From a bacterium (GTDB lineage: Bacteria > JAMCPX01): 53,029 nucleotides of DNA. The position numbers and the translations under genes are program-made. Location: contig JAJYUJ010000019.1 of NCBI GenBank assembly GCA_021792615.1, forward strand, positions 1 to 53,029, written 5' to 3'. Under the pieces are notes generated by a model. It was not told the DNA's origin, did no database searches, and saw only the letters and a program-made list of their open reading frames with translations. Numbering within the stretch: the stretch's first letter is position 1; the number at the start of each line of letters is the position of its first letter. This document shows positions 1 through 53,029 of the stretch, one piece after another.

Positions 1-1
1 C

Positions 2-94
2 CTATGGGAAAGAAAACCTATTGCTCAACTCAAGGAGTGCTTGTATGAAATTCGACAATTGTTTGACTTACGCTTCGAGATGAAGGAAACTTAA
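2..94 (+). CDS. 3' end of an unidentified gene (partial)
   Basis: An open frame enters from the left edge and ends at a TAA at 92-94, giving about 30 residues rich in charged and hydrophobic positions (…QLKECLYEIRQLFDLRF…). The family cannot be recognised from so short a tail. It lies just left of an insertion-sequence remnant on the other strand, so it could be the end of a chromosomal gene, part of another mobile element, or a chance frame. Confidence 0.25.
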   Translation, partial: LWERKPIAQLKECLYEIRQLFDLRFEMKET

Positions 95-246
95 ACTATC
101 AAATACACAATTTTCAGGGGTAGTCTCATCTGTCTCACAGACCTCCCCAGTATTCTCCCCGCATCTTTTACCTCTACCTTCCCATCCATTATCGCTGATA
201 TTACATTCGCTCTTTGTTTATCCTTCATTGTCATTGTTAGTATCAT
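91..246 (-). pseudogene. Truncated transposase N-terminus (ISNCY/IS1202-like)
   Basis: Read on the minus strand, an ATG at 246 preceded by a GGAGG ribosome site opens a 51-codon frame. The first ~41 residues (MTMKDKQRANVISAIMDGKV…, then a helix-turn-helix-like AGRILGRSVRQMR) resemble the N-terminus of IS1202/ISNCY-type transposases that bind the element end. After about position 124 the similarity stops and the frame ends at 91-93, so the catalytic integrase part is missing. This is a broken end-fragment. The family assignment is from memory of typical N-termini and is moderately sure. Confidence 0.5.
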
Positions 247-330
247 CCCTTCCTCCTGTCTTTATGACAGGATATACTACTGACATTTTCACGTGGTAGT
301 TAGAGATGACATTTTCACTTGGCTATCACA
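120..330 (-). mobile_element. Left-over end of an insertion sequence
   Basis: This stretch holds the truncated transposase start, a perfect leader hairpin (CCTGTC-TTTAT-GACAGG, 255-271) and, at the outer end, two 16-bp direct repeats TGACATTTTCAC[G/T]TGG at 281-296 and 307-322, which differ at one base and are 26 bp apart. Multiple copies of a TGACATTTTCAC-like end repeat in front of the transposase gene are typical of ISNCY/IS1202-like elements. The other end is absent, so the element is truncated near 120-124. The outer boundary (~322-330) is approximate. Confidence 0.5.
281..322. repeat. Two 16-bp direct repeats at an IS end
   Basis: TGACATTTTCACGTGG at 281-296 and TGACATTTTCACTTGG at 307-322 are identical except for one base. 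They are probably transposase-binding sites of the truncated element. Confidence 0.6.
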
Positions 331-346
331 TGTTGTTGTCAGAGAA

Positions 347-375
347 TTGACAAAATATAACAAATGGAGGATAAG
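347..375 (+). promoter_or_regulatory. Probable promoter of the Panacea/helicase operon
   Basis: There is a perfect -35 box TTGACA at 347-352 and, 17 bases on, a weak -10 GATAAG at 370-375 (shifted alternatives ATAAGA and TAAGAT). It lies immediately outside the IS end repeats and about 20 bp before the first start codon, leaving room for the strong GGGAGG ribosome site at 384-389. Confidence 0.4.
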
Positions 376-395
376 ATTAAAGAGGGAGGATGGTA

Positions 396-947
396 ATGAG
401 GTTTTGTTTTAACGAACTGAAATCAGCTCAAGCTGCATCGTTTCTTATATCTCTTCATGGCGGGAAATTAAACTATATGGTTCTCATAAAATTGTTGTAT
501 CTTGCCGATCGCCAAACCCTTCTGGAGCTTGGATATACCATCACAGGCGATAGCTTTGTGTCAATGCCCAAAGGTCCTGTGCTGAGTAGAATTTTGGATC
601 TTATTACCATGGGCAAGCACAAAGAACGCACTCCATGGTTCCGCTATATTTCCGAACCGAGGGATTATGAAGTCAAGCTTGCAGAGCGCGCTCCGGCAAA
701 GAGAGATGAATTGTCGAAGTATGAGACGAAGGTGTTACAGGAAATATATAAAAAATACGGTTCAATGGACAAATGGGATCTTGTAGAACTCATGCATACA
801 TTACCCGAGTGGGAAGACCCTAAAGGATCATCGCTCACTATAGATCCTCAGAACATACTCCGTCTTGAGGGTATATCGCCTGAAAAGATAGAGCAATTCA
901 TCAGCCATGCAGAAGAAATATGTTTTTTAGAGAACGATCCCGTGTGA
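396..947 (+). CDS. Panacea/SocA-like (DUF4065) protein, possible antitoxin
   Basis: This 183-residue protein has the hallmark early segment of the Panacea/SocA (DUF4065) domain: a helix, then KLNYMVLIKLLYLADRQ, then a GD(S)F..MPKGPVLS turn. In known systems this domain is a promiscuous antitoxin domain that neutralises diverse partner toxins, or (SocA) a proteolytic adaptor-dependent antitoxin. The ATG at 390 abuts the GGAGG box with no spacer, so the in-frame ATG at 396, six bases after GGGAGG, is the better start. The stop is one base before the next ATG (949), which indicates translational coupling and fits an antitoxin-first pair. The domain call is fairly sure. The antitoxin role is inferred from family and layout. 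Base composition is more A+T-rich than the metabolic genes downstream. Confidence 0.65.
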   Translation: MRFCFNELKSAQAASFLISLHGGKLNYMVLIKLLYLADRQTLLELGYTITGDSFVSMPKGPVLSRILDLITMGKHKERTPWFRYISEPRDYEVKLAERAPAKRDELSKYETKVLQEIYKKYGSMDKWDLVELMHTLPEWEDPKGSSLTIDPQNILRLEGISPEKIEQFISHAEEICFLENDPV

Positions 948-948
948 C

Positions 949-1329
949 ATGAAAACTGGAGATACCTGTGTTCTTAGACTTCCGAACAAAATTCCACATC
1001 TCTGGATTATAATCTCCGACCCAACTCCCAACAATGAAGTCGTTATAGTTAATGTAACCACCGCTGATTTATCAGTGGATACTTCCTGCACTATTAAGCG
1101 CGGCGATCATCCGTTTATCAAACATGAATCTGTGATAGCTTATCATTATGCACGGCTCATATCTGTTAATAAAATAACGGAGTGGAAAACCAAGCATTAT
1201 TACGAATCATGGACATCGGTTAAGTATCTTCTTTTAAAGAGGATCCAGCAGGGGGCCATTGACTCCGAATATACTCCACAAAAGATTCAGGGGATTATAA
1301 TTAAACAGATGAATAAACCTAAGAAATAA
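949..1329 (+). CDS. Small basic protein, candidate toxin partner
   Basis: This 126-residue protein has a beta-rich first half (HLWIIISDP..NNEVVIVNVTT, then GDHPFIKHESVIAYHYA) and a Lys/Arg-rich C-terminal tail. The start with a hydrophobic strand after a GD…L.LP.K…H.W segment recalls the small SH3-like barrel of PemK/MazF-type proteins, but I cannot confirm membership and see no proven catalytic set. It starts one base after the Panacea-type gene stops and ends 22 bp before the helicase gene, so all three are very likely co-transcribed. Its place directly behind an antitoxin-like gene is the main reason to suspect a toxin. It could instead be a helper subunit of the helicase system. Confidence 0.45.
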   Translation: MKTGDTCVLRLPNKIPHLWIIISDPTPNNEVVIVNVTTADLSVDTSCTIKRGDHPFIKHESVIAYHYARLISVNKITEWKTKHYYESWTSVKYLLLKRIQQGAIDSEYTPQKIQGIIIKQMNKPKK

Positions 1330-1351
1330 TTATTTAGGTTCTCATAAATTT

Positions 1352-4300
1352 ATGCCTACACACGATATTATAGATAATAGGAACGAAAAGCTGGTTGATC
1401 ACATCAATCGCATTCTTGGCTCCACGGAATCAGCGCGTTTTGCTGTGGGGTATTTCTTTCTCTCCGGACTGACAAGCATCGCGGAAAAGCTTGCCGGGGT
1501 GAAGGAATTGCGCCTTCTGATTGGCAATACAACCAACCGCGAAACTCTTGAGCAACTGGCAGAAGGCTACCGCAGGTTAGAGCTTGTTGCTGATGAGGTT
1601 GATAAGCAAGGTCATCCAAAGCGAGTAGAATTAAAGCCAATGAGTGAAAAGGTTGCCGATAATATCAGGGGATCAGTAGAGCTTATGGATCAAACCGATG
1701 AAAGTGAGACACTTGTCAAAACACTCGTGCAAATGATCGAAGAAAAGCGGCTTAAAGTAAAAATCTATACTAATGGTCGTCTTCACGCCAAAGCGTATAT
1801 TTTTGATTACGGGACAGTTTACGATCATTCCGGCAAAAAGATTGACAGGCACGAGAAAGGCATTGCAATAGTCGGTTCATCGAACCTTACACTGTCCGGA
1901 GTTACACATAATACTGAATTGAATGTTGTTGTGCAGGGCAATGACAATCATGCAGAGCTTGTTGGTTGGTTTGATACACTATGGAAAGAATCTCAAGATT
2001 TTGATGAGGCCTTGATGCATGAGATGAAACAGTCCTGGGCAATTGTGCCTGCGAAACCCTATGATATTTACATGAAGACCCTATATTCACTGATAAAAGA
2101 TCGCCTTGAGGGTGAAGAAGAAAAAGAAGTCTTATGGGACGATGAAATCATAAAGAAGCTTGCTGATTTCCAGAAAACGGCAGTGTTGCAGGCTATACAA
2201 ATCATTAAAGACAATGGCGGGGTATTTGTTTCTGATGTAGTCGGATTGGGAAAATCCTATATCGGCACAGCTATTATCAAACACTTTGAGAAAACAGAAC
2301 ATGCAAGACCTCTCATTATATGTCCTGCTCCATTAACTGATATGTGGGAAAGCTATAACGAGATGTACCAGATCAACGCACGTGTCCTTTCTTCCGGCTA
2401 TTTAAAAGAAGCCGAGAATGGAGCACTCAACTTTCTGCTGAATGATATCAAGTATAAAGATCGGGATTTTGTGCTTATCGATGAAAGCCATAACTTCAGA
2501 TACCCTGATACCCAACGATATAAAGTAATCCAGTCATTTTTATCTACAGGAAGGAGATGCTGTTTCCTCACAGCAACACCTCGTAATAAAAGTGCATGGG
2601 ACGTGTATCATCAGATTAAGCTTTTTCATCAGGACGACAAAACTACTCTGCCTATAGACCCTCCTGAATTGAAACAATACTTCCGGCTTATTGAAAAGGG
2701 TGAGAAAAGATTACAAGATTTGCTGTCAAATCTATTGATCCGTCGTACCCGTAATCATATTTTACGCTGGTACGGCCTTGACGCTAAAACACAGCTTCCT
2801 GTAGATCCATCAAAGTTTAAAGAATATATAGATGGGGATAAGAAGGCATACGTGCTTGTCGGCGGAAGACATCAATTTTTCCCGAAACGTGAACTCGAAA
2901 CAATAGAGTATAGTATTGAAGAAACATATCAGGGACTTTACAAAGAATTACGAGGGTATCTTGGTAAGGCACGGAAGAAACAAGCTGATAATTTACCAGC
3001 GGATGAACTAACTTATGCACGTTACGGTTTATGGCATTATGTAAACAAAGACAAACAAAAGCAGGAGCCATACACAAGCCTGCATAGGGCAGGAGCTAAC
3101 CTGCACGGTTTGATAAGGGTATTGTTATTTAAACGCTTTGAATCAAGTGTTTTTGCATTTAGAGAGACCGTCAATAGGTTGCTTACAATACATAACAGAT
3201 TTTTGAATGCGTTATCCAATAAGATTATTCCTGCGGGTGATGACGCCCAGGCGATTCTCTATGAACCGAATGATGAAGAAGAGCGCGATCTCATGGATGC
3301 CTTACGAAATGTTTCCGGAAAATATAGTGCCTCAGATTTTGATATAGAACGCCTGAAAGAGCACATTGATCAAGATATTAAATTGTTTAGAAAAATCCTT
3401 CAATTGGTTGAACCTATCACTCCAGAAAAAGACGCTAAGCTGCAGACTCTGATAAAACGATTGAATGAAAAACCGCTCCTCGATGGCAAAAGATTAATTT
3501 TTACACAGTATGCTGATACAGCACGATATCTTTTTGAAAATCTAAACAAAGACCATAAAAGTGACATAGACGTTATATACAGCGGTGATAAGAGCAAGGC
3601 CCGCATTGTTGGCAGATTTGCACCAAAAGCTAATCCAGAATATAAGTTTCAAACTGGAGAGACTGAACTAAACACAGTTGTAGCAACTGATATATTGGCA
3701 GAAGGCTTAAATCTTCAAGATTGCAATAAGATTATCAATTATGACTTACATTGGAATCCTGTACGCCTGATCCAAAGGTTTGGCCGTATAGATCGAATCG
3801 GCAGTGAGTATGACGAGGTATATGGATTTAACTTTTTACCGGAAACCGGCATAGAACGTAATTTGGGTCTGCGTGAAAAGCTCCGGAACCGTATTCAGGA
3901 GATCCACGATACAATAGGAGAGGATGCCGCAATTCTTGACAGTAGCGAACAGATTAATGAGGAAGCGATGTATGCAATCTATGAAAAACGTGGAAGCCAA
4001 TTGAGTCTGTTCGAAGATGAGAAAGAAGAATTTATAGATCTTAATGAAGCAGAAGAAATAATGAGGCAACTACGTAAAGAAAATCCAGCAGAATATGAAC
4101 GTATTGCAAATCTCCGCGATGGCATACGTGCTTCAAAATCTTCAACGCTTGCAGGACTATATGTTTTTTGTGAAGCTTCATATCCAAATCAAGAGCATAC
4201 AAAAGGCTATCAACAATTATTTCTGTTAGATGAGAAAGGAAACATTGTATCTAAAGAAATATCCCATATTCTTAGTGCAATTAAGTGTACACCTGATACA

Positions 4301-4708
4301 GCCGGGGATGCCATACCAAAAGATTATAATACCGCAATTATGCGGATTAAACACCAGTTCACAGAAGAAGTTAAACATCGTCAATCCGAGTTTAAGCATT
4401 CACTATCATTAACACAGGGGCAAAGGTACATACTTAGAGAGCTGAGGATTATTTTTGAAGCAACTACAGATGAAGATGAAAAAGCTCAAATAAATATCCT
4501 TGAAAAAGCATTTCGCCGATCACTTCCACCTGCACTTAATAAAGAATTAAATAGAGTCAGACGCAATGGGATAACAGGAGAAAATTTATTGAAACTATTG
4601 ACTGATCTCTACCATCAATACAATATGCGAAATTGGTTTGACCGACAAACCTTGCAGCTTGAAGACCATCCGATACCACGGATTATATGCAGCGAAAAGC
4701 TGACTTAA
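1352..4708 (+). CDS. PLD-nuclease/SNF2-helicase fusion, probable phage defence
   Basis: This 1118-residue protein has two parts. Residues ~1-215 form a phospholipase-D-like nuclease domain with one HxKx4D motif (H145, K147, D152) and a GSSNLT motif at 175-180. Residues ~260-860 form a superfamily-2 SNF2-type ATPase: a Walker A-like VGLGKS (K301), a DESH box at 377-380, a motif III-like LTATP, and the C-terminal lobe with TDILAEGLN and QRFGRIDRIG (808-817). The rest (~870-1118) is charged and helical with no recognised fold. PLD plus SNF2 proteins are known from anti-phage and restriction-like systems (for example the separate DrmC and DrmD proteins of DISARM), so DNA translocation coupled to cleavage is a fair inference. 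With a single HKD motif it should act as a dimer. It closes the operon that starts at 396. The exact defence family is unknown to me. Confidence 0.75.
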   Translation: MPTHDIIDNRNEKLVDHINRILGSTESARFAVGYFFLSGLTSIAEKLAGVKELRLLIGNTTNRETLEQLAEGYRRLELVADEVDKQGHPKRVELKPMSEKVADNIRGSVELMDQTDESETLVKTLVQMIEEKRLKVKIYTNGRLHAKAYIFDYGTVYDHSGKKIDRHEKGIAIVGSSNLTLSGVTHNTELNVVVQGNDNHAELVGWFDTLWKESQDFDEALMHEMKQSWAIVPAKPYDIYMKTLYSLIKDRLEGEEEKEVLWDDEIIKKLADFQKTAVLQAIQIIKDNGGVFVSDVVGLGKSYIGTAIIKHFEKTEHARPLIICPAPLTDMWESYNEMYQINARVLSSGYLKEAENGALNFLLNDIKYKDRDFVLIDESHNFRYPDTQRYKVIQSFLSTGRRCCFLTATPRNKSAWDVYHQIKLFHQDDKTTLPIDPPELKQYFRLIEKGEKRLQDLLSNLLIRRTRNHILRWYGLDAKTQLPVDPSKFKEYIDGDKKAYVLVGGRHQFFPKRELETIEYSIEETYQGLYKELRGYLGKARKKQADNLPADELTYARYGLWHYVNKDKQKQEPYTSLHRAGANLHGLIRVLLFKRFESSVFAFRETVNRLLTIHNRFLNALSNKIIPAGDDAQAILYEPNDEEERDLMDALRNVSGKYSASDFDIERLKEHIDQDIKLFRKILQLVEPITPEKDAKLQTLIKRLNEKPLLDGKRLIFTQYADTARYLFENLNKDHKSDIDVIYSGDKSKARIVGRFAPKANPEYKFQTGETELNTVVATDILAEGLNLQDCNKIINYDLHWNPVRLIQRFGRIDRIGSEYDEVYGFNFLPETGIERNLGLREKLRNRIQEIHDTIGEDAAILDSSEQINEEAMYAIYEKRGSQLSLFEDEKEEFIDLNEAEEIMRQLRKENPAEYERIANLRDGIRASKSSTLAGLYVFCEASYPNQEHTKGYQQLFLLDEKGNIVSKEISHILSAIKCTPDTAGDAIPKDYNTAIMRIKHQFTEEVKHRQSEFKHSLSLTQGQRYILRELRIIFEATTDEDEKAQINILEKAFRRSLPPALNKELNRVRRNGITGENLLKLLTDLYHQYNMRNWFDRQTLQLEDHPIPRIICSEKLT

Positions 4709-4791
4709 AAGAGTTGTTACACCAATCCACATACCTTAACCTGCTGTTTTCCTGTATGCGTTACGAAAAAAAGAATCAAAGAAGCACAAAA

Positions 4792-4825
4792 AAGACCAGA
4801 AAAGCACCAATAGATTTTTGGTCTT
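4792..4825 (-). terminator. Terminator-like hairpin after the SRPBCC gene
   Basis: On the minus strand AAGACCA (4825-4819) pairs with TGGTCTT (4798-4792) around a 20-base loop and runs straight into TTTTTG. The stem begins within the stop codon of the SRPBCC gene. It probably ends minus-strand transcripts and sits between two convergent transcription units. Confidence 0.45.
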
Positions 4826-5480
4826 ACCGCTTGCCTTCCCCATCCACCCACTTTTGCATGGCTTTTGTGTAGACGAGGGCGGATGAGGTCGAGATCGCGG
4901 TATTCAGCACAGGTTGTTTCTCCAGCATATATTTTATCAGGAACCCGAGCGAGCTTATATCGGTGTAGACCCTGTAGAACCCGATGGTTTTGTTCCCATT
5001 GTCTATGGGAATGAGCTTCCATGAACCATCTACCGTATCGAGGTTGCCCGCTATCCTCGTCCAGGTAATGCTACGGGGAGGATCAAGCACCTGTTCCAGG
5101 GTATAGTCGGCATGCTCCGAGAGAATGGAAAATTTAAACTCGACTTTATAGCTTACGTCCCAGACATTCCCTTTTTTCCGTAAGACCTTTACCTCCGTTG
5201 TCTGAGGGATGTTGCCGGCGTAGTGCGAATAATCGGTTATTGTCGAGAACACTTCGGCAATGGGGGCATTGAACAGCGTCACAGCGGTTACAAACTGCGG
5301 CTGGTCAGGCCGGGTATTGTCCAGGAAGATCAGCTCACCTTTCTGGAGTAATTTCTGTAATACCCCGGGCGAGGCCGCTGCAAATTGTTCAATGGTTGAC
5401 GGACTGTCCCCCGCATGCGCTGCAGGAATGCAGAGAAACACCAGGGATATGGCAACCACGGCGGTGATCAGCTGTCGCAT
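4824..5480 (-). CDS. Exported SRPBCC (START-like) domain protein
   Basis: This 218-residue protein has a clear signal peptide: MRQLITAVVAISLVFLCIPA followed by AHA-G, so it is likely cleaved and periplasmic. The mature part fits the SRPBCC/START-like ligand-binding fold of the polyketide-cyclase/coenzyme-Q-binding type, with VTLFNAPIAEVFSTITDYSHYAG, then alternating strands and a long amphipathic C-terminal helix. The start at 5480 is chosen because AAGGAGGGCTT lies just upstream, whereas an upstream in-frame ATG at 5603 lacks a signal sequence and a ribosome site. It is the last gene of the minus-strand thiolase/DUF35 cluster but is separated by 169 bp holding a repeat, so it may be transcribed independently. 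The ligand is unknown; a hydrophobic acyl or aromatic compound is plausible. Confidence 0.65.
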   Translation of the reverse strand: MRQLITAVVAISLVFLCIPAAHAGDSPSTIEQFAAASPGVLQKLLQKGELIFLDNTRPDQPQFVTAVTLFNAPIAEVFSTITDYSHYAGNIPQTTEVKVLRKKGNVWDVSYKVEFKFSILSEHADYTLEQVLDPPRSITWTRIAGNLDTVDGSWKLIPIDNGNKTIGFYRVYTDISSLGFLIKYMLEKQPVLNTAISTSSALVYTKAMQKWVDGEGKR

Positions 5481-5510
5481 AAGCCCTCCTTGTAATAAAC
5501 CATTTTTAGT

Positions 5511-5589
5511 TATTCCCCCGAATGCGGGAATACGGACATTGCAGAAGTAAGAATAAAGGCCCGGATTCCGCATCCCGTGCACAATGACA
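5511..5589. repeat. Dispersed intergenic repeat, copy 1
   Basis: The stretch has a perfect 7-bp inverted repeat TATTCCC/GGGAATA (5511-5517 and 5526-5532), then a 27-bp segment at 5563-5589 that matches 13794-13820 at 23 of 27 positions, in the same orientation. ATTCCC…GGGAAT ends are common in small intergenic palindromic elements of many bacteria (Neisseria dRS3-like). Confidence 0.55.
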
Positions 5590-5649
5590 GAAATATGGTG
5601 CACGGTTCATTCCTGAACATACCGCGCAGAACTCACTCCACGGACATCC

Positions 5650-6105
5650 TCATTTCTCCGTCAACTGGAAGTGCGACAGGTCTGCGAGTGCCCCTTGTGT
5701 TACATCCTTCCAGACCGCTTTGACCCTCATGCCCTCTTTGATGCTGCGCCAATCCGTCCAGCCTTCGAGTACCCCCATAAGGAAGGAATGTGTACCGTCG
5801 AGTTTTACGGTGCAGGTAATATAGGGATGCTCGACTATGGTGCCTTTTACGTCGGCAAGGTTGACGGTGAATGCATCGAGCGTGCCTTCCTGGCTCACTT
5901 CGACAACCTGATCAATATCTCTAAAACACTTTCTGCAATACGTGGGGCCCGGCACATACACCGTCCCGCATTGAGGGCATTTTCTTCCGAGTATTTTTTT
6001 GTCCTTTAATCCCTTTACAAACAGGTCAAGGGCGTCTGATTCAATCTTCCACTGATAAGCCGTTAAATCCCATGTATTTTCTATTATCCTTGTTTCCTGA
6101 GCCAT
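5650..6105 (-). CDS. Zn-ribbon/OB-fold acyl-CoA-binding protein (DUF35)
   Basis: This 151-residue protein has the DUF35 layout: an N-terminal helix, a rubredoxin-like zinc ribbon with C43-x2-C46 and C57-x2-C60 (CPQCG…YCRKC), then an OB-fold beta barrel ending in VKAVWKDVTQG. Proteins of this family bind the CoA part of substrates and form obligate complexes with thiolase-superfamily partners (archaeal acetoacetyl-CoA thiolase/HMG-CoA synthase complexes, BbsA-BbsB of the benzylsuccinate pathway). It lies 9 bp after the stop of the 415-residue thiolase-fold gene and is therefore its likely partner. A paralogue sits at the other end of the same operon. Confidence 0.8.
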   Translation of the reverse strand: MAQETRIIENTWDLTAYQWKIESDALDLFVKGLKDKKILGRKCPQCGTVYVPGPTYCRKCFRDIDQVVEVSQEGTLDAFTVNLADVKGTIVEHPYITCTVKLDGTHSFLMGVLEGWTDWRSIKEGMRVKAVWKDVTQGALADLSHFQLTEK

Positions 6106-6114
6106 ACTACCTCC

Positions 6115-7362
6115 TTATTTCTTTACCGGTGTCCTGCCGAGTACGGTCACTGTAACGAACTGGAACAGTCCTCCCCAGCCGTGAGCAACCACGTTTTCGA
6201 TCTTTCTTTGTACCTGGTGTCCTCCCTCTGCAAGACCCATGACCTGTAACGCCGCCTCCCCGACCCTTACCATCGCCGAGGCACCTATTGCATTGGTACT
6301 GGTAACCCCACCCGACGGGTTGAGCGGGAGTTCACCGTCTATTGCGAATGCTCCTTTATCAAGCATCTCCGGAGATTTGCCTTCGTCAACCAGGCCAAGC
6401 CGTTCGGGCCACATGAGATCCTGATGTGAAAAACCGGAATATACCTCTGCCACCTGAATGTCTTTCCGCGGGTCCTTTATTCCGGCCATGGAGTATACCT
6501 TTTTTGCAACGACCTTGCACATGTACTGCTCGGCAGGATCGGTAATCTGGCCTTCGATGATATTACCTGTTGTTGCATCCGATGCGCCCGAGCCGAGTCC
6601 CTTGACCCATGCTACCCTGTCTGTGATACCGAATTTCTTTGCCTTTTCTTCGGATACAAGGATCATCGCTATGGCACCGCAGGACGTCGGGCAGGTATGT
6701 CCGTACCTCAAGGGGTATGAAATGATCGGCGTCTTTGCGATGTCCGCCTCCGTGCATCCTGGCTGCTGGAGATGGGCATAGGGGTTTTTAGCCGCATTCG
6801 ACCGCATCATTGCCGCAACCCGGTCGATGTGTTCGATGCCTGCATGTGCCTTCGTAAGGTAGGACATTGCCTGAAATGCCGCACCGCCGGTCGAACCGCC
6901 GCCTCCGAGTCCTGCTACCCCCCTGTCCTCGCTCATATCCGGACCGAAATTAAACAAAGAAAAAGCCTCGGGCAGGAGTATTCCCATGAGTCCTACCTGT
7001 GCGTCCCCTTCATCATGCTTTTCCCAGCCTATGGCCATAACGACGTCGTACATGCCCGATGCAACATGGTAATAAGCTGCCTGGTAAACCGATGCCCCGG
7101 TCGATCCGCCGGTTGCAACCCTCATAACAGGTTTTTTTGATCCGCCGAAATGATCGCTTGCCCAGAGGTGCGGCTGATTTATGCCTTCGAATGTGTGCAT
7201 ATTACCGACGACGTACGCCTCTATCTGGTCATGCTTGAGCTTCGTTTTGCCGATCGCGGTGTCAACCGCCGGCTGAATGAGCTCCGGTATATTGATATCA
7301 GGCCTCTTGCTTACAAACCTGCCATTATAACCGACACTGATAATTGCTACATTTCTTTTCAT
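6115..7362 (-). CDS. Thiolase-fold protein without the usual Cys nucleophile
   Basis: This 415-residue protein has the thiolase/SCP2-thiolase two-half fold: an N-terminal domain with the nucleophile loop, a middle CPTSCGAIAMIL segment, and a C-terminal half with EVYSGFSHQDL, NPSGG (348-352) and an HGWGG loop (394-398). Where thiolases carry the acyl-accepting cysteine (VExACASG-type loop) this protein reads RVATGGSTGA (81-90), and where the GHP histidine is expected it reads TNAIGAS (356-362). Both classical catalytic residues therefore seem replaced. It follows the 382-residue homologue by 2 bp and precedes a DUF35 gene, so the four proteins probably form a complex. It may cleave or form C-C bonds by a variant chemistry, or have a structural or CoA-binding role. 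An acyl-CoA substrate is inferred, not shown. Confidence 0.7.
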   Translation of the reverse strand: MKRNVAIISVGYNGRFVSKRPDINIPELIQPAVDTAIGKTKLKHDQIEAYVVGNMHTFEGINQPHLWASDHFGGSKKPVMRVATGGSTGASVYQAAYYHVASGMYDVVMAIGWEKHDEGDAQVGLMGILLPEAFSLFNFGPDMSEDRGVAGLGGGGSTGGAAFQAMSYLTKAHAGIEHIDRVAAMMRSNAAKNPYAHLQQPGCTEADIAKTPIISYPLRYGHTCPTSCGAIAMILVSEEKAKKFGITDRVAWVKGLGSGASDATTGNIIEGQITDPAEQYMCKVVAKKVYSMAGIKDPRKDIQVAEVYSGFSHQDLMWPERLGLVDEGKSPEMLDKGAFAIDGELPLNPSGGVTSTNAIGASAMVRVGEAALQVMGLAEGGHQVQRKIENVVAHGWGGLFQFVTVTVLGRTPVKK

Positions 7363-7364
7363 GC

Positions 7365-8513
7365 TTACCTCCTTACAACAAAAACAGTATTCAACTGGGC
7401 GCCGGGTCCGTCCTGTGCATGAACTACGGCAGTTTTTGCGCCTTTAACCTGGTTCTTTCCCGCCTCTTTTCTTAATTGTTCACTCGCTTCGGCAAGCCGT
7501 ATAAGCCCTGTCGCATTGATCGGATTTGCTCCGAGAGGACCGCCCGATGGATTTACCGGCAATGCACCGCCTATTCCGCTATCTCCGTTCTTGACGACAT
7601 CTTTTCCGCTCCCCGGCTTAAAAAGCCCCATGGCCTCGGCGAATACGGGTTCTTCGGAAGCGAAATTCGTGTGGAGCTCTGCAAAATCTATCTCTTTTTT
7701 GGGGTTCTTGATTCCGGCCATTTTATACGCTTTTTTGGCTGCCGCCGACAAGTGTTCCATTCCCAGAAGGTCCCGGTCACCTATATAATAGGTGTCCATA
7801 GAATGACCTACACCGTCTATCCATACCGGTGTATCGGTAAATTTCTTTGCCGCTTTTTTTGACGACAGGATCACGGCGCATGCCCCGTCGGCATAAGCGG
7901 ATACGTGTGCCTGTCTGATGGGCAGGTAGAGCGGTTTTGAATTCAGGACATCCTCTACGGAGATCGTTGGCTCCTTGCGTGCTGCGTACGGGTTATTGTT
8001 TGCGTTCTGGAGGTTCTTTACCGTGAGCCTCGCCAGGTCTTCATCGGTAAATTTATATTTTTTCATATACGCACTTGCCTGAAGAGCCGCTGTCGAATAG
8101 AAATTTATGATGCCGCGGGGCCTTTCGTAAACAGGGTCAAGCGTATACGCCTGTGTGAGAGGAACTCTGAACTCCGAGCCCGCCATGCTGAAACCGATAA
8201 CAAGGGCTGTTTCATATAACCCGGACAGAATACGCATGTAAGCATACAATGCCGCATTCAGCCCGTCTGCCTCGACCTTTGTTTCGTCCTTCATAAAAGA
8301 TCCTATCCGCGGAACCGTGTAGACTTCGGAGATCGTCCTGCCGTCGGTAAAATCGTTGCTCGCAAATATAAAAGTATCGATATCGTCCCTGGTGATGCCA
8401 AGGTCTTTGAACAAGGACTTTACAAGCTCGTATATCATCCTTTCCCGCGCAACAGGGCTGTCAAAGGTGTGTTTTGTTTGTTTATAACCGACTACTGCAA
8501 CCCTTTCATTCAT
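7365..8513 (-). CDS. Second thiolase-fold protein, nucleophile position altered
   Basis: This 382-residue thiolase-superfamily member belongs to the archaeal/DUF35-linked type. The loop that should hold the active cysteine reads KVEADGLNAAL (79-89), with Asp-Gly where Cys-Ala is usual. NPSGG is present at 321-325, but the following GHP site is NPINATG (330-336), and the late glycine loop is HAQDGPG (365-371). Other family features are kept, for example YADGACAVILSS and AELHTNFASEE. The neighbouring 415-residue protein is diverged in the same places. The gene is 36 bp downstream of the first DUF35 gene and 2 bp upstream of the second thiolase-fold gene, indicating coupled expression. Loss of the nucleophile is read by eye from family patterns and needs an alignment. 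Confidence 0.7.
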   Translation of the reverse strand: MNERVAVVGYKQTKHTFDSPVARERMIYELVKSLFKDLGITRDDIDTFIFASNDFTDGRTISEVYTVPRIGSFMKDETKVEADGLNAALYAYMRILSGLYETALVIGFSMAGSEFRVPLTQAYTLDPVYERPRGIINFYSTAALQASAYMKKYKFTDEDLARLTVKNLQNANNNPYAARKEPTISVEDVLNSKPLYLPIRQAHVSAYADGACAVILSSKKAAKKFTDTPVWIDGVGHSMDTYYIGDRDLLGMEHLSAAAKKAYKMAGIKNPKKEIDFAELHTNFASEEPVFAEAMGLFKPGSGKDVVKNGDSGIGGALPVNPSGGPLGANPINATGLIRLAEASEQLRKEAGKNQVKGAKTAVVHAQDGPGAQLNTVFVVRR

Positions 8514-8549
8514 ATATACCTCCCTTTTTAAAGGCCGTTTCAGCCATGG

Positions 8550-8999
8550 TCATGCAGGTTCGAAGTACGCAAGGTCATTATAGTCGCCCTGCGTTGTCTC
8601 TTTCCATACAGCTTTCACCTTCATACCCGTTTTCACCTCAGGCACGGAAGAAGTCTTTATAATACCTGAGATCAGGCTGGAAGCCCCGGGCAGCTTGATC
8701 AGTCCGATTATGTACGGCTGCTGGACATCGGTGATCTCGCCATTGGCTATAGTCACGTGCGCTGTCGTAAAATTTTTCAGTACGCCTTCCTGACCGATCT
8801 CCACCATCTGATCGATTGGTTTGTGACATTTGCCGCATACGGTACGGGGCGGCACATATACTTTTTTGCACGCAGGGCATTTTACACCCAATATCTTTTT
8901 TTCTTTGAGGCCGTTGATATATTGTTCCAGTGCGTGACCAACCCTGTTTTTATACGAAAATGTTATTGGCACCCTAGCCCTTACAACGTTACCAGGCAT
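8550..8999 (-). CDS. Zn-ribbon/OB-fold acyl-CoA-binding protein (DUF35)
   Basis: The protein is 149 residues from the ATG at 8999, chosen because AAGGAGGGAATT stands directly upstream; an in-frame ATG at 9047 would add a hydrophobic, poorly supported 16-residue extension overlapping the promoter. The zinc ribbon is C41-x2-C44…C55-x2-C58 (CPACK, CGKCH), followed by an OB barrel ending VKAVWKETTQGDYNDLAYFEP. The layout is the same as the paralogue at 5650-6105, so the operon carries two thiolase-fold/DUF35 pairs. It is the first gene of the minus-strand operon. Confidence 0.8.
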   Translation of the reverse strand: MPGNVVRARVPITFSYKNRVGHALEQYINGLKEKKILGVKCPACKKVYVPPRTVCGKCHKPIDQMVEIGQEGVLKNFTTAHVTIANGEITDVQQPYIIGLIKLPGASSLISGIIKTSSVPEVKTGMKVKAVWKETTQGDYNDLAYFEPA

Positions 9000-9023
9000 A
9001 ATTCCCTCCTTATTTTTTAAGAA

Positions 9024-9052
9024 AATATACAAAATTATAAACCGCAATGCAA
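9024..9052 (-). promoter_or_regulatory. Promoter of the thiolase/DUF35 operon
   Basis: On the minus strand, TTGCAT (9052-9047), a 17-base spacer and TATATT (9029-9024) form a good housekeeping-type promoter about 25 bp before the start codon at 8999. A perfect palindrome lies just upstream of the -35 box. Confidence 0.5.
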
Positions 9053-9057
9053 GTATT

Positions 9058-9073
9058 TTGATTATTCAATCAA
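9058..9073. promoter_or_regulatory. Palindrome TTGATT-ATTC-AATCAA, candidate operator
   Basis: A perfect 6-bp inverted repeat with a 4-base centre lies in the divergent promoter region, just upstream of the -35 box of the minus-strand acyl-CoA operon. The position suits binding of a regulator. No regulator gene is adjacent. Confidence 0.35.
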
Positions 9074-9083
9074 TGACGCGTAT

Positions 9084-9099
9084 GCATGGATATTCATGC
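9084..9099. promoter_or_regulatory. Palindrome GCATG-N6-CATGC, candidate operator
   Basis: A perfect 5-bp inverted repeat with a 6-base centre lies midway between the two divergent promoters, 17 bp before the era -35 box. It could be a second regulatory site. Its shortness makes chance occurrence possible. Confidence 0.25.
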
Positions 9100-9115
9100 C
9101 CGCCGGTTGTATTCC

Positions 9116-9144
9116 TTGCAAACTGGTGTATATGTGCTTTTATA
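9116..9144 (+). promoter_or_regulatory. Promoter of the era-der operon
   Basis: TTGCAA (9116-9121), a 17-base spacer and TTTATA (9139-9144). The predicted transcript start falls at about 9150-9152, on or next to the era start codon. Confidence 0.45.
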
Positions 9145-9151
9145 GGTCAAT

Positions 9152-10039
9152 ATGAAATCAGGCGTAATTGCTGTTATAGGCAGGCCCAATGTTGGTAAAT
9201 CTACATTACTGAATAAACTGATCGGAGAAAAGCTTACCATTGTTTCACCAAAACCCCAGACGACATGGCAGAGATTACATGGTGTTTTAACGACGCAAGA
9301 TGCTCAGTTTGTTTTTATCGATACACCGGGGTTGGAAACAGAGAGGAGTTCTCCGTTTATATCGGTGCTGAAGAAAATAACCCTGTCGGCCATGAACGAC
9401 GCGGATGTGATCGTTCATATCGTTGAGCCTTTTATTACAGACCGGGAGCGGTCCATAGAGGAAGAACTCGGAAAGATTCATGATAAACCAAAGATGGTAC
9501 TTATAAACAAGATTGATTTGAAGAAAGATAAAAACTTACTTCTGCCCGTTATAGGGAGTTATGCGGATAAAACCGTGTACGGTGCTATAATACCGGTGTC
9601 GGCTGTTACCGGTGAAGGCGTTGATGTGTTCCTGAAGGAACTGAAGCAGTATCTGCCGAATGACGGCATGCTGTACAACGAGGATACCATAACGGATAAG
9701 TATGAAAAGGAGCTGGTCGCCGAGATTGTGCGGGAGAAGCTGTTTAATTTCACCCGGGAGGAGATACCGTATTCCGTTGCCTGCGTTGTCGATAAGTTCG
9801 ATGAAACCCAGCGGGAGAGGATAATCAGGATATATGTTACAATCTATGTGGAAAAAACGTCCCAGAAGGGCATATTGATAGGCGCCGGTGGTTCGATGCT
9901 GAAGAAGATAGGAACGTCGGCAAGAATGGATATGGAAAAACTGCTGGGAACGAAGGTGTATCTTGAGCTCTATGTCAAGGTCAAGGAAGATTGGAAAAAA
10001 GACAAACGCTTTCTCAGGGAAATAGGACTGGAAAAATGA
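9152..10039 (+). CDS. era: GTPase Era, 16S rRNA/30S assembly factor
   Basis: Era is an essential cytoplasmic GTPase that binds the 3' end of 16S rRNA during small-subunit maturation. The 295 residues match the usual length. G1 is GRPNVGKS (10-17), the switch region has PKPQTTWQRLHG, G3 is DTPG, G4 is NKID, and the C-terminal KH domain carries GAGGSMLKKIG. The start at 9152 has only a weak AGGT upstream and follows the predicted -10 box closely. The stop overlaps the der start by ATGA. Identification is very safe. Confidence 0.95.
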   Translation: MKSGVIAVIGRPNVGKSTLLNKLIGEKLTIVSPKPQTTWQRLHGVLTTQDAQFVFIDTPGLETERSSPFISVLKKITLSAMNDADVIVHIVEPFITDRERSIEEELGKIHDKPKMVLINKIDLKKDKNLLLPVIGSYADKTVYGAIIPVSAVTGEGVDVFLKELKQYLPNDGMLYNEDTITDKYEKELVAEIVREKLFNFTREEIPYSVACVVDKFDETQRERIIRIYVTIYVEKTSQKGILIGAGGSMLKKIGTSARMDMEKLLGTKVYLELYVKVKEDWKKDKRFLREIGLEK

Positions 10040-11349
10040 ATCCCCTCGTCGCAATAGTCGGAAGGCCGAATGTCGGTAAATCGCGTTTATTCAACAGGAT
10101 GATTTCAAGAAGAAAATCCATAGTACTGGATCTGGCCGGTACCACGAGGGACACCATCTTCGATACGGTCGAATGGAACCGTGTACCGTTTGATGTCGTC
10201 GATACCGGCGGACTTACAAACGATAAGAACAATATACATTTTAAAATAAACAAAAGGGTCGAAGCCGTCGTAGCGGAGGCGTCCACCGTCATTCTGGTAT
10301 GCGATTACCAGGCAGGCGTGCTGCCGTACGACCATGAAATAGCGAACTGGCTCAGGAAAATAAACAAACGGGTTTTCCTTGCGGTCAATAAGATGGATAA
10401 GCCGGACGACCCTTCCGCTGTTGCTGATTTCTACCGGCTCGGGTTCCCGGATGCATTTGCGATATCCGCCGAGCATGGGTATGGTGTCGATACCGTCATG
10501 GACGCGATAGCCGGTTACCTGAAGGCGAACCCGGACGGGTTCCCGGATGCGCAGAACAATACGGGCAAGCCGTTAAAACTCGTCTTTACCGGAAAACCGA
10601 ATGCAGGCAAATCAAGCATGATAAATTATATTATCGGGAACGAAATCATGCTGGTCGACGATAAGCCCGGTACGACAAGGGATTCCGTCGAAATTAAGGT
10701 CGAGATTAATAAGATACCGATGGTATTGATAGATACCGCGGGGTTGAAAAAGAACAAGGATGGCCCCGCTGTTGAAACGATATCCGCGATAAAAGCAAAG
10801 GATTCGATACACCGGTCTGATATCGTCGTGCTTGTCATAGATGCCGTGCAGGGGGTAACGGGCTATGACAAAAAGATCATGAATATGATACAGTCTTATG
10901 GTAAGGGATGTGTAATAGCTGTCAATAAGTGGGATATTATCCCGAAGCAGGACAGACGGATTGTCACGAACGCGATAGCCGCTGCGTTCGGTTTTGCTGA
11001 GTATATACCCATCATTCCTACTTCTGCCCTTACCGGTGAAGGTATTCGGGCGCTCGTATCGAACGTGATAAAGGTTTTGCACGATTACGAGTACAGGATT
11101 CCCACCGCCGAGTTGAATAAGTTCTTCATGGAGGTACTGAGCAAGCATCAGCCTATTTCAAGCAGCGGGAAGATCATAAAATCGTACTACCTTGTACAGA
11201 TAGCAGTACGGCCTCCCGTGTTTGTCATATTCACGAACAACAAAACCGGGATCAAGGAGAACTACAGCAAGTTTATAACAAGCAGGATACGGGAAGTTTT
11301 CGGGTTTAAAGGGGTGCCGGTCAGGGTTTTGTTCAGAAGCAAGGAATAA
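10036..11349 (+). CDS. der: Ribosome-associated double GTPase Der (EngA)
   Basis: Der has two tandem GTPase domains and a C-terminal KH-like domain and acts in 50S subunit assembly. Both P-loops are visible: GRPNVGKS near the N-terminus and GKPNAGKSS near residue 185, each followed by DT(G/A)GL and NK.D motifs. The length of 437 residues is normal. The start at 10036 is preferred over an upstream in-frame ATG (9991) because it gives the classic 4-bp ATGA overlap with era and begins directly with the first G domain. Confidence 0.95.
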   Translation: MNPLVAIVGRPNVGKSRLFNRMISRRKSIVLDLAGTTRDTIFDTVEWNRVPFDVVDTGGLTNDKNNIHFKINKRVEAVVAEASTVILVCDYQAGVLPYDHEIANWLRKINKRVFLAVNKMDKPDDPSAVADFYRLGFPDAFAISAEHGYGVDTVMDAIAGYLKANPDGFPDAQNNTGKPLKLVFTGKPNAGKSSMINYIIGNEIMLVDDKPGTTRDSVEIKVEINKIPMVLIDTAGLKKNKDGPAVETISAIKAKDSIHRSDIVVLVIDAVQGVTGYDKKIMNMIQSYGKGCVIAVNKWDIIPKQDRRIVTNAIAAAFGFAEYIPIIPTSALTGEGIRALVSNVIKVLHDYEYRIPTAELNKFFMEVLSKHQPISSSGKIIKSYYLVQIAVRPPVFVIFTNNKTGIKENYSKFITSRIREVFGFKGVPVRVLFRSKE

Positions 11350-11353
11350 GCAC

Positions 11354-12181
11354 ATGGAAAAAAAAGATACATCCCTTCTTTCGATGACCGTCGATAGGTT
11401 TATAGCCGACACCTGCATGTCCCATGCAGCAGCGCTTTCTTTTTATGTCGTTCTCTCGGTAATTCCCCTGCTGTTTGTGCTGATCTCGGTTGGCAGTTAC
11501 ATTGTAGGGTCCACAAGCAGTTTTTTCCCCTATATCATATCCATACTCAAACAGTTTATACCGGATATCTCACCCGCTGTCATACACGATGTGGGAAACC
11601 TGCTGCAAAACCGCGGCGCCATAGGTGTGCTGGGGTTTATCTTCCTTTTATTTTCATCGGATCTGGCATTGCTTGAGGCGAAACGTTCCCTCGATGTAAT
11701 TTTCAGACTGGAAAAGAGAAGAAATCCACTCTTCATAAAGGGGAAGTCCATGCTCGTTATAGTTGCCGGCGGCATTGTTGTATCATTTTTATTTATCATT
11801 ACCCCTATCTTCAAGGTTTTGATAAAGCTGGACCTGCCGTTAATCAGTACGACGCTTTATATAATCGCACAGATCTTGTCAAGCCGCCTTTTTGCCTTTT
11901 TTATGATCTTTCTGCTTTTTACAGCAGCCTATTACTTCCTTCCGTCACAAAGGATTGATAGAAAATACATCTTTATTGCCGGGGGCATTACAACCATACT
12001 GTGGACCGTGGTCCGGGTGCTGTTCTCCTGGTATCTTGCCCATCGTTCCAGGATAAATATTGTGTATGGCTCACTCGCGGCCATTATCGTCACCATCCTC
12101 TGGGTCTATTATACATCACTCATCTTTTTATTTTCGGCAGAATTTGTTTCAAGCCTCAAAGAAAAAACGGAGCGGAATTGA
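11354..12181 (+). CDS. YihY/BrkB-family inner-membrane protein
   Basis: This 275-residue protein of about six membrane segments opens with the family signature CMSHAAALSFYVVLSVIPLLF and ends with the WVYYTSLIFLFSAEF segment seen in YihY (formerly misnamed ribonuclease BN) proteins. The function in the family is unsettled; transport or envelope roles are suggested. It starts 5 bp after der, and its stop overlaps the TTG start of the next gene, so it is translationally coupled to the sensor kinase. Confidence 0.85.
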   Translation: MEKKDTSLLSMTVDRFIADTCMSHAAALSFYVVLSVIPLLFVLISVGSYIVGSTSSFFPYIISILKQFIPDISPAVIHDVGNLLQNRGAIGVLGFIFLLFSSDLALLEAKRSLDVIFRLEKRRNPLFIKGKSMLVIVAGGIVVSFLFIITPIFKVLIKLDLPLISTTLYIIAQILSSRLFAFFMIFLLFTAAYYFLPSQRIDRKYIFIAGGITTILWTVVRVLFSWYLAHRSRINIVYGSLAAIIVTILWVYYTSLIFLFSAEFVSSLKEKTERN

Positions 12182-13647
12182 AAAAGGCTTCGCGCATACC
12201 CATTAATATCAAATACATGCTCCCGATCGTCCTGCTGACGATCATGACGATATCCATCTACACACTTTTTGTGCGGATCAGTACGGAAAACGTTTTTAAA
12301 CAGTATCTGGAAGATGAGATCAAGCTTATCATAAACGATATAAACAAAACCATTACGATACACATGCTCCAGGGACAGGGTAAGGATTTTAATCTCTACC
12401 TTTCGAGCCTGTATAATTATGAAATTCAAGACATTATCGCGATTGGTATCCTGTCCCCGGACGGTAAACCCCTGTATCTGTATTCAAAGGATAGCGGGAA
12501 AAAAATAAAAGTGCCGAAGGTAAAGAGTTATCTGAACATGATAACCATAAAACATAGCAAAAATATAGAAGTGTTCTATCCCATATACAACGAAAAGGCA
12601 TGTTACCGGTGTCATGGAGTCAGCAACACGCTGCTTGCATTGCTCTATGCAAACGTCTCCACCAACAGGTACAACACCGCTTTTGCCGGACTGATGTCGA
12701 ACTGGTTTACCATGAGCGTTATTATCGTTTCCATTTTGATATTCTCGATCTGGCTCATAACGATGATCGTTATCGAGAAACCGATTGAGGAATTGGTCAA
12801 CACGCTGAAAAAGGCATCGGAGGGGAATTTGTCCGTCAGATCGGACTTTCACGAGAATGACGAGCTTGGGTTCCTGAGCGAACAATTGAATATCATGCTT
12901 GACCGGCTTGCCTATAAAGAAGCTGAAACCAGAAAGATGACGGAACTCCAGATACAGCAGATGGACAAGCTTGCGTCTCTTGGCGAAATCTCATTGTCCC
13001 TTGCACACGAGATACGCAACCCCCTTGCCGGGATCAGCGGCGTTTTGCAGGTATTCAGGGAGGATTTTGTCACGGACGAAGAACGGGCGGATGTATTTAA
13101 CCAGATTATGGCCCAGATAGGAAAGATAGATAAACTGGTCAGCGATATGCTAAGGTTCTCCAAGTTCCCGACGCATGATATAACGAAGTTCAACATCAAC
13201 GAGAGTATAAAGACATTGCGGCAATTGCTGAGCCCTCAGGCCGCAGCAAACCACATCAGCATGCTCCTCCAGCTCGATATCGGTATGCCCGAAATTATGG
13301 TGGACAAGGATGCACTGGAGCAGGTGTTCATCAACCTCATGCTCAACGCCATCCAGGCAATGCCCGACGGCGGTACTTTGGAAGTGTCGACGGAATTTAT
13401 TGATAAGTTCGGAGAACCATATATCCTTATAAAAGTCAGCGATACGGGCAAAGGTGTGCCGGCGGGGATACGGGACAAGATCTTCGATCCGTTTTATACG
13501 ACGAAAGGTAACGGTACGGGACTCGGTCTTGCAATAAGCCTCAGTGTCGTGAGCGGGATGAACGGCAGTATAACGTTTGAATCCGAAGAGGGGAAGGGTA
13601 CCATATTTTTTGTACGTATACCGTACAGCGGCGATGAAATAAAGTGA
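12178..13647 (+). CDS. Sensor histidine kinase with periplasmic CxxCH (heme c) motif
   Basis: This 489-residue protein is read from a TTG at 12178 that overlaps the previous stop (TTGA). No ATG gives a complete first membrane helix, and earlier in-frame starts run through the membrane gene. Order: TM1 (~14-32), a periplasmic sensor domain (~33-175) with C142-Y-R-C145-H146 in a KACYRCHG context, TM2 (~178-198), HAMP, HisKA with H277 (LAHEIRNPLAG), and HATPase with N-box, DTGKG and GTGLGL. CxxCH in a periplasmic sensor is the covalent heme-attachment motif of c-type cytochromes, as in Geobacter heme-PAS/Cache sensors, so sensing of redox, O2 or NO is inferred. Its likely partner is the regulator 202 bp downstream. 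Confidence 0.85.
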   Translation: MKKASRIPINIKYMLPIVLLTIMTISIYTLFVRISTENVFKQYLEDEIKLIINDINKTITIHMLQGQGKDFNLYLSSLYNYEIQDIIAIGILSPDGKPLYLYSKDSGKKIKVPKVKSYLNMITIKHSKNIEVFYPIYNEKACYRCHGVSNTLLALLYANVSTNRYNTAFAGLMSNWFTMSVIIVSILIFSIWLITMIVIEKPIEELVNTLKKASEGNLSVRSDFHENDELGFLSEQLNIMLDRLAYKEAETRKMTELQIQQMDKLASLGEISLSLAHEIRNPLAGISGVLQVFREDFVTDEERADVFNQIMAQIGKIDKLVSDMLRFSKFPTHDITKFNINESIKTLRQLLSPQAAANHISMLLQLDIGMPEIMVDKDALEQVFINLMLNAIQAMPDGGTLEVSTEFIDKFGEPYILIKVSDTGKGVPAGIRDKIFDPFYTTKGNGTGLGLAISLSVVSGMNGSITFESEEGKGTIFFVRIPYSGDEIK

Positions 13648-13740
13648 ATGAAGCGAAGAAGTGTTAAAGGATTGAATGCAATGCGGTACGCTTCATGACC
13701 GAAAAAACAAAAAAGCTTTGGCTGGATTTTGACATTCCTG

Positions 13741-13820
13741 CCCCGTATCGGTTTACGGGGTAAACTCCGGCAGGAAACCGGGGGGAAAATGCCGGATTCC
13801 GTATCGCGTGCGGAATGACA
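13741..13820. repeat. Dispersed intergenic repeat, copy 2
   Basis: The stretch has a perfect hairpin CCCCGTA-TCGGTT-TACGGGG (13741-13760) and a second stem ATTCCGTA/TGCGGAAT (13796-13816, one G-T pair). The 27-bp segment 13794-13820 matches 5563-5589 at 23 of 27 bases. It lies between the kinase and its regulator and may fold in the transcript or uncouple their expression. Confidence 0.55.
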
Positions 13821-13849
13821 TAACATAAGAAGGTGAGAGGAACAATGCA

Positions 13850-15193
13850 ATGGGTGCGGTACTTGTTATAGACGACGAACAACTCGTCAGATGGTCTATT
13901 GAAAAATTACTTTCGAAGGACGGACACGAAGTTGTGTCCGCCGGCACGGGAGCAGAAGGTCTTCTGAGACTTAAAGAAAACTTGCCCGATATAGTTTTGC
14001 TCGACATGAAACTGCCGGATATCGAAGGCATAGAGATATTAAGGACAATAAAAAAAGAAAACGGTGAGCTCCCCGTTATCATAATCACCGCGTATGGCAG
14101 TATAGATTCCGCTATCCATGCAATTAAAACCGGTGCTTTTGATTATATCGTAAAACCGTTCGACGCAGAGAAACTCAAGCTTACGGTCAACAGGGCATTG
14201 GAACTCTTTAAGCTGAAAAATGAACTCGAGATATTCAAAGACAGGGTACATAACCAGTACGGTTTTCACAGGATTGTTGCCGAATCCGAAGGTGTTAAAA
14301 GTTCCATAGATGTGGCAAAAAAGCTTGCAGCAAGCGATACCACGGTTCTTGTGCAAGGAGAAAGCGGGACCGGCAAGGAATTGTTTGCACGGGCGATCCA
14401 TTGCGCGAGTGTCCGTCAGGACAAGCCATTTATAGATCTGAACTGTTCTGCAATCCCCGTCCACCTTATCGAGAGCGAATTGTTCGGATACGAAAAAGGT
14501 GCATTTACCGATGCCAAGACATCAAAAAAAGGAATGTTCGAGCTTGCCGACAAAGGGACTCTGTTCCTTGATGAAATAGGAGATATGGACCTGTCTACCC
14601 AGGCAAAGCTGCTGAGGGTCATAGAAACGAAAAGTTTCAAAAGGCTTGGGGGAGTAAAAGATATAAATGTCGATGTGCGGATTATATCCGCTACAAACAA
14701 GGACCTGAAAAAACTGGTGGAAAAAGCCGCATTCAGGGACGATCTGTACTACCGGTTGAATGTGGTTCCGCTGGTTATACCTCCGTTGAGAAAAAGGAAG
14801 GAAGACATTCCCTTGCTGGTTGATTATTTCATCGGTGTCATTGCAAAGGATCTGAAAAAGGAAATTTCGGGAATCGATAAGGATGCCCTGGAATATTTTA
14901 TCAAATACGACTGGCCCGGCAACGTGAGGGAGTTAAAGAATATTATAGAAAGAATGATCCTTCTGACGAACGACAAAATACTCAAAAAAGAATATTTGCC
15001 CATAGAACTCATAGAATCCCCGGAAGAGGCCGGTACCGATCACTACAGTTCCATGGAACTCGAAAAGGTCGAGAAGGAACTCATACTCAAGGCACTTGCC
15101 CTCGCGGAGGGCAATCAGACCAAGGCTGCACAGGCGTTGTCTATTACGCGGGATGCCCTGCGGTACAGGATGAAAAAACATAGCATAAAATAG
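13850..15193 (+). CDS. NtrC-family sigma-54 response regulator (GAFTDA variant)
   Basis: This 447-residue protein has a receiver domain (D8-D9, phospho-accepting D52, T80, K102), a sigma-54-interacting AAA+ domain with Walker A GESGTGKE (170-177) and Walker B LFLDEIGD, an arginine-finger region, and a Fis-type helix-turn-helix (QTKAAQALSITRDALRYRM). The L1 loop that touches sigma-54 reads GAFTDA (217-222) instead of the canonical GAFTGA. Phosphorylation by the upstream CxxCH kinase is likely. A ribosome site AGAGGAAC precedes the ATG. Targets are unknown, and a terminator follows the gene. Confidence 0.9.
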   Translation: MGAVLVIDDEQLVRWSIEKLLSKDGHEVVSAGTGAEGLLRLKENLPDIVLLDMKLPDIEGIEILRTIKKENGELPVIIITAYGSIDSAIHAIKTGAFDYIVKPFDAEKLKLTVNRALELFKLKNELEIFKDRVHNQYGFHRIVAESEGVKSSIDVAKKLAASDTTVLVQGESGTGKELFARAIHCASVRQDKPFIDLNCSAIPVHLIESELFGYEKGAFTDAKTSKKGMFELADKGTLFLDEIGDMDLSTQAKLLRVIETKSFKRLGGVKDINVDVRIISATNKDLKKLVEKAAFRDDLYYRLNVVPLVIPPLRKRKEDIPLLVDYFIGVIAKDLKKEISGIDKDALEYFIKYDWPGNVRELKNIIERMILLTNDKILKKEYLPIELIESPEEAGTDHYSSMELEKVEKELILKALALAEGNQTKAAQALSITRDALRYRMKKHSIK

Positions 15194-15209
15194 CCTGTCC
15201 CGTTGGAAG

Positions 15210-15235
15210 CCTTTCCGTACGGGGAAGGATTTCTT
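15210..15235 (+). terminator. Rho-independent-like terminator after the regulator
   Basis: CCTTTCC (15210-15216) pairs with the GGGGAAGG run (15221-15228) through seven pairs including one G-T, with a small GTAC loop, followed by ATTTCTT. It closes the era-der-yihY-kinase-regulator unit. Confidence 0.45.
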
Positions 15236-15373
15236 ATAAATACAGGCGAGTCTCGGCAGAGGGGCTTCAAACAGTGTTTACTTTTGCGAGAAACGGTATT
15301 AAAATATATATATCCGTTTTCATCCCTGACAGAAAACTGTTGACATTTTTGAATTATGATAAAAAATCACTGG

Positions 15374-15475
15374 TGGATAGTCGGGTCCTGTGTTTGAATA
15401 AGTTGTGAACCCGCCAGGTCTGGAAGGAAGCAACGGTAGCAATACTGTTCAAGTCGCAGAAAACCTGACTATCTA
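15374..15475 (+). ncRNA. ffs: Signal recognition particle RNA, small bacterial type (4.5S)
   Basis: The conserved apical segment is present: CCAGGTCTGGAAGGAAGCA at 15414-15432, matching the GGAAGGAAGCA core that binds Ffh. The ends close in a stem GATAGTC (15376-15382) with GACTATC (15467-15473), followed inward by GGGT/ACCT-type pairs. The length of ~100 nt is normal for the small form. The position directly before dnaX-ybaB-recR matches many bacteria. Ends are accurate to a few bases. A TATGAT at 15355-15360 is a fair -10 box for it, but no -35 box is well spaced. Confidence 0.9.
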
Positions 15476-15522
15476 TTGATAAAACAGGTGATAAAAATAA
15501 TCGCTGAAAACAGTTGGGAGTT

Positions 15523-17112
15523 ATGGCTTACAGAGTACTATCAAGACGGTATAGACCGAAGGTTTTTGAAGATCTTTTAGGGCAGCCTCATGTTACCAGA
15601 ACGCTATCGAATGCCATAGCGGAAGAGAGGATAGGGCATGCCTATCTTTTTACGGGTCCCCGGGGTGTCGGCAAAACCACTGCCGCGCGGCTGTTTGCAA
15701 AAGCACTGAACTGCGCCAAGGGACCCACGGCAACTCCGTGCAACAATTGTTCGAGCTGTCTCGAGATAGACGAAAGCAGGAGCATGGATGTCTATGAGAT
15801 TGACGGGGCCTCCAATACCGGGGTCGACAACATACGGGAGATCAAAAGCAACGTCCAGTATCCTCCGTCCCGGGACAGGTACAAAATTTATATCATAGAC
15901 GAGGTACATATGCTGTCGCAGGGGGCATTCAATGCTCTCCTGAAAACACTTGAGGAACCGCCCGAGCACGTAATCTTCATATTCGCCACGACAGAGCCGC
16001 ACAAGGTCCCGCTGACCATACAATCACGCTGTCAGAGGTTCGATTTCAGAAAATTAAGGAACTCTATGGTCATGCAGAGTATTGCAGCCATAGCCGGTAA
16101 AGAGGGCATAACGATAGACGATGAATCGAAAGAGGTGATCACGCGGTATGCCCAGGGAAGCCTGCGGGACGCACAGAGTCTTCTCGAGCAGGCAATATCG
16201 TACAGCGGAAAGACGATCAAACACGAAGAAATATACAAATCGCTCGGTATTTTGGAGAGGGATGTTATTGTAAAAGCCGTCAGTGCCATGGCCCATCATG
16301 ACGTTGCGGAGGCTGCACTTGCGGCGAGAGAGGTTGATGCGAGAGGTTACGACCCGAAAAGATTTATCGAAGAGCTCCTGTCCTCCCTTCGCGACATTTA
16401 CCTGCTCGCCATGTCGCTTGACGAACTGGTAGAGCTTCCGGATGCAGAGGTCCTTGCATTGAAGAAGATCAGTTCTTCGTTTACGCAGGACGATTTGTTG
16501 CACCTCATGAACGCCGTATCGAAAGGCGTCGAATTGATAATACGGTCTACGCAGCCTGCCATTGCCCTCGAGATTGTCCTTATAAAGGCCGCTTCGCTAA
16601 AACCGCTGCTTCCCATAGATCAGATATTGTCGGATCTTAAAAAGTTCAAAAGCTCGATCGATCAAACAGCCGGATCATTTATGCATGAAAAACCGGTTGG
16701 AAGCCCGGTTCCCGGAAAGGGCATGTCCGATGACGGTACGTATGCCGGGGCGAAGGCCGCGGACAGCGGCAGGAGCGCTGCCGGCAGGGAAGGGACGCTG
16801 GACGGGTTTATCGGGCATGTTTATCAGAAGAACGGCCCGCTTGCCGCGGAACTTGGCGAGGCAAATATCTCGATTGAAAAAAACGGTGAAGTAAATATAT
16901 TTATAAAGGAGCACGGTAAAAATAGTGTTACAGACCTGGAGAAAAACAGAGAACTCATACGGCAGTTTGTCAAAGAGTATTTCGGAATGCAGTACGATGT
17001 CGTACTGCATAAAGATGCGCCGCCGGAAAGCAATAAGGAAATAATAAAAGATGATCAGAAGCTCAATAAACTGCTTGATGTTTTTGGAGCAAAGATCATA
17101 AAAAAAATGTAA
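15523..17112 (+). CDS. dnaX: DNA polymerase III subunit gamma/tau
   Basis: DnaX is the clamp-loader ATPase. Its 529 residues show YRVLSRRYRPKVFEDLLGQPHV, Walker A GPRGVGKT, a zinc site with four cysteines (CAKG…CNNCSSC), Walker B IIDEVHML and the SRC motif (sensor 1/arginine finger region). The ATG at 15523 is chosen because GGGAG is placed six bases upstream; a TTG at 15514 would add three residues. A heptamer A-AAA-AAC in the correct reading phase at 16878-16884 is followed two codons later, in the -1 frame, by TGA. A shorter gamma-like product of about 455 residues could arise by frameshifting. The gene heads a run with ybaB (10 bp gap). Confidence 0.95.
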   Translation: MAYRVLSRRYRPKVFEDLLGQPHVTRTLSNAIAEERIGHAYLFTGPRGVGKTTAARLFAKALNCAKGPTATPCNNCSSCLEIDESRSMDVYEIDGASNTGVDNIREIKSNVQYPPSRDRYKIYIIDEVHMLSQGAFNALLKTLEEPPEHVIFIFATTEPHKVPLTIQSRCQRFDFRKLRNSMVMQSIAAIAGKEGITIDDESKEVITRYAQGSLRDAQSLLEQAISYSGKTIKHEEIYKSLGILERDVIVKAVSAMAHHDVAEAALAAREVDARGYDPKRFIEELLSSLRDIYLLAMSLDELVELPDAEVLALKKISSSFTQDDLLHLMNAVSKGVELIIRSTQPAIALEIVLIKAASLKPLLPIDQILSDLKKFKSSIDQTAGSFMHEKPVGSPVPGKGMSDDGTYAGAKAADSGRSAAGREGTLDGFIGHVYQKNGPLAAELGEANISIEKNGEVNIFIKEHGKNSVTDLEKNRELIRQFVKEYFGMQYDVVLHKDAPPESNKEIIKDDQKLNKLLDVFGAKIIKKM

Positions 17113-17122
17113 AGGGGAAAAC

Positions 17123-17434
17123 ATGAACTTAGACAGTTTGTTAAAACAGGCCAAAAAAGTCCAGGAACAGATGAACAAGATCACGGAAGAACTCGCGACA
17201 AAAGAAGTCGAGGCATCGAGCGGAGGGGCCATGGTCATCGTGAGGGCAAACGGGAAAAATGAAATTACCAAGATCACGCTCGATCAGGAGGTTTTTGCAC
17301 TCGGGGATAAGCAGATGCTCGAGGACCTGCTTCTCGCCGCTGTCAACGAAGCATTGAACAGGGCAAAAGATCTGTCTGCAGAAGCATTCAAAAAAGTTTC
17401 GGGCGGATTAAACATACCCGGGCTTTCGTTATGA
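17123..17434 (+). CDS. ybaB: YbaB/EbfC nucleoid-associated protein
   Basis: This 103-residue DNA-binding protein of the YbaB/EbfC family has the typical coiled N-terminus (LKQAKKVQEQMNKITEEL), a central GGAMVIVRANGKNEI hairpin and a helical end with LLLAAVNEAL. The family forms tweezer-like dimers on DNA, and the gene almost always sits between dnaX and recR, as here. AAGGGGAAAAC provides the ribosome site. The stop overlaps the recR start. Confidence 0.92.
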   Translation: MNLDSLLKQAKKVQEQMNKITEELATKEVEASSGGAMVIVRANGKNEITKITLDQEVFALGDKQMLEDLLLAAVNEALNRAKDLSAEAFKKVSGGLNIPGLSL

Positions 17435-18033
17435 TAAGTCAATCCGCCGATCCCCTGGCGGAGCTTGTTGCGAATTTGAAAAAACTGCCGGGTGTGGGAG
17501 AAAAAACAGCTACGAGGTTTGCATATCACATCCTCAATATGAAAAAAGACGATATCCTGGCGATGGCAAATGCCATCAAGCGGATCAGCGATGATGTAAA
17601 GACGTGCTCCGTATGTTTTAATTTTACATATACAGATCCTTGTGATATATGCAGTTCCCAGTCAAGAAACAATTCTGTGATTTGTGTTGTGGAAAGGCCT
17701 GTCGATCTCAATACCATAGAAAAGGCGGGAATTTTTAAGGGGAGATACCATGTATTGCACGGTGTCATAAATATGCTGAACAATAGTGGACCGGAAGATA
17801 TAAAGCTTGCTGAATTAATGAACAGATTAGCGAAGGAATCTGTAAAAGAGGTCATCGCTGCTTTGAGTCCTACGACAGAAGGAGAGGCAACGGCACTGTA
17901 CTTACAGAGGATAATAAAACCGATGGGAATAAAAGTCACAAGACTGGCAAGCGGTATACCCATGGGCTCGGCTCTGGAATATGTGGATCAATACACACTG
18001 ACCAGGGCAATGGAAAACAGAACAGAAATATAA
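17431..18033 (+). CDS. recR: Recombination mediator RecR
   Basis: RecR works with RecF/RecO in loading RecA at gapped DNA. Its 200 residues show the helix-hairpin-helix region (LKKLPGVGEKTATR), a four-cysteine zinc finger (CSVCFNF…CDIC) and a Toprim domain (VVERPVDLNTIEKAG…, then LSPTTEGEATA). The length is as usual. ATGA overlap with ybaB shows translational coupling. Confidence 0.95.
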   Translation: MISQSADPLAELVANLKKLPGVGEKTATRFAYHILNMKKDDILAMANAIKRISDDVKTCSVCFNFTYTDPCDICSSQSRNNSVICVVERPVDLNTIEKAGIFKGRYHVLHGVINMLNNSGPEDIKLAELMNRLAKESVKEVIAALSPTTEGEATALYLQRIIKPMGIKVTRLASGIPMGSALEYVDQYTLTRAMENRTEI

Positions 18034-18046
18034 GATTGGAGGATAG

Positions 18047-19060
18047 ATGTCAGACACAAAAAAAATACTACCAAAGGTGAACAAATCCGGTTTCTTTGAA
18101 ATCAGGATGGAAAGCGTCGGCGGGCTCGGCGCCAATCTTGCCGGCAAGGTACTCGCGGAAGCCGGTGTGCTGGGAATGGGTTTGAACGGTGTTAACTTTG
18201 CAAGTTACGGTTCTGAGAAAAAAGGAACACCCGTGAAGTCCTTTATTCGGTTTGCAGAACCGGATTTCGAAATACGGTCGAACAGCCCGGTCGAAGAACC
18301 CCATATCCTTGTTATTTTCCATGAAAAGATGATGAAGACGATGACACTTACCCAGGGAGTAGACGAGAATGCAACTATAGTCGTCAATACCGCCAGAACG
18401 CCCGATGAAATACGGTCAGAACTTAAACTGTACGGCGGCACGGTCGTTTGTGTCGATGCCATCAAGATTTCCGTTGAAGAAAAGGTTAAACTGAACACCA
18501 CCATGCTTGGTGCCATTGCAAAGGCATCCGGTTTTATAGACAAGGCGGCATTGAAAAACGCCATTGCAGAGACCTTCAAAAAGAAATACCCCCACCTCAT
18601 CGATGCAAACCTCAAGGCATTTGAACGGGGCTATAACGAGATTTCCGTAAAAGTGTTCAAACCCGATAACAAATACGAATACGTTTCCTTTAGCAGGTCT
18701 GTTCCCGACATCGGTTACGAGAACGCACCCATAGGAGGTGTTATCCTGAATCCGGGGAACAGCATCAGCAAGGATCTGAGTGCATCGAGGACAGGATATA
18801 TACCGCTTTTTATAAAGGACAAATGTACCAATTGCGGCGAGTGCGAGATCACATGCCCTGACTATTGTTTCGTATGGGAAAAAGGCATAGATAAACACGG
18901 CAAGGAAAAGAATATCCTGCTGGGCATTGACTATCAGTTCTGCAAGGGATGTATGAAGTGCGTGGAGATTTGCAAGTTTGACGCCTTGAAGAAGGAATTG
19001 GAATCTAACCACGATGTTGAATCAATAACGATAAGACATACAGAATTTGTTTTAAAATAA
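18047..19060 (+). CDS. 2-oxoacid:ferredoxin oxidoreductase gamma subunit fused to ferredoxin domain
   Basis: The 337 residues start with the gamma (catalytic-domain) fold (EIRMESVGGLGANLAGKVLAE, then NFASYGSEKKGTPVKS) and end with a delta-type 2x[4Fe-4S] module: C260, C263, C266, C270 and C299, C302, C305, C309. It forms the oxidoreductase with the next gene, 12 bp downstream, and passes electrons from 2-oxoacid oxidation to ferredoxin (or, in reverse, fixes CO2). The substrate (pyruvate, 2-oxoglutarate, branched or aryl 2-oxoacid) cannot be told from sequence alone. Confidence 0.85.
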   Translation: MSDTKKILPKVNKSGFFEIRMESVGGLGANLAGKVLAEAGVLGMGLNGVNFASYGSEKKGTPVKSFIRFAEPDFEIRSNSPVEEPHILVIFHEKMMKTMTLTQGVDENATIVVNTARTPDEIRSELKLYGGTVVCVDAIKISVEEKVKLNTTMLGAIAKASGFIDKAALKNAIAETFKKKYPHLIDANLKAFERGYNEISVKVFKPDNKYEYVSFSRSVPDIGYENAPIGGVILNPGNSISKDLSASRTGYIPLFIKDKCTNCGECEITCPDYCFVWEKGIDKHGKEKNILLGIDYQFCKGCMKCVEICKFDALKKELESNHDVESITIRHTEFVLK

Positions 19061-19072
19061 TCCGGAGGACAC

Positions 19073-21367
19073 ATGGATAACAATCAGACGGCAAAAACTA
19101 TGAACAACAAATCCCCTCTGCCGCAGGTGCAGGGGCTTTTGAGCGGCAACGAGATGGCAGCTCTTGCAGCAAAACATATAAATTTCCACATTATGGGATA
19201 TTATCCCATAACCCCTTCGACCGAGGTTGCAGAGAACCTTGACGAGATGCGGGCATTCGGGGAACACGATATTCGGATGATACCCGGCGACGGTGAACAC
19301 GGCGCTGCCGGTATTTGCTATGGGGCCACACTGGGAGGAGGCAGGGTATTCAATGCCACGTCAGCGAATGGATTTCTTTTCTCCATAGAACAGTACCCTG
19401 TTCAGTCAGGTACAAGATTCCCCATGCTGCTGAACCTCGTAACAAGGTCGGTTTCCGGTCCCCTTGATATCAAAGGGGATCACAGCGATCTGTATATGGC
19501 ACTGAACACGGGCTGGCTCATACTGCTGGCGCGATCGCCGCAGGCGGTTTACGATATGAATATCATGGCGATTAAAATAGGGGAACTCAAAGACGTACGT
19601 CTGCCGGTAATCGTGGCGTATGACGGGTTCTTCACCAGCCATCAGAAGAGAAGAGTCAGCTATTTCGCGGACAAACAATTCGTTCAGGATTTTATCGGCA
19701 AACCGGAGCCGACCTATACGGCGCTCGATCCCGAACACCCGATTTCGTTCGGTGCGTACATGAATGACCCGGATCTCATCAACAACAAGAAGCAGCTTTC
19801 GCTTGCCATGGCTGCAGCGTACAAACACATAGCAGAGGTGTTCAAGGAGTATGCGGCCATCAGCGGCAGGGAATACCATGTGCTGGAGACGTATAAGATG
19901 GAAGATGCAGACTATGCCCTTTTCATCCTGAATTCGTCTTTTGATACCGCAAAGGACGCTGTCGATAATTTAAGAAAGCAGGGTAAAAAAGTCGGGGTTG
20001 TTTCGCCGAGTATGATACGGCCGTTTCCAACAAACGATATCATCAGCGTCTTTAAACGCGTGAAGGGCTTGTGTGTTGCCGACAGGGCTGACAGCTATGG
20101 AGCAAACGGCGGCAATATGACCCTCGAGGTCAAGGCTGCATTGAAGGACGATCCGGAGAACAAGACAACGGTACTGTCGAGGATCTACGGGCTTGGAGGA
20201 AAAGAATTTTTTACCGAAGATGCCGAACAGCTATTCGAAGAAACAATAGATGCGGCAAGTCATCCGGGCAAAGTAAAGCTGTTCGAATACCATGGCATAA
20301 CTCCGGGCAAAGAGGGATATCGTATGGATGTAGCAATGCCGCCGGTAAACGCCCGTGAAGCGACGGGACATGTCAGTGCGCAGCGCGATCCCCAAACCGG
20401 AAAAATCACGGATGTAAAAGGTGTAAACGCCCAGGCACTTTCCATGATGCAGAGAAGGGTTGTACCGGGGCACGGAGCATGCCCGGGGTGCGGTATATTC
20501 TCAAACCTCAACATATTCTTTAAGGGTCTGGAGGGCGATGTGGTCGTACTTTTCCACACCGGATGTGGCGAGGTTGTTACATCAGGCTATCCATACAGCT
20601 CGCACAGAATAACGTTTATCCACAACCTTTTTCAGAGCGGAGCCCCGACACTGTCGGGACTGGTTGAAATGATGGAAGAAAAGATAAAACGGGGCGAACT
20701 CCCGCAGGATAAGAAGATCACCTTTGTTATGGTGTCCGGTGACGGCGGCATGGACATAGGTATGGGACCTGCAATCGGTACAGCCTTGAAAGGGCACAAG
20801 CTGATCCTGCTTGAGTATGATAACGAAGGCTATATGAATACCGGGGATCAACTCTCGTTTTCAACACCGATTGGTCATGACACATCAACATCTCATGCGG
20901 GTCCGTATCAGAAAGGTAAAAAGACGCAGCATAAAGATACAGCCCAGATCATGGCGGCCTGCCACATACCGTATGTTGCGACCGTGGCGGAAAGCAACTA
21001 TAACGACATGATCAAAAAGGCAAAGAAGGCGCAGGAGTATTCGAAAGAGGGTTTTGTGTATATCAAGGCCCTGTCGCTCTGTCCGCTTTCATGGAGGAGT
21101 GAGGAACAGATTGGAGAAAAGATCATTGCAAATGCTGTTGACTCGTGTTTCTTCCCACTGTATGAGGTTGACCATGGTAAGACGAAGATTACGTACGACC
21201 CTGAAGCAAAAGGGAAAAAAGTTTCGGTCATGGAATGGTTGAAATTAATGGGTAAGACCAGGCATCTTACCAAGCCGGAGAACAAGGATGTCGTTGACTC
21301 ATTCCAGAAAGAAGTCGACAGAAGATGGCTCAGAATAAAGGCTATGCATGAGAGCCCTTATCTTTAA
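19073..21367 (+). CDS. 2-oxoacid:ferredoxin oxidoreductase alpha-beta fusion
   Basis: This 764-residue protein combines the alpha subunit (LSGNEMAALAAKHI, GYYPITPSTEVAE, then the domain II region) with the beta subunit from about residue 450. The beta part shows GHGACPGCG (~467-472) for the iron-sulfur cluster and a thiamine-diphosphate site with SGDGGMDIG (~557) and DNEGYMNTGDQLS. Paired with the gamma-delta protein it makes a two-gene complex. Alpha-beta fusion is uncommon compared with separate porA/porB but occurs in anaerobes. A pyruvate-type substrate is likely but not proven. It ends the long dnaX unit. Confidence 0.85.
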   Translation: MDNNQTAKTMNNKSPLPQVQGLLSGNEMAALAAKHINFHIMGYYPITPSTEVAENLDEMRAFGEHDIRMIPGDGEHGAAGICYGATLGGGRVFNATSANGFLFSIEQYPVQSGTRFPMLLNLVTRSVSGPLDIKGDHSDLYMALNTGWLILLARSPQAVYDMNIMAIKIGELKDVRLPVIVAYDGFFTSHQKRRVSYFADKQFVQDFIGKPEPTYTALDPEHPISFGAYMNDPDLINNKKQLSLAMAAAYKHIAEVFKEYAAISGREYHVLETYKMEDADYALFILNSSFDTAKDAVDNLRKQGKKVGVVSPSMIRPFPTNDIISVFKRVKGLCVADRADSYGANGGNMTLEVKAALKDDPENKTTVLSRIYGLGGKEFFTEDAEQLFEETIDAASHPGKVKLFEYHGITPGKEGYRMDVAMPPVNAREATGHVSAQRDPQTGKITDVKGVNAQALSMMQRRVVPGHGACPGCGIFSNLNIFFKGLEGDVVVLFHTGCGEVVTSGYPYSSHRITFIHNLFQSGAPTLSGLVEMMEEKIKRGELPQDKKITFVMVSGDGGMDIGMGPAIGTALKGHKLILLEYDNEGYMNTGDQLSFSTPIGHDTSTSHAGPYQKGKKTQHKDTAQIMAACHIPYVATVAESNYNDMIKKAKKAQEYSKEGFVYIKALSLCPLSWRSEEQIGEKIIANAVDSCFFPLYEVDHGKTKITYDPEAKGKKVSVMEWLKLMGKTRHLTKPENKDVVDSFQKEVDRRWLRIKAMHESPYL

Positions 21368-21416
21368 GACGATTCTTCGGGGTGGTATACCAATATTACT
21401 TATTAATCAAAAAATG

Positions 21417-21443
21417 TTGAATTTTGGTTGGATATGGTATAAG
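21417..21443 (+). promoter_or_regulatory. Possible promoter of mglBA
   Basis: TTGAAT (21417-21422) and TATAAG (21438-21443) have a short 15-base spacer, in the only sizeable gap (101 bp) between the oxidoreductase and mglB. The fit is weak. Confidence 0.25.
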
Positions 21444-21468
21444 GGTTGTTAATTAAAGGAGAAAAGGT

Positions 21469-21954
21469 ATGGCAGGCCCATCACTTATAATGTATGAGGA
21501 GGAGTTTAACCAGATCAATAAAGTTCTGGAAAAACTTACCAAGGAAGCCAACGCAAAGATCGTATTCCTTGTTGATAAAAATGGACAGTTAATAGCTGCA
21601 TACGGCGAAACAAAAAACATTGATACGACATCCCTGGCATCATTGACCGCAGGTAACATAGCGGCGACAGGCGGATTGGCGAAGCTTATAGGCGAGAAGG
21701 AGTTTTCCATACTGTTTCATGAAGGAGAAAAAGACAACATACATATTTCGATTATCGGACAGAGGGTAATCCTCGTTGTTATCTTTGATCACCGCTCTTC
21801 CCTCGGACTGGTCAGACTGAGGGTTAAGAAAACCGGTGACGAGCTCAATGCGATCTTTTCGAGGCTCATTAAGAAAGTGGAAAAAGAACCGCAAGCGGGT
21901 TCTCCATTTTCTGAAATTACCGATGAAGATATAGAAAATCTGTTTAAGGATTAG
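21469..21954 (+). CDS. mglB: MglB-like Roadblock/LC7 GTPase-activating protein
   Basis: This 161-residue Roadblock/LC7 protein carries the typical [20 protein letters not shown] strand and [19 protein letters not shown] helix. MglB dimers stimulate GTP hydrolysis by MglA and set cell polarity and motility direction in Myxococcus and relatives. It stands 14 bp before mglA, the standard order. AAAGGAGAAAAG is the ribosome site. In non-gliding anaerobes the pair probably has another polarity or envelope role. Confidence 0.88.
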
Positions 21955-21968
21955 GGAGTTTACCAAGC

Positions 21969-22565
21969 ATGTCCTTTATTAATTATTCTTCAAGGGAGAT
22001 TAACTGTAAAATTGTTTATTACGGTCCGGGATTGGGGGGAAAGACAACCAACCTCCAGTTTATTTACGACAAGATGAGTCCCGATACCAAAGGAAAACTG
22101 ATATCCCTTGCAACCGAAACGGAGAGGACCTTGTTTTTCGATTTTTTGCCTCTTGCTCTTGGAGACATCCGTGGTTTTAAAACGAGGTTTCAACTTTACA
22201 CGGTCCCTGGACAGGTGTTTTATGACGCAAGCAGAAAACTGATCCTGCGGGGTGTAGACGGCGTTGTGTTTGTTGCAGATTCCCAGATAGAACGTATGGA
22301 TGCAAATATTGAAAGTATAGAAAACCTCAAGATTAATCTGAAAGAAAACGGTTACGATTTTGATAAGATTCCGCTGGTTATTCAGTACAATAAACGGGAC
22401 CTCCCGAACGCTGCGGAACTGCAGGAAATGAAAAATACCCTCAACCCGAAGAATGCTCCCGACTTTGAAGGGGTTGCGACGAAGGGTATAGCGGTATTCG
22501 AAACGCTGAAAGCGATTGCGAAGATTGTCCTTGTAGAGATGAAGAAGAGCGCAGCGGTACGGTAG
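21969..22565 (+). CDS. mglA: MglA small Ras-like GTPase
   Basis: This 198-residue protein has P-loop [10 protein letters not shown] (20-29), as is characteristic of MglA, the [13 protein letters not shown] segment in place of a standard DxxG switch II, and a nucleotide-binding NKRD. MglA-GTP marks a cell pole and recruits motility machinery. MglB, just upstream, is its GAP. It is probably the last gene of the unit, as a short hairpin follows. Confidence 0.92.
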
Positions 22566-22575
22566 CCCGGTCGCT

Positions 22576-22591
22576 CCGGATTTTTTTCCGG
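22576..22591 (+). terminator. Weak hairpin after mglA
   Basis: CCGGA-TTTTTT-TCCGG is a 5-bp stem followed by TTTAAAAAAA. It may terminate mglA transcription just before the next promoter. Confidence 0.3.
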
Positions 22592-22604
22592 TTTAAAAAA
22601 ATGG

Positions 22605-22633
22605 TTGCATTGTTCTATTTCTTCCGTTATAAA
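22605..22633 (+). promoter_or_regulatory. Promoter of the small ORF and tRNA-Asn
   Basis: TTGCAT (22605-22610), a 17-base spacer and TATAAA (22628-22633) make a near-consensus housekeeping promoter. The transcript would start near 22640 and include an 18-codon ORF and tRNA-Asn. Confidence 0.55.
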
Positions 22634-22669
22634 TAATTTCGCTTTCAGCGAAGGGTAAGGAGAAGCATT

Positions 22670-22726
22670 ATGGCTTGCAAAACGAAAAACAGTAACACAA
22701 AGAGTACGAAGAAAAAAAAGAAATAA
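22670..22726 (+). CDS. 18-residue Lys-rich small ORF
   Basis: ATG at 22670, with a strong AAGGAG box eight bases upstream, encodes MACKTKNSNTKSTKKKKK and then TAA. It sits between a good promoter and tRNA-Asn, only 8 bp before the tRNA. The peptide is extremely basic and has a single cysteine. I do not recognise it. It may be a real small protein, a leader peptide, or a chance frame, but start, spacing and promoter together make translation plausible. Confidence 0.4.
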   Translation: MACKTKNSNTKSTKKKKK

Positions 22727-22734
22727 TAATATCT

Positions 22735-22809
22735 TCCTCGGTAGCTCAATGGTAGAGCATTCGGCTGTTAACCGAAGGGTTGCAGGTTCGAGCCCTGCCC
22801 GAGGAGCCA
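22735..22809 (+). tRNA. tRNA-Asn (anticodon GTT)
   Basis: A full cloverleaf: acceptor TCCTCGG with CCGAGGA, D arm with GCTC…GAGC, anticodon arm TTCGG-CTGTTAA-CCGAA, T arm GCAGG-TTCGAGC-CCTGC. The discriminator is G and the CCA end is encoded in the DNA (22807-22809). Confidence 0.97.
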
Positions 22810-22814
22810 TTTTA

Positions 22815-22853
22815 AGCGGGCACTTTGTTTACAGCAGAGTACCCGCTTTTTTT
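22815..22853 (+). terminator. Terminator after tRNA-Asn
   Basis: AGCGGGcACT pairs with AGTaCCCGCT around a 13-base loop and is followed by a T-run (CTTTTTTT). It is a convincing rho-independent terminator. Confidence 0.7.
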
Positions 22854-23170
22854 GCTCTGTTCGGCACAGAACAGTTTTCCGGGCGACGCAAGAAAATATA
22901 TTTATGTGATCTTGATTTAGCCATGAACCCGAAAAATACAATAAGGAAGTTTACTTATTCGCTCAATCCCGCGATCCACCTGATATCTATACGTTTCCTT
23001 ATAGAAACGAGCTTTTAGTCCTCTGTATGTTTATATGCAATTACCCGGCATGGTTTCCTCATCGGATTTTCGAAGAAGACCTTTATTTGACGAGGGATTA
23101 TCGCTCATCACATAAACTTTCTTATTTTTCAAACGCATTTTTCGGGTGAATCAACAAACTCCTTTTTTTC
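22854..23170. other. Intergenic stretch without a recognised gene
   Basis: These ~317 bp lie between the tRNA-Asn terminator and the nuo promoter. The open frame across part of it starts inside the tRNA and has no ribosome site. No RNA motif or repeat is recognised, and composition is A+T-rich. Confidence 0.5.
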
Positions 23171-23199
23171 TTGACAAGAAGTGCAGAACATAATTTATA
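23171..23199 (+). promoter_or_regulatory. Promoter of the nuo operon
   Basis: TTGACA (23171-23176), a 17-base spacer and TTTATA (23194-23199), about 18 bp before the nuoA start. It is the only visible promoter for the 13-kb operon. Confidence 0.5.
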
Positions 23200-23217
23200 T
23201 AGCAAGGTTAAATTTGT

Positions 23218-23577
23218 ATGCAAAATTATAATCTTATAAACATAGCAATATATGCGGTTATTATTATAGGCTTTGCGGTCATTACCGTATTACTCTCAGC
23301 CCTTGTTGGTCCAAAGGCAAAGTCGAATGAAAAGCTCTCTCCTTACGAATGCGGTGTCGAGCCGGTCGGCAATGCCCGATTCAGTTTTCCGGTAAAGTAT
23401 TATGTCATAGCTCTTATGTTCCTGATCTTCGATGTCGAGGTTGTGTTCATGTATCCCTGGGCGATTATCGTGAGGGCACTCGGTGCTTTCGGCATGTATG
23501 AGATGGGCGTTTTTATTTTTATCGTTCTTGTTGGATTTGTTTATGCGTGGAAGAAAGGTGCGTTCGAATGGGAATAG
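23218..23577 (+). CDS. nuoA: NADH-quinone oxidoreductase subunit A
   Basis: This 119-residue membrane subunit of complex I has three helices. The family loop [13 protein letters not shown] and the second helix [15 protein letters not shown] are present. It sits at the junction of the membrane and peripheral arms. The ribosome site is weak (AGCAAGG). The 3' end overlaps nuoB by 10 bp. Confidence 0.95.
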
Positions 23578-24065
23578 AAGAAAAACTCGGAGATAGTGTA
23601 TTCACCACCAAGCTTGACGAGCTTGTCAACTGGTCAAGGAAGAACTCCCTGTGGCCCATGCCCTTCGGAACGGCCTGCTGCGCAATAGAATTTATGGCGA
23701 CTGTAGGAACAAGGTTCGACCTCGCGCGGTTCGGTGCCGAGGCCATGAGATTTTCTCCAAGGCAGTCCGATTTGCTTCTCGTTGCCGGGACAATATCGAA
23801 CAAAATGGCCCCTGTTTTAAAGAAGATTTACGACCAGATGGCAGAACCGAAATGGGTGATTTCCATGGGTTCCTGCGCAACGTCCGGAGGCATATTCGAT
23901 TCGTATCCGACGTTGCAAGGGATCGACACGATCATTCCGGTCGATGTTTATGTTACGGGCTGTCCACCGAGGCCGGAAGCATTGATAGATGCGATTATGC
24001 AGCTTCAGGAAATCATCAAACAGGAATCAGTACGAAGACCAAGAAAGGCGATGTCCCTAAAATAA
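23568..24065 (+). CDS. nuoB: NADH-quinone oxidoreductase subunit B (cluster N2)
   Basis: This 165-residue subunit ligates the terminal [4Fe-4S] cluster N2 that reduces quinone. Cysteines 37-38 (TACCAIEFM), 103 (GSCAT) and 132 (CPPRPE) are all present. ATG at 23568 overlaps the end of nuoA and begins MGIEEKLGD; an earlier in-frame ATG (23547) would lengthen the overlap and lacks family support. Confidence 0.95.
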
Positions 24066-24066
24066 T

Positions 24067-24570
24067 ATGTCGGAATTGATTGAAAGCATAAAGAATAGAT
24101 TCGGCGAAAAGATAGTTTCGGTCCGGGAGGACTTCCGGCCGCGATCGATAAAGGTCGCGGTTGACGATCTGCTTGAAGTGATGACAGCGCTGAAGAATGA
24201 AGAGGTGTTCCAGTTCAATCAGATACTGGATATTGCAGGTGTGGACTTTCTCAACCAGAAGCCGAGGTTCCTTGTCGCGTACATCCTGCTCTCGACCATA
24301 ACGAACAAGAGGTTAATCGTTGAGACGGATGTCGATGAGTTCGAATCGGTACCGAGTCTTACCGGCGTGTGGTGCGGTGCCGACTGGTTTGAGAGAGAGC
24401 TGTACGATATGTCGGGTATCAAGGTAAAGGGGCATCCGGATTTAAAGCGCATCTTGATGTCGGAAGACTTCGAGGGTCACCCGCTGAGAAAAGATTTCCC
24501 GGTCAGAGGAACGACACCTCCGGAACAGCGGTATGCTCCCTGGGATAAGAGAAGGACAAGGGAGTACTGA
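24067..24570 (+). CDS. nuoC: NADH-quinone oxidoreductase subunit C
   Basis: This 167-residue peripheral-arm subunit (30-kDa family) has the signature region [20 protein letters not shown] followed by HPLRKDFP near the end. It is a separate gene, not fused to nuoD as in E. coli. Its stop shares a base with the nuoD start. Confidence 0.94.
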
Positions 24571-25757
24571 TGTTTACCTTTGAGAAGAAAAAGAAAGACA
24601 CCATGATCCTGAATATGGGGCCGTCCCATAATGCGACCCACGGTACGTTACGCATCGTGCTCGAGCTTGACGGTGAAAGGATCGTCAATTCGAACCTGGA
24701 GATAGGTTATCTGCACCGGGGCATCGAAAAGATGGCGGAGCAGCGGACGTACAATGGTTTCATACCGCTTACGGACAGGATGAACTACGTATCTCCCATC
24801 ATGAACAATATTTCGTATGCTCTTGCGGTCGAAAAATTACTGGATATAGACGTGCCGAAGCGGGGTCAGTACCTCAGGGTCATCATGAATGAATTCACGA
24901 GGATTGCCGATCACCTCGTAGCAATCGGAACAAACGTTGTCGATATCGGTGCACTGACAAACTACTTTTACTTCTTCAAAGAAAGGGAAAGGATCTACGA
25001 CCTTATCGAGAAGGTGGTGGGCGCACGGTTGACGACGACCTTTACAAGGGTTGGCGGTATTGCGCGGGACGTATCCGATGACTTTGGATCCGATGTAAGA
25101 TCTCTCTTGAAGGAAATACCCAAATCGATAAATGATGTTGACAAGCTTTTAACGAAAAACCGCATATTCATGGACAGGACAATAAATGTCGGTGCGATAA
25201 CGCAGGATAGGGCGCTTGAATACGGATTTACAGGTCCTGTGCTGCGCGCGACGGGACTTGCATGGGATTTAAGAAAGAAACAGCCCTATTCGAGTTATGA
25301 AGATTTTCAATTCGATGTGCCTATTGGTGAAAACGGCGATACCTACGACAGATATCTCGTAAGAATGGAAGAGATGCGGCAGAGCCTGAGAATCATAGAG
25401 CAGGCAATCGATAACCTCCCGGGAGGTCCTGTCAGTGTTGAAGACCCGCACATAACACTTCCCCCCAAAGAGGATGTTTATAATACCATGGAAGGACTCA
25501 TCCATCATTTTATGTTGATTATGTACGGCATCAAGGCAAAGCCCGGATATGTATATTTCGGCACGGAGGTTGCAAACGGAGAACTCGGATTTTATATCGT
25601 GAGCGATGGTGAACAGTACCCGTACAGGCTCAAGGTGAGACCCCCGTGTTTTGCCATATTCCAGGCGTTTCCGGAAATGATCAAAGGGCACCTGATATCG
25701 GATGCAGTGGCAATACTCGGCAGCCTGAATATTGTAGCAGGAGAACTCGACCGATGA
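24570..25757 (+). CDS. nuoD: NADH-quinone oxidoreductase subunit D
   Basis: This 395-residue, 49-kDa-type subunit forms the quinone pocket with NuoB. It shows NMGPSHNATHGTLR, EIGYLHRGIEKMAEQRTY, LTDRMNYV and a final GSLNIVAGELDR where the ancestral hydrogenase ligands used to be. The stop overlaps nuoE by ATGA. Confidence 0.95.
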   Translation: MFTFEKKKKDTMILNMGPSHNATHGTLRIVLELDGERIVNSNLEIGYLHRGIEKMAEQRTYNGFIPLTDRMNYVSPIMNNISYALAVEKLLDIDVPKRGQYLRVIMNEFTRIADHLVAIGTNVVDIGALTNYFYFFKERERIYDLIEKVVGARLTTTFTRVGGIARDVSDDFGSDVRSLLKEIPKSINDVDKLLTKNRIFMDRTINVGAITQDRALEYGFTGPVLRATGLAWDLRKKQPYSSYEDFQFDVPIGENGDTYDRYLVRMEEMRQSLRIIEQAIDNLPGGPVSVEDPHITLPPKEDVYNTMEGLIHHFMLIMYGIKAKPGYVYFGTEVANGELGFYIVSDGEQYPYRLKVRPPCFAIFQAFPEMIKGHLISDAVAILGSLNIVAGELDR

Positions 25758-26230
25758 TTCAGTTTTCCCAGTCAGCAAGAGAAAAAGTAGAAGAATTGAA
25801 AAGAGTGTATCCTACGAAAGATGCATGCCTCCTTCCCGTGCTGCATATTGCCCAGAAAGAATTCGGGTATATATCTCCCGAGGTAATGGAGTATGTGGCC
25901 GGAGTGGTCGGTGTATCGCCAGCACGGGTCTACGGTGTTGCGACGTTCTACACCATGTACAACAAAAAACCCGTCGGTAAGTATCATGTACAGGTATGTA
26001 CAAACATATCATGTCATCTCGAAGGCTCTGCTCAAATCGTTAACACCTTGAAGTCCGTTTTGGGTATAGAAGAAGGACAGACAACGAAGGATAATATGTT
26101 TACCCTGTCTGCGGTCGAGTGTCTTGGGGCATGCGGCTTTGGTCCCGTTGTTCAGATAAATGACGACTATTACGAACAGTGCACGGAACAAAAGGTGAAG
26201 GAAATTATAGAGGGTCTCAGGAAGAAGTAA
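25754..26230 (+). CDS. nuoE: NADH-quinone oxidoreductase subunit E ([2Fe-2S] N1a)
   Basis: This 158-residue thioredoxin-like subunit binds cluster N1a through C82, C87, C123 and C127 (CTNISC and CLGAC). With NuoF and NuoG it makes the NADH-oxidising module. Start 25754 overlaps the nuoD stop (ATGA); the earlier in-frame ATG at 25646 lies inside nuoD. Confidence 0.95.
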   Translation: MIQFSQSAREKVEELKRVYPTKDACLLPVLHIAQKEFGYISPEVMEYVAGVVGVSPARVYGVATFYTMYNKKPVGKYHVQVCTNISCHLEGSAQIVNTLKSVLGIEEGQTTKDNMFTLSAVECLGACGFGPVVQINDDYYEQCTEQKVKEIIEGLRKK

Positions 26231-27501
26231 TGGAACAGATACTTTTAAAAAATGTAGAAGGTACTAAGCTTGCTGATATAAAAAACTATACCGCTGCCGG
26301 CGGATACGAATCCGCAAAGAAAGCCATTACTTCCATGACCATCGCGCAGATTATCGATGAGGTTAAGAAGTCCGGCTTGCGGGGCAGAGGCGGTGCAGGA
26401 TTCCCCGCGGGCATGAAATGGGACTTCGTTCCCAAGGATTTCAAAGGACCGCGGCACCTTTGCTGCAATGCGGATGAAGGCGAACCCGGTACGTTTAAAG
26501 ACAGGGAACTCCTCGAAAAAAACCCGCACTTGCTTATCGAAGGCATGATCATAGCAAGTTATGCAATCGGTGCAGAGCTTTCTTTTATCTACATACGGGG
26601 TGAGTTTGTCAAGGCAGCGAACACCCTTGAAGCAGCCATTGCCCAGGCCAGAAAACAGGGTTTCCTCGGGGAAAAGATCTTTGGAACGGATAAAAAAGTC
26701 GATATTGTTGTTCACCGCGGTGCCGGAGCTTACATCTGCGGCGAAGAAACCGCCCTTATAGAATCTATAGAAGGAGAGCGCGGAAATCCAAGGGTAAGAC
26801 CGCCGTTCCCTGCTGTCGTCGGAGTATTCGGTAAACCGACCGTTGTAAATAATGTAGAAACACTTGCTGCGGTACCGTCCATTATAAAGAACAGCGGACA
26901 GTGGTATGCCGCCATCGGAGTACCTCCGAAGAATACAGGCTCAAAGCTGTATGCCGTAAGCGGTCATGTGAACAAGCCCGGGGTTTATGAACTACCCATG
27001 GGTACGTCGCTGAAGGACTTAATTTATAATTATGCCGGGGGCATAAAAAACGACAAACAATTAAAGGGTGTCATACCGGGCGGCTCGTCCACACCGGTGC
27101 TCCTGCCCGAAGAGATCGGTGTGAGTATGGATTTCGATTCGCTTGCAAAGGCGGGCTCCATGCTCGGTTCTGCCGCTGTCATCGTTATGGACGAGGATGT
27201 ATGTACGGTGGAGGAGTCCCTGAGGCTTTCCGAATTTTATGCGCATGAGTCGTGCGGACAATGTACTCCCTGCAGGGAAGGTACCGTCTGGATGACAAAG
27301 ATACTAGATAGGATTGAGCATGGACAGGGGGTTCAGGGTGATGTCGAATTGTTGGAAAGGGTATCGGCGAACATCATGGGCAATACCCTGTGCCCGCTCG
27401 GTGATGCCGCAGCAATGATGATGCTCGGGTTCTTAAAGAAGTTTAAAGCTGAATTTGCCCAGCATATTCAGATGAAAAAATGTCCGATAAACAAAAAATG
27501 A
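26230..27501 (+). CDS. nuoF: NADH-quinone oxidoreductase subunit F (NADH/FMN site)
   Basis: This 423-residue subunit holds FMN, the NADH site and cluster N3. GRGGAGFPAG (52-61) and CNADEGEPGTFKDR are the flavin/NADH motifs, and ESCGQCTPCREG with a later NTLCPLGDA supplies the [4Fe-4S] ligands. Start 26230 shares a base with the nuoE stop (TAATG). The presence of nuoEFG indicates that the complex accepts electrons from NADH, not only ferredoxin or F420. Confidence 0.95.
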   Translation: MEQILLKNVEGTKLADIKNYTAAGGYESAKKAITSMTIAQIIDEVKKSGLRGRGGAGFPAGMKWDFVPKDFKGPRHLCCNADEGEPGTFKDRELLEKNPHLLIEGMIIASYAIGAELSFIYIRGEFVKAANTLEAAIAQARKQGFLGEKIFGTDKKVDIVVHRGAGAYICGEETALIESIEGERGNPRVRPPFPAVVGVFGKPTVVNNVETLAAVPSIIKNSGQWYAAIGVPPKNTGSKLYAVSGHVNKPGVYELPMGTSLKDLIYNYAGGIKNDKQLKGVIPGGSSTPVLLPEEIGVSMDFDSLAKAGSMLGSAAVIVMDEDVCTVEESLRLSEFYAHESCGQCTPCREGTVWMTKILDRIEHGQGVQGDVELLERVSANIMGNTLCPLGDAAAMMMLGFLKKFKAEFAQHIQMKKCPINKK

Positions 27502-27517
27502 AAACAGGAAACAGGAA

Positions 27518-29152
27518 ATGCCTACAGTTGAAATAGATGGTAAAAAAATAACCGTTGGACAGGGTGTTACCGTACTCGAAGCTGCGCGTGCGAATGGTAT
27601 CGAGATACCGCATTTCTGTTATCACGAATCATTCAAGAGCGGCGGGTTGTGCAGGATGTGCCTTGTTGAGATAGAGAAGATGCCAAAGCTTCAGACATCG
27701 TGTACAACGGTTGCTACGGAAGGCATGGTTGTAAAAACAACGACAGACCGGGTCAAACAGGCGCGGAGTGCCATCCTTGAGTTTATACTTACCAATCATC
27801 CCCTGGACTGTCCTGACTGCGATCAGGCCGGTGAGTGCGTTTTGCAGGAATACTCCCATAAATACGGGCCGGATAAGAGTGATTTCAGAGAGCCAAAACA
27901 ATTAAGAGAGCATATCCAGTTGAGCGAGCACATAGCCTATGACCCCGAACGGTGCATCATGTGCGAGCGGTGCGTGAGGTATTACCGGGATATTGTCGGT
28001 ACCGAGGAACTCGCTGTCATGGAGCGGGGAGCTCATTCTGAGATAACAACCTTTCCGGGTAGGCAATTGGATTACGGCTATATCGGTAACATAGCGGATA
28101 TCTGTCCTGTCGGAGCGCTGACAACGAAGGATTTTAGGTTTAAGGAAAGGGTCTATAATCTCAGGGCAACGGAGACGATCTGCCCCCTGTGTGAGGCAGG
28201 ATGCACCATCTATGTCGATGCAAAGAAGTATACGGTTTACAGGGTAAGGTCGCGCAGCAAAAACCTTACCAGCATACACACGAATCCGAACAGAAATGTG
28301 ACGGCACTTTACCCGAAGGTGTTTATCGATGCTATATTGAGAAGCTCGTTCATCTGTGACGACGGAAGGCTTGGCTATAAGAAAGCACTGGAAAACAGCT
28401 CTCTTTCCGGACCGGTCAACAGGTATGAACCGGAAAATAGCACATGGAGCGCGAGTATCGCATTGGTTGTCCAGAGAATAAAACAGGCAGGATCAAAGGT
28501 CGGCGGCATACTTTCCCCGTTTGCTACAAACGAGGAAGTGTACGCATTTTTATATCTTATCAAATCCATTACAGCGCATAATTCCGTCGGTATTATGCAA
28601 TTCCCGGAGGCAAAAGAATTCAGGGAATCGACTAAATTAAAACTGCGCAAAGGTGTACAGGCACCGAATCTGAAAGGTATCGAACAGATTGCAGGTGCAC
28701 TCGGTATAAAGATCGTCCCGGTTGATGAGGTCATAGCATCAAAACCAGAACTGCTCTACGTGCTTGGTCCGGTATTCGATCGTATGGATGGTTACACAGA
28801 GAAGATCAAAGATATACAGTGTATTGTTGTTCAGGACTTTAAAGCATCCGCTTTTTCGGAGAAGGCGCATGTTTTCATGCCGGGACTCAGCTTTGCACAG
28901 AAAGACGGGACATACACAAACAAGGACGGGCAGGTACAGAGGATAAGAATAGTAGTCGATTCAAAAGGTAATGCAAAGAATGACCTTGATATACTGACGG
29001 ACATTATATACAACATATCAGGCAAGAAATTAGGCAGTTTTGACAACATATTGGCACTTCTGGTAAAGGAGATAGCGTTTTTTAATAATATCGATATGAA
29101 CTCTCTCACGACCGGGATTAATTTAAGAAAGGCAGCGGGAAGGCTATGGTAG
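27518..29152 (+). CDS. nuoG: NADH-quinone oxidoreductase subunit G, short form
   Basis: This 544-residue subunit carries four iron-sulfur sites: N1b (C34, C45, C48, C62), N5 (H94, C98, C101, C107), N4 (C146, C149, C152, C196) and the extra N7 site (C222, C225, C229, C280). The molybdopterin-fold C-terminal part is much shorter than in typical NuoG (about 680-900 residues) but still shows the FMPGLSFAQKDGTYTNKDGQVQ-type segment. No frameshift is visible: nuoH overlaps the stop, so the shortness is genuine. It probably serves the usual electron-wire role. Confidence 0.92.
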   Translation: MPTVEIDGKKITVGQGVTVLEAARANGIEIPHFCYHESFKSGGLCRMCLVEIEKMPKLQTSCTTVATEGMVVKTTTDRVKQARSAILEFILTNHPLDCPDCDQAGECVLQEYSHKYGPDKSDFREPKQLREHIQLSEHIAYDPERCIMCERCVRYYRDIVGTEELAVMERGAHSEITTFPGRQLDYGYIGNIADICPVGALTTKDFRFKERVYNLRATETICPLCEAGCTIYVDAKKYTVYRVRSRSKNLTSIHTNPNRNVTALYPKVFIDAILRSSFICDDGRLGYKKALENSSLSGPVNRYEPENSTWSASIALVVQRIKQAGSKVGGILSPFATNEEVYAFLYLIKSITAHNSVGIMQFPEAKEFRESTKLKLRKGVQAPNLKGIEQIAGALGIKIVPVDEVIASKPELLYVLGPVFDRMDGYTEKIKDIQCIVVQDFKASAFSEKAHVFMPGLSFAQKDGTYTNKDGQVQRIRIVVDSKGNAKNDLDILTDIIYNISGKKLGSFDNILALLVKEIAFFNNIDMNSLTTGINLRKAAGRLW

Positions 29153-30225
29153 ATTATATAACAGTTGCAATCTATACGGTCATGAGTGTTGTTGTGTTCG
29201 TGCTTATACTGACGACGGTCGCGTTCCTTACACTTGCAGAGAGGCGGATAAGCGCATTCATGCAGGACAGGCTTGGGCCGAACAGAGTAGGTCCATGGGG
29301 ACTTTTCCAGCCTGTTGCCGATGGAATAAAATTCATTATGAAAGAGGACATAACCCCGCTTGAAGCAAATAAGCTCCTGTATACGCTTGCCCCCATTTTA
29401 ACTATCATACCCGCAATGCTTACCTTTGCCGTTGTGCCTTTTGGTCACGACCTGTTCCTGCACGGCAGGGTCATAAACCTCCAGATAGCGAACCTGAATG
29501 TCGGTATACTCTACGTTTTTGCAATAGCGTCCATGGGTATTTTCGGTATCATCATCGGCGGCTGGGCATCGAACAACAAGTATTCCCTCTTGGGTGGATT
29601 GCGTTCTGCATCCCAGTTTATCAGCTATGAAATTTCGATGGGGCTTGCCGTCATTGGCATTTTGATGGTGTATGGTTCGTTAAAATTGAATGATATCGCC
29701 CTCTATCAGGGGAGCTTGTGGTTCAATACAATACCGAAATGGGGCATACTTGTGCAGCCGCTCGGCTTTATTATCTTTCTCGTGAGTGTTTTTGCTGAAA
29801 CAAACAGGGTACCATTTGACCTGCCCGAGGCTGAATCAGAACTTGTTGGAGGTTATCATACGGAATACTCAAGCATGAAATTTGCATTTTTTTTCATGGG
29901 CGAGTATGCCAACATGATCACGGCATCGGCGCTGATAGCAACACTCTATTTCGGCGGATGGCAGGTACCGTATCTTCACAATATAGGGTTTATTATTCCC
30001 AAATTCGGCATAGTCCACATGCAGCAATGGCTTGTCGCAATCATCGAGGTACTTTCTTTTGTGATAAAAGTCGGGTTTTTCCTGTTCTTCTTCCTCTGGG
30101 TAAGATGGACATTGCCGAGGTTCAGGTTTGACCAGCTTACCGCTCTCGGGTGGAAGGTCCTTATCCCTCTTGGCATTCTCAACATTGTCATAACCGGTGC
30201 GCTCATCATGCTCAGGATTATATAA
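29146..30225 (+). CDS. nuoH: NADH-quinone oxidoreductase subunit H
   Basis: This 359-residue membrane subunit of about eight helices links the peripheral and membrane arms and forms the quinone entry. Family motifs are AERRISAFMQDRLGPNRVGP and FAETNRVPFDLPEAESELVGG. The start overlaps the nuoG stop by 7 bp. Confidence 0.95.
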   Translation: MVDYITVAIYTVMSVVVFVLILTTVAFLTLAERRISAFMQDRLGPNRVGPWGLFQPVADGIKFIMKEDITPLEANKLLYTLAPILTIIPAMLTFAVVPFGHDLFLHGRVINLQIANLNVGILYVFAIASMGIFGIIIGGWASNNKYSLLGGLRSASQFISYEISMGLAVIGILMVYGSLKLNDIALYQGSLWFNTIPKWGILVQPLGFIIFLVSVFAETNRVPFDLPEAESELVGGYHTEYSSMKFAFFFMGEYANMITASALIATLYFGGWQVPYLHNIGFIIPKFGIVHMQQWLVAIIEVLSFVIKVGFFLFFFLWVRWTLPRFRFDQLTALGWKVLIPLGILNIVITGALIMLRII

Positions 30226-30226
30226 T

Positions 30227-30751
30227 ATGACGGAAAATAAGAAAAAATATACATTTAAAGAAGCGGTTTATTTTATTGAGATACTCCGCGGACTCGGTGT
30301 TACGATAAAACACTTTTTCACAAGGCGGAAGTTCGCCATAAATTATCCCGAAGAAAAACTCAACATAACCGGTAACACTCAGGCTACCATGAAGGTAATG
30401 GACAAGGACGCCCAGGAGCTCATAGACAGGGTGGAAGTTACCATGAATTACCGGGGTAAACACGCATTGCTTGTCGACGGGGACCTTGGCAGATGTGTGG
30501 CGTGTAAAATGTGTGAGACCGTATGTCCGTTCTTTGCCATATACATCGAACCCGAGGAGTCACCTGATCCGCGGAAGGAAAGAAGTCCGAAGATATTCGA
30601 GGTCGATCTTACGCGATGTGCATACTGCGGATACTGTGTGGAAGCATGTCCTGAAAATGCGATCACTATGACATCGTTCTACAGCCTTGTTGCACGGCAA
30701 CGGCCGGAACTATCCATTCAGAGGAAAGAATTGAGGACAGTGATAAAATGA
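30227..30751 (+). CDS. nuoI: NADH-quinone oxidoreductase subunit I (clusters N6a/N6b)
   Basis: This 174-residue ferredoxin-type subunit has two [4Fe-4S] sites: C90, C93, C96, C100 and C131, C134, C137, C141. It carries electrons from NuoG to N2. Start 30227, one base after the nuoH stop, is preferred to an upstream in-frame ATG inside nuoH. The stop overlaps nuoJ (ATGA). Confidence 0.95.
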   Translation: MTENKKKYTFKEAVYFIEILRGLGVTIKHFFTRRKFAINYPEEKLNITGNTQATMKVMDKDAQELIDRVEVTMNYRGKHALLVDGDLGRCVACKMCETVCPFFAIYIEPEESPDPRKERSPKIFEVDLTRCAYCGYCVEACPENAITMTSFYSLVARQRPELSIQRKELRTVIK

Positions 30752-31251
30752 TAAGCAATGTTTTGTTGTACATAACTGCGGTTTTACTGGTTATAACCTA
30801 TCTTTATGCGGTCATCGCTGGAAATCCGGTCTATAGCGCTCTATCGATGGGAGCGGCATTCTTCCTGACGTCCTTCCTGTTTGTACTGCTTGGTGCCCCT
30901 TTTCTTGCAGCGGTTCAGGTTATCATCTATGTCGGTGCAATGCTCGTCATGTTCCTCTTCATCATTATGATGTTTGATCTGAACAAGACATCAACGGGAA
31001 CCGTCCGGTACAAACCATCGACCATTTTTTCTTACTTCCTTATCATGGTTGTTTTGCTGATAGCTTTCTTTATGGCAAAGGGCGTATTAAAGATGCCCGA
31101 GGGATTCACGATTGTAGGGTTCGGTTCTGCAGAGAACATTGGCTTCAATCTTATGCGTTATTATCTTCTGCCGTTTGAACTTGCATCGTTTATCCTCCTT
31201 GTCGGTGTTTTTGGTGCGATAACGTTTATTAAAAAGAGGGACAAGGAATGA
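30748..31251 (+). CDS. nuoJ: NADH-quinone oxidoreductase subunit J
   Basis: This 167-residue membrane subunit has five helices and the family segment AVQVIIYVGAMLVMFLFIIM. Its third helix region takes part in the conformational coupling of the proton channels. It overlaps nuoK by ATGA. Confidence 0.94.
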   Translation: MISNVLLYITAVLLVITYLYAVIAGNPVYSALSMGAAFFLTSFLFVLLGAPFLAAVQVIIYVGAMLVMFLFIIMMFDLNKTSTGTVRYKPSTIFSYFLIMVVLLIAFFMAKGVLKMPEGFTIVGFGSAENIGFNLMRYYLLPFELASFILLVGVFGAITFIKKRDKE

Positions 31252-31547
31252 GTTACCAGTTGCTTGTAATTCTCAGTTTTGTGCTGTTTGTCATTGGTAT
31301 GATCGGGGTTGCTATGCGCCGCAACATTATCATTGTATTGATATCCCTTGAACTCATGCTCAACGCAGTGAACATCCTGTTCGTGTCGGCATCAAAGTAT
31401 ATGCATACGCTGGACGGACAGATGTTCGTTATCATGGTTATAACCATAGCAGCGGCAGAAACGGCAATTGCCCTTGCTCTCGTTGTGAAGGTATTCAAGA
31501 CAGTCGGCATGGTAAAGATTGACGACTTGAAGAAGCTGAAATGGTGA
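31248..31547 (+). CDS. nuoK: NADH-quinone oxidoreductase subunit K
   Basis: This 99-residue, three-helix subunit is homologous to MrpC. The essential glutamates lie in LISLELMLNAVN and ITIAAAETAIALAL. It is followed 4 bp later by nuoL. Confidence 0.95.
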   Translation: MSYQLLVILSFVLFVIGMIGVAMRRNIIIVLISLELMLNAVNILFVSASKYMHTLDGQMFVIMVITIAAAETAIALALVVKVFKTVGMVKIDDLKKLKW

Positions 31548-31551
31548 AAAA

Positions 31552-33489
31552 ATGGAATTGAATATAGTACGGTATATCTTAATTTTCCCTCTGCTTGGAT
31601 TTTTGGTAAACGGTCTTGTAGGGAAGAGGCTTGGAAATAAGGCCGTGGGATGGATTGCCAACAGTGCAGTGTTTATCAGCTTTGCCCTGGTCGTGTATAT
31701 ATTCATACAGCTTCTCTCCATGGCGCCCGGCTCAAGGCTTATAACAGACACGGTATATACGTGGATCAATTCCGGCAGTCTTACCATAGACTTCAAGCTC
31801 ATGATAGATCCTCTTACTATTGTCATGCTGCTTGTCGTTACGGGTGTCGGGTTCCTCATCCATATCTATTCCATAGGATACATGCACGGGGACAGAAGCT
31901 ATTCGAGATTCTTTGCATATCTGAACCTGTTTATGTTTTCCATGCTGCTGCTGGTACTTTCATCAAACATTGTTCTGATGTTTGTGGGTTGGGAAGGTGT
32001 AGGCCTCTGCTCTTATCTTTTGATAGGTTTCTGGTATGAGAAGGATTCAGCAGCGAATGCCGGTAAAAAGGCATTTATTACAAACAGGGTAGGAGATTAT
32101 GGCTTTTTGCTGGGCCTGTTTTTACTTGCATCTGCGTTTGCTTCAAAAGGGATTTTGACGCTTGATTTTACTACAATGGCAGCTCACATATCCCTCATTT
32201 CGCCACAGATACTTACGATAGTTGGAATACTTTTGTTTGTGGGAGCAACAGGGAAATCAGCACAGCTTCCTCTCTATGTATGGCTGCCTGATGCAATGGA
32301 AGGTCCAACCCCCGTCAGTGCTCTTATTCATGCCGCGACTATGGTTACGGCCGGTGTATACATGATAGCACGGATGAATTTCCTCTATGTGCTTGCTCCT
32401 GAAGCACTTGAGGTCGTAGCAATCGTAGGAGGACTTACAGCCCTGTATGCAGCGACCATCGGCCTTGTTCAAAACGATATCAAAAGGGTGCTGGCGTATT
32501 CTACGATCAGTCAGCTCGGCTACATGTTTGTCGGTGTTGGTGTCGGTGCGTTCAGCGCCGGTATCTTTCATCTTATGACGCATGCCTTCTTTAAAGCGCT
32601 GCTTTTCCTTGGAGCGGGCAGCGTGATCCATGCACTTTCCGGTGAGCAGGACATGAGAAAGATGGGTGGCTTGAAAAACAAGATTCCTGTGACCCATGCA
32701 GTGTTTCTTGCCGCTGCACTCGCAATCTCGGGGATACCGGGGCTGTCCGGCTTTTTCAGCAAAGACAGCATCCTTGCTGCAGCATATGCATCCGGTCATA
32801 CCGTCATATGGTTGCTGGGTTTCATAACCGCTCTTTTAACGGCTTTTTATATATTCAGGCTTATCTACATGACGTTTTACGGAGAGAGCCGTTTGGACAA
32901 GCATGCTGCCGAGCACGTTCATGAGTCACCGAAGGTTATGACCGTTCCGCTGATTATCCTTGCTGTCCTGTCGGTGATAGGCGGTTATATCGGTGTGCCG
33001 CAGTTGCTTGGAAATCTTGTCGGATGGCATAATTCCGATATATTCGTCAATTTCCTTGCACCCGTTTTCCGTACTATGCCCAAGCATGAAATGCCCGTTT
33101 CTACCGAATCATGGCTTATGATCGGATCCATTGCCATGGCAATTTTAGGTGTATTTTTTGCATGGTATGTCTATATCAAGTCCAAAATGCGGCCTGCAGA
33201 ACATGCTGCAGAATCATTGCCGGGCGTGTACAGGCTGCTTCTGAACAAGTATTATGTCGATGAAGTTTATAACGCAATTATTATCAAGCCGCTTCTGTGG
33301 ATGTCGGAGAACTTCCTCTGGAAGATATTCGATGTGCGGGTCGTCGATGGTACTGTTAACGGCTCGGCACAGGTAACGCAATGGGCATCTACGAAACTCA
33401 GGAAGATACAGACAGGCGATTTCCAGGTATATGTGATGCTGTTTTTGATAGGCGTCATTTCGGTTTTAGCATACTTTGTGTTGAGGTAG
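31552..33489 (+). CDS. nuoL: NADH-quinone oxidoreductase subunit L (antiporter-like)
   Basis: This 645-residue distal antiporter-like subunit has about 15-16 helices. FVGWEGVGLCSYLLIGFW supplies the channel glutamate and KSAQLPLYVWLPDAMEGPTPVSALIHAATMV (split here by reading as KSAQLPLYVWLPDAM and PTPVSALIHAATM) the channel lysine and broken helix. The C-terminal lateral helix ends at VLAYFVLR. It pumps ions when electrons reach quinone. Six bp separate it from nuoM. Confidence 0.95.
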   Translation: MELNIVRYILIFPLLGFLVNGLVGKRLGNKAVGWIANSAVFISFALVVYIFIQLLSMAPGSRLITDTVYTWINSGSLTIDFKLMIDPLTIVMLLVVTGVGFLIHIYSIGYMHGDRSYSRFFAYLNLFMFSMLLLVLSSNIVLMFVGWEGVGLCSYLLIGFWYEKDSAANAGKKAFITNRVGDYGFLLGLFLLASAFASKGILTLDFTTMAAHISLISPQILTIVGILLFVGATGKSAQLPLYVWLPDAMEGPTPVSALIHAATMVTAGVYMIARMNFLYVLAPEALEVVAIVGGLTALYAATIGLVQNDIKRVLAYSTISQLGYMFVGVGVGAFSAGIFHLMTHAFFKALLFLGAGSVIHALSGEQDMRKMGGLKNKIPVTHAVFLAAALAISGIPGLSGFFSKDSILAAAYASGHTVIWLLGFITALLTAFYIFRLIYMTFYGESRLDKHAAEHVHESPKVMTVPLIILAVLSVIGGYIGVPQLLGNLVGWHNSDIFVNFLAPVFRTMPKHEMPVSTESWLMIGSIAMAILGVFFAWYVYIKSKMRPAEHAAESLPGVYRLLLNKYYVDEVYNAIIIKPLLWMSENFLWKIFDVRVVDGTVNGSAQVTQWASTKLRKIQTGDFQVYVMLFLIGVISVLAYFVLR

Positions 33490-33495
33490 GATGAA

Positions 33496-35052
33496 ATGGG
33501 CTTTAAAGAAAATATACTGTCGATTATAATATTTTTACCGCTTCTCGGGGTACTGCTGGGTGCATTTATACCGAAAGAAAATAAATCCGCCATAAAATGG
33601 TTTACCCTGATAGTATCTCTTGTTGAATTTATTGTATCATTATTTCTGGTCATACACTTTGACTCCTCATCCACAGGCATGCAGTTTACGGAGAAATATG
33701 CATGGATTCCGGTGTACCATATTCAGTATCAGCTCGGTATAGACGGGTTAAGCCTGCTTCTTATCCTTTTAACGACGTTTCTTACTCCCCTTGTGCTTCT
33801 CGGTTCCTGGACGTATATAAAGAAGCGCGAGAAGGAATATTATCTGTGGTTCCTGGTACTTGAAACCGGTATGATCGGTGTTTTTGCCTCACTCGACCTT
33901 ATTCTTTTTTATGTATTTTGGGAAGCAATGCTTATACCGATGTACATCATCATCGGCGTCTGGGGAGGTCCGCGAAGGATATATGCTGCTGTAAAATTTT
34001 TCATATACACAATGTTCGGCAGTCTGCTGATGCTGGTAGCAATCATATATCTTTACTTTGCTTATGGTAGCCAGACAGGTACCTACACCTTTGACCTGCT
34101 GAAACTTTACAACCTGTCCCTGCCGATGAGCACACAGATATGGCTATTTGCTGCATTTGCCCTGTCGTTTGCCATTAAAGTTCCCATCTTTCCGTTCCAT
34201 ACATGGCTGCCTGATGCACACGTTGAGGCACCGACCGGCGGCAGTGTTATTCTTGCAGGCGTTTTACTGAAAATGGGAACGTATGGATACATGCGGCTGG
34301 CAATGCCCCTGTTCCCGATCGCTGCAAATGCCTTTCTCCCTTATCTTGCAGTGCTTGCGATCATAGGTATCATTTACGGTGCCCTTGTTGCAATGATGCA
34401 GCCGGACATAAAAAAGCTGGTAGCCTATTCATCGGTCAGTCACCTCGGTTTTGTTATACTCGGGCTTATGGCCCTCAATATCGAGAGCGTTGACGGCGCT
34501 GTCCTGCAGATGATCAACCACGGACTTTCGACCGGGGCACTCTTTATGCTCGTCGGTATGCTCTATGAACGGAGGCATACCAGGGAACTCTCTGAATTTG
34601 GAGGTATTGCGAAGACAATGCCCGTTTTCGCGACCATATTCATGGTCGTAACGCTTTCTTCCATAGGCCTGCCGGGGCTGAACGGGTTTGTCGGAGAGTT
34701 CCTCATACTGCTCGGCTCATTCTTTGCAAACCCGGTGTATGCTGTGCTGGCAGGTACCGGTGTCATACTCGGTGCCGTATACATGCTGAGGACGTATCAG
34801 AAAGTCTTCTGGGGTAAAATAACGAATAAGGCCAATGAAGACCTCCATGACCTGAGTGCCAGGGAAATTATTGTTATGATACCGATATTGATCATGATCG
34901 TCTGGATCGGCGTTTATCCAAAGCCGTTCCTCAATATTATTCATAATGCGAGTGAATCATACATCCAGTATGTGAAGCCGCAGACAGCGCAGCAGGGGCA
35001 GGCGGATTACCAGCCAAGCATGGCGCCGCAAATGCCAGAGAGGATAAAATAA
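33496..35052 (+). CDS. nuoM: NADH-quinone oxidoreductase subunit M (antiporter-like)
   Basis: This 518-residue, 14-helix antiporter-like subunit has FYVFWEAMLIPMYIIIG and KVPIFPFHTWLPDAHVEAP as the channel glutamate and lysine motifs, plus the YSSVSHLGFV segment. The soluble C-terminus is Gln/Pro-rich. It is followed 1 bp later by nuoN. Confidence 0.95.
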   Translation: MGFKENILSIIIFLPLLGVLLGAFIPKENKSAIKWFTLIVSLVEFIVSLFLVIHFDSSSTGMQFTEKYAWIPVYHIQYQLGIDGLSLLLILLTTFLTPLVLLGSWTYIKKREKEYYLWFLVLETGMIGVFASLDLILFYVFWEAMLIPMYIIIGVWGGPRRIYAAVKFFIYTMFGSLLMLVAIIYLYFAYGSQTGTYTFDLLKLYNLSLPMSTQIWLFAAFALSFAIKVPIFPFHTWLPDAHVEAPTGGSVILAGVLLKMGTYGYMRLAMPLFPIAANAFLPYLAVLAIIGIIYGALVAMMQPDIKKLVAYSSVSHLGFVILGLMALNIESVDGAVLQMINHGLSTGALFMLVGMLYERRHTRELSEFGGIAKTMPVFATIFMVVTLSSIGLPGLNGFVGEFLILLGSFFANPVYAVLAGTGVILGAVYMLRTYQKVFWGKITNKANEDLHDLSAREIIVMIPILIMIVWIGVYPKPFLNIIHNASESYIQYVKPQTAQQGQADYQPSMAPQMPERIK

Positions 35053-35053
35053 T

Positions 35054-36499
35054 ATGCATTTCGATTTGAATTACTCTGCAATCCTTCCCCAGATAATCAT
35101 TGGTGTGACCCTTTTTATCAGTGCAACGATCGATGCCTTTAGTTCGGCAAGGAAATGGCCTGTGGGTATCATAACACTGTTTGGAATCGGTGCCGGCATC
35201 AGTTCTGCCGTATATCTGTGGGGCAGCAATATAGTTTCTTTCTCGCAGATGGTTTCCCTGGATGAATTTTCTCTTCTCTTGTTTATTACGGTCATGATAG
35301 CGGGTTTCATAACGGTCCTTGTTTCTTTGAAATACGTTGATGATATGGAACCGGATGGAGGTCATTTTTATCTGTTACTGCTCAGTTCTCTCCTCGGTAT
35401 GATGTTCCTTGTTTCCGCAACAAATCTCATCGTTATCGTGCTTGGGCTCGAGCTTATGAGCCTTTCCATATATCCTCTCGTAGGATTCACGAGAGACCGG
35501 CAGATAAGTCTTGAAGGAGCGATGAAATACCTTATCCTGGGTGCGATTGCAACCGCCTTTCTGCTCTATGGAATAGCGCTCATCTACAGCGTACTGGGAA
35601 CAACGAACCTTTATACGATAGCCAGAATTCTGTCAACCGCACAGCATATGACCGGCAACCTGGTTATGATGGCAGGCGTTGCGTTCATACTTATCGGATT
35701 TTCCTTCAAGGTCGCGCTTGTTCCATTCCATGCGTGGACACCTGATGCGTATCAGGGGGCGCCGGCACCCATTACAGGATTTATGGCTGCGGCAGTTAAG
35801 GCCGCAAGTTTTGGTGCAATCATAAAAGTGGTGATCATTGTCCTGCAATCTTTCCATGTGCCGGTTGCGGAGGCGCTGTGGTGGCTGAGTGCCGTTACCA
35901 TGTTTACGGGCAATATCATTGCGGTCATGCAGAAAAACGTAAAAAGGATGCTTGCCTATTCGAGTATAGCCCACGCAGGGTATGTGGTTGTAGGGCTTGT
36001 ATCCGGCACCGCGTTCGGTATGTCTTCTGCCGTATTTTATCTTCTTTCCTATACCTTTACGATAACCGGTTCATTCGCAATCATAACCTATCTTGAGAAG
36101 AATGACGGTACGGGCAGTGAGTTGTCCGATTTCAGCGGTCTTGCAAAAGAACATCCAATCTTGAGTTTAATCATGGCCGTATTTATGTTGTCGCTTGCGG
36201 GAATACCGCCGACAGCAGGATTTATGGCAAAATTATACGTATTCAGTGCCGCAATCAAGAGCGGATATATAGGGCTTGCAATTTTCGGCATTCTGACCAG
36301 TGTTATCTCCCTTTATTATTATCTCCGTATTGTTTATGCCATGTACTTTGAAGAATCCGAGGGACGGACAGATACTCCGGTCCCTGCAGGAATAGCAGCA
36401 GGTGTTTTTATTGCGTTATGGGGTGTAATTCAGCTCGGTATTTTACCATCAGATATCATGAATTTTGCCATGCAGTCGATTCAATCGCTGATCCATTAA
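35054..36499 (+). CDS. nuoN: NADH-quinone oxidoreductase subunit N (antiporter-like)
   Basis: This 481-residue antiporter-like subunit carries LGLELMSLSIYPLVGF and KVALVPFHAWTPDAYQGAP, and YSSIAHAGYV in the middle. It closes the nuoA-N operon. A long-range inverted repeat lies 10 bp after its stop. Confidence 0.95.
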   Translation: MHFDLNYSAILPQIIIGVTLFISATIDAFSSARKWPVGIITLFGIGAGISSAVYLWGSNIVSFSQMVSLDEFSLLLFITVMIAGFITVLVSLKYVDDMEPDGGHFYLLLLSSLLGMMFLVSATNLIVIVLGLELMSLSIYPLVGFTRDRQISLEGAMKYLILGAIATAFLLYGIALIYSVLGTTNLYTIARILSTAQHMTGNLVMMAGVAFILIGFSFKVALVPFHAWTPDAYQGAPAPITGFMAAAVKAASFGAIIKVVIIVLQSFHVPVAEALWWLSAVTMFTGNIIAVMQKNVKRMLAYSSIAHAGYVVVGLVSGTAFGMSSAVFYLLSYTFTITGSFAIITYLEKNDGTGSELSDFSGLAKEHPILSLIMAVFMLSLAGIPPTAGFMAKLYVFSAAIKSGYIGLAIFGILTSVISLYYYLRIVYAMYFEESEGRTDTPVPAGIAAGVFIALWGVIQLGILPSDIMNFAMQSIQSLIH

Positions 36500-36508
36500 G
36501 CCGAACAT

Positions 36509-36559
36509 TTAAGTCCATACGACAGAAGCCTTGCCCGCACCGTGTAAGCACGGACTTAA
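36509..36559 (+). terminator. Stem-loop after nuoN, possible terminator
   Basis: TTAAGTCC (36509-36516) is a perfect complement of GGACTTAA (36552-36559). Inside, CCGTG-TAAG-CACGG (36540-36553) makes a competing hairpin. No clear T-run follows, so it may terminate poorly or protect the 3' end of the nuo transcript. Confidence 0.35.
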
Positions 36560-36561
36560 TC

Positions 36562-36587
36562 TTGACAAAACGATACACCTGTATAAA
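36562..36587 (+). promoter_or_regulatory. Possible tRNA-Leu promoter
   Basis: There is a perfect TTGACA at 36562-36567, with TATAAA at 36582-36587 (14-base spacer) or at 36591-36596 (23-base spacer). Neither spacing is ideal, but the position just before the tRNA is right. Confidence 0.3.
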
Positions 36588-36598
36588 CTCTATAAAAA

Positions 36599-36682
36599 GC
36601 CGGAGTGGCGGAATTGGTAGACGCGCCAGATTCAGGGTCTGGTGGCCGCAAGGCTGTCAGGGTTCGAGTCCCTGCTTCGGCA
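36599..36682 (+). tRNA. tRNA-Leu (anticodon CAG)
   Basis: A class-II tRNA of 84 bases: acceptor GCCGGAG with CTTCGGC (one G-T), D arm with GGTAGACGC, anticodon arm CCAGA-TTCAGGG-TCTGG, long variable arm, T arm CAGGG-TTCGAGT-CCCTG. The discriminator is A, and the CCA end is not encoded (TAT follows), so it must be added by an enzyme. Confidence 0.97.
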
Positions 36683-36794
36683 TATTTTTCACCGTGACAC
36701 GGCACCGTCGTGAAGGATGTGATGACATTTACAAGGTAAAGTCCAAAGAGAAAGGACACGGGATAAATTTCCGTTTCTTCTGACGGAGTGGACT

Positions 36795-37859
36795 ATGAAG
36801 ATTCATAGAGGGAATATTATCAAGAAACTGCACAATGAGGTGCAGAAATATATTGAAGCAATAGAAGAAACAGCAGGGGAGCTCAATACGGAAGTCTACC
36901 TTGTCGGCGGTCCTCTTCGTGATTTGCTGTTAAAGAGAAACACCATCGATGTTGACATCGCGGTAAAAAACGATGGAATACAATTTGCTGCCCTGCTTGC
37001 GAATAAACTGCGCGCTCCGTTAACCATGCATAAAGAACGGTTGACCGCATCGATTGTAATGCCCGGCAATCTGCATATAGACGTTGCGACCATGAGAACG
37101 GAGACGTACGATAACCCCGGTGCGCTTCCGCGCGTCCAGCCGGCATCTGATATCGTTCAGGATCTTGCAAGGAGAGATTTTACCATCAATGCCATGGCAG
37201 TCAGACTGAATACGAAAAGCAAACAAGAAGAAATAATCGATCCTTTCAAGGGCTATGCAGACCTCGAGTCATCCATGATAAGGTTTTTACACGTGAAAAG
37301 TTTTATTGATGATCCGACCCGCATATTCAGGGCGATACGTTTTGAAACGCGGTTGGGTTTTACCATAGAAGAGCAAACACTCAAACATCTGAAAACCGCT
37401 TTGTCCAACAATGCATTGAAGACTATCAGCGGGCAAAGATGCATAAAAGAAATCAACCTGTATCTGGCCGAAGAAAATCCTTTTCCTGTAATCAAGAGGG
37501 CATATGAACTCGGCAGTATCTCCAATGTCATCTCGGACGCCAGAGTACTCGAAGAAATCAGGGACATATTCGGAAGGATAGAGAAAGAACAGAGGATCGA
37601 TCGTGAAAACAAGAGGGTGCTTATGCTGACGGTATTGTTTCTCCACCATACACCCAATGAGATCACAAACCTGTCCAGCTATTTTGGCATGACGAAAAAG
37701 CAGCGCAGTGTAATTTTAGACACCAAACTCCTTCTCAACCTGCTCAAAGACAGTCCGGCCACGCTTGACAGTGTCATAAAACGTTATAGCGATCATGCAA
37801 GGATGCTGGCGTATCTTATTACCTCCAATAAATCGTTGCTGCCGCACCTTCAGTCATAA
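36795..37859 (+). CDS. CCA-adding/poly(A) polymerase-family nucleotidyltransferase
   Basis: This 354-residue class-II nucleotidyltransferase has GGPLRD (38-43; usually GGxVRD), the metal site DVD (52-54), RRDFTINAMA and a neck with DDPTRIFRAIRFETRLGF. The family adds CCA or A tails to tRNAs, or oligo(A) to RNA. No HD phosphohydrolase domain is seen, and the C-terminal part is short compared with E. coli Cca (~410 residues). Its neighbour is a tRNA-Leu lacking an encoded CCA, which suits a tRNA role, but some bacteria split CC- and A-adding activities between two such enzymes. It shares a base with the next gene (TAATG). Confidence 0.8.
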   Translation: MKIHRGNIIKKLHNEVQKYIEAIEETAGELNTEVYLVGGPLRDLLLKRNTIDVDIAVKNDGIQFAALLANKLRAPLTMHKERLTASIVMPGNLHIDVATMRTETYDNPGALPRVQPASDIVQDLARRDFTINAMAVRLNTKSKQEEIIDPFKGYADLESSMIRFLHVKSFIDDPTRIFRAIRFETRLGFTIEEQTLKHLKTALSNNALKTISGQRCIKEINLYLAEENPFPVIKRAYELGSISNVISDARVLEEIRDIFGRIEKEQRIDRENKRVLMLTVLFLHHTPNEITNLSSYFGMTKKQRSVILDTKLLLNLLKDSPATLDSVIKRYSDHARMLAYLITSNKSLLPHLQS

Positions 37860-39073
37860 TGAACTGGCGCTCTTATCAAAAAAATTATTTGAAATCCCTG
37901 CGGAGGAACGGCAGACGCAATTTTGTCCCCTCCATGATATTCTCTCTCGTGATTATCCTCGGCATAATTTCTTACCTTATGATAAAGCACTATCCCCGGG
38001 TAAAGGAACAAGGAGCAAGAGTACAAAACAAAGCCGGTGTTGTTATAACTTCCCCGGTATTAAAGCCGCCGCAGGTAAAGACGCATGCAGAGATAAGGAA
38101 TACCGGTGCGCTCAATCTGCCGCACAATGAGGTAACGAGGTGGATAAAACACGTTATGGACATGTACAGGATACGCGACGGCGCTGTTGTTGTCATTGAT
38201 GTGAAAACGTGTGCACCGGTTGCCGTTGTGAGCAAGGGCGCTGATTTCTCTGCATTTAAAGCGTATCCTGCGGCCTCGTTGATCAAACTGGTTACGGCAT
38301 CCGCTGCAATTGAACTCCACCATATACCTCCGTACGCACTTTTCTACTATGATTCGCGGAATGCATCCCAAAGTATACGGGCATTGACGAACGGTTACGA
38401 TGACGGAAGGCACAAAATAACATTCTCCATGGCACTTGCAAAATCAAACAATCCGGTTTTTGGTAAACTCGCCCTTTATAAAATCGGTAACAATAATTTC
38501 GAGACCTATCTCAACAGATTTTATTTTAACAAATCCCTCGGTCCATCCTTTATACAGCAAAGCAGGGCAAGTGTAGATGACAATACCGTGGACATTGCCC
38601 AGACGGGGGCCGGGTTGAATTCCGACACGACATTGAGTCCGTTTCATGCGGCCTTAATCGCACAGGCGATAGGCAACAAGGGAAGGATGTGTGTGCCGTA
38701 CGAGGGCTTTAGCAGGTCAAAACAGGAAACGAAACGGGTCATTACCGCTGCCACGGCCAGTGAGCTCATCGAGATGATGCGGCTTACCATAACGAAAGGC
38801 ACATCAAGAAGGGCTTTTTTCAACAGAAGGGGAAGATATATACTTGCAAACATAAGTGTTGCTGGCAAGACGGGTTCTATACACGGAGACGATCCTGCCG
38901 GGGATTATGAATGGTTTATCGGTATTGCGCCGGTGAAAAATCCGCAGATTGCCGTTGCAGCGCTTGTCGTGAACGGCAACAAATGGACTATCAAGGGATC
39001 TTATCTGGGTGCACAGGCGTTTTTTGCATACTTTTTTCCGGACGCAGCGAAGAAGCTCTTGCACGAAAGATAA
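37859..39073 (+). CDS. Penicillin-binding transpeptidase-domain protein
   Basis: This 404-residue protein has an N-terminal membrane anchor (~24-42) and one transpeptidase domain with all three serine motifs: S140-L-I-K143, SNN (196-198) and KTGS (337-340). It lacks the pedestal domain of class-B PBPs, so it is a short PBP, perhaps an L,D-independent D,D-transpeptidase/carboxypeptidase-like or regulatory form. The context MVVxxKTGAPVAVV-type VIDVKTCAPVAVVS and AYPAASLIK fits the PBP transpeptidase family. The start overlaps the previous stop. Exact role is uncertain. Confidence 0.75.
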   Translation: MNWRSYQKNYLKSLRRNGRRNFVPSMIFSLVIILGIISYLMIKHYPRVKEQGARVQNKAGVVITSPVLKPPQVKTHAEIRNTGALNLPHNEVTRWIKHVMDMYRIRDGAVVVIDVKTCAPVAVVSKGADFSAFKAYPAASLIKLVTASAAIELHHIPPYALFYYDSRNASQSIRALTNGYDDGRHKITFSMALAKSNNPVFGKLALYKIGNNNFETYLNRFYFNKSLGPSFIQQSRASVDDNTVDIAQTGAGLNSDTTLSPFHAALIAQAIGNKGRMCVPYEGFSRSKQETKRVITAATASELIEMMRLTITKGTSRRAFFNRRGRYILANISVAGKTGSIHGDDPAGDYEWFIGIAPVKNPQIAVAALVVNGNKWTIKGSYLGAQAFFAYFFPDAAKKLLHER

Positions 39074-39149
39074 TCAAGGGTGTTTTTTGGGCAAACCCAT
39101 CAGAGCGTTGTTTTACGAGCAGAGACGAACGACTCTTTCCCCGGTTTAC

Positions 39150-39872
39150 TCAGAAACGGACTGCGGCTGCGACGAGCAAGCCGTTTTCCGAAGGCAGGAT
39201 AAAAAATTTTGAATCGATGCGCGGGTGGTACGTATTCGTGTAATTCTTTTCATCGGATATGGCTCTCGTCGGTTCTGTCCATATCTGGAGTTCGCTGACC
39301 CCTGTACCGATAACGAATAGTTCGAGCGCCTGCTGCCATGGCGTGCCGCCAGCCTGTTTTATCCTGTTGCCGTAAACCCCCCATACGACGCCTGCACCGG
39401 CAGCATTCACGAGAACGCCGAGGAAATGCTGTACCCATGATTTGCCTGCCAACTCCGCATCGGACGATTTTTTGAGCAGGGATTGTGCCATTGCAAGCTT
39501 TTGAGCCCTTTCTTCGGGTGTATTTTCCGGCATGCTCCTGAGTTCTTCTGCTGCAGTTCGTGCCTTGTAGGGGAATATCAGCATGCCACCCAGTCCAATC
39601 AGGGATTCAGCAGCTGAAACACCACCGGTTACCTGAAGCACTTTGCTGTTTGTCGTTAATGCCGCTGCGAGCGATACAGCGGTTGCGCCTGAATAAAAGG
39701 CAGTCCACCCGTCCCACCAGAGTCTTGCAGAGCCTGTGCCTGCATCCAGTGACTGCTGTATATACCGGATCCTTTCGGAGGTATCATTGCCATAGGAAGC
39801 ATCCGCACGTGCATGGGGAGACAGGTTTATGAAGATGACGGCAACCGTCAGAAAGAGTATGAATGTTTTCAT
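39150..39872 (-). CDS. Exported hypothetical protein
   Basis: This 240-residue protein has a signal peptide (MKTFILFLTVAVIFINLSPHARA-D). The mature part has a Trp-rich opening (RLWWDGWTAFYSG), three hydrophobic Ala/Gly-rich stretches, an acidic helical linker and an extended end (FILPSENGLLVAAAVRF). I do not recognise the family. The start at 39872 is chosen for the signal peptide although the ribosome site is weak; an upstream in-frame ATG at 39998 would put 42 unrelated residues before it. It is transcribed away from the dehydratase gene and convergent with the PBP gene. Confidence 0.6.
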   Translation of the reverse strand: MKTFILFLTVAVIFINLSPHARADASYGNDTSERIRYIQQSLDAGTGSARLWWDGWTAFYSGATAVSLAAALTTNSKVLQVTGGVSAAESLIGLGGMLIFPYKARTAAEELRSMPENTPEERAQKLAMAQSLLKKSSDAELAGKSWVQHFLGVLVNAAGAGVVWGVYGNRIKQAGGTPWQQALELFVIGTGVSELQIWTEPTRAISDEKNYTNTYHPRIDSKFFILPSENGLLVAAAVRF

Positions 39873-39936
39873 AAATTTTGTAGTAGCATACCTGATGACT
39901 CGAGGAAAGAGAATTCTCAAGTCGCCGGGTGCAGGG

Positions 39937-39965
39937 TTGAAAAAGCAATGATAACGGTATATACA
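39937..39965 (+). promoter_or_regulatory. Promoter of the dehydratase operon
   Basis: TTGAAA (39937-39942), a 17-base spacer and TATACA (39960-39965). Transcription would begin near 39972, on the edge of a perfect palindrome. Confidence 0.5.
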
Positions 39966-39973
39966 AGAACAGA

Positions 39974-39991
39974 GCGGCCGGGACTGGCCGC
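39974..39991. promoter_or_regulatory. Palindrome GCGGCC-N6-GGCCGC, candidate operator
   Basis: A perfect 6-bp inverted repeat lies just downstream of the predicted transcription start and ~30 bp before the start codon. It could be a repressor site or a leader hairpin that controls the operon. Confidence 0.4.
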
Positions 39992-40021
39992 CGGGCATAA
40001 AAGCTCCGGAAGGAAGGTTGT

Positions 40022-41740
40022 ATGGATAAACTCACAAAAGAACAGATCTTAAAATCTCTGGACTTGTTCTCACAGGTAAAAACACACCGCTTTTTTTACA
40101 AGGCAAGCGGGTTTACGGATGAAGAGCTCGAACGGCCTCTTATTGTTATAGCAAATTCCATGCAGGATGCGGGCATCGGTCATATACACCTGAAAGCGCT
40201 TGCGGATGCGGTCAAATCCGGCATCTATCTCGCCGGCGGTACGCCGGTGGAATTCAACACGATAGGGCCCTGCGGCGGCTACTGCAAGGATGGCTCACTT
40301 GATCCGACGTTGCTCCTGTACGACCTTCCCCAGCGGGATGCTATAGCCGATTCGGTCGAGATCCAGATAAAAAATCTCGGCGCAGACGGGGTCGTTATGA
40401 TGGGTACCTGCGACAAATCAGTGCCCGGGCTCTGGCTTGCGGGTGCACGGCTCAACCTTCCTACGATCTTTTATACGGGCGGTCCCGCGGAACCGGGCAT
40501 GTTTGAAGGAAGGCAGATCACGTTCCCGACGGACGTAATCCTCGAAGGCGTGAACAGGACACTGTCCGGCAGGATGAGTGAGGAAGAGTTCAAAAAAACC
40601 ATGTATACCATGGAGGACAAGTGGGTTACATCCTGCGGGGCTTGTCCCGAGCTTACGACCGCAAATACCGTGCAGATGGCAACAGAGGTCATGGGATTGA
40701 CCCTGCCTGGTATGTCGACGACATCCGGCGGCAACCTTATGCAGAGAATAAGACTTGCCAAGCAGACAGGTTACGCCATCGTGAACCTCGTAAAACAGGG
40801 CAAAAGGTTTAAGGATTTCGCAACGGCGTCCGCAATAAAAGATGCACTGAGGCTTATTATGGCCGTATCAGCAAGCACGAACGGCGTGCTGCATCTGCTT
40901 GCTCTCGCTTATACCATGTCATTGGATATAAACCTGCGGACTGTTTCCGAGATATCCGATACGACACCTTACATCGCACCGGTCAGACCGAGTGGTCCCT
41001 TTACCATCAAAGACCTCCATAACGCGGGAGGCCCCATGGCAGTGCTGAAGAGGATAGAAAAGGATGTCGATGCCAGCAGGCCTACGGTAACAGGAGAGAG
41101 CATCGGGGACAGACTGCAAAAAACGAGAATTTATAACGATCGGGTTGTTCTGCCAGCCGGGGAGTCGCTCTCTCCGTTCGGCGGTATTGTGGTAATGCGC
41201 GGCAACCTTGCACCGAACGGCGCTCTTGCACGGTATACGATTGTCAAAAAAGAGAACAGGCATTTTGCCGGTACTGCAAAATGCTTCGATGAGGAACAGT
41301 TCGCGATATTCGCCATACTCAGCGGGGAGATCCATTCGGGCGATGTGGTGGTCTTACGGTATCAGGGCCCGCGGGGCGGACCGGGGTTTGCGGAGAACTT
41401 CAGGACGGTACTGATCCTCGGTTCTCTCGGGCTGCACGACGTAGCGGTTATCACGGACTCGAGGTTTTCCGGAGCAACGACCGGTGCTCTCTATGTAGGG
41501 TATATATCGCCGGAGGCACAGGTGGGAGGTCCGCTTGCAATCGTAAAAAACGGAGACCGGATCACCATTGATATAGATAAAAGAGACGTTTCTGTAGAAC
41601 TTTCGGATGCTGAAATAAAACAAAGGTTATCGGCATGGAAACCTCCGGAGGCCAAGGTAAAGGAGGGCGTGCTTGTTCAATGGTATCTCTCTGCGGAGCA
41701 GTTCGAGACCGGTGCAATGCTGCCGAGAAGGTTACGGTAG
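40022..41740 (+). CDS. IlvD/Edd-family dehydratase, variant type
   Basis: This 572-residue member of the dihydroxyacid/phosphogluconate dehydratase family uses an iron-sulfur cluster to remove water from sugar acids or dihydroxy acids. C130 in MGTCDKSVPG and C205/C208 in SCGACPELTTANT match cluster-ligand positions. HIHLKAL and the late PRGGPG and SRFSGATTG motifs are kept. The region that reads DDGxxMGHxGM in IlvD here reads GPCGGYCKDGSLDP (82-95), and the usual CxGMxTAN is CPELTTAN, so the substrate is probably not the branched-chain precursor. AGGAAGG is the ribosome site. It is the first gene of an operon with a radical dehydratase-like enzyme and a two-component pair. Confidence 0.8.
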   Translation: MDKLTKEQILKSLDLFSQVKTHRFFYKASGFTDEELERPLIVIANSMQDAGIGHIHLKALADAVKSGIYLAGGTPVEFNTIGPCGGYCKDGSLDPTLLLYDLPQRDAIADSVEIQIKNLGADGVVMMGTCDKSVPGLWLAGARLNLPTIFYTGGPAEPGMFEGRQITFPTDVILEGVNRTLSGRMSEEEFKKTMYTMEDKWVTSCGACPELTTANTVQMATEVMGLTLPGMSTTSGGNLMQRIRLAKQTGYAIVNLVKQGKRFKDFATASAIKDALRLIMAVSASTNGVLHLLALAYTMSLDINLRTVSEISDTTPYIAPVRPSGPFTIKDLHNAGGPMAVLKRIEKDVDASRPTVTGESIGDRLQKTRIYNDRVVLPAGESLSPFGGIVVMRGNLAPNGALARYTIVKKENRHFAGTAKCFDEEQFAIFAILSGEIHSGDVVVLRYQGPRGGPGFAENFRTVLILGSLGLHDVAVITDSRFSGATTGALYVGYISPEAQVGGPLAIVKNGDRITIDIDKRDVSVELSDAEIKQRLSAWKPPEAKVKEGVLVQWYLSAEQFETGAMLPRRLR

Positions 41741-41802
41741 GGCACTGTTCTGTTGATTTATTCCCTGATTGGGCATATACAGAGCCAGAGGACAAGATAA
41801 CA

Positions 41803-43251
41803 ATGAAGACACCGGAAGAATATATCGATAGCCTCAGGAAGCTCAACCTGAAAGTCTACATGTTCGGGAAGAGGATCGAAAATGTCGTCGATAATCCCAT
41901 CATCAGGCCCTCGCTCAATGCCGTTGCCATGACGTACTCCATGGCATTGAAACCCGAGTATGCGGACATCATGACCGCAACCTCCCACCTTACCGGAAAG
42001 AAGATCAGCCGCTTTACGCACATTCATCAGAGTGTCGATGACCTCATAAAAAAGAGCAAGATGGGAAGGCTTATGGGAAACCGTACGGGTTGCTGTTTTC
42101 AGAGATGCGTGGGCATGGATGCCCTGAACGCCCTGTCCATAGTGACCTATGATATCGATGCCCGGCATGGAACCGCATACAATAAAAGATTTCTGAAGTA
42201 TCTGGAATATATTCAGGACAACGACCTCGTCTGTGACGGTGCGATGACCGATCCCAAAGGAGACCGGTCGCTCCCCCCGCATAAACAGGACGATCCGGAC
42301 CTTTACCTCAGGGTTGTCGAAGAACGGAAGGACGGTATCGTCGTGCGCGGTGCAAAGGCACACCAGACCGGCGCGGTGAATTCCCATGAGGTGATTGTCA
42401 TGCCGACGATCACCATGCGGGAAGAGGACAGGGACTATGCGATCTCATTTGCCGTACCGAGTGACACCGGGGGCATTACCTATATTATCGGACGTCAGGC
42501 CAGCGACACGAGAAAGCTTGAGCGCGGCAAGATGGATCAGGGGAATATCTCTTTCGGAGGACATGAGGCGCTCATGGTATTCGACGATGTGTTCGTTCCG
42601 TGGGACCGCGTGTTCATGTACAGGGAATATGAGTTTTCAGGCCGGCTTGTAGAACAGTTCTCCTCATATCACCGGCAGAGTTATGCGTGCAAGGTCGGTG
42701 TCGGCGATGTGCTGATTGGTGCAGTTCAGACTATTTCGGAATACAACGGCACGGACAAGGCCTCGCACGTCAAGGATAAAATCGTGGAGATGAACCACCT
42801 GAACGAGACCCTGTACTGCGGATGTATTGCATGCGCAGCAGAGGGGCACCGGGAAAACAGCGGAACGTACAGTGTGGATGCGCTGCTCTCAAATGTCCAC
42901 AAGCAGAATGTGACGCGGTTCCCCTATGAGATTGCGCGGCTCGCACAGGACGTCGCCGGCGGTTTGGTAGTAACCTTGCCGTCCGAAGACGACTTTCATT
43001 CGGAAGAGACCGGCAGGTGGCTGAAGAAATATTTTGCGGGGAAAGGCACTTTTTCCGCAGAAAACAGGATGCGCATCTTCAGATTGATCGAAAACCTTAC
43101 GCTCGGTACCGCCGCAGTCGGATACCTGACCGAGTCGATGCACGGAGCCGGGTCACCGCAGGCACAGAGAATCATGATATCCCGCCTGGTCAACATGAAA
43201 GAAAAGCAGAGTTATGCAAAAAAACTGTGCGGAATAAAGGACGATGAATAA
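41803..43251 (+). CDS. 4-hydroxybutyryl-CoA dehydratase-like flavoprotein
   Basis: This 482-residue protein belongs to the 4-hydroxyphenylacetate 3-monooxygenase/AbfD family. Its length and TGCCFQRCVGMDALNA, HQTGAVNSHEVIVMPT and HRQSYACKVGVGDVLIGA segments point to AbfD, which binds FAD and a [4Fe-4S] cluster and dehydrates 4-hydroxybutyryl-CoA to crotonyl-CoA. Candidate ligands are C98, C102, H290 and C296 (AbfD: C99, C103, H292, C299). The His-to-Cys distance is one residue shorter than in AbfD as I recall it. The start at 41803 fits the family N-terminus (MKTPEEYIDSLR). A CoA-transferase gene lies in the neighbouring block. The exact acyl-CoA substrate is open. Confidence 0.78.
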   Translation: MKTPEEYIDSLRKLNLKVYMFGKRIENVVDNPIIRPSLNAVAMTYSMALKPEYADIMTATSHLTGKKISRFTHIHQSVDDLIKKSKMGRLMGNRTGCCFQRCVGMDALNALSIVTYDIDARHGTAYNKRFLKYLEYIQDNDLVCDGAMTDPKGDRSLPPHKQDDPDLYLRVVEERKDGIVVRGAKAHQTGAVNSHEVIVMPTITMREEDRDYAISFAVPSDTGGITYIIGRQASDTRKLERGKMDQGNISFGGHEALMVFDDVFVPWDRVFMYREYEFSGRLVEQFSSYHRQSYACKVGVGDVLIGAVQTISEYNGTDKASHVKDKIVEMNHLNETLYCGCIACAAEGHRENSGTYSVDALLSNVHKQNVTRFPYEIARLAQDVAGGLVVTLPSEDDFHSEETGRWLKKYFAGKGTFSAENRMRIFRLIENLTLGTAAVGYLTESMHGAGSPQAQRIMISRLVNMKEKQSYAKKLCGIKDDE

Positions 43252-43260
43252 CCCTTGGCA

Positions 43261-44772
43261 ATGAAGCAAATACTCAAGTACCTTATAGGGAGAGTAAAAT
43301 CAGCGTGGCTCCGGCTTGAGCGGAGGTTTTACAACCTCCCGCTCAAGTTCAAGCTTACCCTGGCGATGCTCATGATCATGGTCCTCATGGTCGGGCTGCT
43401 CTCGTTTCTCCATTACAACAGCGAGAACATGCTCCTGCGGAACATCATGGACGACACCCTCGAACTTTCATCTGCCATTCAGATCGGGGTACAGCAGTTG
43501 ACCATGGGTACGGGCAAGACGGACGAGGCGCGGCTGCAGTCTTACATAAAAAGCCTCAAAGAAAAAGGCGTTAAAGAAATATCCATCGTCAACAACGAAA
43601 ATCAGATCATTGCAAGCTCAAATCCGAAACACCGTGGCAAGGTGATATCCATCATTCATCCCAAGAGGGAATTTATGATAACCGCGAACCTCGGAGAGGT
43701 GCACGATACACTGCCGCAGAAATCGTATAACATCATTGTCCCTATCATTGTCGGTAATGTCCAGCTGGGGTACGCCCATATCGTCATGCATCTCGACGAT
43801 ATCCAGCAGATGCTGGAATCGACATTTTATGAAAGGATCCTTGTTACCATAATCATTCTCAGCCTCGGTATCGTTGCGATTATGTACCTTTCCAACAGAT
43901 ATACGAAGCCCATATACAACGTTATCGAAGCGGAAAAGATGGTTTCCGACGGTGACCTTTCTGTCCGGCTGATTGAAGACCGCAACGATGAGATCGGCAC
44001 ACTGAACAAGGGTTTTAACAACATGGTGAAGAACTTGTCCGAGAAGAAAGAGCTCGAGGACAAGCTGCACAAGGCCGAGGAACTTTCAAAACTCGGCCAG
44101 CTCTCGGCCGGGCTTGCCCATGAGATTAAGAACCCCTTAAACCTTATCAATCTGAGCATCGATCACCTGAAGACAAGGGCCGCTGTGCTTGATAAAAAGA
44201 CAAAAGATGAATTCATGAATACCATGGACACTATCAAGGCAGAGTTATACCGCCTGAACAGGCTCACAGAACAATTTCTGAACCACGGAAGAACAATAAT
44301 AGAGAATAAGGAAATAACCGGTGTCAACGTGCTCCTTGAACAATTGACTGAACTGGTAAAAAATAAAGCTGAGTCCCAGGGTATAAAAATCAACCTGATA
44401 GTGCCTGATACGCGGGTATATGTATCGGGTGAGGCAGAGCAGCTGAAAACTGCGTTCCTCAATATTATATTAAACGCCATAGATGCGATGCCGTACGGCG
44501 GCACACTGGATATTAAGCTCTCTGCGGATGGCAGCGAATGCAGGGTGTCGTTTTACGACAGCGGTCCGGGCATACCGGATGAAATCACCGATAAAATTTT
44601 TGAGCCTTTTTTTACAACGAAGGAAACCGGTATCGGGCTTGGCCTTGCCATTAGTAAAGATGTCGTTTCCCAGCACAGCGGGAATATCACGGTTGCAACA
44701 ACAAAGGACCACGGCACTGAATTTACGATCCGGCTGCCGTTGGCGAAATCCGGGGCATTCGATGCAATATAA
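43261..44772 (+). CDS. Sensor histidine kinase
   Basis: This 503-residue kinase has TM1 (~32-52), a periplasmic single-Cache-like sensor (~53-190), TM2 (~193-210), HAMP, HisKA with H287 (LAHEIKNPLN) and an HATPase domain (N-box, DSGPGIP, GIGLGLAIS). It is read from the ATG at 43261; a TTG two codons earlier is possible, and neither has a strong ribosome site. Only 9 bp separate it from the dehydratase gene, so it is in the same operon. The stop overlaps the regulator start by 11 bp. It may sense a small organic acid, as many Cache sensors do. Confidence 0.88.
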   Translation: MKQILKYLIGRVKSAWLRLERRFYNLPLKFKLTLAMLMIMVLMVGLLSFLHYNSENMLLRNIMDDTLELSSAIQIGVQQLTMGTGKTDEARLQSYIKSLKEKGVKEISIVNNENQIIASSNPKHRGKVISIIHPKREFMITANLGEVHDTLPQKSYNIIVPIIVGNVQLGYAHIVMHLDDIQQMLESTFYERILVTIIILSLGIVAIMYLSNRYTKPIYNVIEAEKMVSDGDLSVRLIEDRNDEIGTLNKGFNNMVKNLSEKKELEDKLHKAEELSKLGQLSAGLAHEIKNPLNLINLSIDHLKTRAAVLDKKTKDEFMNTMDTIKAELYRLNRLTEQFLNHGRTIIENKEITGVNVLLEQLTELVKNKAESQGIKINLIVPDTRVYVSGEAEQLKTAFLNIILNAIDAMPYGGTLDIKLSADGSECRVSFYDSGPGIPDEITDKIFEPFFTTKETGIGLGLAISKDVVSQHSGNITVATTKDHGTEFTIRLPLAKSGAFDAI

Positions 44773-46135
44773 TATAGTCGTTGTGGACGATGAAATAAGG
44801 CAGGCCGAGATTATCGTAAAAATACTCGAGGATCACGGTTACAGGGTAAAGGGTACGAGCAGGCCGCACGAGGTCGTCGATATCGCACGGAGCAATTCCC
44901 TGGATCTGGTTATCACGGATCAGGCGATGCCGGGCATGGACGGTATAAAGCTGCTGGAGACCCTATCTTCGATGAAGGATCCCCCGCTTGTTATCATACT
45001 GACCGGGTATGGCACCATATCAAAGGCAGTTGAAGCGATGAAGAAAAAGGCCTTTGATTACATAACGAAGCCCATCGATATGGATCGACTGCTCATGATT
45101 GTCAAGAATGCCCTTGAACTGAAAAGGCTCGACCGGGAGAACAGGGAATTGAGGGCGATAATCAAAGGGGAGGGGCTCGACACCATCATCGGGAGCAGCG
45201 GTATTATCGAAGATATCAAAAGGATCGTCAGGAAGATAGCCCCGACGAACTCGACGGTTTTGATAACAGGGGAGAGCGGCACGGGCAAAGAACTTGTAGC
45301 AAAGGCTATCCATAATCTGAGTTTAAGAAAAGCCGAGGCATTCTCCGCGGTCAACTGTGCTGCAATACCGGATACGCTCATAGAGAGCGAATTGTTCGGA
45401 TACGAAAAGGGTGCATTTACGGGTGCAAACACTTCAAAAGAGGGCATCATCGGTGCGAGTAACGGCGGTACGCTCTTCCTCGACGAGATCAGCGAGCTCA
45501 GCCTTGCCGTGCAGGCAAAGTTTTTACGGTTGATCCAAAACAAGGAGATCAAACCGCTGGGCAGTTCGGAAATTATATCGGTCGATATACGGATTCTGGC
45601 GGCTACCAATAAAGTTATCGAACAGGAGATTAAAAACGGCAGGTTCAGGGAGGACCTTTATTACCGGTTGAATGTGATTCCCATTCAGATACCGCCGCTA
45701 CGGGAGAGAAAAACGGATATATCAGTACTCATTGAGCACTTTTTGAAAAAGTATAACAGCATTCATTCCAAAAGTATCAACAAGCTCAACAATGATGCGC
45801 TTTCCCTCCTTTTGAAGTACAACTGGCCTGGAAACGTGAGGCAGCTTGAGTCTGTTATCGAGAGGACCGTACTTCTGACCGAGGGGAACACGATCACAAA
45901 GGACGATCTTCCGCTCGAGCTCAAGGTTACGCCGATAGAAATAAATAAGTACGAATTCGACCTGCCCGAGGCAGGTATCAATTTTTATGAGCTCGAAAAA
46001 GAAATACTGGTGCAGGCCATGAAAAAATCCGACGGCGTTATTGCCAAGGCTGCGAACCTGCTCGGCATGAGTTACAGGACTCTTCAGTACAGGCTTGAAA
46101 AGTTCGGAATCAACAAGAGGTCCGAAGAGGCGTAG
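44762..46135 (+). CDS. NtrC-family sigma-54 response regulator
   Basis: This 457-residue protein has a receiver (D9-D10, phospho-accepting D53, K103), an AAA+ domain with GESGTGKE (170-177), canonical GAFTGA (217-222) and LFLDEISE, and a Fis-type helix-turn-helix (VIAKAANLLGMSYRTLQYRL). It is the cognate partner of the overlapping kinase. The start 44762 (MQYNIVVVDDE) is chosen by the receiver domain; the long upstream frame is an overlap with the kinase. Confidence 0.92.
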   Translation: MQYNIVVVDDEIRQAEIIVKILEDHGYRVKGTSRPHEVVDIARSNSLDLVITDQAMPGMDGIKLLETLSSMKDPPLVIILTGYGTISKAVEAMKKKAFDYITKPIDMDRLLMIVKNALELKRLDRENRELRAIIKGEGLDTIIGSSGIIEDIKRIVRKIAPTNSTVLITGESGTGKELVAKAIHNLSLRKAEAFSAVNCAAIPDTLIESELFGYEKGAFTGANTSKEGIIGASNGGTLFLDEISELSLAVQAKFLRLIQNKEIKPLGSSEIISVDIRILAATNKVIEQEIKNGRFREDLYYRLNVIPIQIPPLRERKTDISVLIEHFLKKYNSIHSKSINKLNNDALSLLLKYNWPGNVRQLESVIERTVLLTEGNTITKDDLPLELKVTPIEINKYEFDLPEAGINFYELEKEILVQAMKKSDGVIAKAANLLGMSYRTLQYRLEKFGINKRSEEA

Positions 46136-46144
46136 TACGGATCC

Positions 46145-46173
46145 TTGACTCTTTTACGCCTTCCCATTATACA
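46145..46173 (+). promoter_or_regulatory. Promoter of the symporter-kinase operon
   Basis: TTGACT (46145-46150), a 17-base spacer and TATACA (46168-46173) lie in the 87-bp gap after the regulator gene. It should drive the small membrane protein, the symporter-kinase, the regulator and the CoA-transferase. Confidence 0.55.
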
Positions 46174-46222
46174 AATGACGGGCAGAGGATTAAAGATCTG
46201 AGAAAAGCGGGGTGGGTTTCTT

Positions 46223-46393
46223 TTGAAAAACAAAGAGCTCTGGATATTCATATTCCTGGTAGGACTCCTGGGCTTTAGCTGGCCTGTCCTCGAGATCGTA
46301 CATAAAGAAGTCGCTGTCTATCTCTTCCTGTTCTGGGCATTCTTCATAGGTATTTCTGCAGTGATTGCCGGTATAAGCGGACGACAGCGATGA
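46223..46393 (+). CDS. 56-residue membrane protein, likely symporter partner
   Basis: A TTG-started frame with a GGGGTGGG ribosome site eight bases upstream encodes two hydrophobic helices: LWIFIFLVGLLGFSWPVLEI and AVYLFLFWAFFIGISAVIAG, with a short basic end (GRQR). Its stop overlaps the symporter-kinase start (ATGA). Small two-helix proteins are often encoded immediately before SSS-family permeases and act as their auxiliary subunit (DUF485/DUF4212-like); a similar role is inferred here. Confidence 0.7.
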   Translation: MKNKELWIFIFLVGLLGFSWPVLEIVHKEVAVYLFLFWAFFIGISAVIAGISGRQR

Positions 46394-49353
46394 ATATCTA
46401 CTCCGTGTATTTTCTTTTTGCCGCCCTGGCTTATCTGATCGTGCTTTTCATAATCGCGTACTATGCCGAAAAGAAGGAAAAAGCAGGCAGCAGCATTGTA
46501 AACAACCCCTATGTTTACTCACTCTCCCTTGCAGTGTACTGCAGCTCATGGACATTTTATGGCAGTGTCGGAAAGGCCGCTACCTCCGGACTTGCGTTCC
46601 TGACTATTTATCTGGGGCCGACCCTGATGGCTGTGCTCTGGCCTGTCGTACTGAAGAAGGTGATCCGGATTACAAAGGCCAACAGGATTACGACGATATC
46701 CGATTTCATAGGCTCACGGTATGGAAAGTCGCTGGTACTTTCTGCCGTCGTCACCCTGATAGCGGTTATCGGTATTATTCCTTATCTCGGACTGCAGATC
46801 AAGGCGATCATGAGTACCTTCGCCATCATAACGGGAGAATCGGCGAGCAGCGGCATCGTCGGTCTGTTCCTTACCTTCGTCGTCGGCGTATTCGCCATCA
46901 TCTTCGGGGCACGGCATCTCGATTCATCCGAACGGCACAGCGGTATTGTTTTTGCAATAGCGTTCGAGTCCTTCGTTAAATTGATCGCGTTTATCTCGGT
47001 CGGCGTTTTCGTAACCTATTTTTTGTTTCACGGCTTCGGTGACATTTTCTCGCAGATCAGACATGCGGGATACGGAAGGCTGCTTGTACTCGGTAAGGGA
47101 TCGCGGACAAGTTATGGCGAGTGGTTTGCATTAAACTTCCTGTCCATGACGGCAATCATATTCCTGCCGAGGCAATTCCAGATGTCTGTCGTTGAGAATT
47201 ATGACGAGGCGCATGTTACCAAGGCCCTGTGGCTTTTCCCGCTCTATCTTTTATTGATCAATATATTCGTATTGCCCATTGCCTTTGCGGGGATCCTGAA
47301 AGGCGTAACGGAACACAGGGCTGACTACTTCGTCCTTACCCTGCCCTTGAAGTACGGAAATCATTTCCTGTCCCTCTTCGCATTTATCGGAGGATTCTCT
47401 GCAGCAATGAGCATGATGATCGTATCCTCCATAGCACTGAGTACGATGATTATGCACAGCATCATCATGCCCGGTATTGTAAAATTTCACAGCATGCCGA
47501 GGTTTCATACGTGGGTGCTCAACGTAAAAAGACTGGTGATCTTTGCAATCATATTCATGGGATATCTTTTTGCCGTATATATCGGGGAGTTTTATAGCCT
47601 TGTCGATATAGGATTGCGGTCTTTTGAAGCTGTTGCGTTGTTCGCACCGGCTTTTTTTCTCGGGCTTTACTGGAGGAGGGGGAACAAGGCCGGTGCCATA
47701 ACCGGTCTTGTTGCAGGATTTTTCGTGTGGTTCTACACACTGATGATGCCCGGAATGGTCAAAGCCGGTGTACTACCGCAGACCGGTATCATTCGGCGAA
47801 TGATGGATTCCCATTTCTTTAATCCGGACGCGCTGTTCGGTGTCCAGGGCCTGGGAAAATGGGGCGGACCCCTCGTATGGGGCATGCTGTTGAATGTAAT
47901 GTTGTATGTCGGAGTATCTGTATTTACGAAAAGGTCCAAAGATGAGGAGATCCAGTCCCTTGTTTTTGTTGAATCGTATGAAAAAATAAAGGAGCTTTCC
48001 GCCGGCGGTTCTTATACTGTTGCGGATATAGAGGACTTGCTTGCGCAGTATATAGGCCGTAGCGAGGCGCACGAAGCAATCCAGCAGTTTCTTATCAGGA
48101 AGGACACCACCCGGGAACACCTTACGCCGCGGGAGCTTTTCGAACTGCGCAGCGATGCGGAGATGATCCTCGCCAGCGCAATAGGAACACCCATGTCATC
48201 CCTCGTCTTCGAGAATAAGCTTGTGCTGACCGAGCATGAAAGGAGTGAACTCTCCGAATCCATCAAGGATATAACAAGGAGCCTCAGGACATCGCGCCAG
48301 GAATTGACCGAGAGGAACCGGGAATTGATGTACCTGAAAGAGTTCAGCGAGAATATTATCGAAAGCGCACCGGTCGGTATTATTACGGTTGACGGGCTTT
48401 TACGCGTTAACTATTGGAACAGGGAAATGGAACGGCTGAGCGGCAAGAAGCAAGGCGAGGTACTGAATCGATCCATACTCCTCCTGCTGCCATGGCTCCC
48501 GAACAAGGTCTTTATGCAAAACATGGAAAACGAATTGACCCTGCGGGATCAGCTCGGTAAAACCTTCAAGGTCAAGACAAGCAGGTTAAAGGATAGCCTC
48601 GGCGGGTTTGTCATCATCATCGAAGACATATCCGAGAAAAAGAAAATGGAAGAACAGCTCCTGCAGACATCGAAGCTGGCAAACATCGGGAAACTGACCG
48701 CGGGCATCGCGCACGAAATAGGCAACCCTCTGGCATCTATCTTTTCGCTTGTGCAGGAACTGAGGACGTTGAAATTTCATTCCAGACAGGATGTATCGTT
48801 CACCGTCGAGTCGCTGAATACCATAAACAATCATATCGAGAGGATCGCCAAGATTGTTCGGAGCCTCGGTGATTTTGCCCGGGTCCACGCATCGGAAAAA
48901 ACGAATGTCCGCATAGCGGATATCCTCGATCGGACCATCAGTCTTGTAAAGTACGACAAACGGTTCAAGCACATAGAATTTAACACGCTTGCTTCGGACA
49001 TCCCGGAACTGCGGGTCAATGCGGATCAGATCCAGCAGGTATTTCTCAATCTCATTCTGAATTCGCTCGATGCCATGCCGGACGGAGGAAGACTCGATAT
49101 CCGCATGCAGGCGAATGATGGTTTTGTCGAAATACAGTTCAGGGATACCGGTGCCGGTATCGATCCGTCCATTTTAGACAAAATATTCGATCCGTTCTTT
49201 ACAACAAAACCGTTAAGCAGGGGCACGGGATTGGGATTAAATATATGCTATAATATAATAAAAGAATACAATGGGACTATCACGGTTGAGAGTAAAAAAG
49301 GCGGGGGAACGGTTTTTTCAATAAAACTTCCCATAAAAGAGAATATCGGATAA
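46390..49353 (+). CDS. Solute:sodium symporter-histidine kinase fusion (CbrA-like)
   Basis: This 987-residue protein has an N-terminal SSS/SLC5 transporter domain of about 13 helices (YCSSWTFYGSVGKAAT, LGLQIKAIMSTF, FLPRQFQMSVVENYD, SMMIVSSIALSTMI), a linker, a PAS domain (~655-755; SAPVGIITVDGLLRVNYWN), HisKA with H775 (IAHEIGNPLAS) and HATPase (NSLDAMPDGG, DTGAGI, GTGLGLNI). The layout matches CbrA-type receptors, which couple substrate transport or binding to kinase activity. Its regulator starts 9 bp later. The substrate is not predictable by eye; an amino acid or organic acid is plausible. Confidence 0.9.
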   Translation: MNIYSVYFLFAALAYLIVLFIIAYYAEKKEKAGSSIVNNPYVYSLSLAVYCSSWTFYGSVGKAATSGLAFLTIYLGPTLMAVLWPVVLKKVIRITKANRITTISDFIGSRYGKSLVLSAVVTLIAVIGIIPYLGLQIKAIMSTFAIITGESASSGIVGLFLTFVVGVFAIIFGARHLDSSERHSGIVFAIAFESFVKLIAFISVGVFVTYFLFHGFGDIFSQIRHAGYGRLLVLGKGSRTSYGEWFALNFLSMTAIIFLPRQFQMSVVENYDEAHVTKALWLFPLYLLLINIFVLPIAFAGILKGVTEHRADYFVLTLPLKYGNHFLSLFAFIGGFSAAMSMMIVSSIALSTMIMHSIIMPGIVKFHSMPRFHTWVLNVKRLVIFAIIFMGYLFAVYIGEFYSLVDIGLRSFEAVALFAPAFFLGLYWRRGNKAGAITGLVAGFFVWFYTLMMPGMVKAGVLPQTGIIRRMMDSHFFNPDALFGVQGLGKWGGPLVWGMLLNVMLYVGVSVFTKRSKDEEIQSLVFVESYEKIKELSAGGSYTVADIEDLLAQYIGRSEAHEAIQQFLIRKDTTREHLTPRELFELRSDAEMILASAIGTPMSSLVFENKLVLTEHERSELSESIKDITRSLRTSRQELTERNRELMYLKEFSENIIESAPVGIITVDGLLRVNYWNREMERLSGKKQGEVLNRSILLLLPWLPNKVFMQNMENELTLRDQLGKTFKVKTSRLKDSLGGFVIIIEDISEKKKMEEQLLQTSKLANIGKLTAGIAHEIGNPLASIFSLVQELRTLKFHSRQDVSFTVESLNTINNHIERIAKIVRSLGDFARVHASEKTNVRIADILDRTISLVKYDKRFKHIEFNTLASDIPELRVNADQIQQVFLNLILNSLDAMPDGGRLDIRMQANDGFVEIQFRDTGAGIDPSILDKIFDPFFTTKPLSRGTGLGLNICYNIIKEYNGTITVESKKGGGTVFSIKLPIKENIG

Positions 49354-49362
49354 AATAAAACA

Positions 49363-50706
49363 ATGGCAGAAAGATTACTTATCGTTGATGATGAGCAGAC
49401 GTTGAGAGAGTCGCTCCAGCGGGTATTCTCGCGAGAGGGGTATGATGCCGATGCGGTGAACAGTGCAGAATCGGCACTTGAACTGCTCGCTACGAACGTT
49501 TATCATGCCGTCATAACCGATATTATACTGCCGGGCATCGACGGTATAGAATTGCTGAAACGGATAAAGGAAAAGCTTCCGGAACAGCTCGTTATCATTA
49601 TCACCGCCTACGCATCCATCGATACCGCCATCAGAGCGATACGGCTTGGAGCTTACGATTATATCGTAAAACCCATAGTCCACGAAGAAATAAAACAGAC
49701 AGTAAAGAATGCGGTGAAACAACGTGCGCTGCAAAGCGAGAACATCCTGCTGAAAAAGCAAATAGAAAAAGAGTATGCCTTTACCAGCATCATTTCCGCG
49801 AGTTCGCTCATGAACGGCGTGATAGATCATCTCAAAAAAGTAGCGGATACCAAAAGCAATGCGCTGATACTTGGAGAAACGGGTACGGGAAAGGAACTTA
49901 TAGCGCGGGCGATGCACTTCAACAGCACGAGAGCGGATAAACCGTTTGTACCGATAAACTGCAGTGCGATCCCCGAGAATCTGCTTGAGTCGGAGTTGTT
50001 CGGCTATGTCAAGGGTGCATTTACCGGCGCCTTCAATTCCAGACACGGGCTTCTGGCACAGGCGGATAAGGGAACGGTTTTCCTCGATGAAATAGGAGAT
50101 CTGGGTATCGGACTGCAGTCGAAGCTTTTGCGTGTCATCGAAGACCGTGAGATACGGCCTGTCGGCAGTACGCAAAGCATAAAGATCGACGTCAGGTTTC
50201 TCTTTGCGACCAACAGGGACATAGAGAAGATGGTGGCTGCAGGTACGTTCAGGCCGGACCTTTATTACAGGATGAATGTTATTACCATAAAACTGCCTCC
50301 TCTCAGGCAGCGGAGAGAAGATATAGAACCTCTGGTAAACTATTTTGTTCTGAACTATGCCAAAGAGCTTGGCAAACCCGTTCACCGTGTAGAGAAAAAT
50401 GCCATGGACGCGCTCAAAGCGTATCACTGGTATGGGAACGTACGGGAGCTTCAGAATGTCATCGAACGGGCAATCCTCATAACAGAAGACGGTATTATCA
50501 AACCGGAGCATCTGCCGGACAATATAAGAATAGGCGGTTCACCCGCCGATAGTGCGTTGTCGGATAAACTGTCCATCGAGGATTATACGAAGGCCTTCAT
50601 CTCCGAGTATCAGGACAGCTGCAATGAAACGCAGCTTGCAGGAATGCTCGGTATAACAAGAAAGGCATTGTGGGAGAAAAGAAAGAGATGGGGGTTGCAG
50701 CGATGA
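49363..50706 (+). CDS. NtrC-family sigma-54 response regulator (CbrB-like)
   Basis: This 447-residue protein has a receiver (D9-D10, D53, K103), an AAA+ domain with GETGTGKE (171-178), GAFTGA (219-224 region) and FLDEIGD, and a short C-terminal helix-turn-helix (NETQLAGMLGITRKALWEKRKR). It is the partner of the symporter-kinase. The stop overlaps the CoA-transferase start by ATGA, so the regulator and enzyme are translationally coupled, which suggests the enzyme's substrate is the sensed compound. Confidence 0.9.
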   Translation: MAERLLIVDDEQTLRESLQRVFSREGYDADAVNSAESALELLATNVYHAVITDIILPGIDGIELLKRIKEKLPEQLVIIITAYASIDTAIRAIRLGAYDYIVKPIVHEEIKQTVKNAVKQRALQSENILLKKQIEKEYAFTSIISASSLMNGVIDHLKKVADTKSNALILGETGTGKELIARAMHFNSTRADKPFVPINCSAIPENLLESELFGYVKGAFTGAFNSRHGLLAQADKGTVFLDEIGDLGIGLQSKLLRVIEDREIRPVGSTQSIKIDVRFLFATNRDIEKMVAAGTFRPDLYYRMNVITIKLPPLRQRREDIEPLVNYFVLNYAKELGKPVHRVEKNAMDALKAYHWYGNVRELQNVIERAILITEDGIIKPEHLPDNIRIGGSPADSALSDKLSIEDYTKAFISEYQDSCNETQLAGMLGITRKALWEKRKRWGLQR

Positions 50707-52586
50707 CGGAAAATACCATGGAGACCATGATAAAGCGTTATCCCGGCAAGTTCGTTTCCGAAAACAGGGTGTTCAGCCAGATACATCCCGGAAACAGGAT
50801 ATTCTTCGGTACCGGTTGTGGAGAACCGCAGTACCTTGTCGGTGCGCTGATACAGTACGTCCAATCACACCCGAAAAGTTTTGTCGACGCAGAACTCCTC
50901 CAGGTCTGGACGCTCGGAGTCACCCCGTATTTCGACGAGAAGTTCAAAGAAAACTTCCGTCACAATTTTTTCTTTGTCGGAGCAAGTACCCGGGATACCA
51001 TCAACAAGGGCATAGCGGATTATTCCCCGGTATTCCTCTGGCAGGTCCCCGAACTGTTCCGTAAAAAATTCATCCCAATCGATGTTGCGTTTATCCAAAC
51101 TTCCCTTCCCGACGAACACGGCTATTTCAGCCTCGGCATCAGTGTCGACATTGTAAAATCAGCCGTAGAGAATGCATCGCTGGTTGTTGCTCAGGTAAAC
51201 AGGTTTATGCCGAGAGTACATGGCGAGACCTTTATTCACGCGGAGGATATAGACTTTATCTTGCCCCGCGATGAGCCTTTACTCGAGTTTGAATTCAAGG
51301 TACCCGATGAAATTGCAAAGAGGATTGGCGGCTATGTTTCACAGATCGTCCAGGACGGCGATACCATACAGGCCGGCTATGGAAGCTTGCCGAATGCTAT
51401 CCTTTGCCAACTCTCGGGTAAAAAGAATCTCGGCGTGCATACGGAGCTGTTATCCGATGGTATCATAGATCTGATGAAGAAAGGTGTTATCGATAACAGC
51501 AGGAAAGAGCTCAACCGGTGGAAAACGGTTGCGGCATTCTGCATGGGGAAAAAAGAAACGTACGAATTTCTGCACGATAATCCTGCGATAGAATTCCGTC
51601 CGGTAAATTATACCAACAATCCCACGGTAATCGCCCGTCAAAAGAATATGACGGCCATAAACAGCGCACTGGAGATCGATCTGTCGGGCCAGGCAACCGC
51701 GGAAACCATCGGCAGGGCATTCTACAGCGGGATCGGGGGACAGGCCGATTTCATGCGCGGTGCCGTCGTATCCCAGGGAGGGAAGACCATACTCGTGATG
51801 CAATCGACGGCAAAAAACGGAGAGGTTTCCCGGATAGTCCCGTTCCTCAGTGAGGGGGCAAAGATAACGCTGACCCCGGGTGACATACACTATGTCGTAA
51901 CGGAATATGGCATAGCATATCTGCACGGCAAGAACCTGCGAGAACGCGCAATGGACTTGATATCCATAGCGCATCCCCGTTTCAGGGGATGGCTGATAGA
52001 AGCAGCAAAAATGAACAACCTCATCTATAGGGATCAAACCTTCATCAGGGGCGTTCAGGGTCAATACCCCGAGGCACTGGAAGCATACAGGACAACGGAC
52101 AAAGAATTCGATCTCTTGTTGCGACCCGTCAAAATCAGCGATGAGCCCCTGTTGAAAGATTTTTTCTACGCACTTTCGGACGATTCCATGTACCGCCGCT
52201 TTATCTCGACCAGGACCGATATGCCCCACAACAGATTGCAGCAGTTTGTGGCAATCGATTACACGAAAGAGATGATAATCCTCGCAACGGTAATAAAAGA
52301 AGACAGGGAGTTGATCCTCGGAATGGCGCAGTACCTCATCGATACGGCAACAAACATGGCCGAAGTCGCATTTGTCGTACGGGACGAGTATCAGAATAAC
52401 GGCATCGGCACCGAGCTGCTTTCTTACATAACCTATATCGCAAAGAAGAACGGTCTCCACGGCTTTACCGCCGCCCTGCTTATGAACAACAAGCACATGC
52501 TGCACTTGTTTGAAAAGGCCGGGTTCAATATTGAAAAGAAATCGGGAGGCGGTATGTACGAGCTCAAAATGTCGTTCAGGAATTAA
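50703..52586 (+). CDS. Acetyl-CoA hydrolase/CoA-transferase fused to GNAT
   Basis: This 627-residue protein has an N-terminal acetyl-CoA hydrolase/4-hydroxybutyrate CoA-transferase domain (~1-440) with the catalytic glutamate E248 in GVHTELLSDGI and the CoA-binding segments GQATAETIG and GIGGQADFMRGA, followed by a GNAT acetyltransferase domain (~480-620; VAFVVRDEYQNNGIGTELL). It moves CoA between acetyl- (or acyl-) CoA and a carboxylic acid. The GNAT part may be regulatory, as in related fusions, or acetylate a partner. Start 50703 overlaps the regulator. With the AbfD-like gene it could make and dehydrate 4-hydroxybutyryl-CoA or an analogue. Confidence 0.85.
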   Translation: MTENTMETMIKRYPGKFVSENRVFSQIHPGNRIFFGTGCGEPQYLVGALIQYVQSHPKSFVDAELLQVWTLGVTPYFDEKFKENFRHNFFFVGASTRDTINKGIADYSPVFLWQVPELFRKKFIPIDVAFIQTSLPDEHGYFSLGISVDIVKSAVENASLVVAQVNRFMPRVHGETFIHAEDIDFILPRDEPLLEFEFKVPDEIAKRIGGYVSQIVQDGDTIQAGYGSLPNAILCQLSGKKNLGVHTELLSDGIIDLMKKGVIDNSRKELNRWKTVAAFCMGKKETYEFLHDNPAIEFRPVNYTNNPTVIARQKNMTAINSALEIDLSGQATAETIGRAFYSGIGGQADFMRGAVVSQGGKTILVMQSTAKNGEVSRIVPFLSEGAKITLTPGDIHYVVTEYGIAYLHGKNLRERAMDLISIAHPRFRGWLIEAAKMNNLIYRDQTFIRGVQGQYPEALEAYRTTDKEFDLLLRPVKISDEPLLKDFFYALSDDSMYRRFISTRTDMPHNRLQQFVAIDYTKEMIILATVIKEDRELILGMAQYLIDTATNMAEVAFVVRDEYQNNGIGTELLSYITYIAKKNGLHGFTAALLMNNKHMLHLFEKAGFNIEKKSGGGMYELKMSFRN

Positions 52587-52602
52587 CGATGAACAGGAGA
52601 TC

Positions 52603-53029
52603 ATGCAGCTTACACAGGGTATACCCGGAGGGCTGACTTATAATTTAGGCAACTATACCGGTACCCCGACACAAGACATGATCTGGAACTGGGTTGCTAA
52701 TATCAATGCAGGGGAGAATGTGATGCTGGACAAACTCAAGGGTGAGACTACCTATGAGGATAGGTTTACCCAAGATACAGGCTTTTACTACCCAACACCT
52801 GAACAAACAGAAATGAACGTCTGGCAGAGGTATAATGGTGGATTATACTGGGTGTGGAGCTGTATTCATAAAGATCCTGTTACAGGGGAATGTATACAAT
52901 ATGGGTGGGAGAGGAATGATGCGTTCTGCAATAATCCTAATAAGCCAGCTTATCAAGATCTTACATGTCAAGATGCATTTCCTCAAGGAGGAAAATGTTA
53001 TGCAGACTGTGCAAAGTACTGGGCACAAA
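52603..53029 (+). CDS. Unidentified Cys/Trp/Tyr-rich protein (open at right edge)
   Basis: From ATG at 52603 a frame stays open for 142 codons to the window edge. It is rich in Asn, Tyr, Trp and Cys (for example WQRYNGGLYWVWSC, CQDAFPQGGKCYADCAKYW), with even Cys spacing in the second part. No signal peptide is visible and AGGAG lies only 4 bp upstream, so the real start may differ. Codon choice turns noticeably more A/T-ending than in the preceding genes, suggesting an accessory region. It may be a surface, pilus or phage-like structural protein, but this is guesswork. Confidence 0.4.
   Translation, partial: MQLTQGIPGGLTYNLGNYTGTPTQDMIWNWVANINAGENVMLDKLKGETTYEDRFTQDTGFYYPTPEQTEMNVWQRYNGGLYWVWSCIHKDPVTGECIQYGWERNDAFCNNPNKPAYQDLTCQDAFPQGGKCYADCAKYWAQ

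Follow-up and report, generated by a model that had tools for sequence, protein, structure and literature searches.

A Cys-free pair of thiolase-fold proteins flanked by two DUF35 genes, a candidate heteromeric C-C lyase or synthase of the Ltp3-Ltp4 kind in an uncultured bacterial lineage

The window analyzed, a stretch of 53,029 nucleotides (contig JAJYUJ010000019.1 of assembly GCA_021792615.1), carries on its minus strand a compact set of four genes in the order D2-B-A-D1, each with a strong ribosome-binding site, and next to them a gene for an SRPBCC protein. An earlier note on this DNA had described A and B as adjacent thiolase-fold genes at 6115-8513 with two DUF35 partners. Open reading frames and Pfam searches confirmed their positions and strand, with a DUF35 gene on either side. 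The features discussed below are the following:

8550..8999, minus strand: D2, DUF35 protein with a Zn ribbon and an OB fold, 149 aa, first gene of the cassette (Pfam zf-ChsH2 and OB_ChsH2_C)
7365..8513, minus strand: B, Ltp4-type thiolase-fold subunit, 382 aa, without the nucleophilic Cys and with Asn330 for the GHP His
8265..8267, minus strand: Asp83 of B, in the former nucleophile loop (45/46 B rows)
6115..7362, minus strand: A, Ltp3-type thiolase-fold subunit, 415 aa, without the nucleophilic Cys; candidate catalytic subunit
7105..7107, minus strand: Gly86 of A, at the position of the nucleophilic Cys (50/50 aligned A rows)
6439..6441, minus strand: Tyr308 of A, at the HDCF His; candidate base (50/50 rows; aligns with Ltp2 Tyr294 and Sal Tyr302)
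6292..6294, minus strand: Asn357 of A, at the GHP His (50/50 A rows)
5650..6105, minus strand: D1, second DUF35 protein, 151 aa (Pfam zf-ChsH2 and OB_ChsH2_C)
4824..5480, minus strand: SRPBCC (START-like) protein with an apparent signal peptide, downstream of the cassette (Pfam Polyketide_cyc)

Pfam assigns Thiolase_C_1 to A and B alike, and Thiolase_N to A in addition. The start of D2 was placed at the ATG at 8999, which is kept in orthologues (an alternative open TTG lies at 9047), and its ribosome-binding site reads AAGGAGG. D1 adjoins A in orthologous loci as well. The SRPBCC gene, found after the cassette in a number of genera within the same family and with a relative (33% identity) beside a cassette of another phylum (L055:4571-5314), is probably accessory and outside the core cassette. 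Otherwise the cassette is surrounded in the window by housekeeping genes and a variable island. Positions 390-4708 carry genes for a protein with a SocA/Panacea domain, for one of 126 aa, and for a PLD + SNF2 helicase (PADLOC HKD+Snf2, 266 bits). This segment, adjoining the conserved cassette, is possibly a defence or toxin-antitoxin island, and relatives carry other genes in its place; we assigned its PADLOC and Pfam matches to a separate feature, not to the A/B cassette.

We aligned A and B with thiolases of solved structure (the archaeal thiolase 6esq, the SCP2-thiolase 6hsj, 7yvy, and BbsB 7pxp). The alignment agrees with the earlier reading that both proteins lost the nucleophilic Cys and the GHP His and kept NPSGG. 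The nucleophile column is occupied by Gly86 in A (RVATGGSTG) and falls in the Asp83-Gly84 loop in B (KVEADGLNA), and the GHP His is replaced by Asn357 in A (STNAIGA) and Asn330 in B (GANPINA). At the third catalytic motif, HDCF, absent from the earlier note, A reads Tyr308-Ser-Gly-Phe (YSGF) and B His281-Thr-Asn-Phe (HTNF). An alignment placing another Cys of either protein in the nucleophile column would have changed this picture; none is there. Since the Cys residues of A (203, 224, 228 and 282) and the single one of B (212, far away) all lie at other positions, no other Cys is able to replace the nucleophile, and a nucleophile hidden by misalignment was ruled out. Likewise, none of the A-clade sequences found (37 distinct) has a Cys at this position. 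The thiolase set of nucleophilic Cys, GHP His, and HDCF His and Cys is thus complete in neither protein and, as the acyl-cysteine cannot form, classical thiolysis is impossible for the pair.

Loss of these residues was not accompanied by decay. In the alignment of A (50 rows, 37 distinct by loop region), Thr84, Gly86, Gly89, His197, Cys224, Glu306, Tyr308, Asn357 and Arg366 are invariant, His197 being specific to the A clade. The B residue equivalent to Tyr308 varies (H, S, T, Y, N, E); conserved in B are Asp83, Asp209 (46/46) and Gln373 (45/45). The dN/dS ratio was 0.018 for A and 0.033 for B, measured against the nearest useful relative (98% protein identity for A, 96% for B), synonymous sites being saturated in more distant comparisons. 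Purifying selection acts strongly on both genes, and these ratios together with the invariant residues rule out a pseudogene. Structure prediction contributed little: the AlphaFold model of A, built with ten close homologues, was discarded (mean pLDDT 33), and that of B (mean pLDDT 57.5, pTM 0.63) was used solely as evidence of a thiolase fold, Foldseek matching this low-confidence model to SCP2-thiolases with a TM of about 0.75. The positions of residues in space were therefore inferred from the sequence alignment.

The A-B pair was present in 9 of the 9 genomes of the phylum examined, all from one family and of about 2-2.6 Mb each, and it lies beside era and der, both housekeeping genes, in the window and in four related contigs. 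The order D2-B-A-D1 was also found in unrelated contigs, complete in L022 and partial, at contig ends, in L021 and L023. Genome G022 carries a split orthologous cassette; of the A genes from other phyla, the closest one (about 74% identity) is divided between the contig ends G022:C75 and G022:C125. The cassette DUF35-B-A-DUF35 recurs in other phyla, from which we collected further relatives, together with plasmid-collection records of Rhodococcus, Nocardia, Tsukamurella, Nonomuraea, Cupriavidus and Simplicispira. With a profile we surveyed 385 genomes drawn from across the domain and found A in 19 of them; B was adjacent at 26 of the 27 survey loci fetched, some of which are re-fetched copies.

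We built an unrooted tree that included the solved structures and other thiolases of the same genome, with groups taken as the sides of branches. Three groups were resolved: the A rows (support 99/96), the B rows (100/100), and all others. Ltp2, Sal and 4u4e formed a separate clade (100/99), with A outside it. The A and B subtrees were congruent (Mantel r 0.66, with 0 of 9,999 permutations as high). Among 432 reshuffles within genomes, made possible by paralogous cassettes in four genomes, the true A-B pairing was the best, with a close runner-up (0.645); the species tree alone cannot account for this result, which is why the reshuffling within genomes matters. A and B are inherited as pairs. 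The same genome encodes three other SCP2-type thiolase-fold proteins, at L057:6617-7876 (contig C45), L058:6404-7702 (C12) and L060:6565-7875 (C73), all with Gly for the nucleophilic Cys and with HDA and GHA/GHP kept. The gene on C45 adjoins DUF35 and CoA-transferase genes, and that on C73 a gene for a B12-binding domain protein and a DUF35 gene.

The earlier note had proposed BbsB and archaeal thiolase complexes as comparators, which turned out not to be the closest relatives; pairs of the Ltp3-Ltp4 type are closer. A review describes Ltp3-Ltp4 as a heteromeric aldol-lyase acting on branched sterol side chains, which it cuts at C24-C25, and in Mycobacterium the gene order is Rv3520c, Rv3521, ltp4 (Rv3522), ltp3 (Rv3523). 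In Rhodococcus, ltp3 and ltp4 are reported to be essential for degrading C24-branched side chains (Wilbrink 2012). The actinobacterial members of the A and B clades come from a steroid locus. The Tsukamurella pair comes after one gene with two OB domains (a fused double DUF35), with an F420-dependent oxidoreductase, a P450 and a steroid thiolase within 20 kb, and the actinobacterial pairs fit the NCBIfam models PRK08313 (A, 734-750 bits) and PRK07937 (B, 593-596 bits). Judged by its gene order, which fits the mycobacterial one, and by the scores of its two genes with PRK07937 (593 bits) and PRK08313 (734 bits), the Tsukamurella pair is probably Ltp4 and Ltp3. The window pair shares with this type the tandem of a B-clade and then an A-clade thiolase-fold gene with two DUF35 units next to it, the loss of Cys, and the Tyr in A. 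It differs in that A is only about 34-38% identical to its actinobacterial counterparts, in having separate DUF35 genes instead of the fused Rv3521-like double DUF35, and in belonging to an uncultured lineage with small genomes, which is known from metagenome bins. The best NCBIfam model for A is PRK08313, at 355 bits (cut-off 514), and B scores 202 bits with PRK07937 (cut-off 419), both below threshold. We found no P450 in the window's genome, and the cassette lies outside any steroid or other catabolic cluster. Given these scores, the missing P450 and the housekeeping and island neighbours, we classify the window pair as a variant of the Ltp3-Ltp4 kind and not as an Ltp3/Ltp4 orthologue. With P450 absent, steroid degradation as the substrate route in this genome is unsupported, although an oxygen-independent route is possible.

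Other thiolase-fold enzymes with DUF35 partners resemble the pair less. BbsAB, the benzoylsuccinyl-CoA thiolase (7pxp), is an SCP2-like thiolase with a DUF35 partner and, unlike A and B, keeps the nucleophilic Cys (QSACSAG), HDAF and GHP; against its equivalog model the scores were 84 and 120, with a cut-off of 750. The archaeal acetoacetyl-CoA thiolase/HMG-CoA synthase complex (6esq) also binds a thiolase to DUF35, but keeps Cys, HDCF and GHA. Since both retain the Cys, neither is the family of the pair. In the alignment, the aldolases Ltp2 and Sal do combine Gly in the nucleophile column with Tyr in that of the HDCF His, as does A but not B. In Sal the Tyr of YDCY is the base and Cys304 the acid, with Gly at the nucleophile position; in Ltp2 the Tyr of YDHF is the base and Tyr344 the acid. 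The Ltp2-ChsH2(DUF35) complex (6ok1) thus shares with A the thiolase fold, the Gly, the Tyr and a DUF35 partner, but has Tyr344 and the YDHF His, neither of which A has. Sal-Shy(DUF35), a bile acid aldolase (9myr) built on a central Sal homodimer, likewise shares the Gly, the YDCY Tyr and the DUF35 partner, but uses Cys304. Neither is a two-gene thiolase-fold pair. The general acid of these enzymes is absent in A, which has Asn357 at the place of Tyr344 and Gly310 at that of Cys304. The likeness of A to Ltp2 and Sal is therefore limited to the base position and, as A falls outside their clade, its Tyr308 may have arisen convergently and may serve another purpose.

From evolutionary evidence (the gene order kept, one clade for each subunit, co-inheritance, and an actinobacterial counterpart published as heteromeric) we infer a physical complex of A, B and the DUF35 proteins, in line with the heteromeric complex suggested earlier. 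Its suggestion of non-classical acyl-CoA chemistry also fits, the thiolase residues being gone and A having an invariant Tyr at the base site of Ltp2 and Sal. We favour, with moderate confidence, an obligate A-B-DUF35 complex carrying out retro-aldol or aldol chemistry on a beta-hydroxyacyl-CoA, with A as the catalytic subunit; both the reaction and the role of A are inferred. The four genes would encode one heteromeric enzyme, with A and B as thiolase-fold subunits and the two DUF35 proteins as subunits for docking and acyl-CoA binding. Tyr308 of A would accept the proton of the beta-hydroxyl, the Calpha-Cbeta bond would be cleaved (or formed in the reverse direction), and an aldehyde or ketone would depart, leaving an acyl-CoA enolate to be protonated. 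The general acid may be His197 or Cys224, both invariant in A. B lacks conservation at the equivalent of Tyr308 and probably serves as a structural or non-catalytic partner shaping the dimer and the substrate pocket.

That both subunits are dead scaffolds, binding or channelling acyl-CoA for another pathway enzyme, would suit the loss of the classical catalytic residues in A and B and the freedom of the base position to vary in B. We consider it very unlikely, as the invariance of Tyr308, Asn357, His197, Cys224 and the TxG loop across phyla exceeds what a scaffold needs, and the requirement reported for Rhodococcus ltp3 and ltp4 also speaks against it. Catalysis could alternatively lie in B, with Asp83 as the base, or in a site at the A-B interface to which both subunits contribute. 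The conservation of Asp83, Asp209 and Gln373 in B would fit such a role, but the HDCF and GHP positions vary in B and this arrangement seems quite improbable; we know of no thiolase-fold enzyme with an Asp at the place of Asp83.

The direction of the reaction might instead be biosynthetic, an aldol addition or other enolate chemistry such as a malonyl-CoA or beta-keto decarboxylase or condensing step in lipid or polyketide-like metabolism, with the exported SRPBCC protein handling the product. The presence of the pair in every small genome of the phylum examined, its position next to era and der in several of them, and the SRPBCC gene that follows would all be consistent with this, and a Cys-free relative, TbSLP, has been published to decarboxylate malonyl-CoA slowly. 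However, annotated relatives lie beside acyl-CoA ligases, dehydrogenases and hydratases, a setting typical of degradation, and Sal has been published not to decarboxylate malonyl-CoA, so that we regard a biosynthetic role as unlikely. A broader proposal, which we put forward tentatively and hold to be possible rather than probable, is that these pairs form an overlooked, widespread class of obligate heteromeric Cys-free thiolase-fold C-C lyases or synthases, in which the Tyr would be independent of that of Ltp2 and Sal, the acid clade-specific (e.g., His197), Asp83 of B would help to build the site, and the role in this lineage would be a core, non-steroid one.

Annotation labels such genes as acetyl-CoA acetyltransferase, thiolase or lipid-transfer protein, and metabolic models built from genomes would therefore credit them with an impossible thiolysis. 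A signature of T-x-G-x-x-G without Cys, Tyr for the HDCF His, Asn for the GHP His, and a co-inherited B separates the pairs by sequence. The literature searched held neither a structure of Ltp3-Ltp4 nor a mechanism established in detail, and the non-actinobacterial pairs offer fresh material for such studies.

Searched by family, the window's genome gave 19 matches to acyl-CoA dehydrogenase and 8 to crotonase, besides one tandem MaoC pair, and is thus equipped to make beta-hydroxyacyl-CoA. In G022, another cassette comes after two genes for acyl-CoA dehydrogenases; the relatives of these in the window's genome (66% and 55%) lie side by side on contig C59. This indirectly suggests an order of dehydrogenation, hydration and retro-aldol cleavage, the reverse direction being possible too. 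The only MaoC matches of the genome are the tandem FAS1-dehydratase-like and MaoC genes at L091:6818-7673 (contig C54), which may encode a heteromeric hydratase acting before the aldolase step. Finally, GMC oxidoreductase genes lie near A-B cassettes in two unrelated genomes (L022:1540-4999, where there is also an amine-oxidase-like flavoprotein, and L052:2005-4250), a hint of alcohol or lipid substrates.
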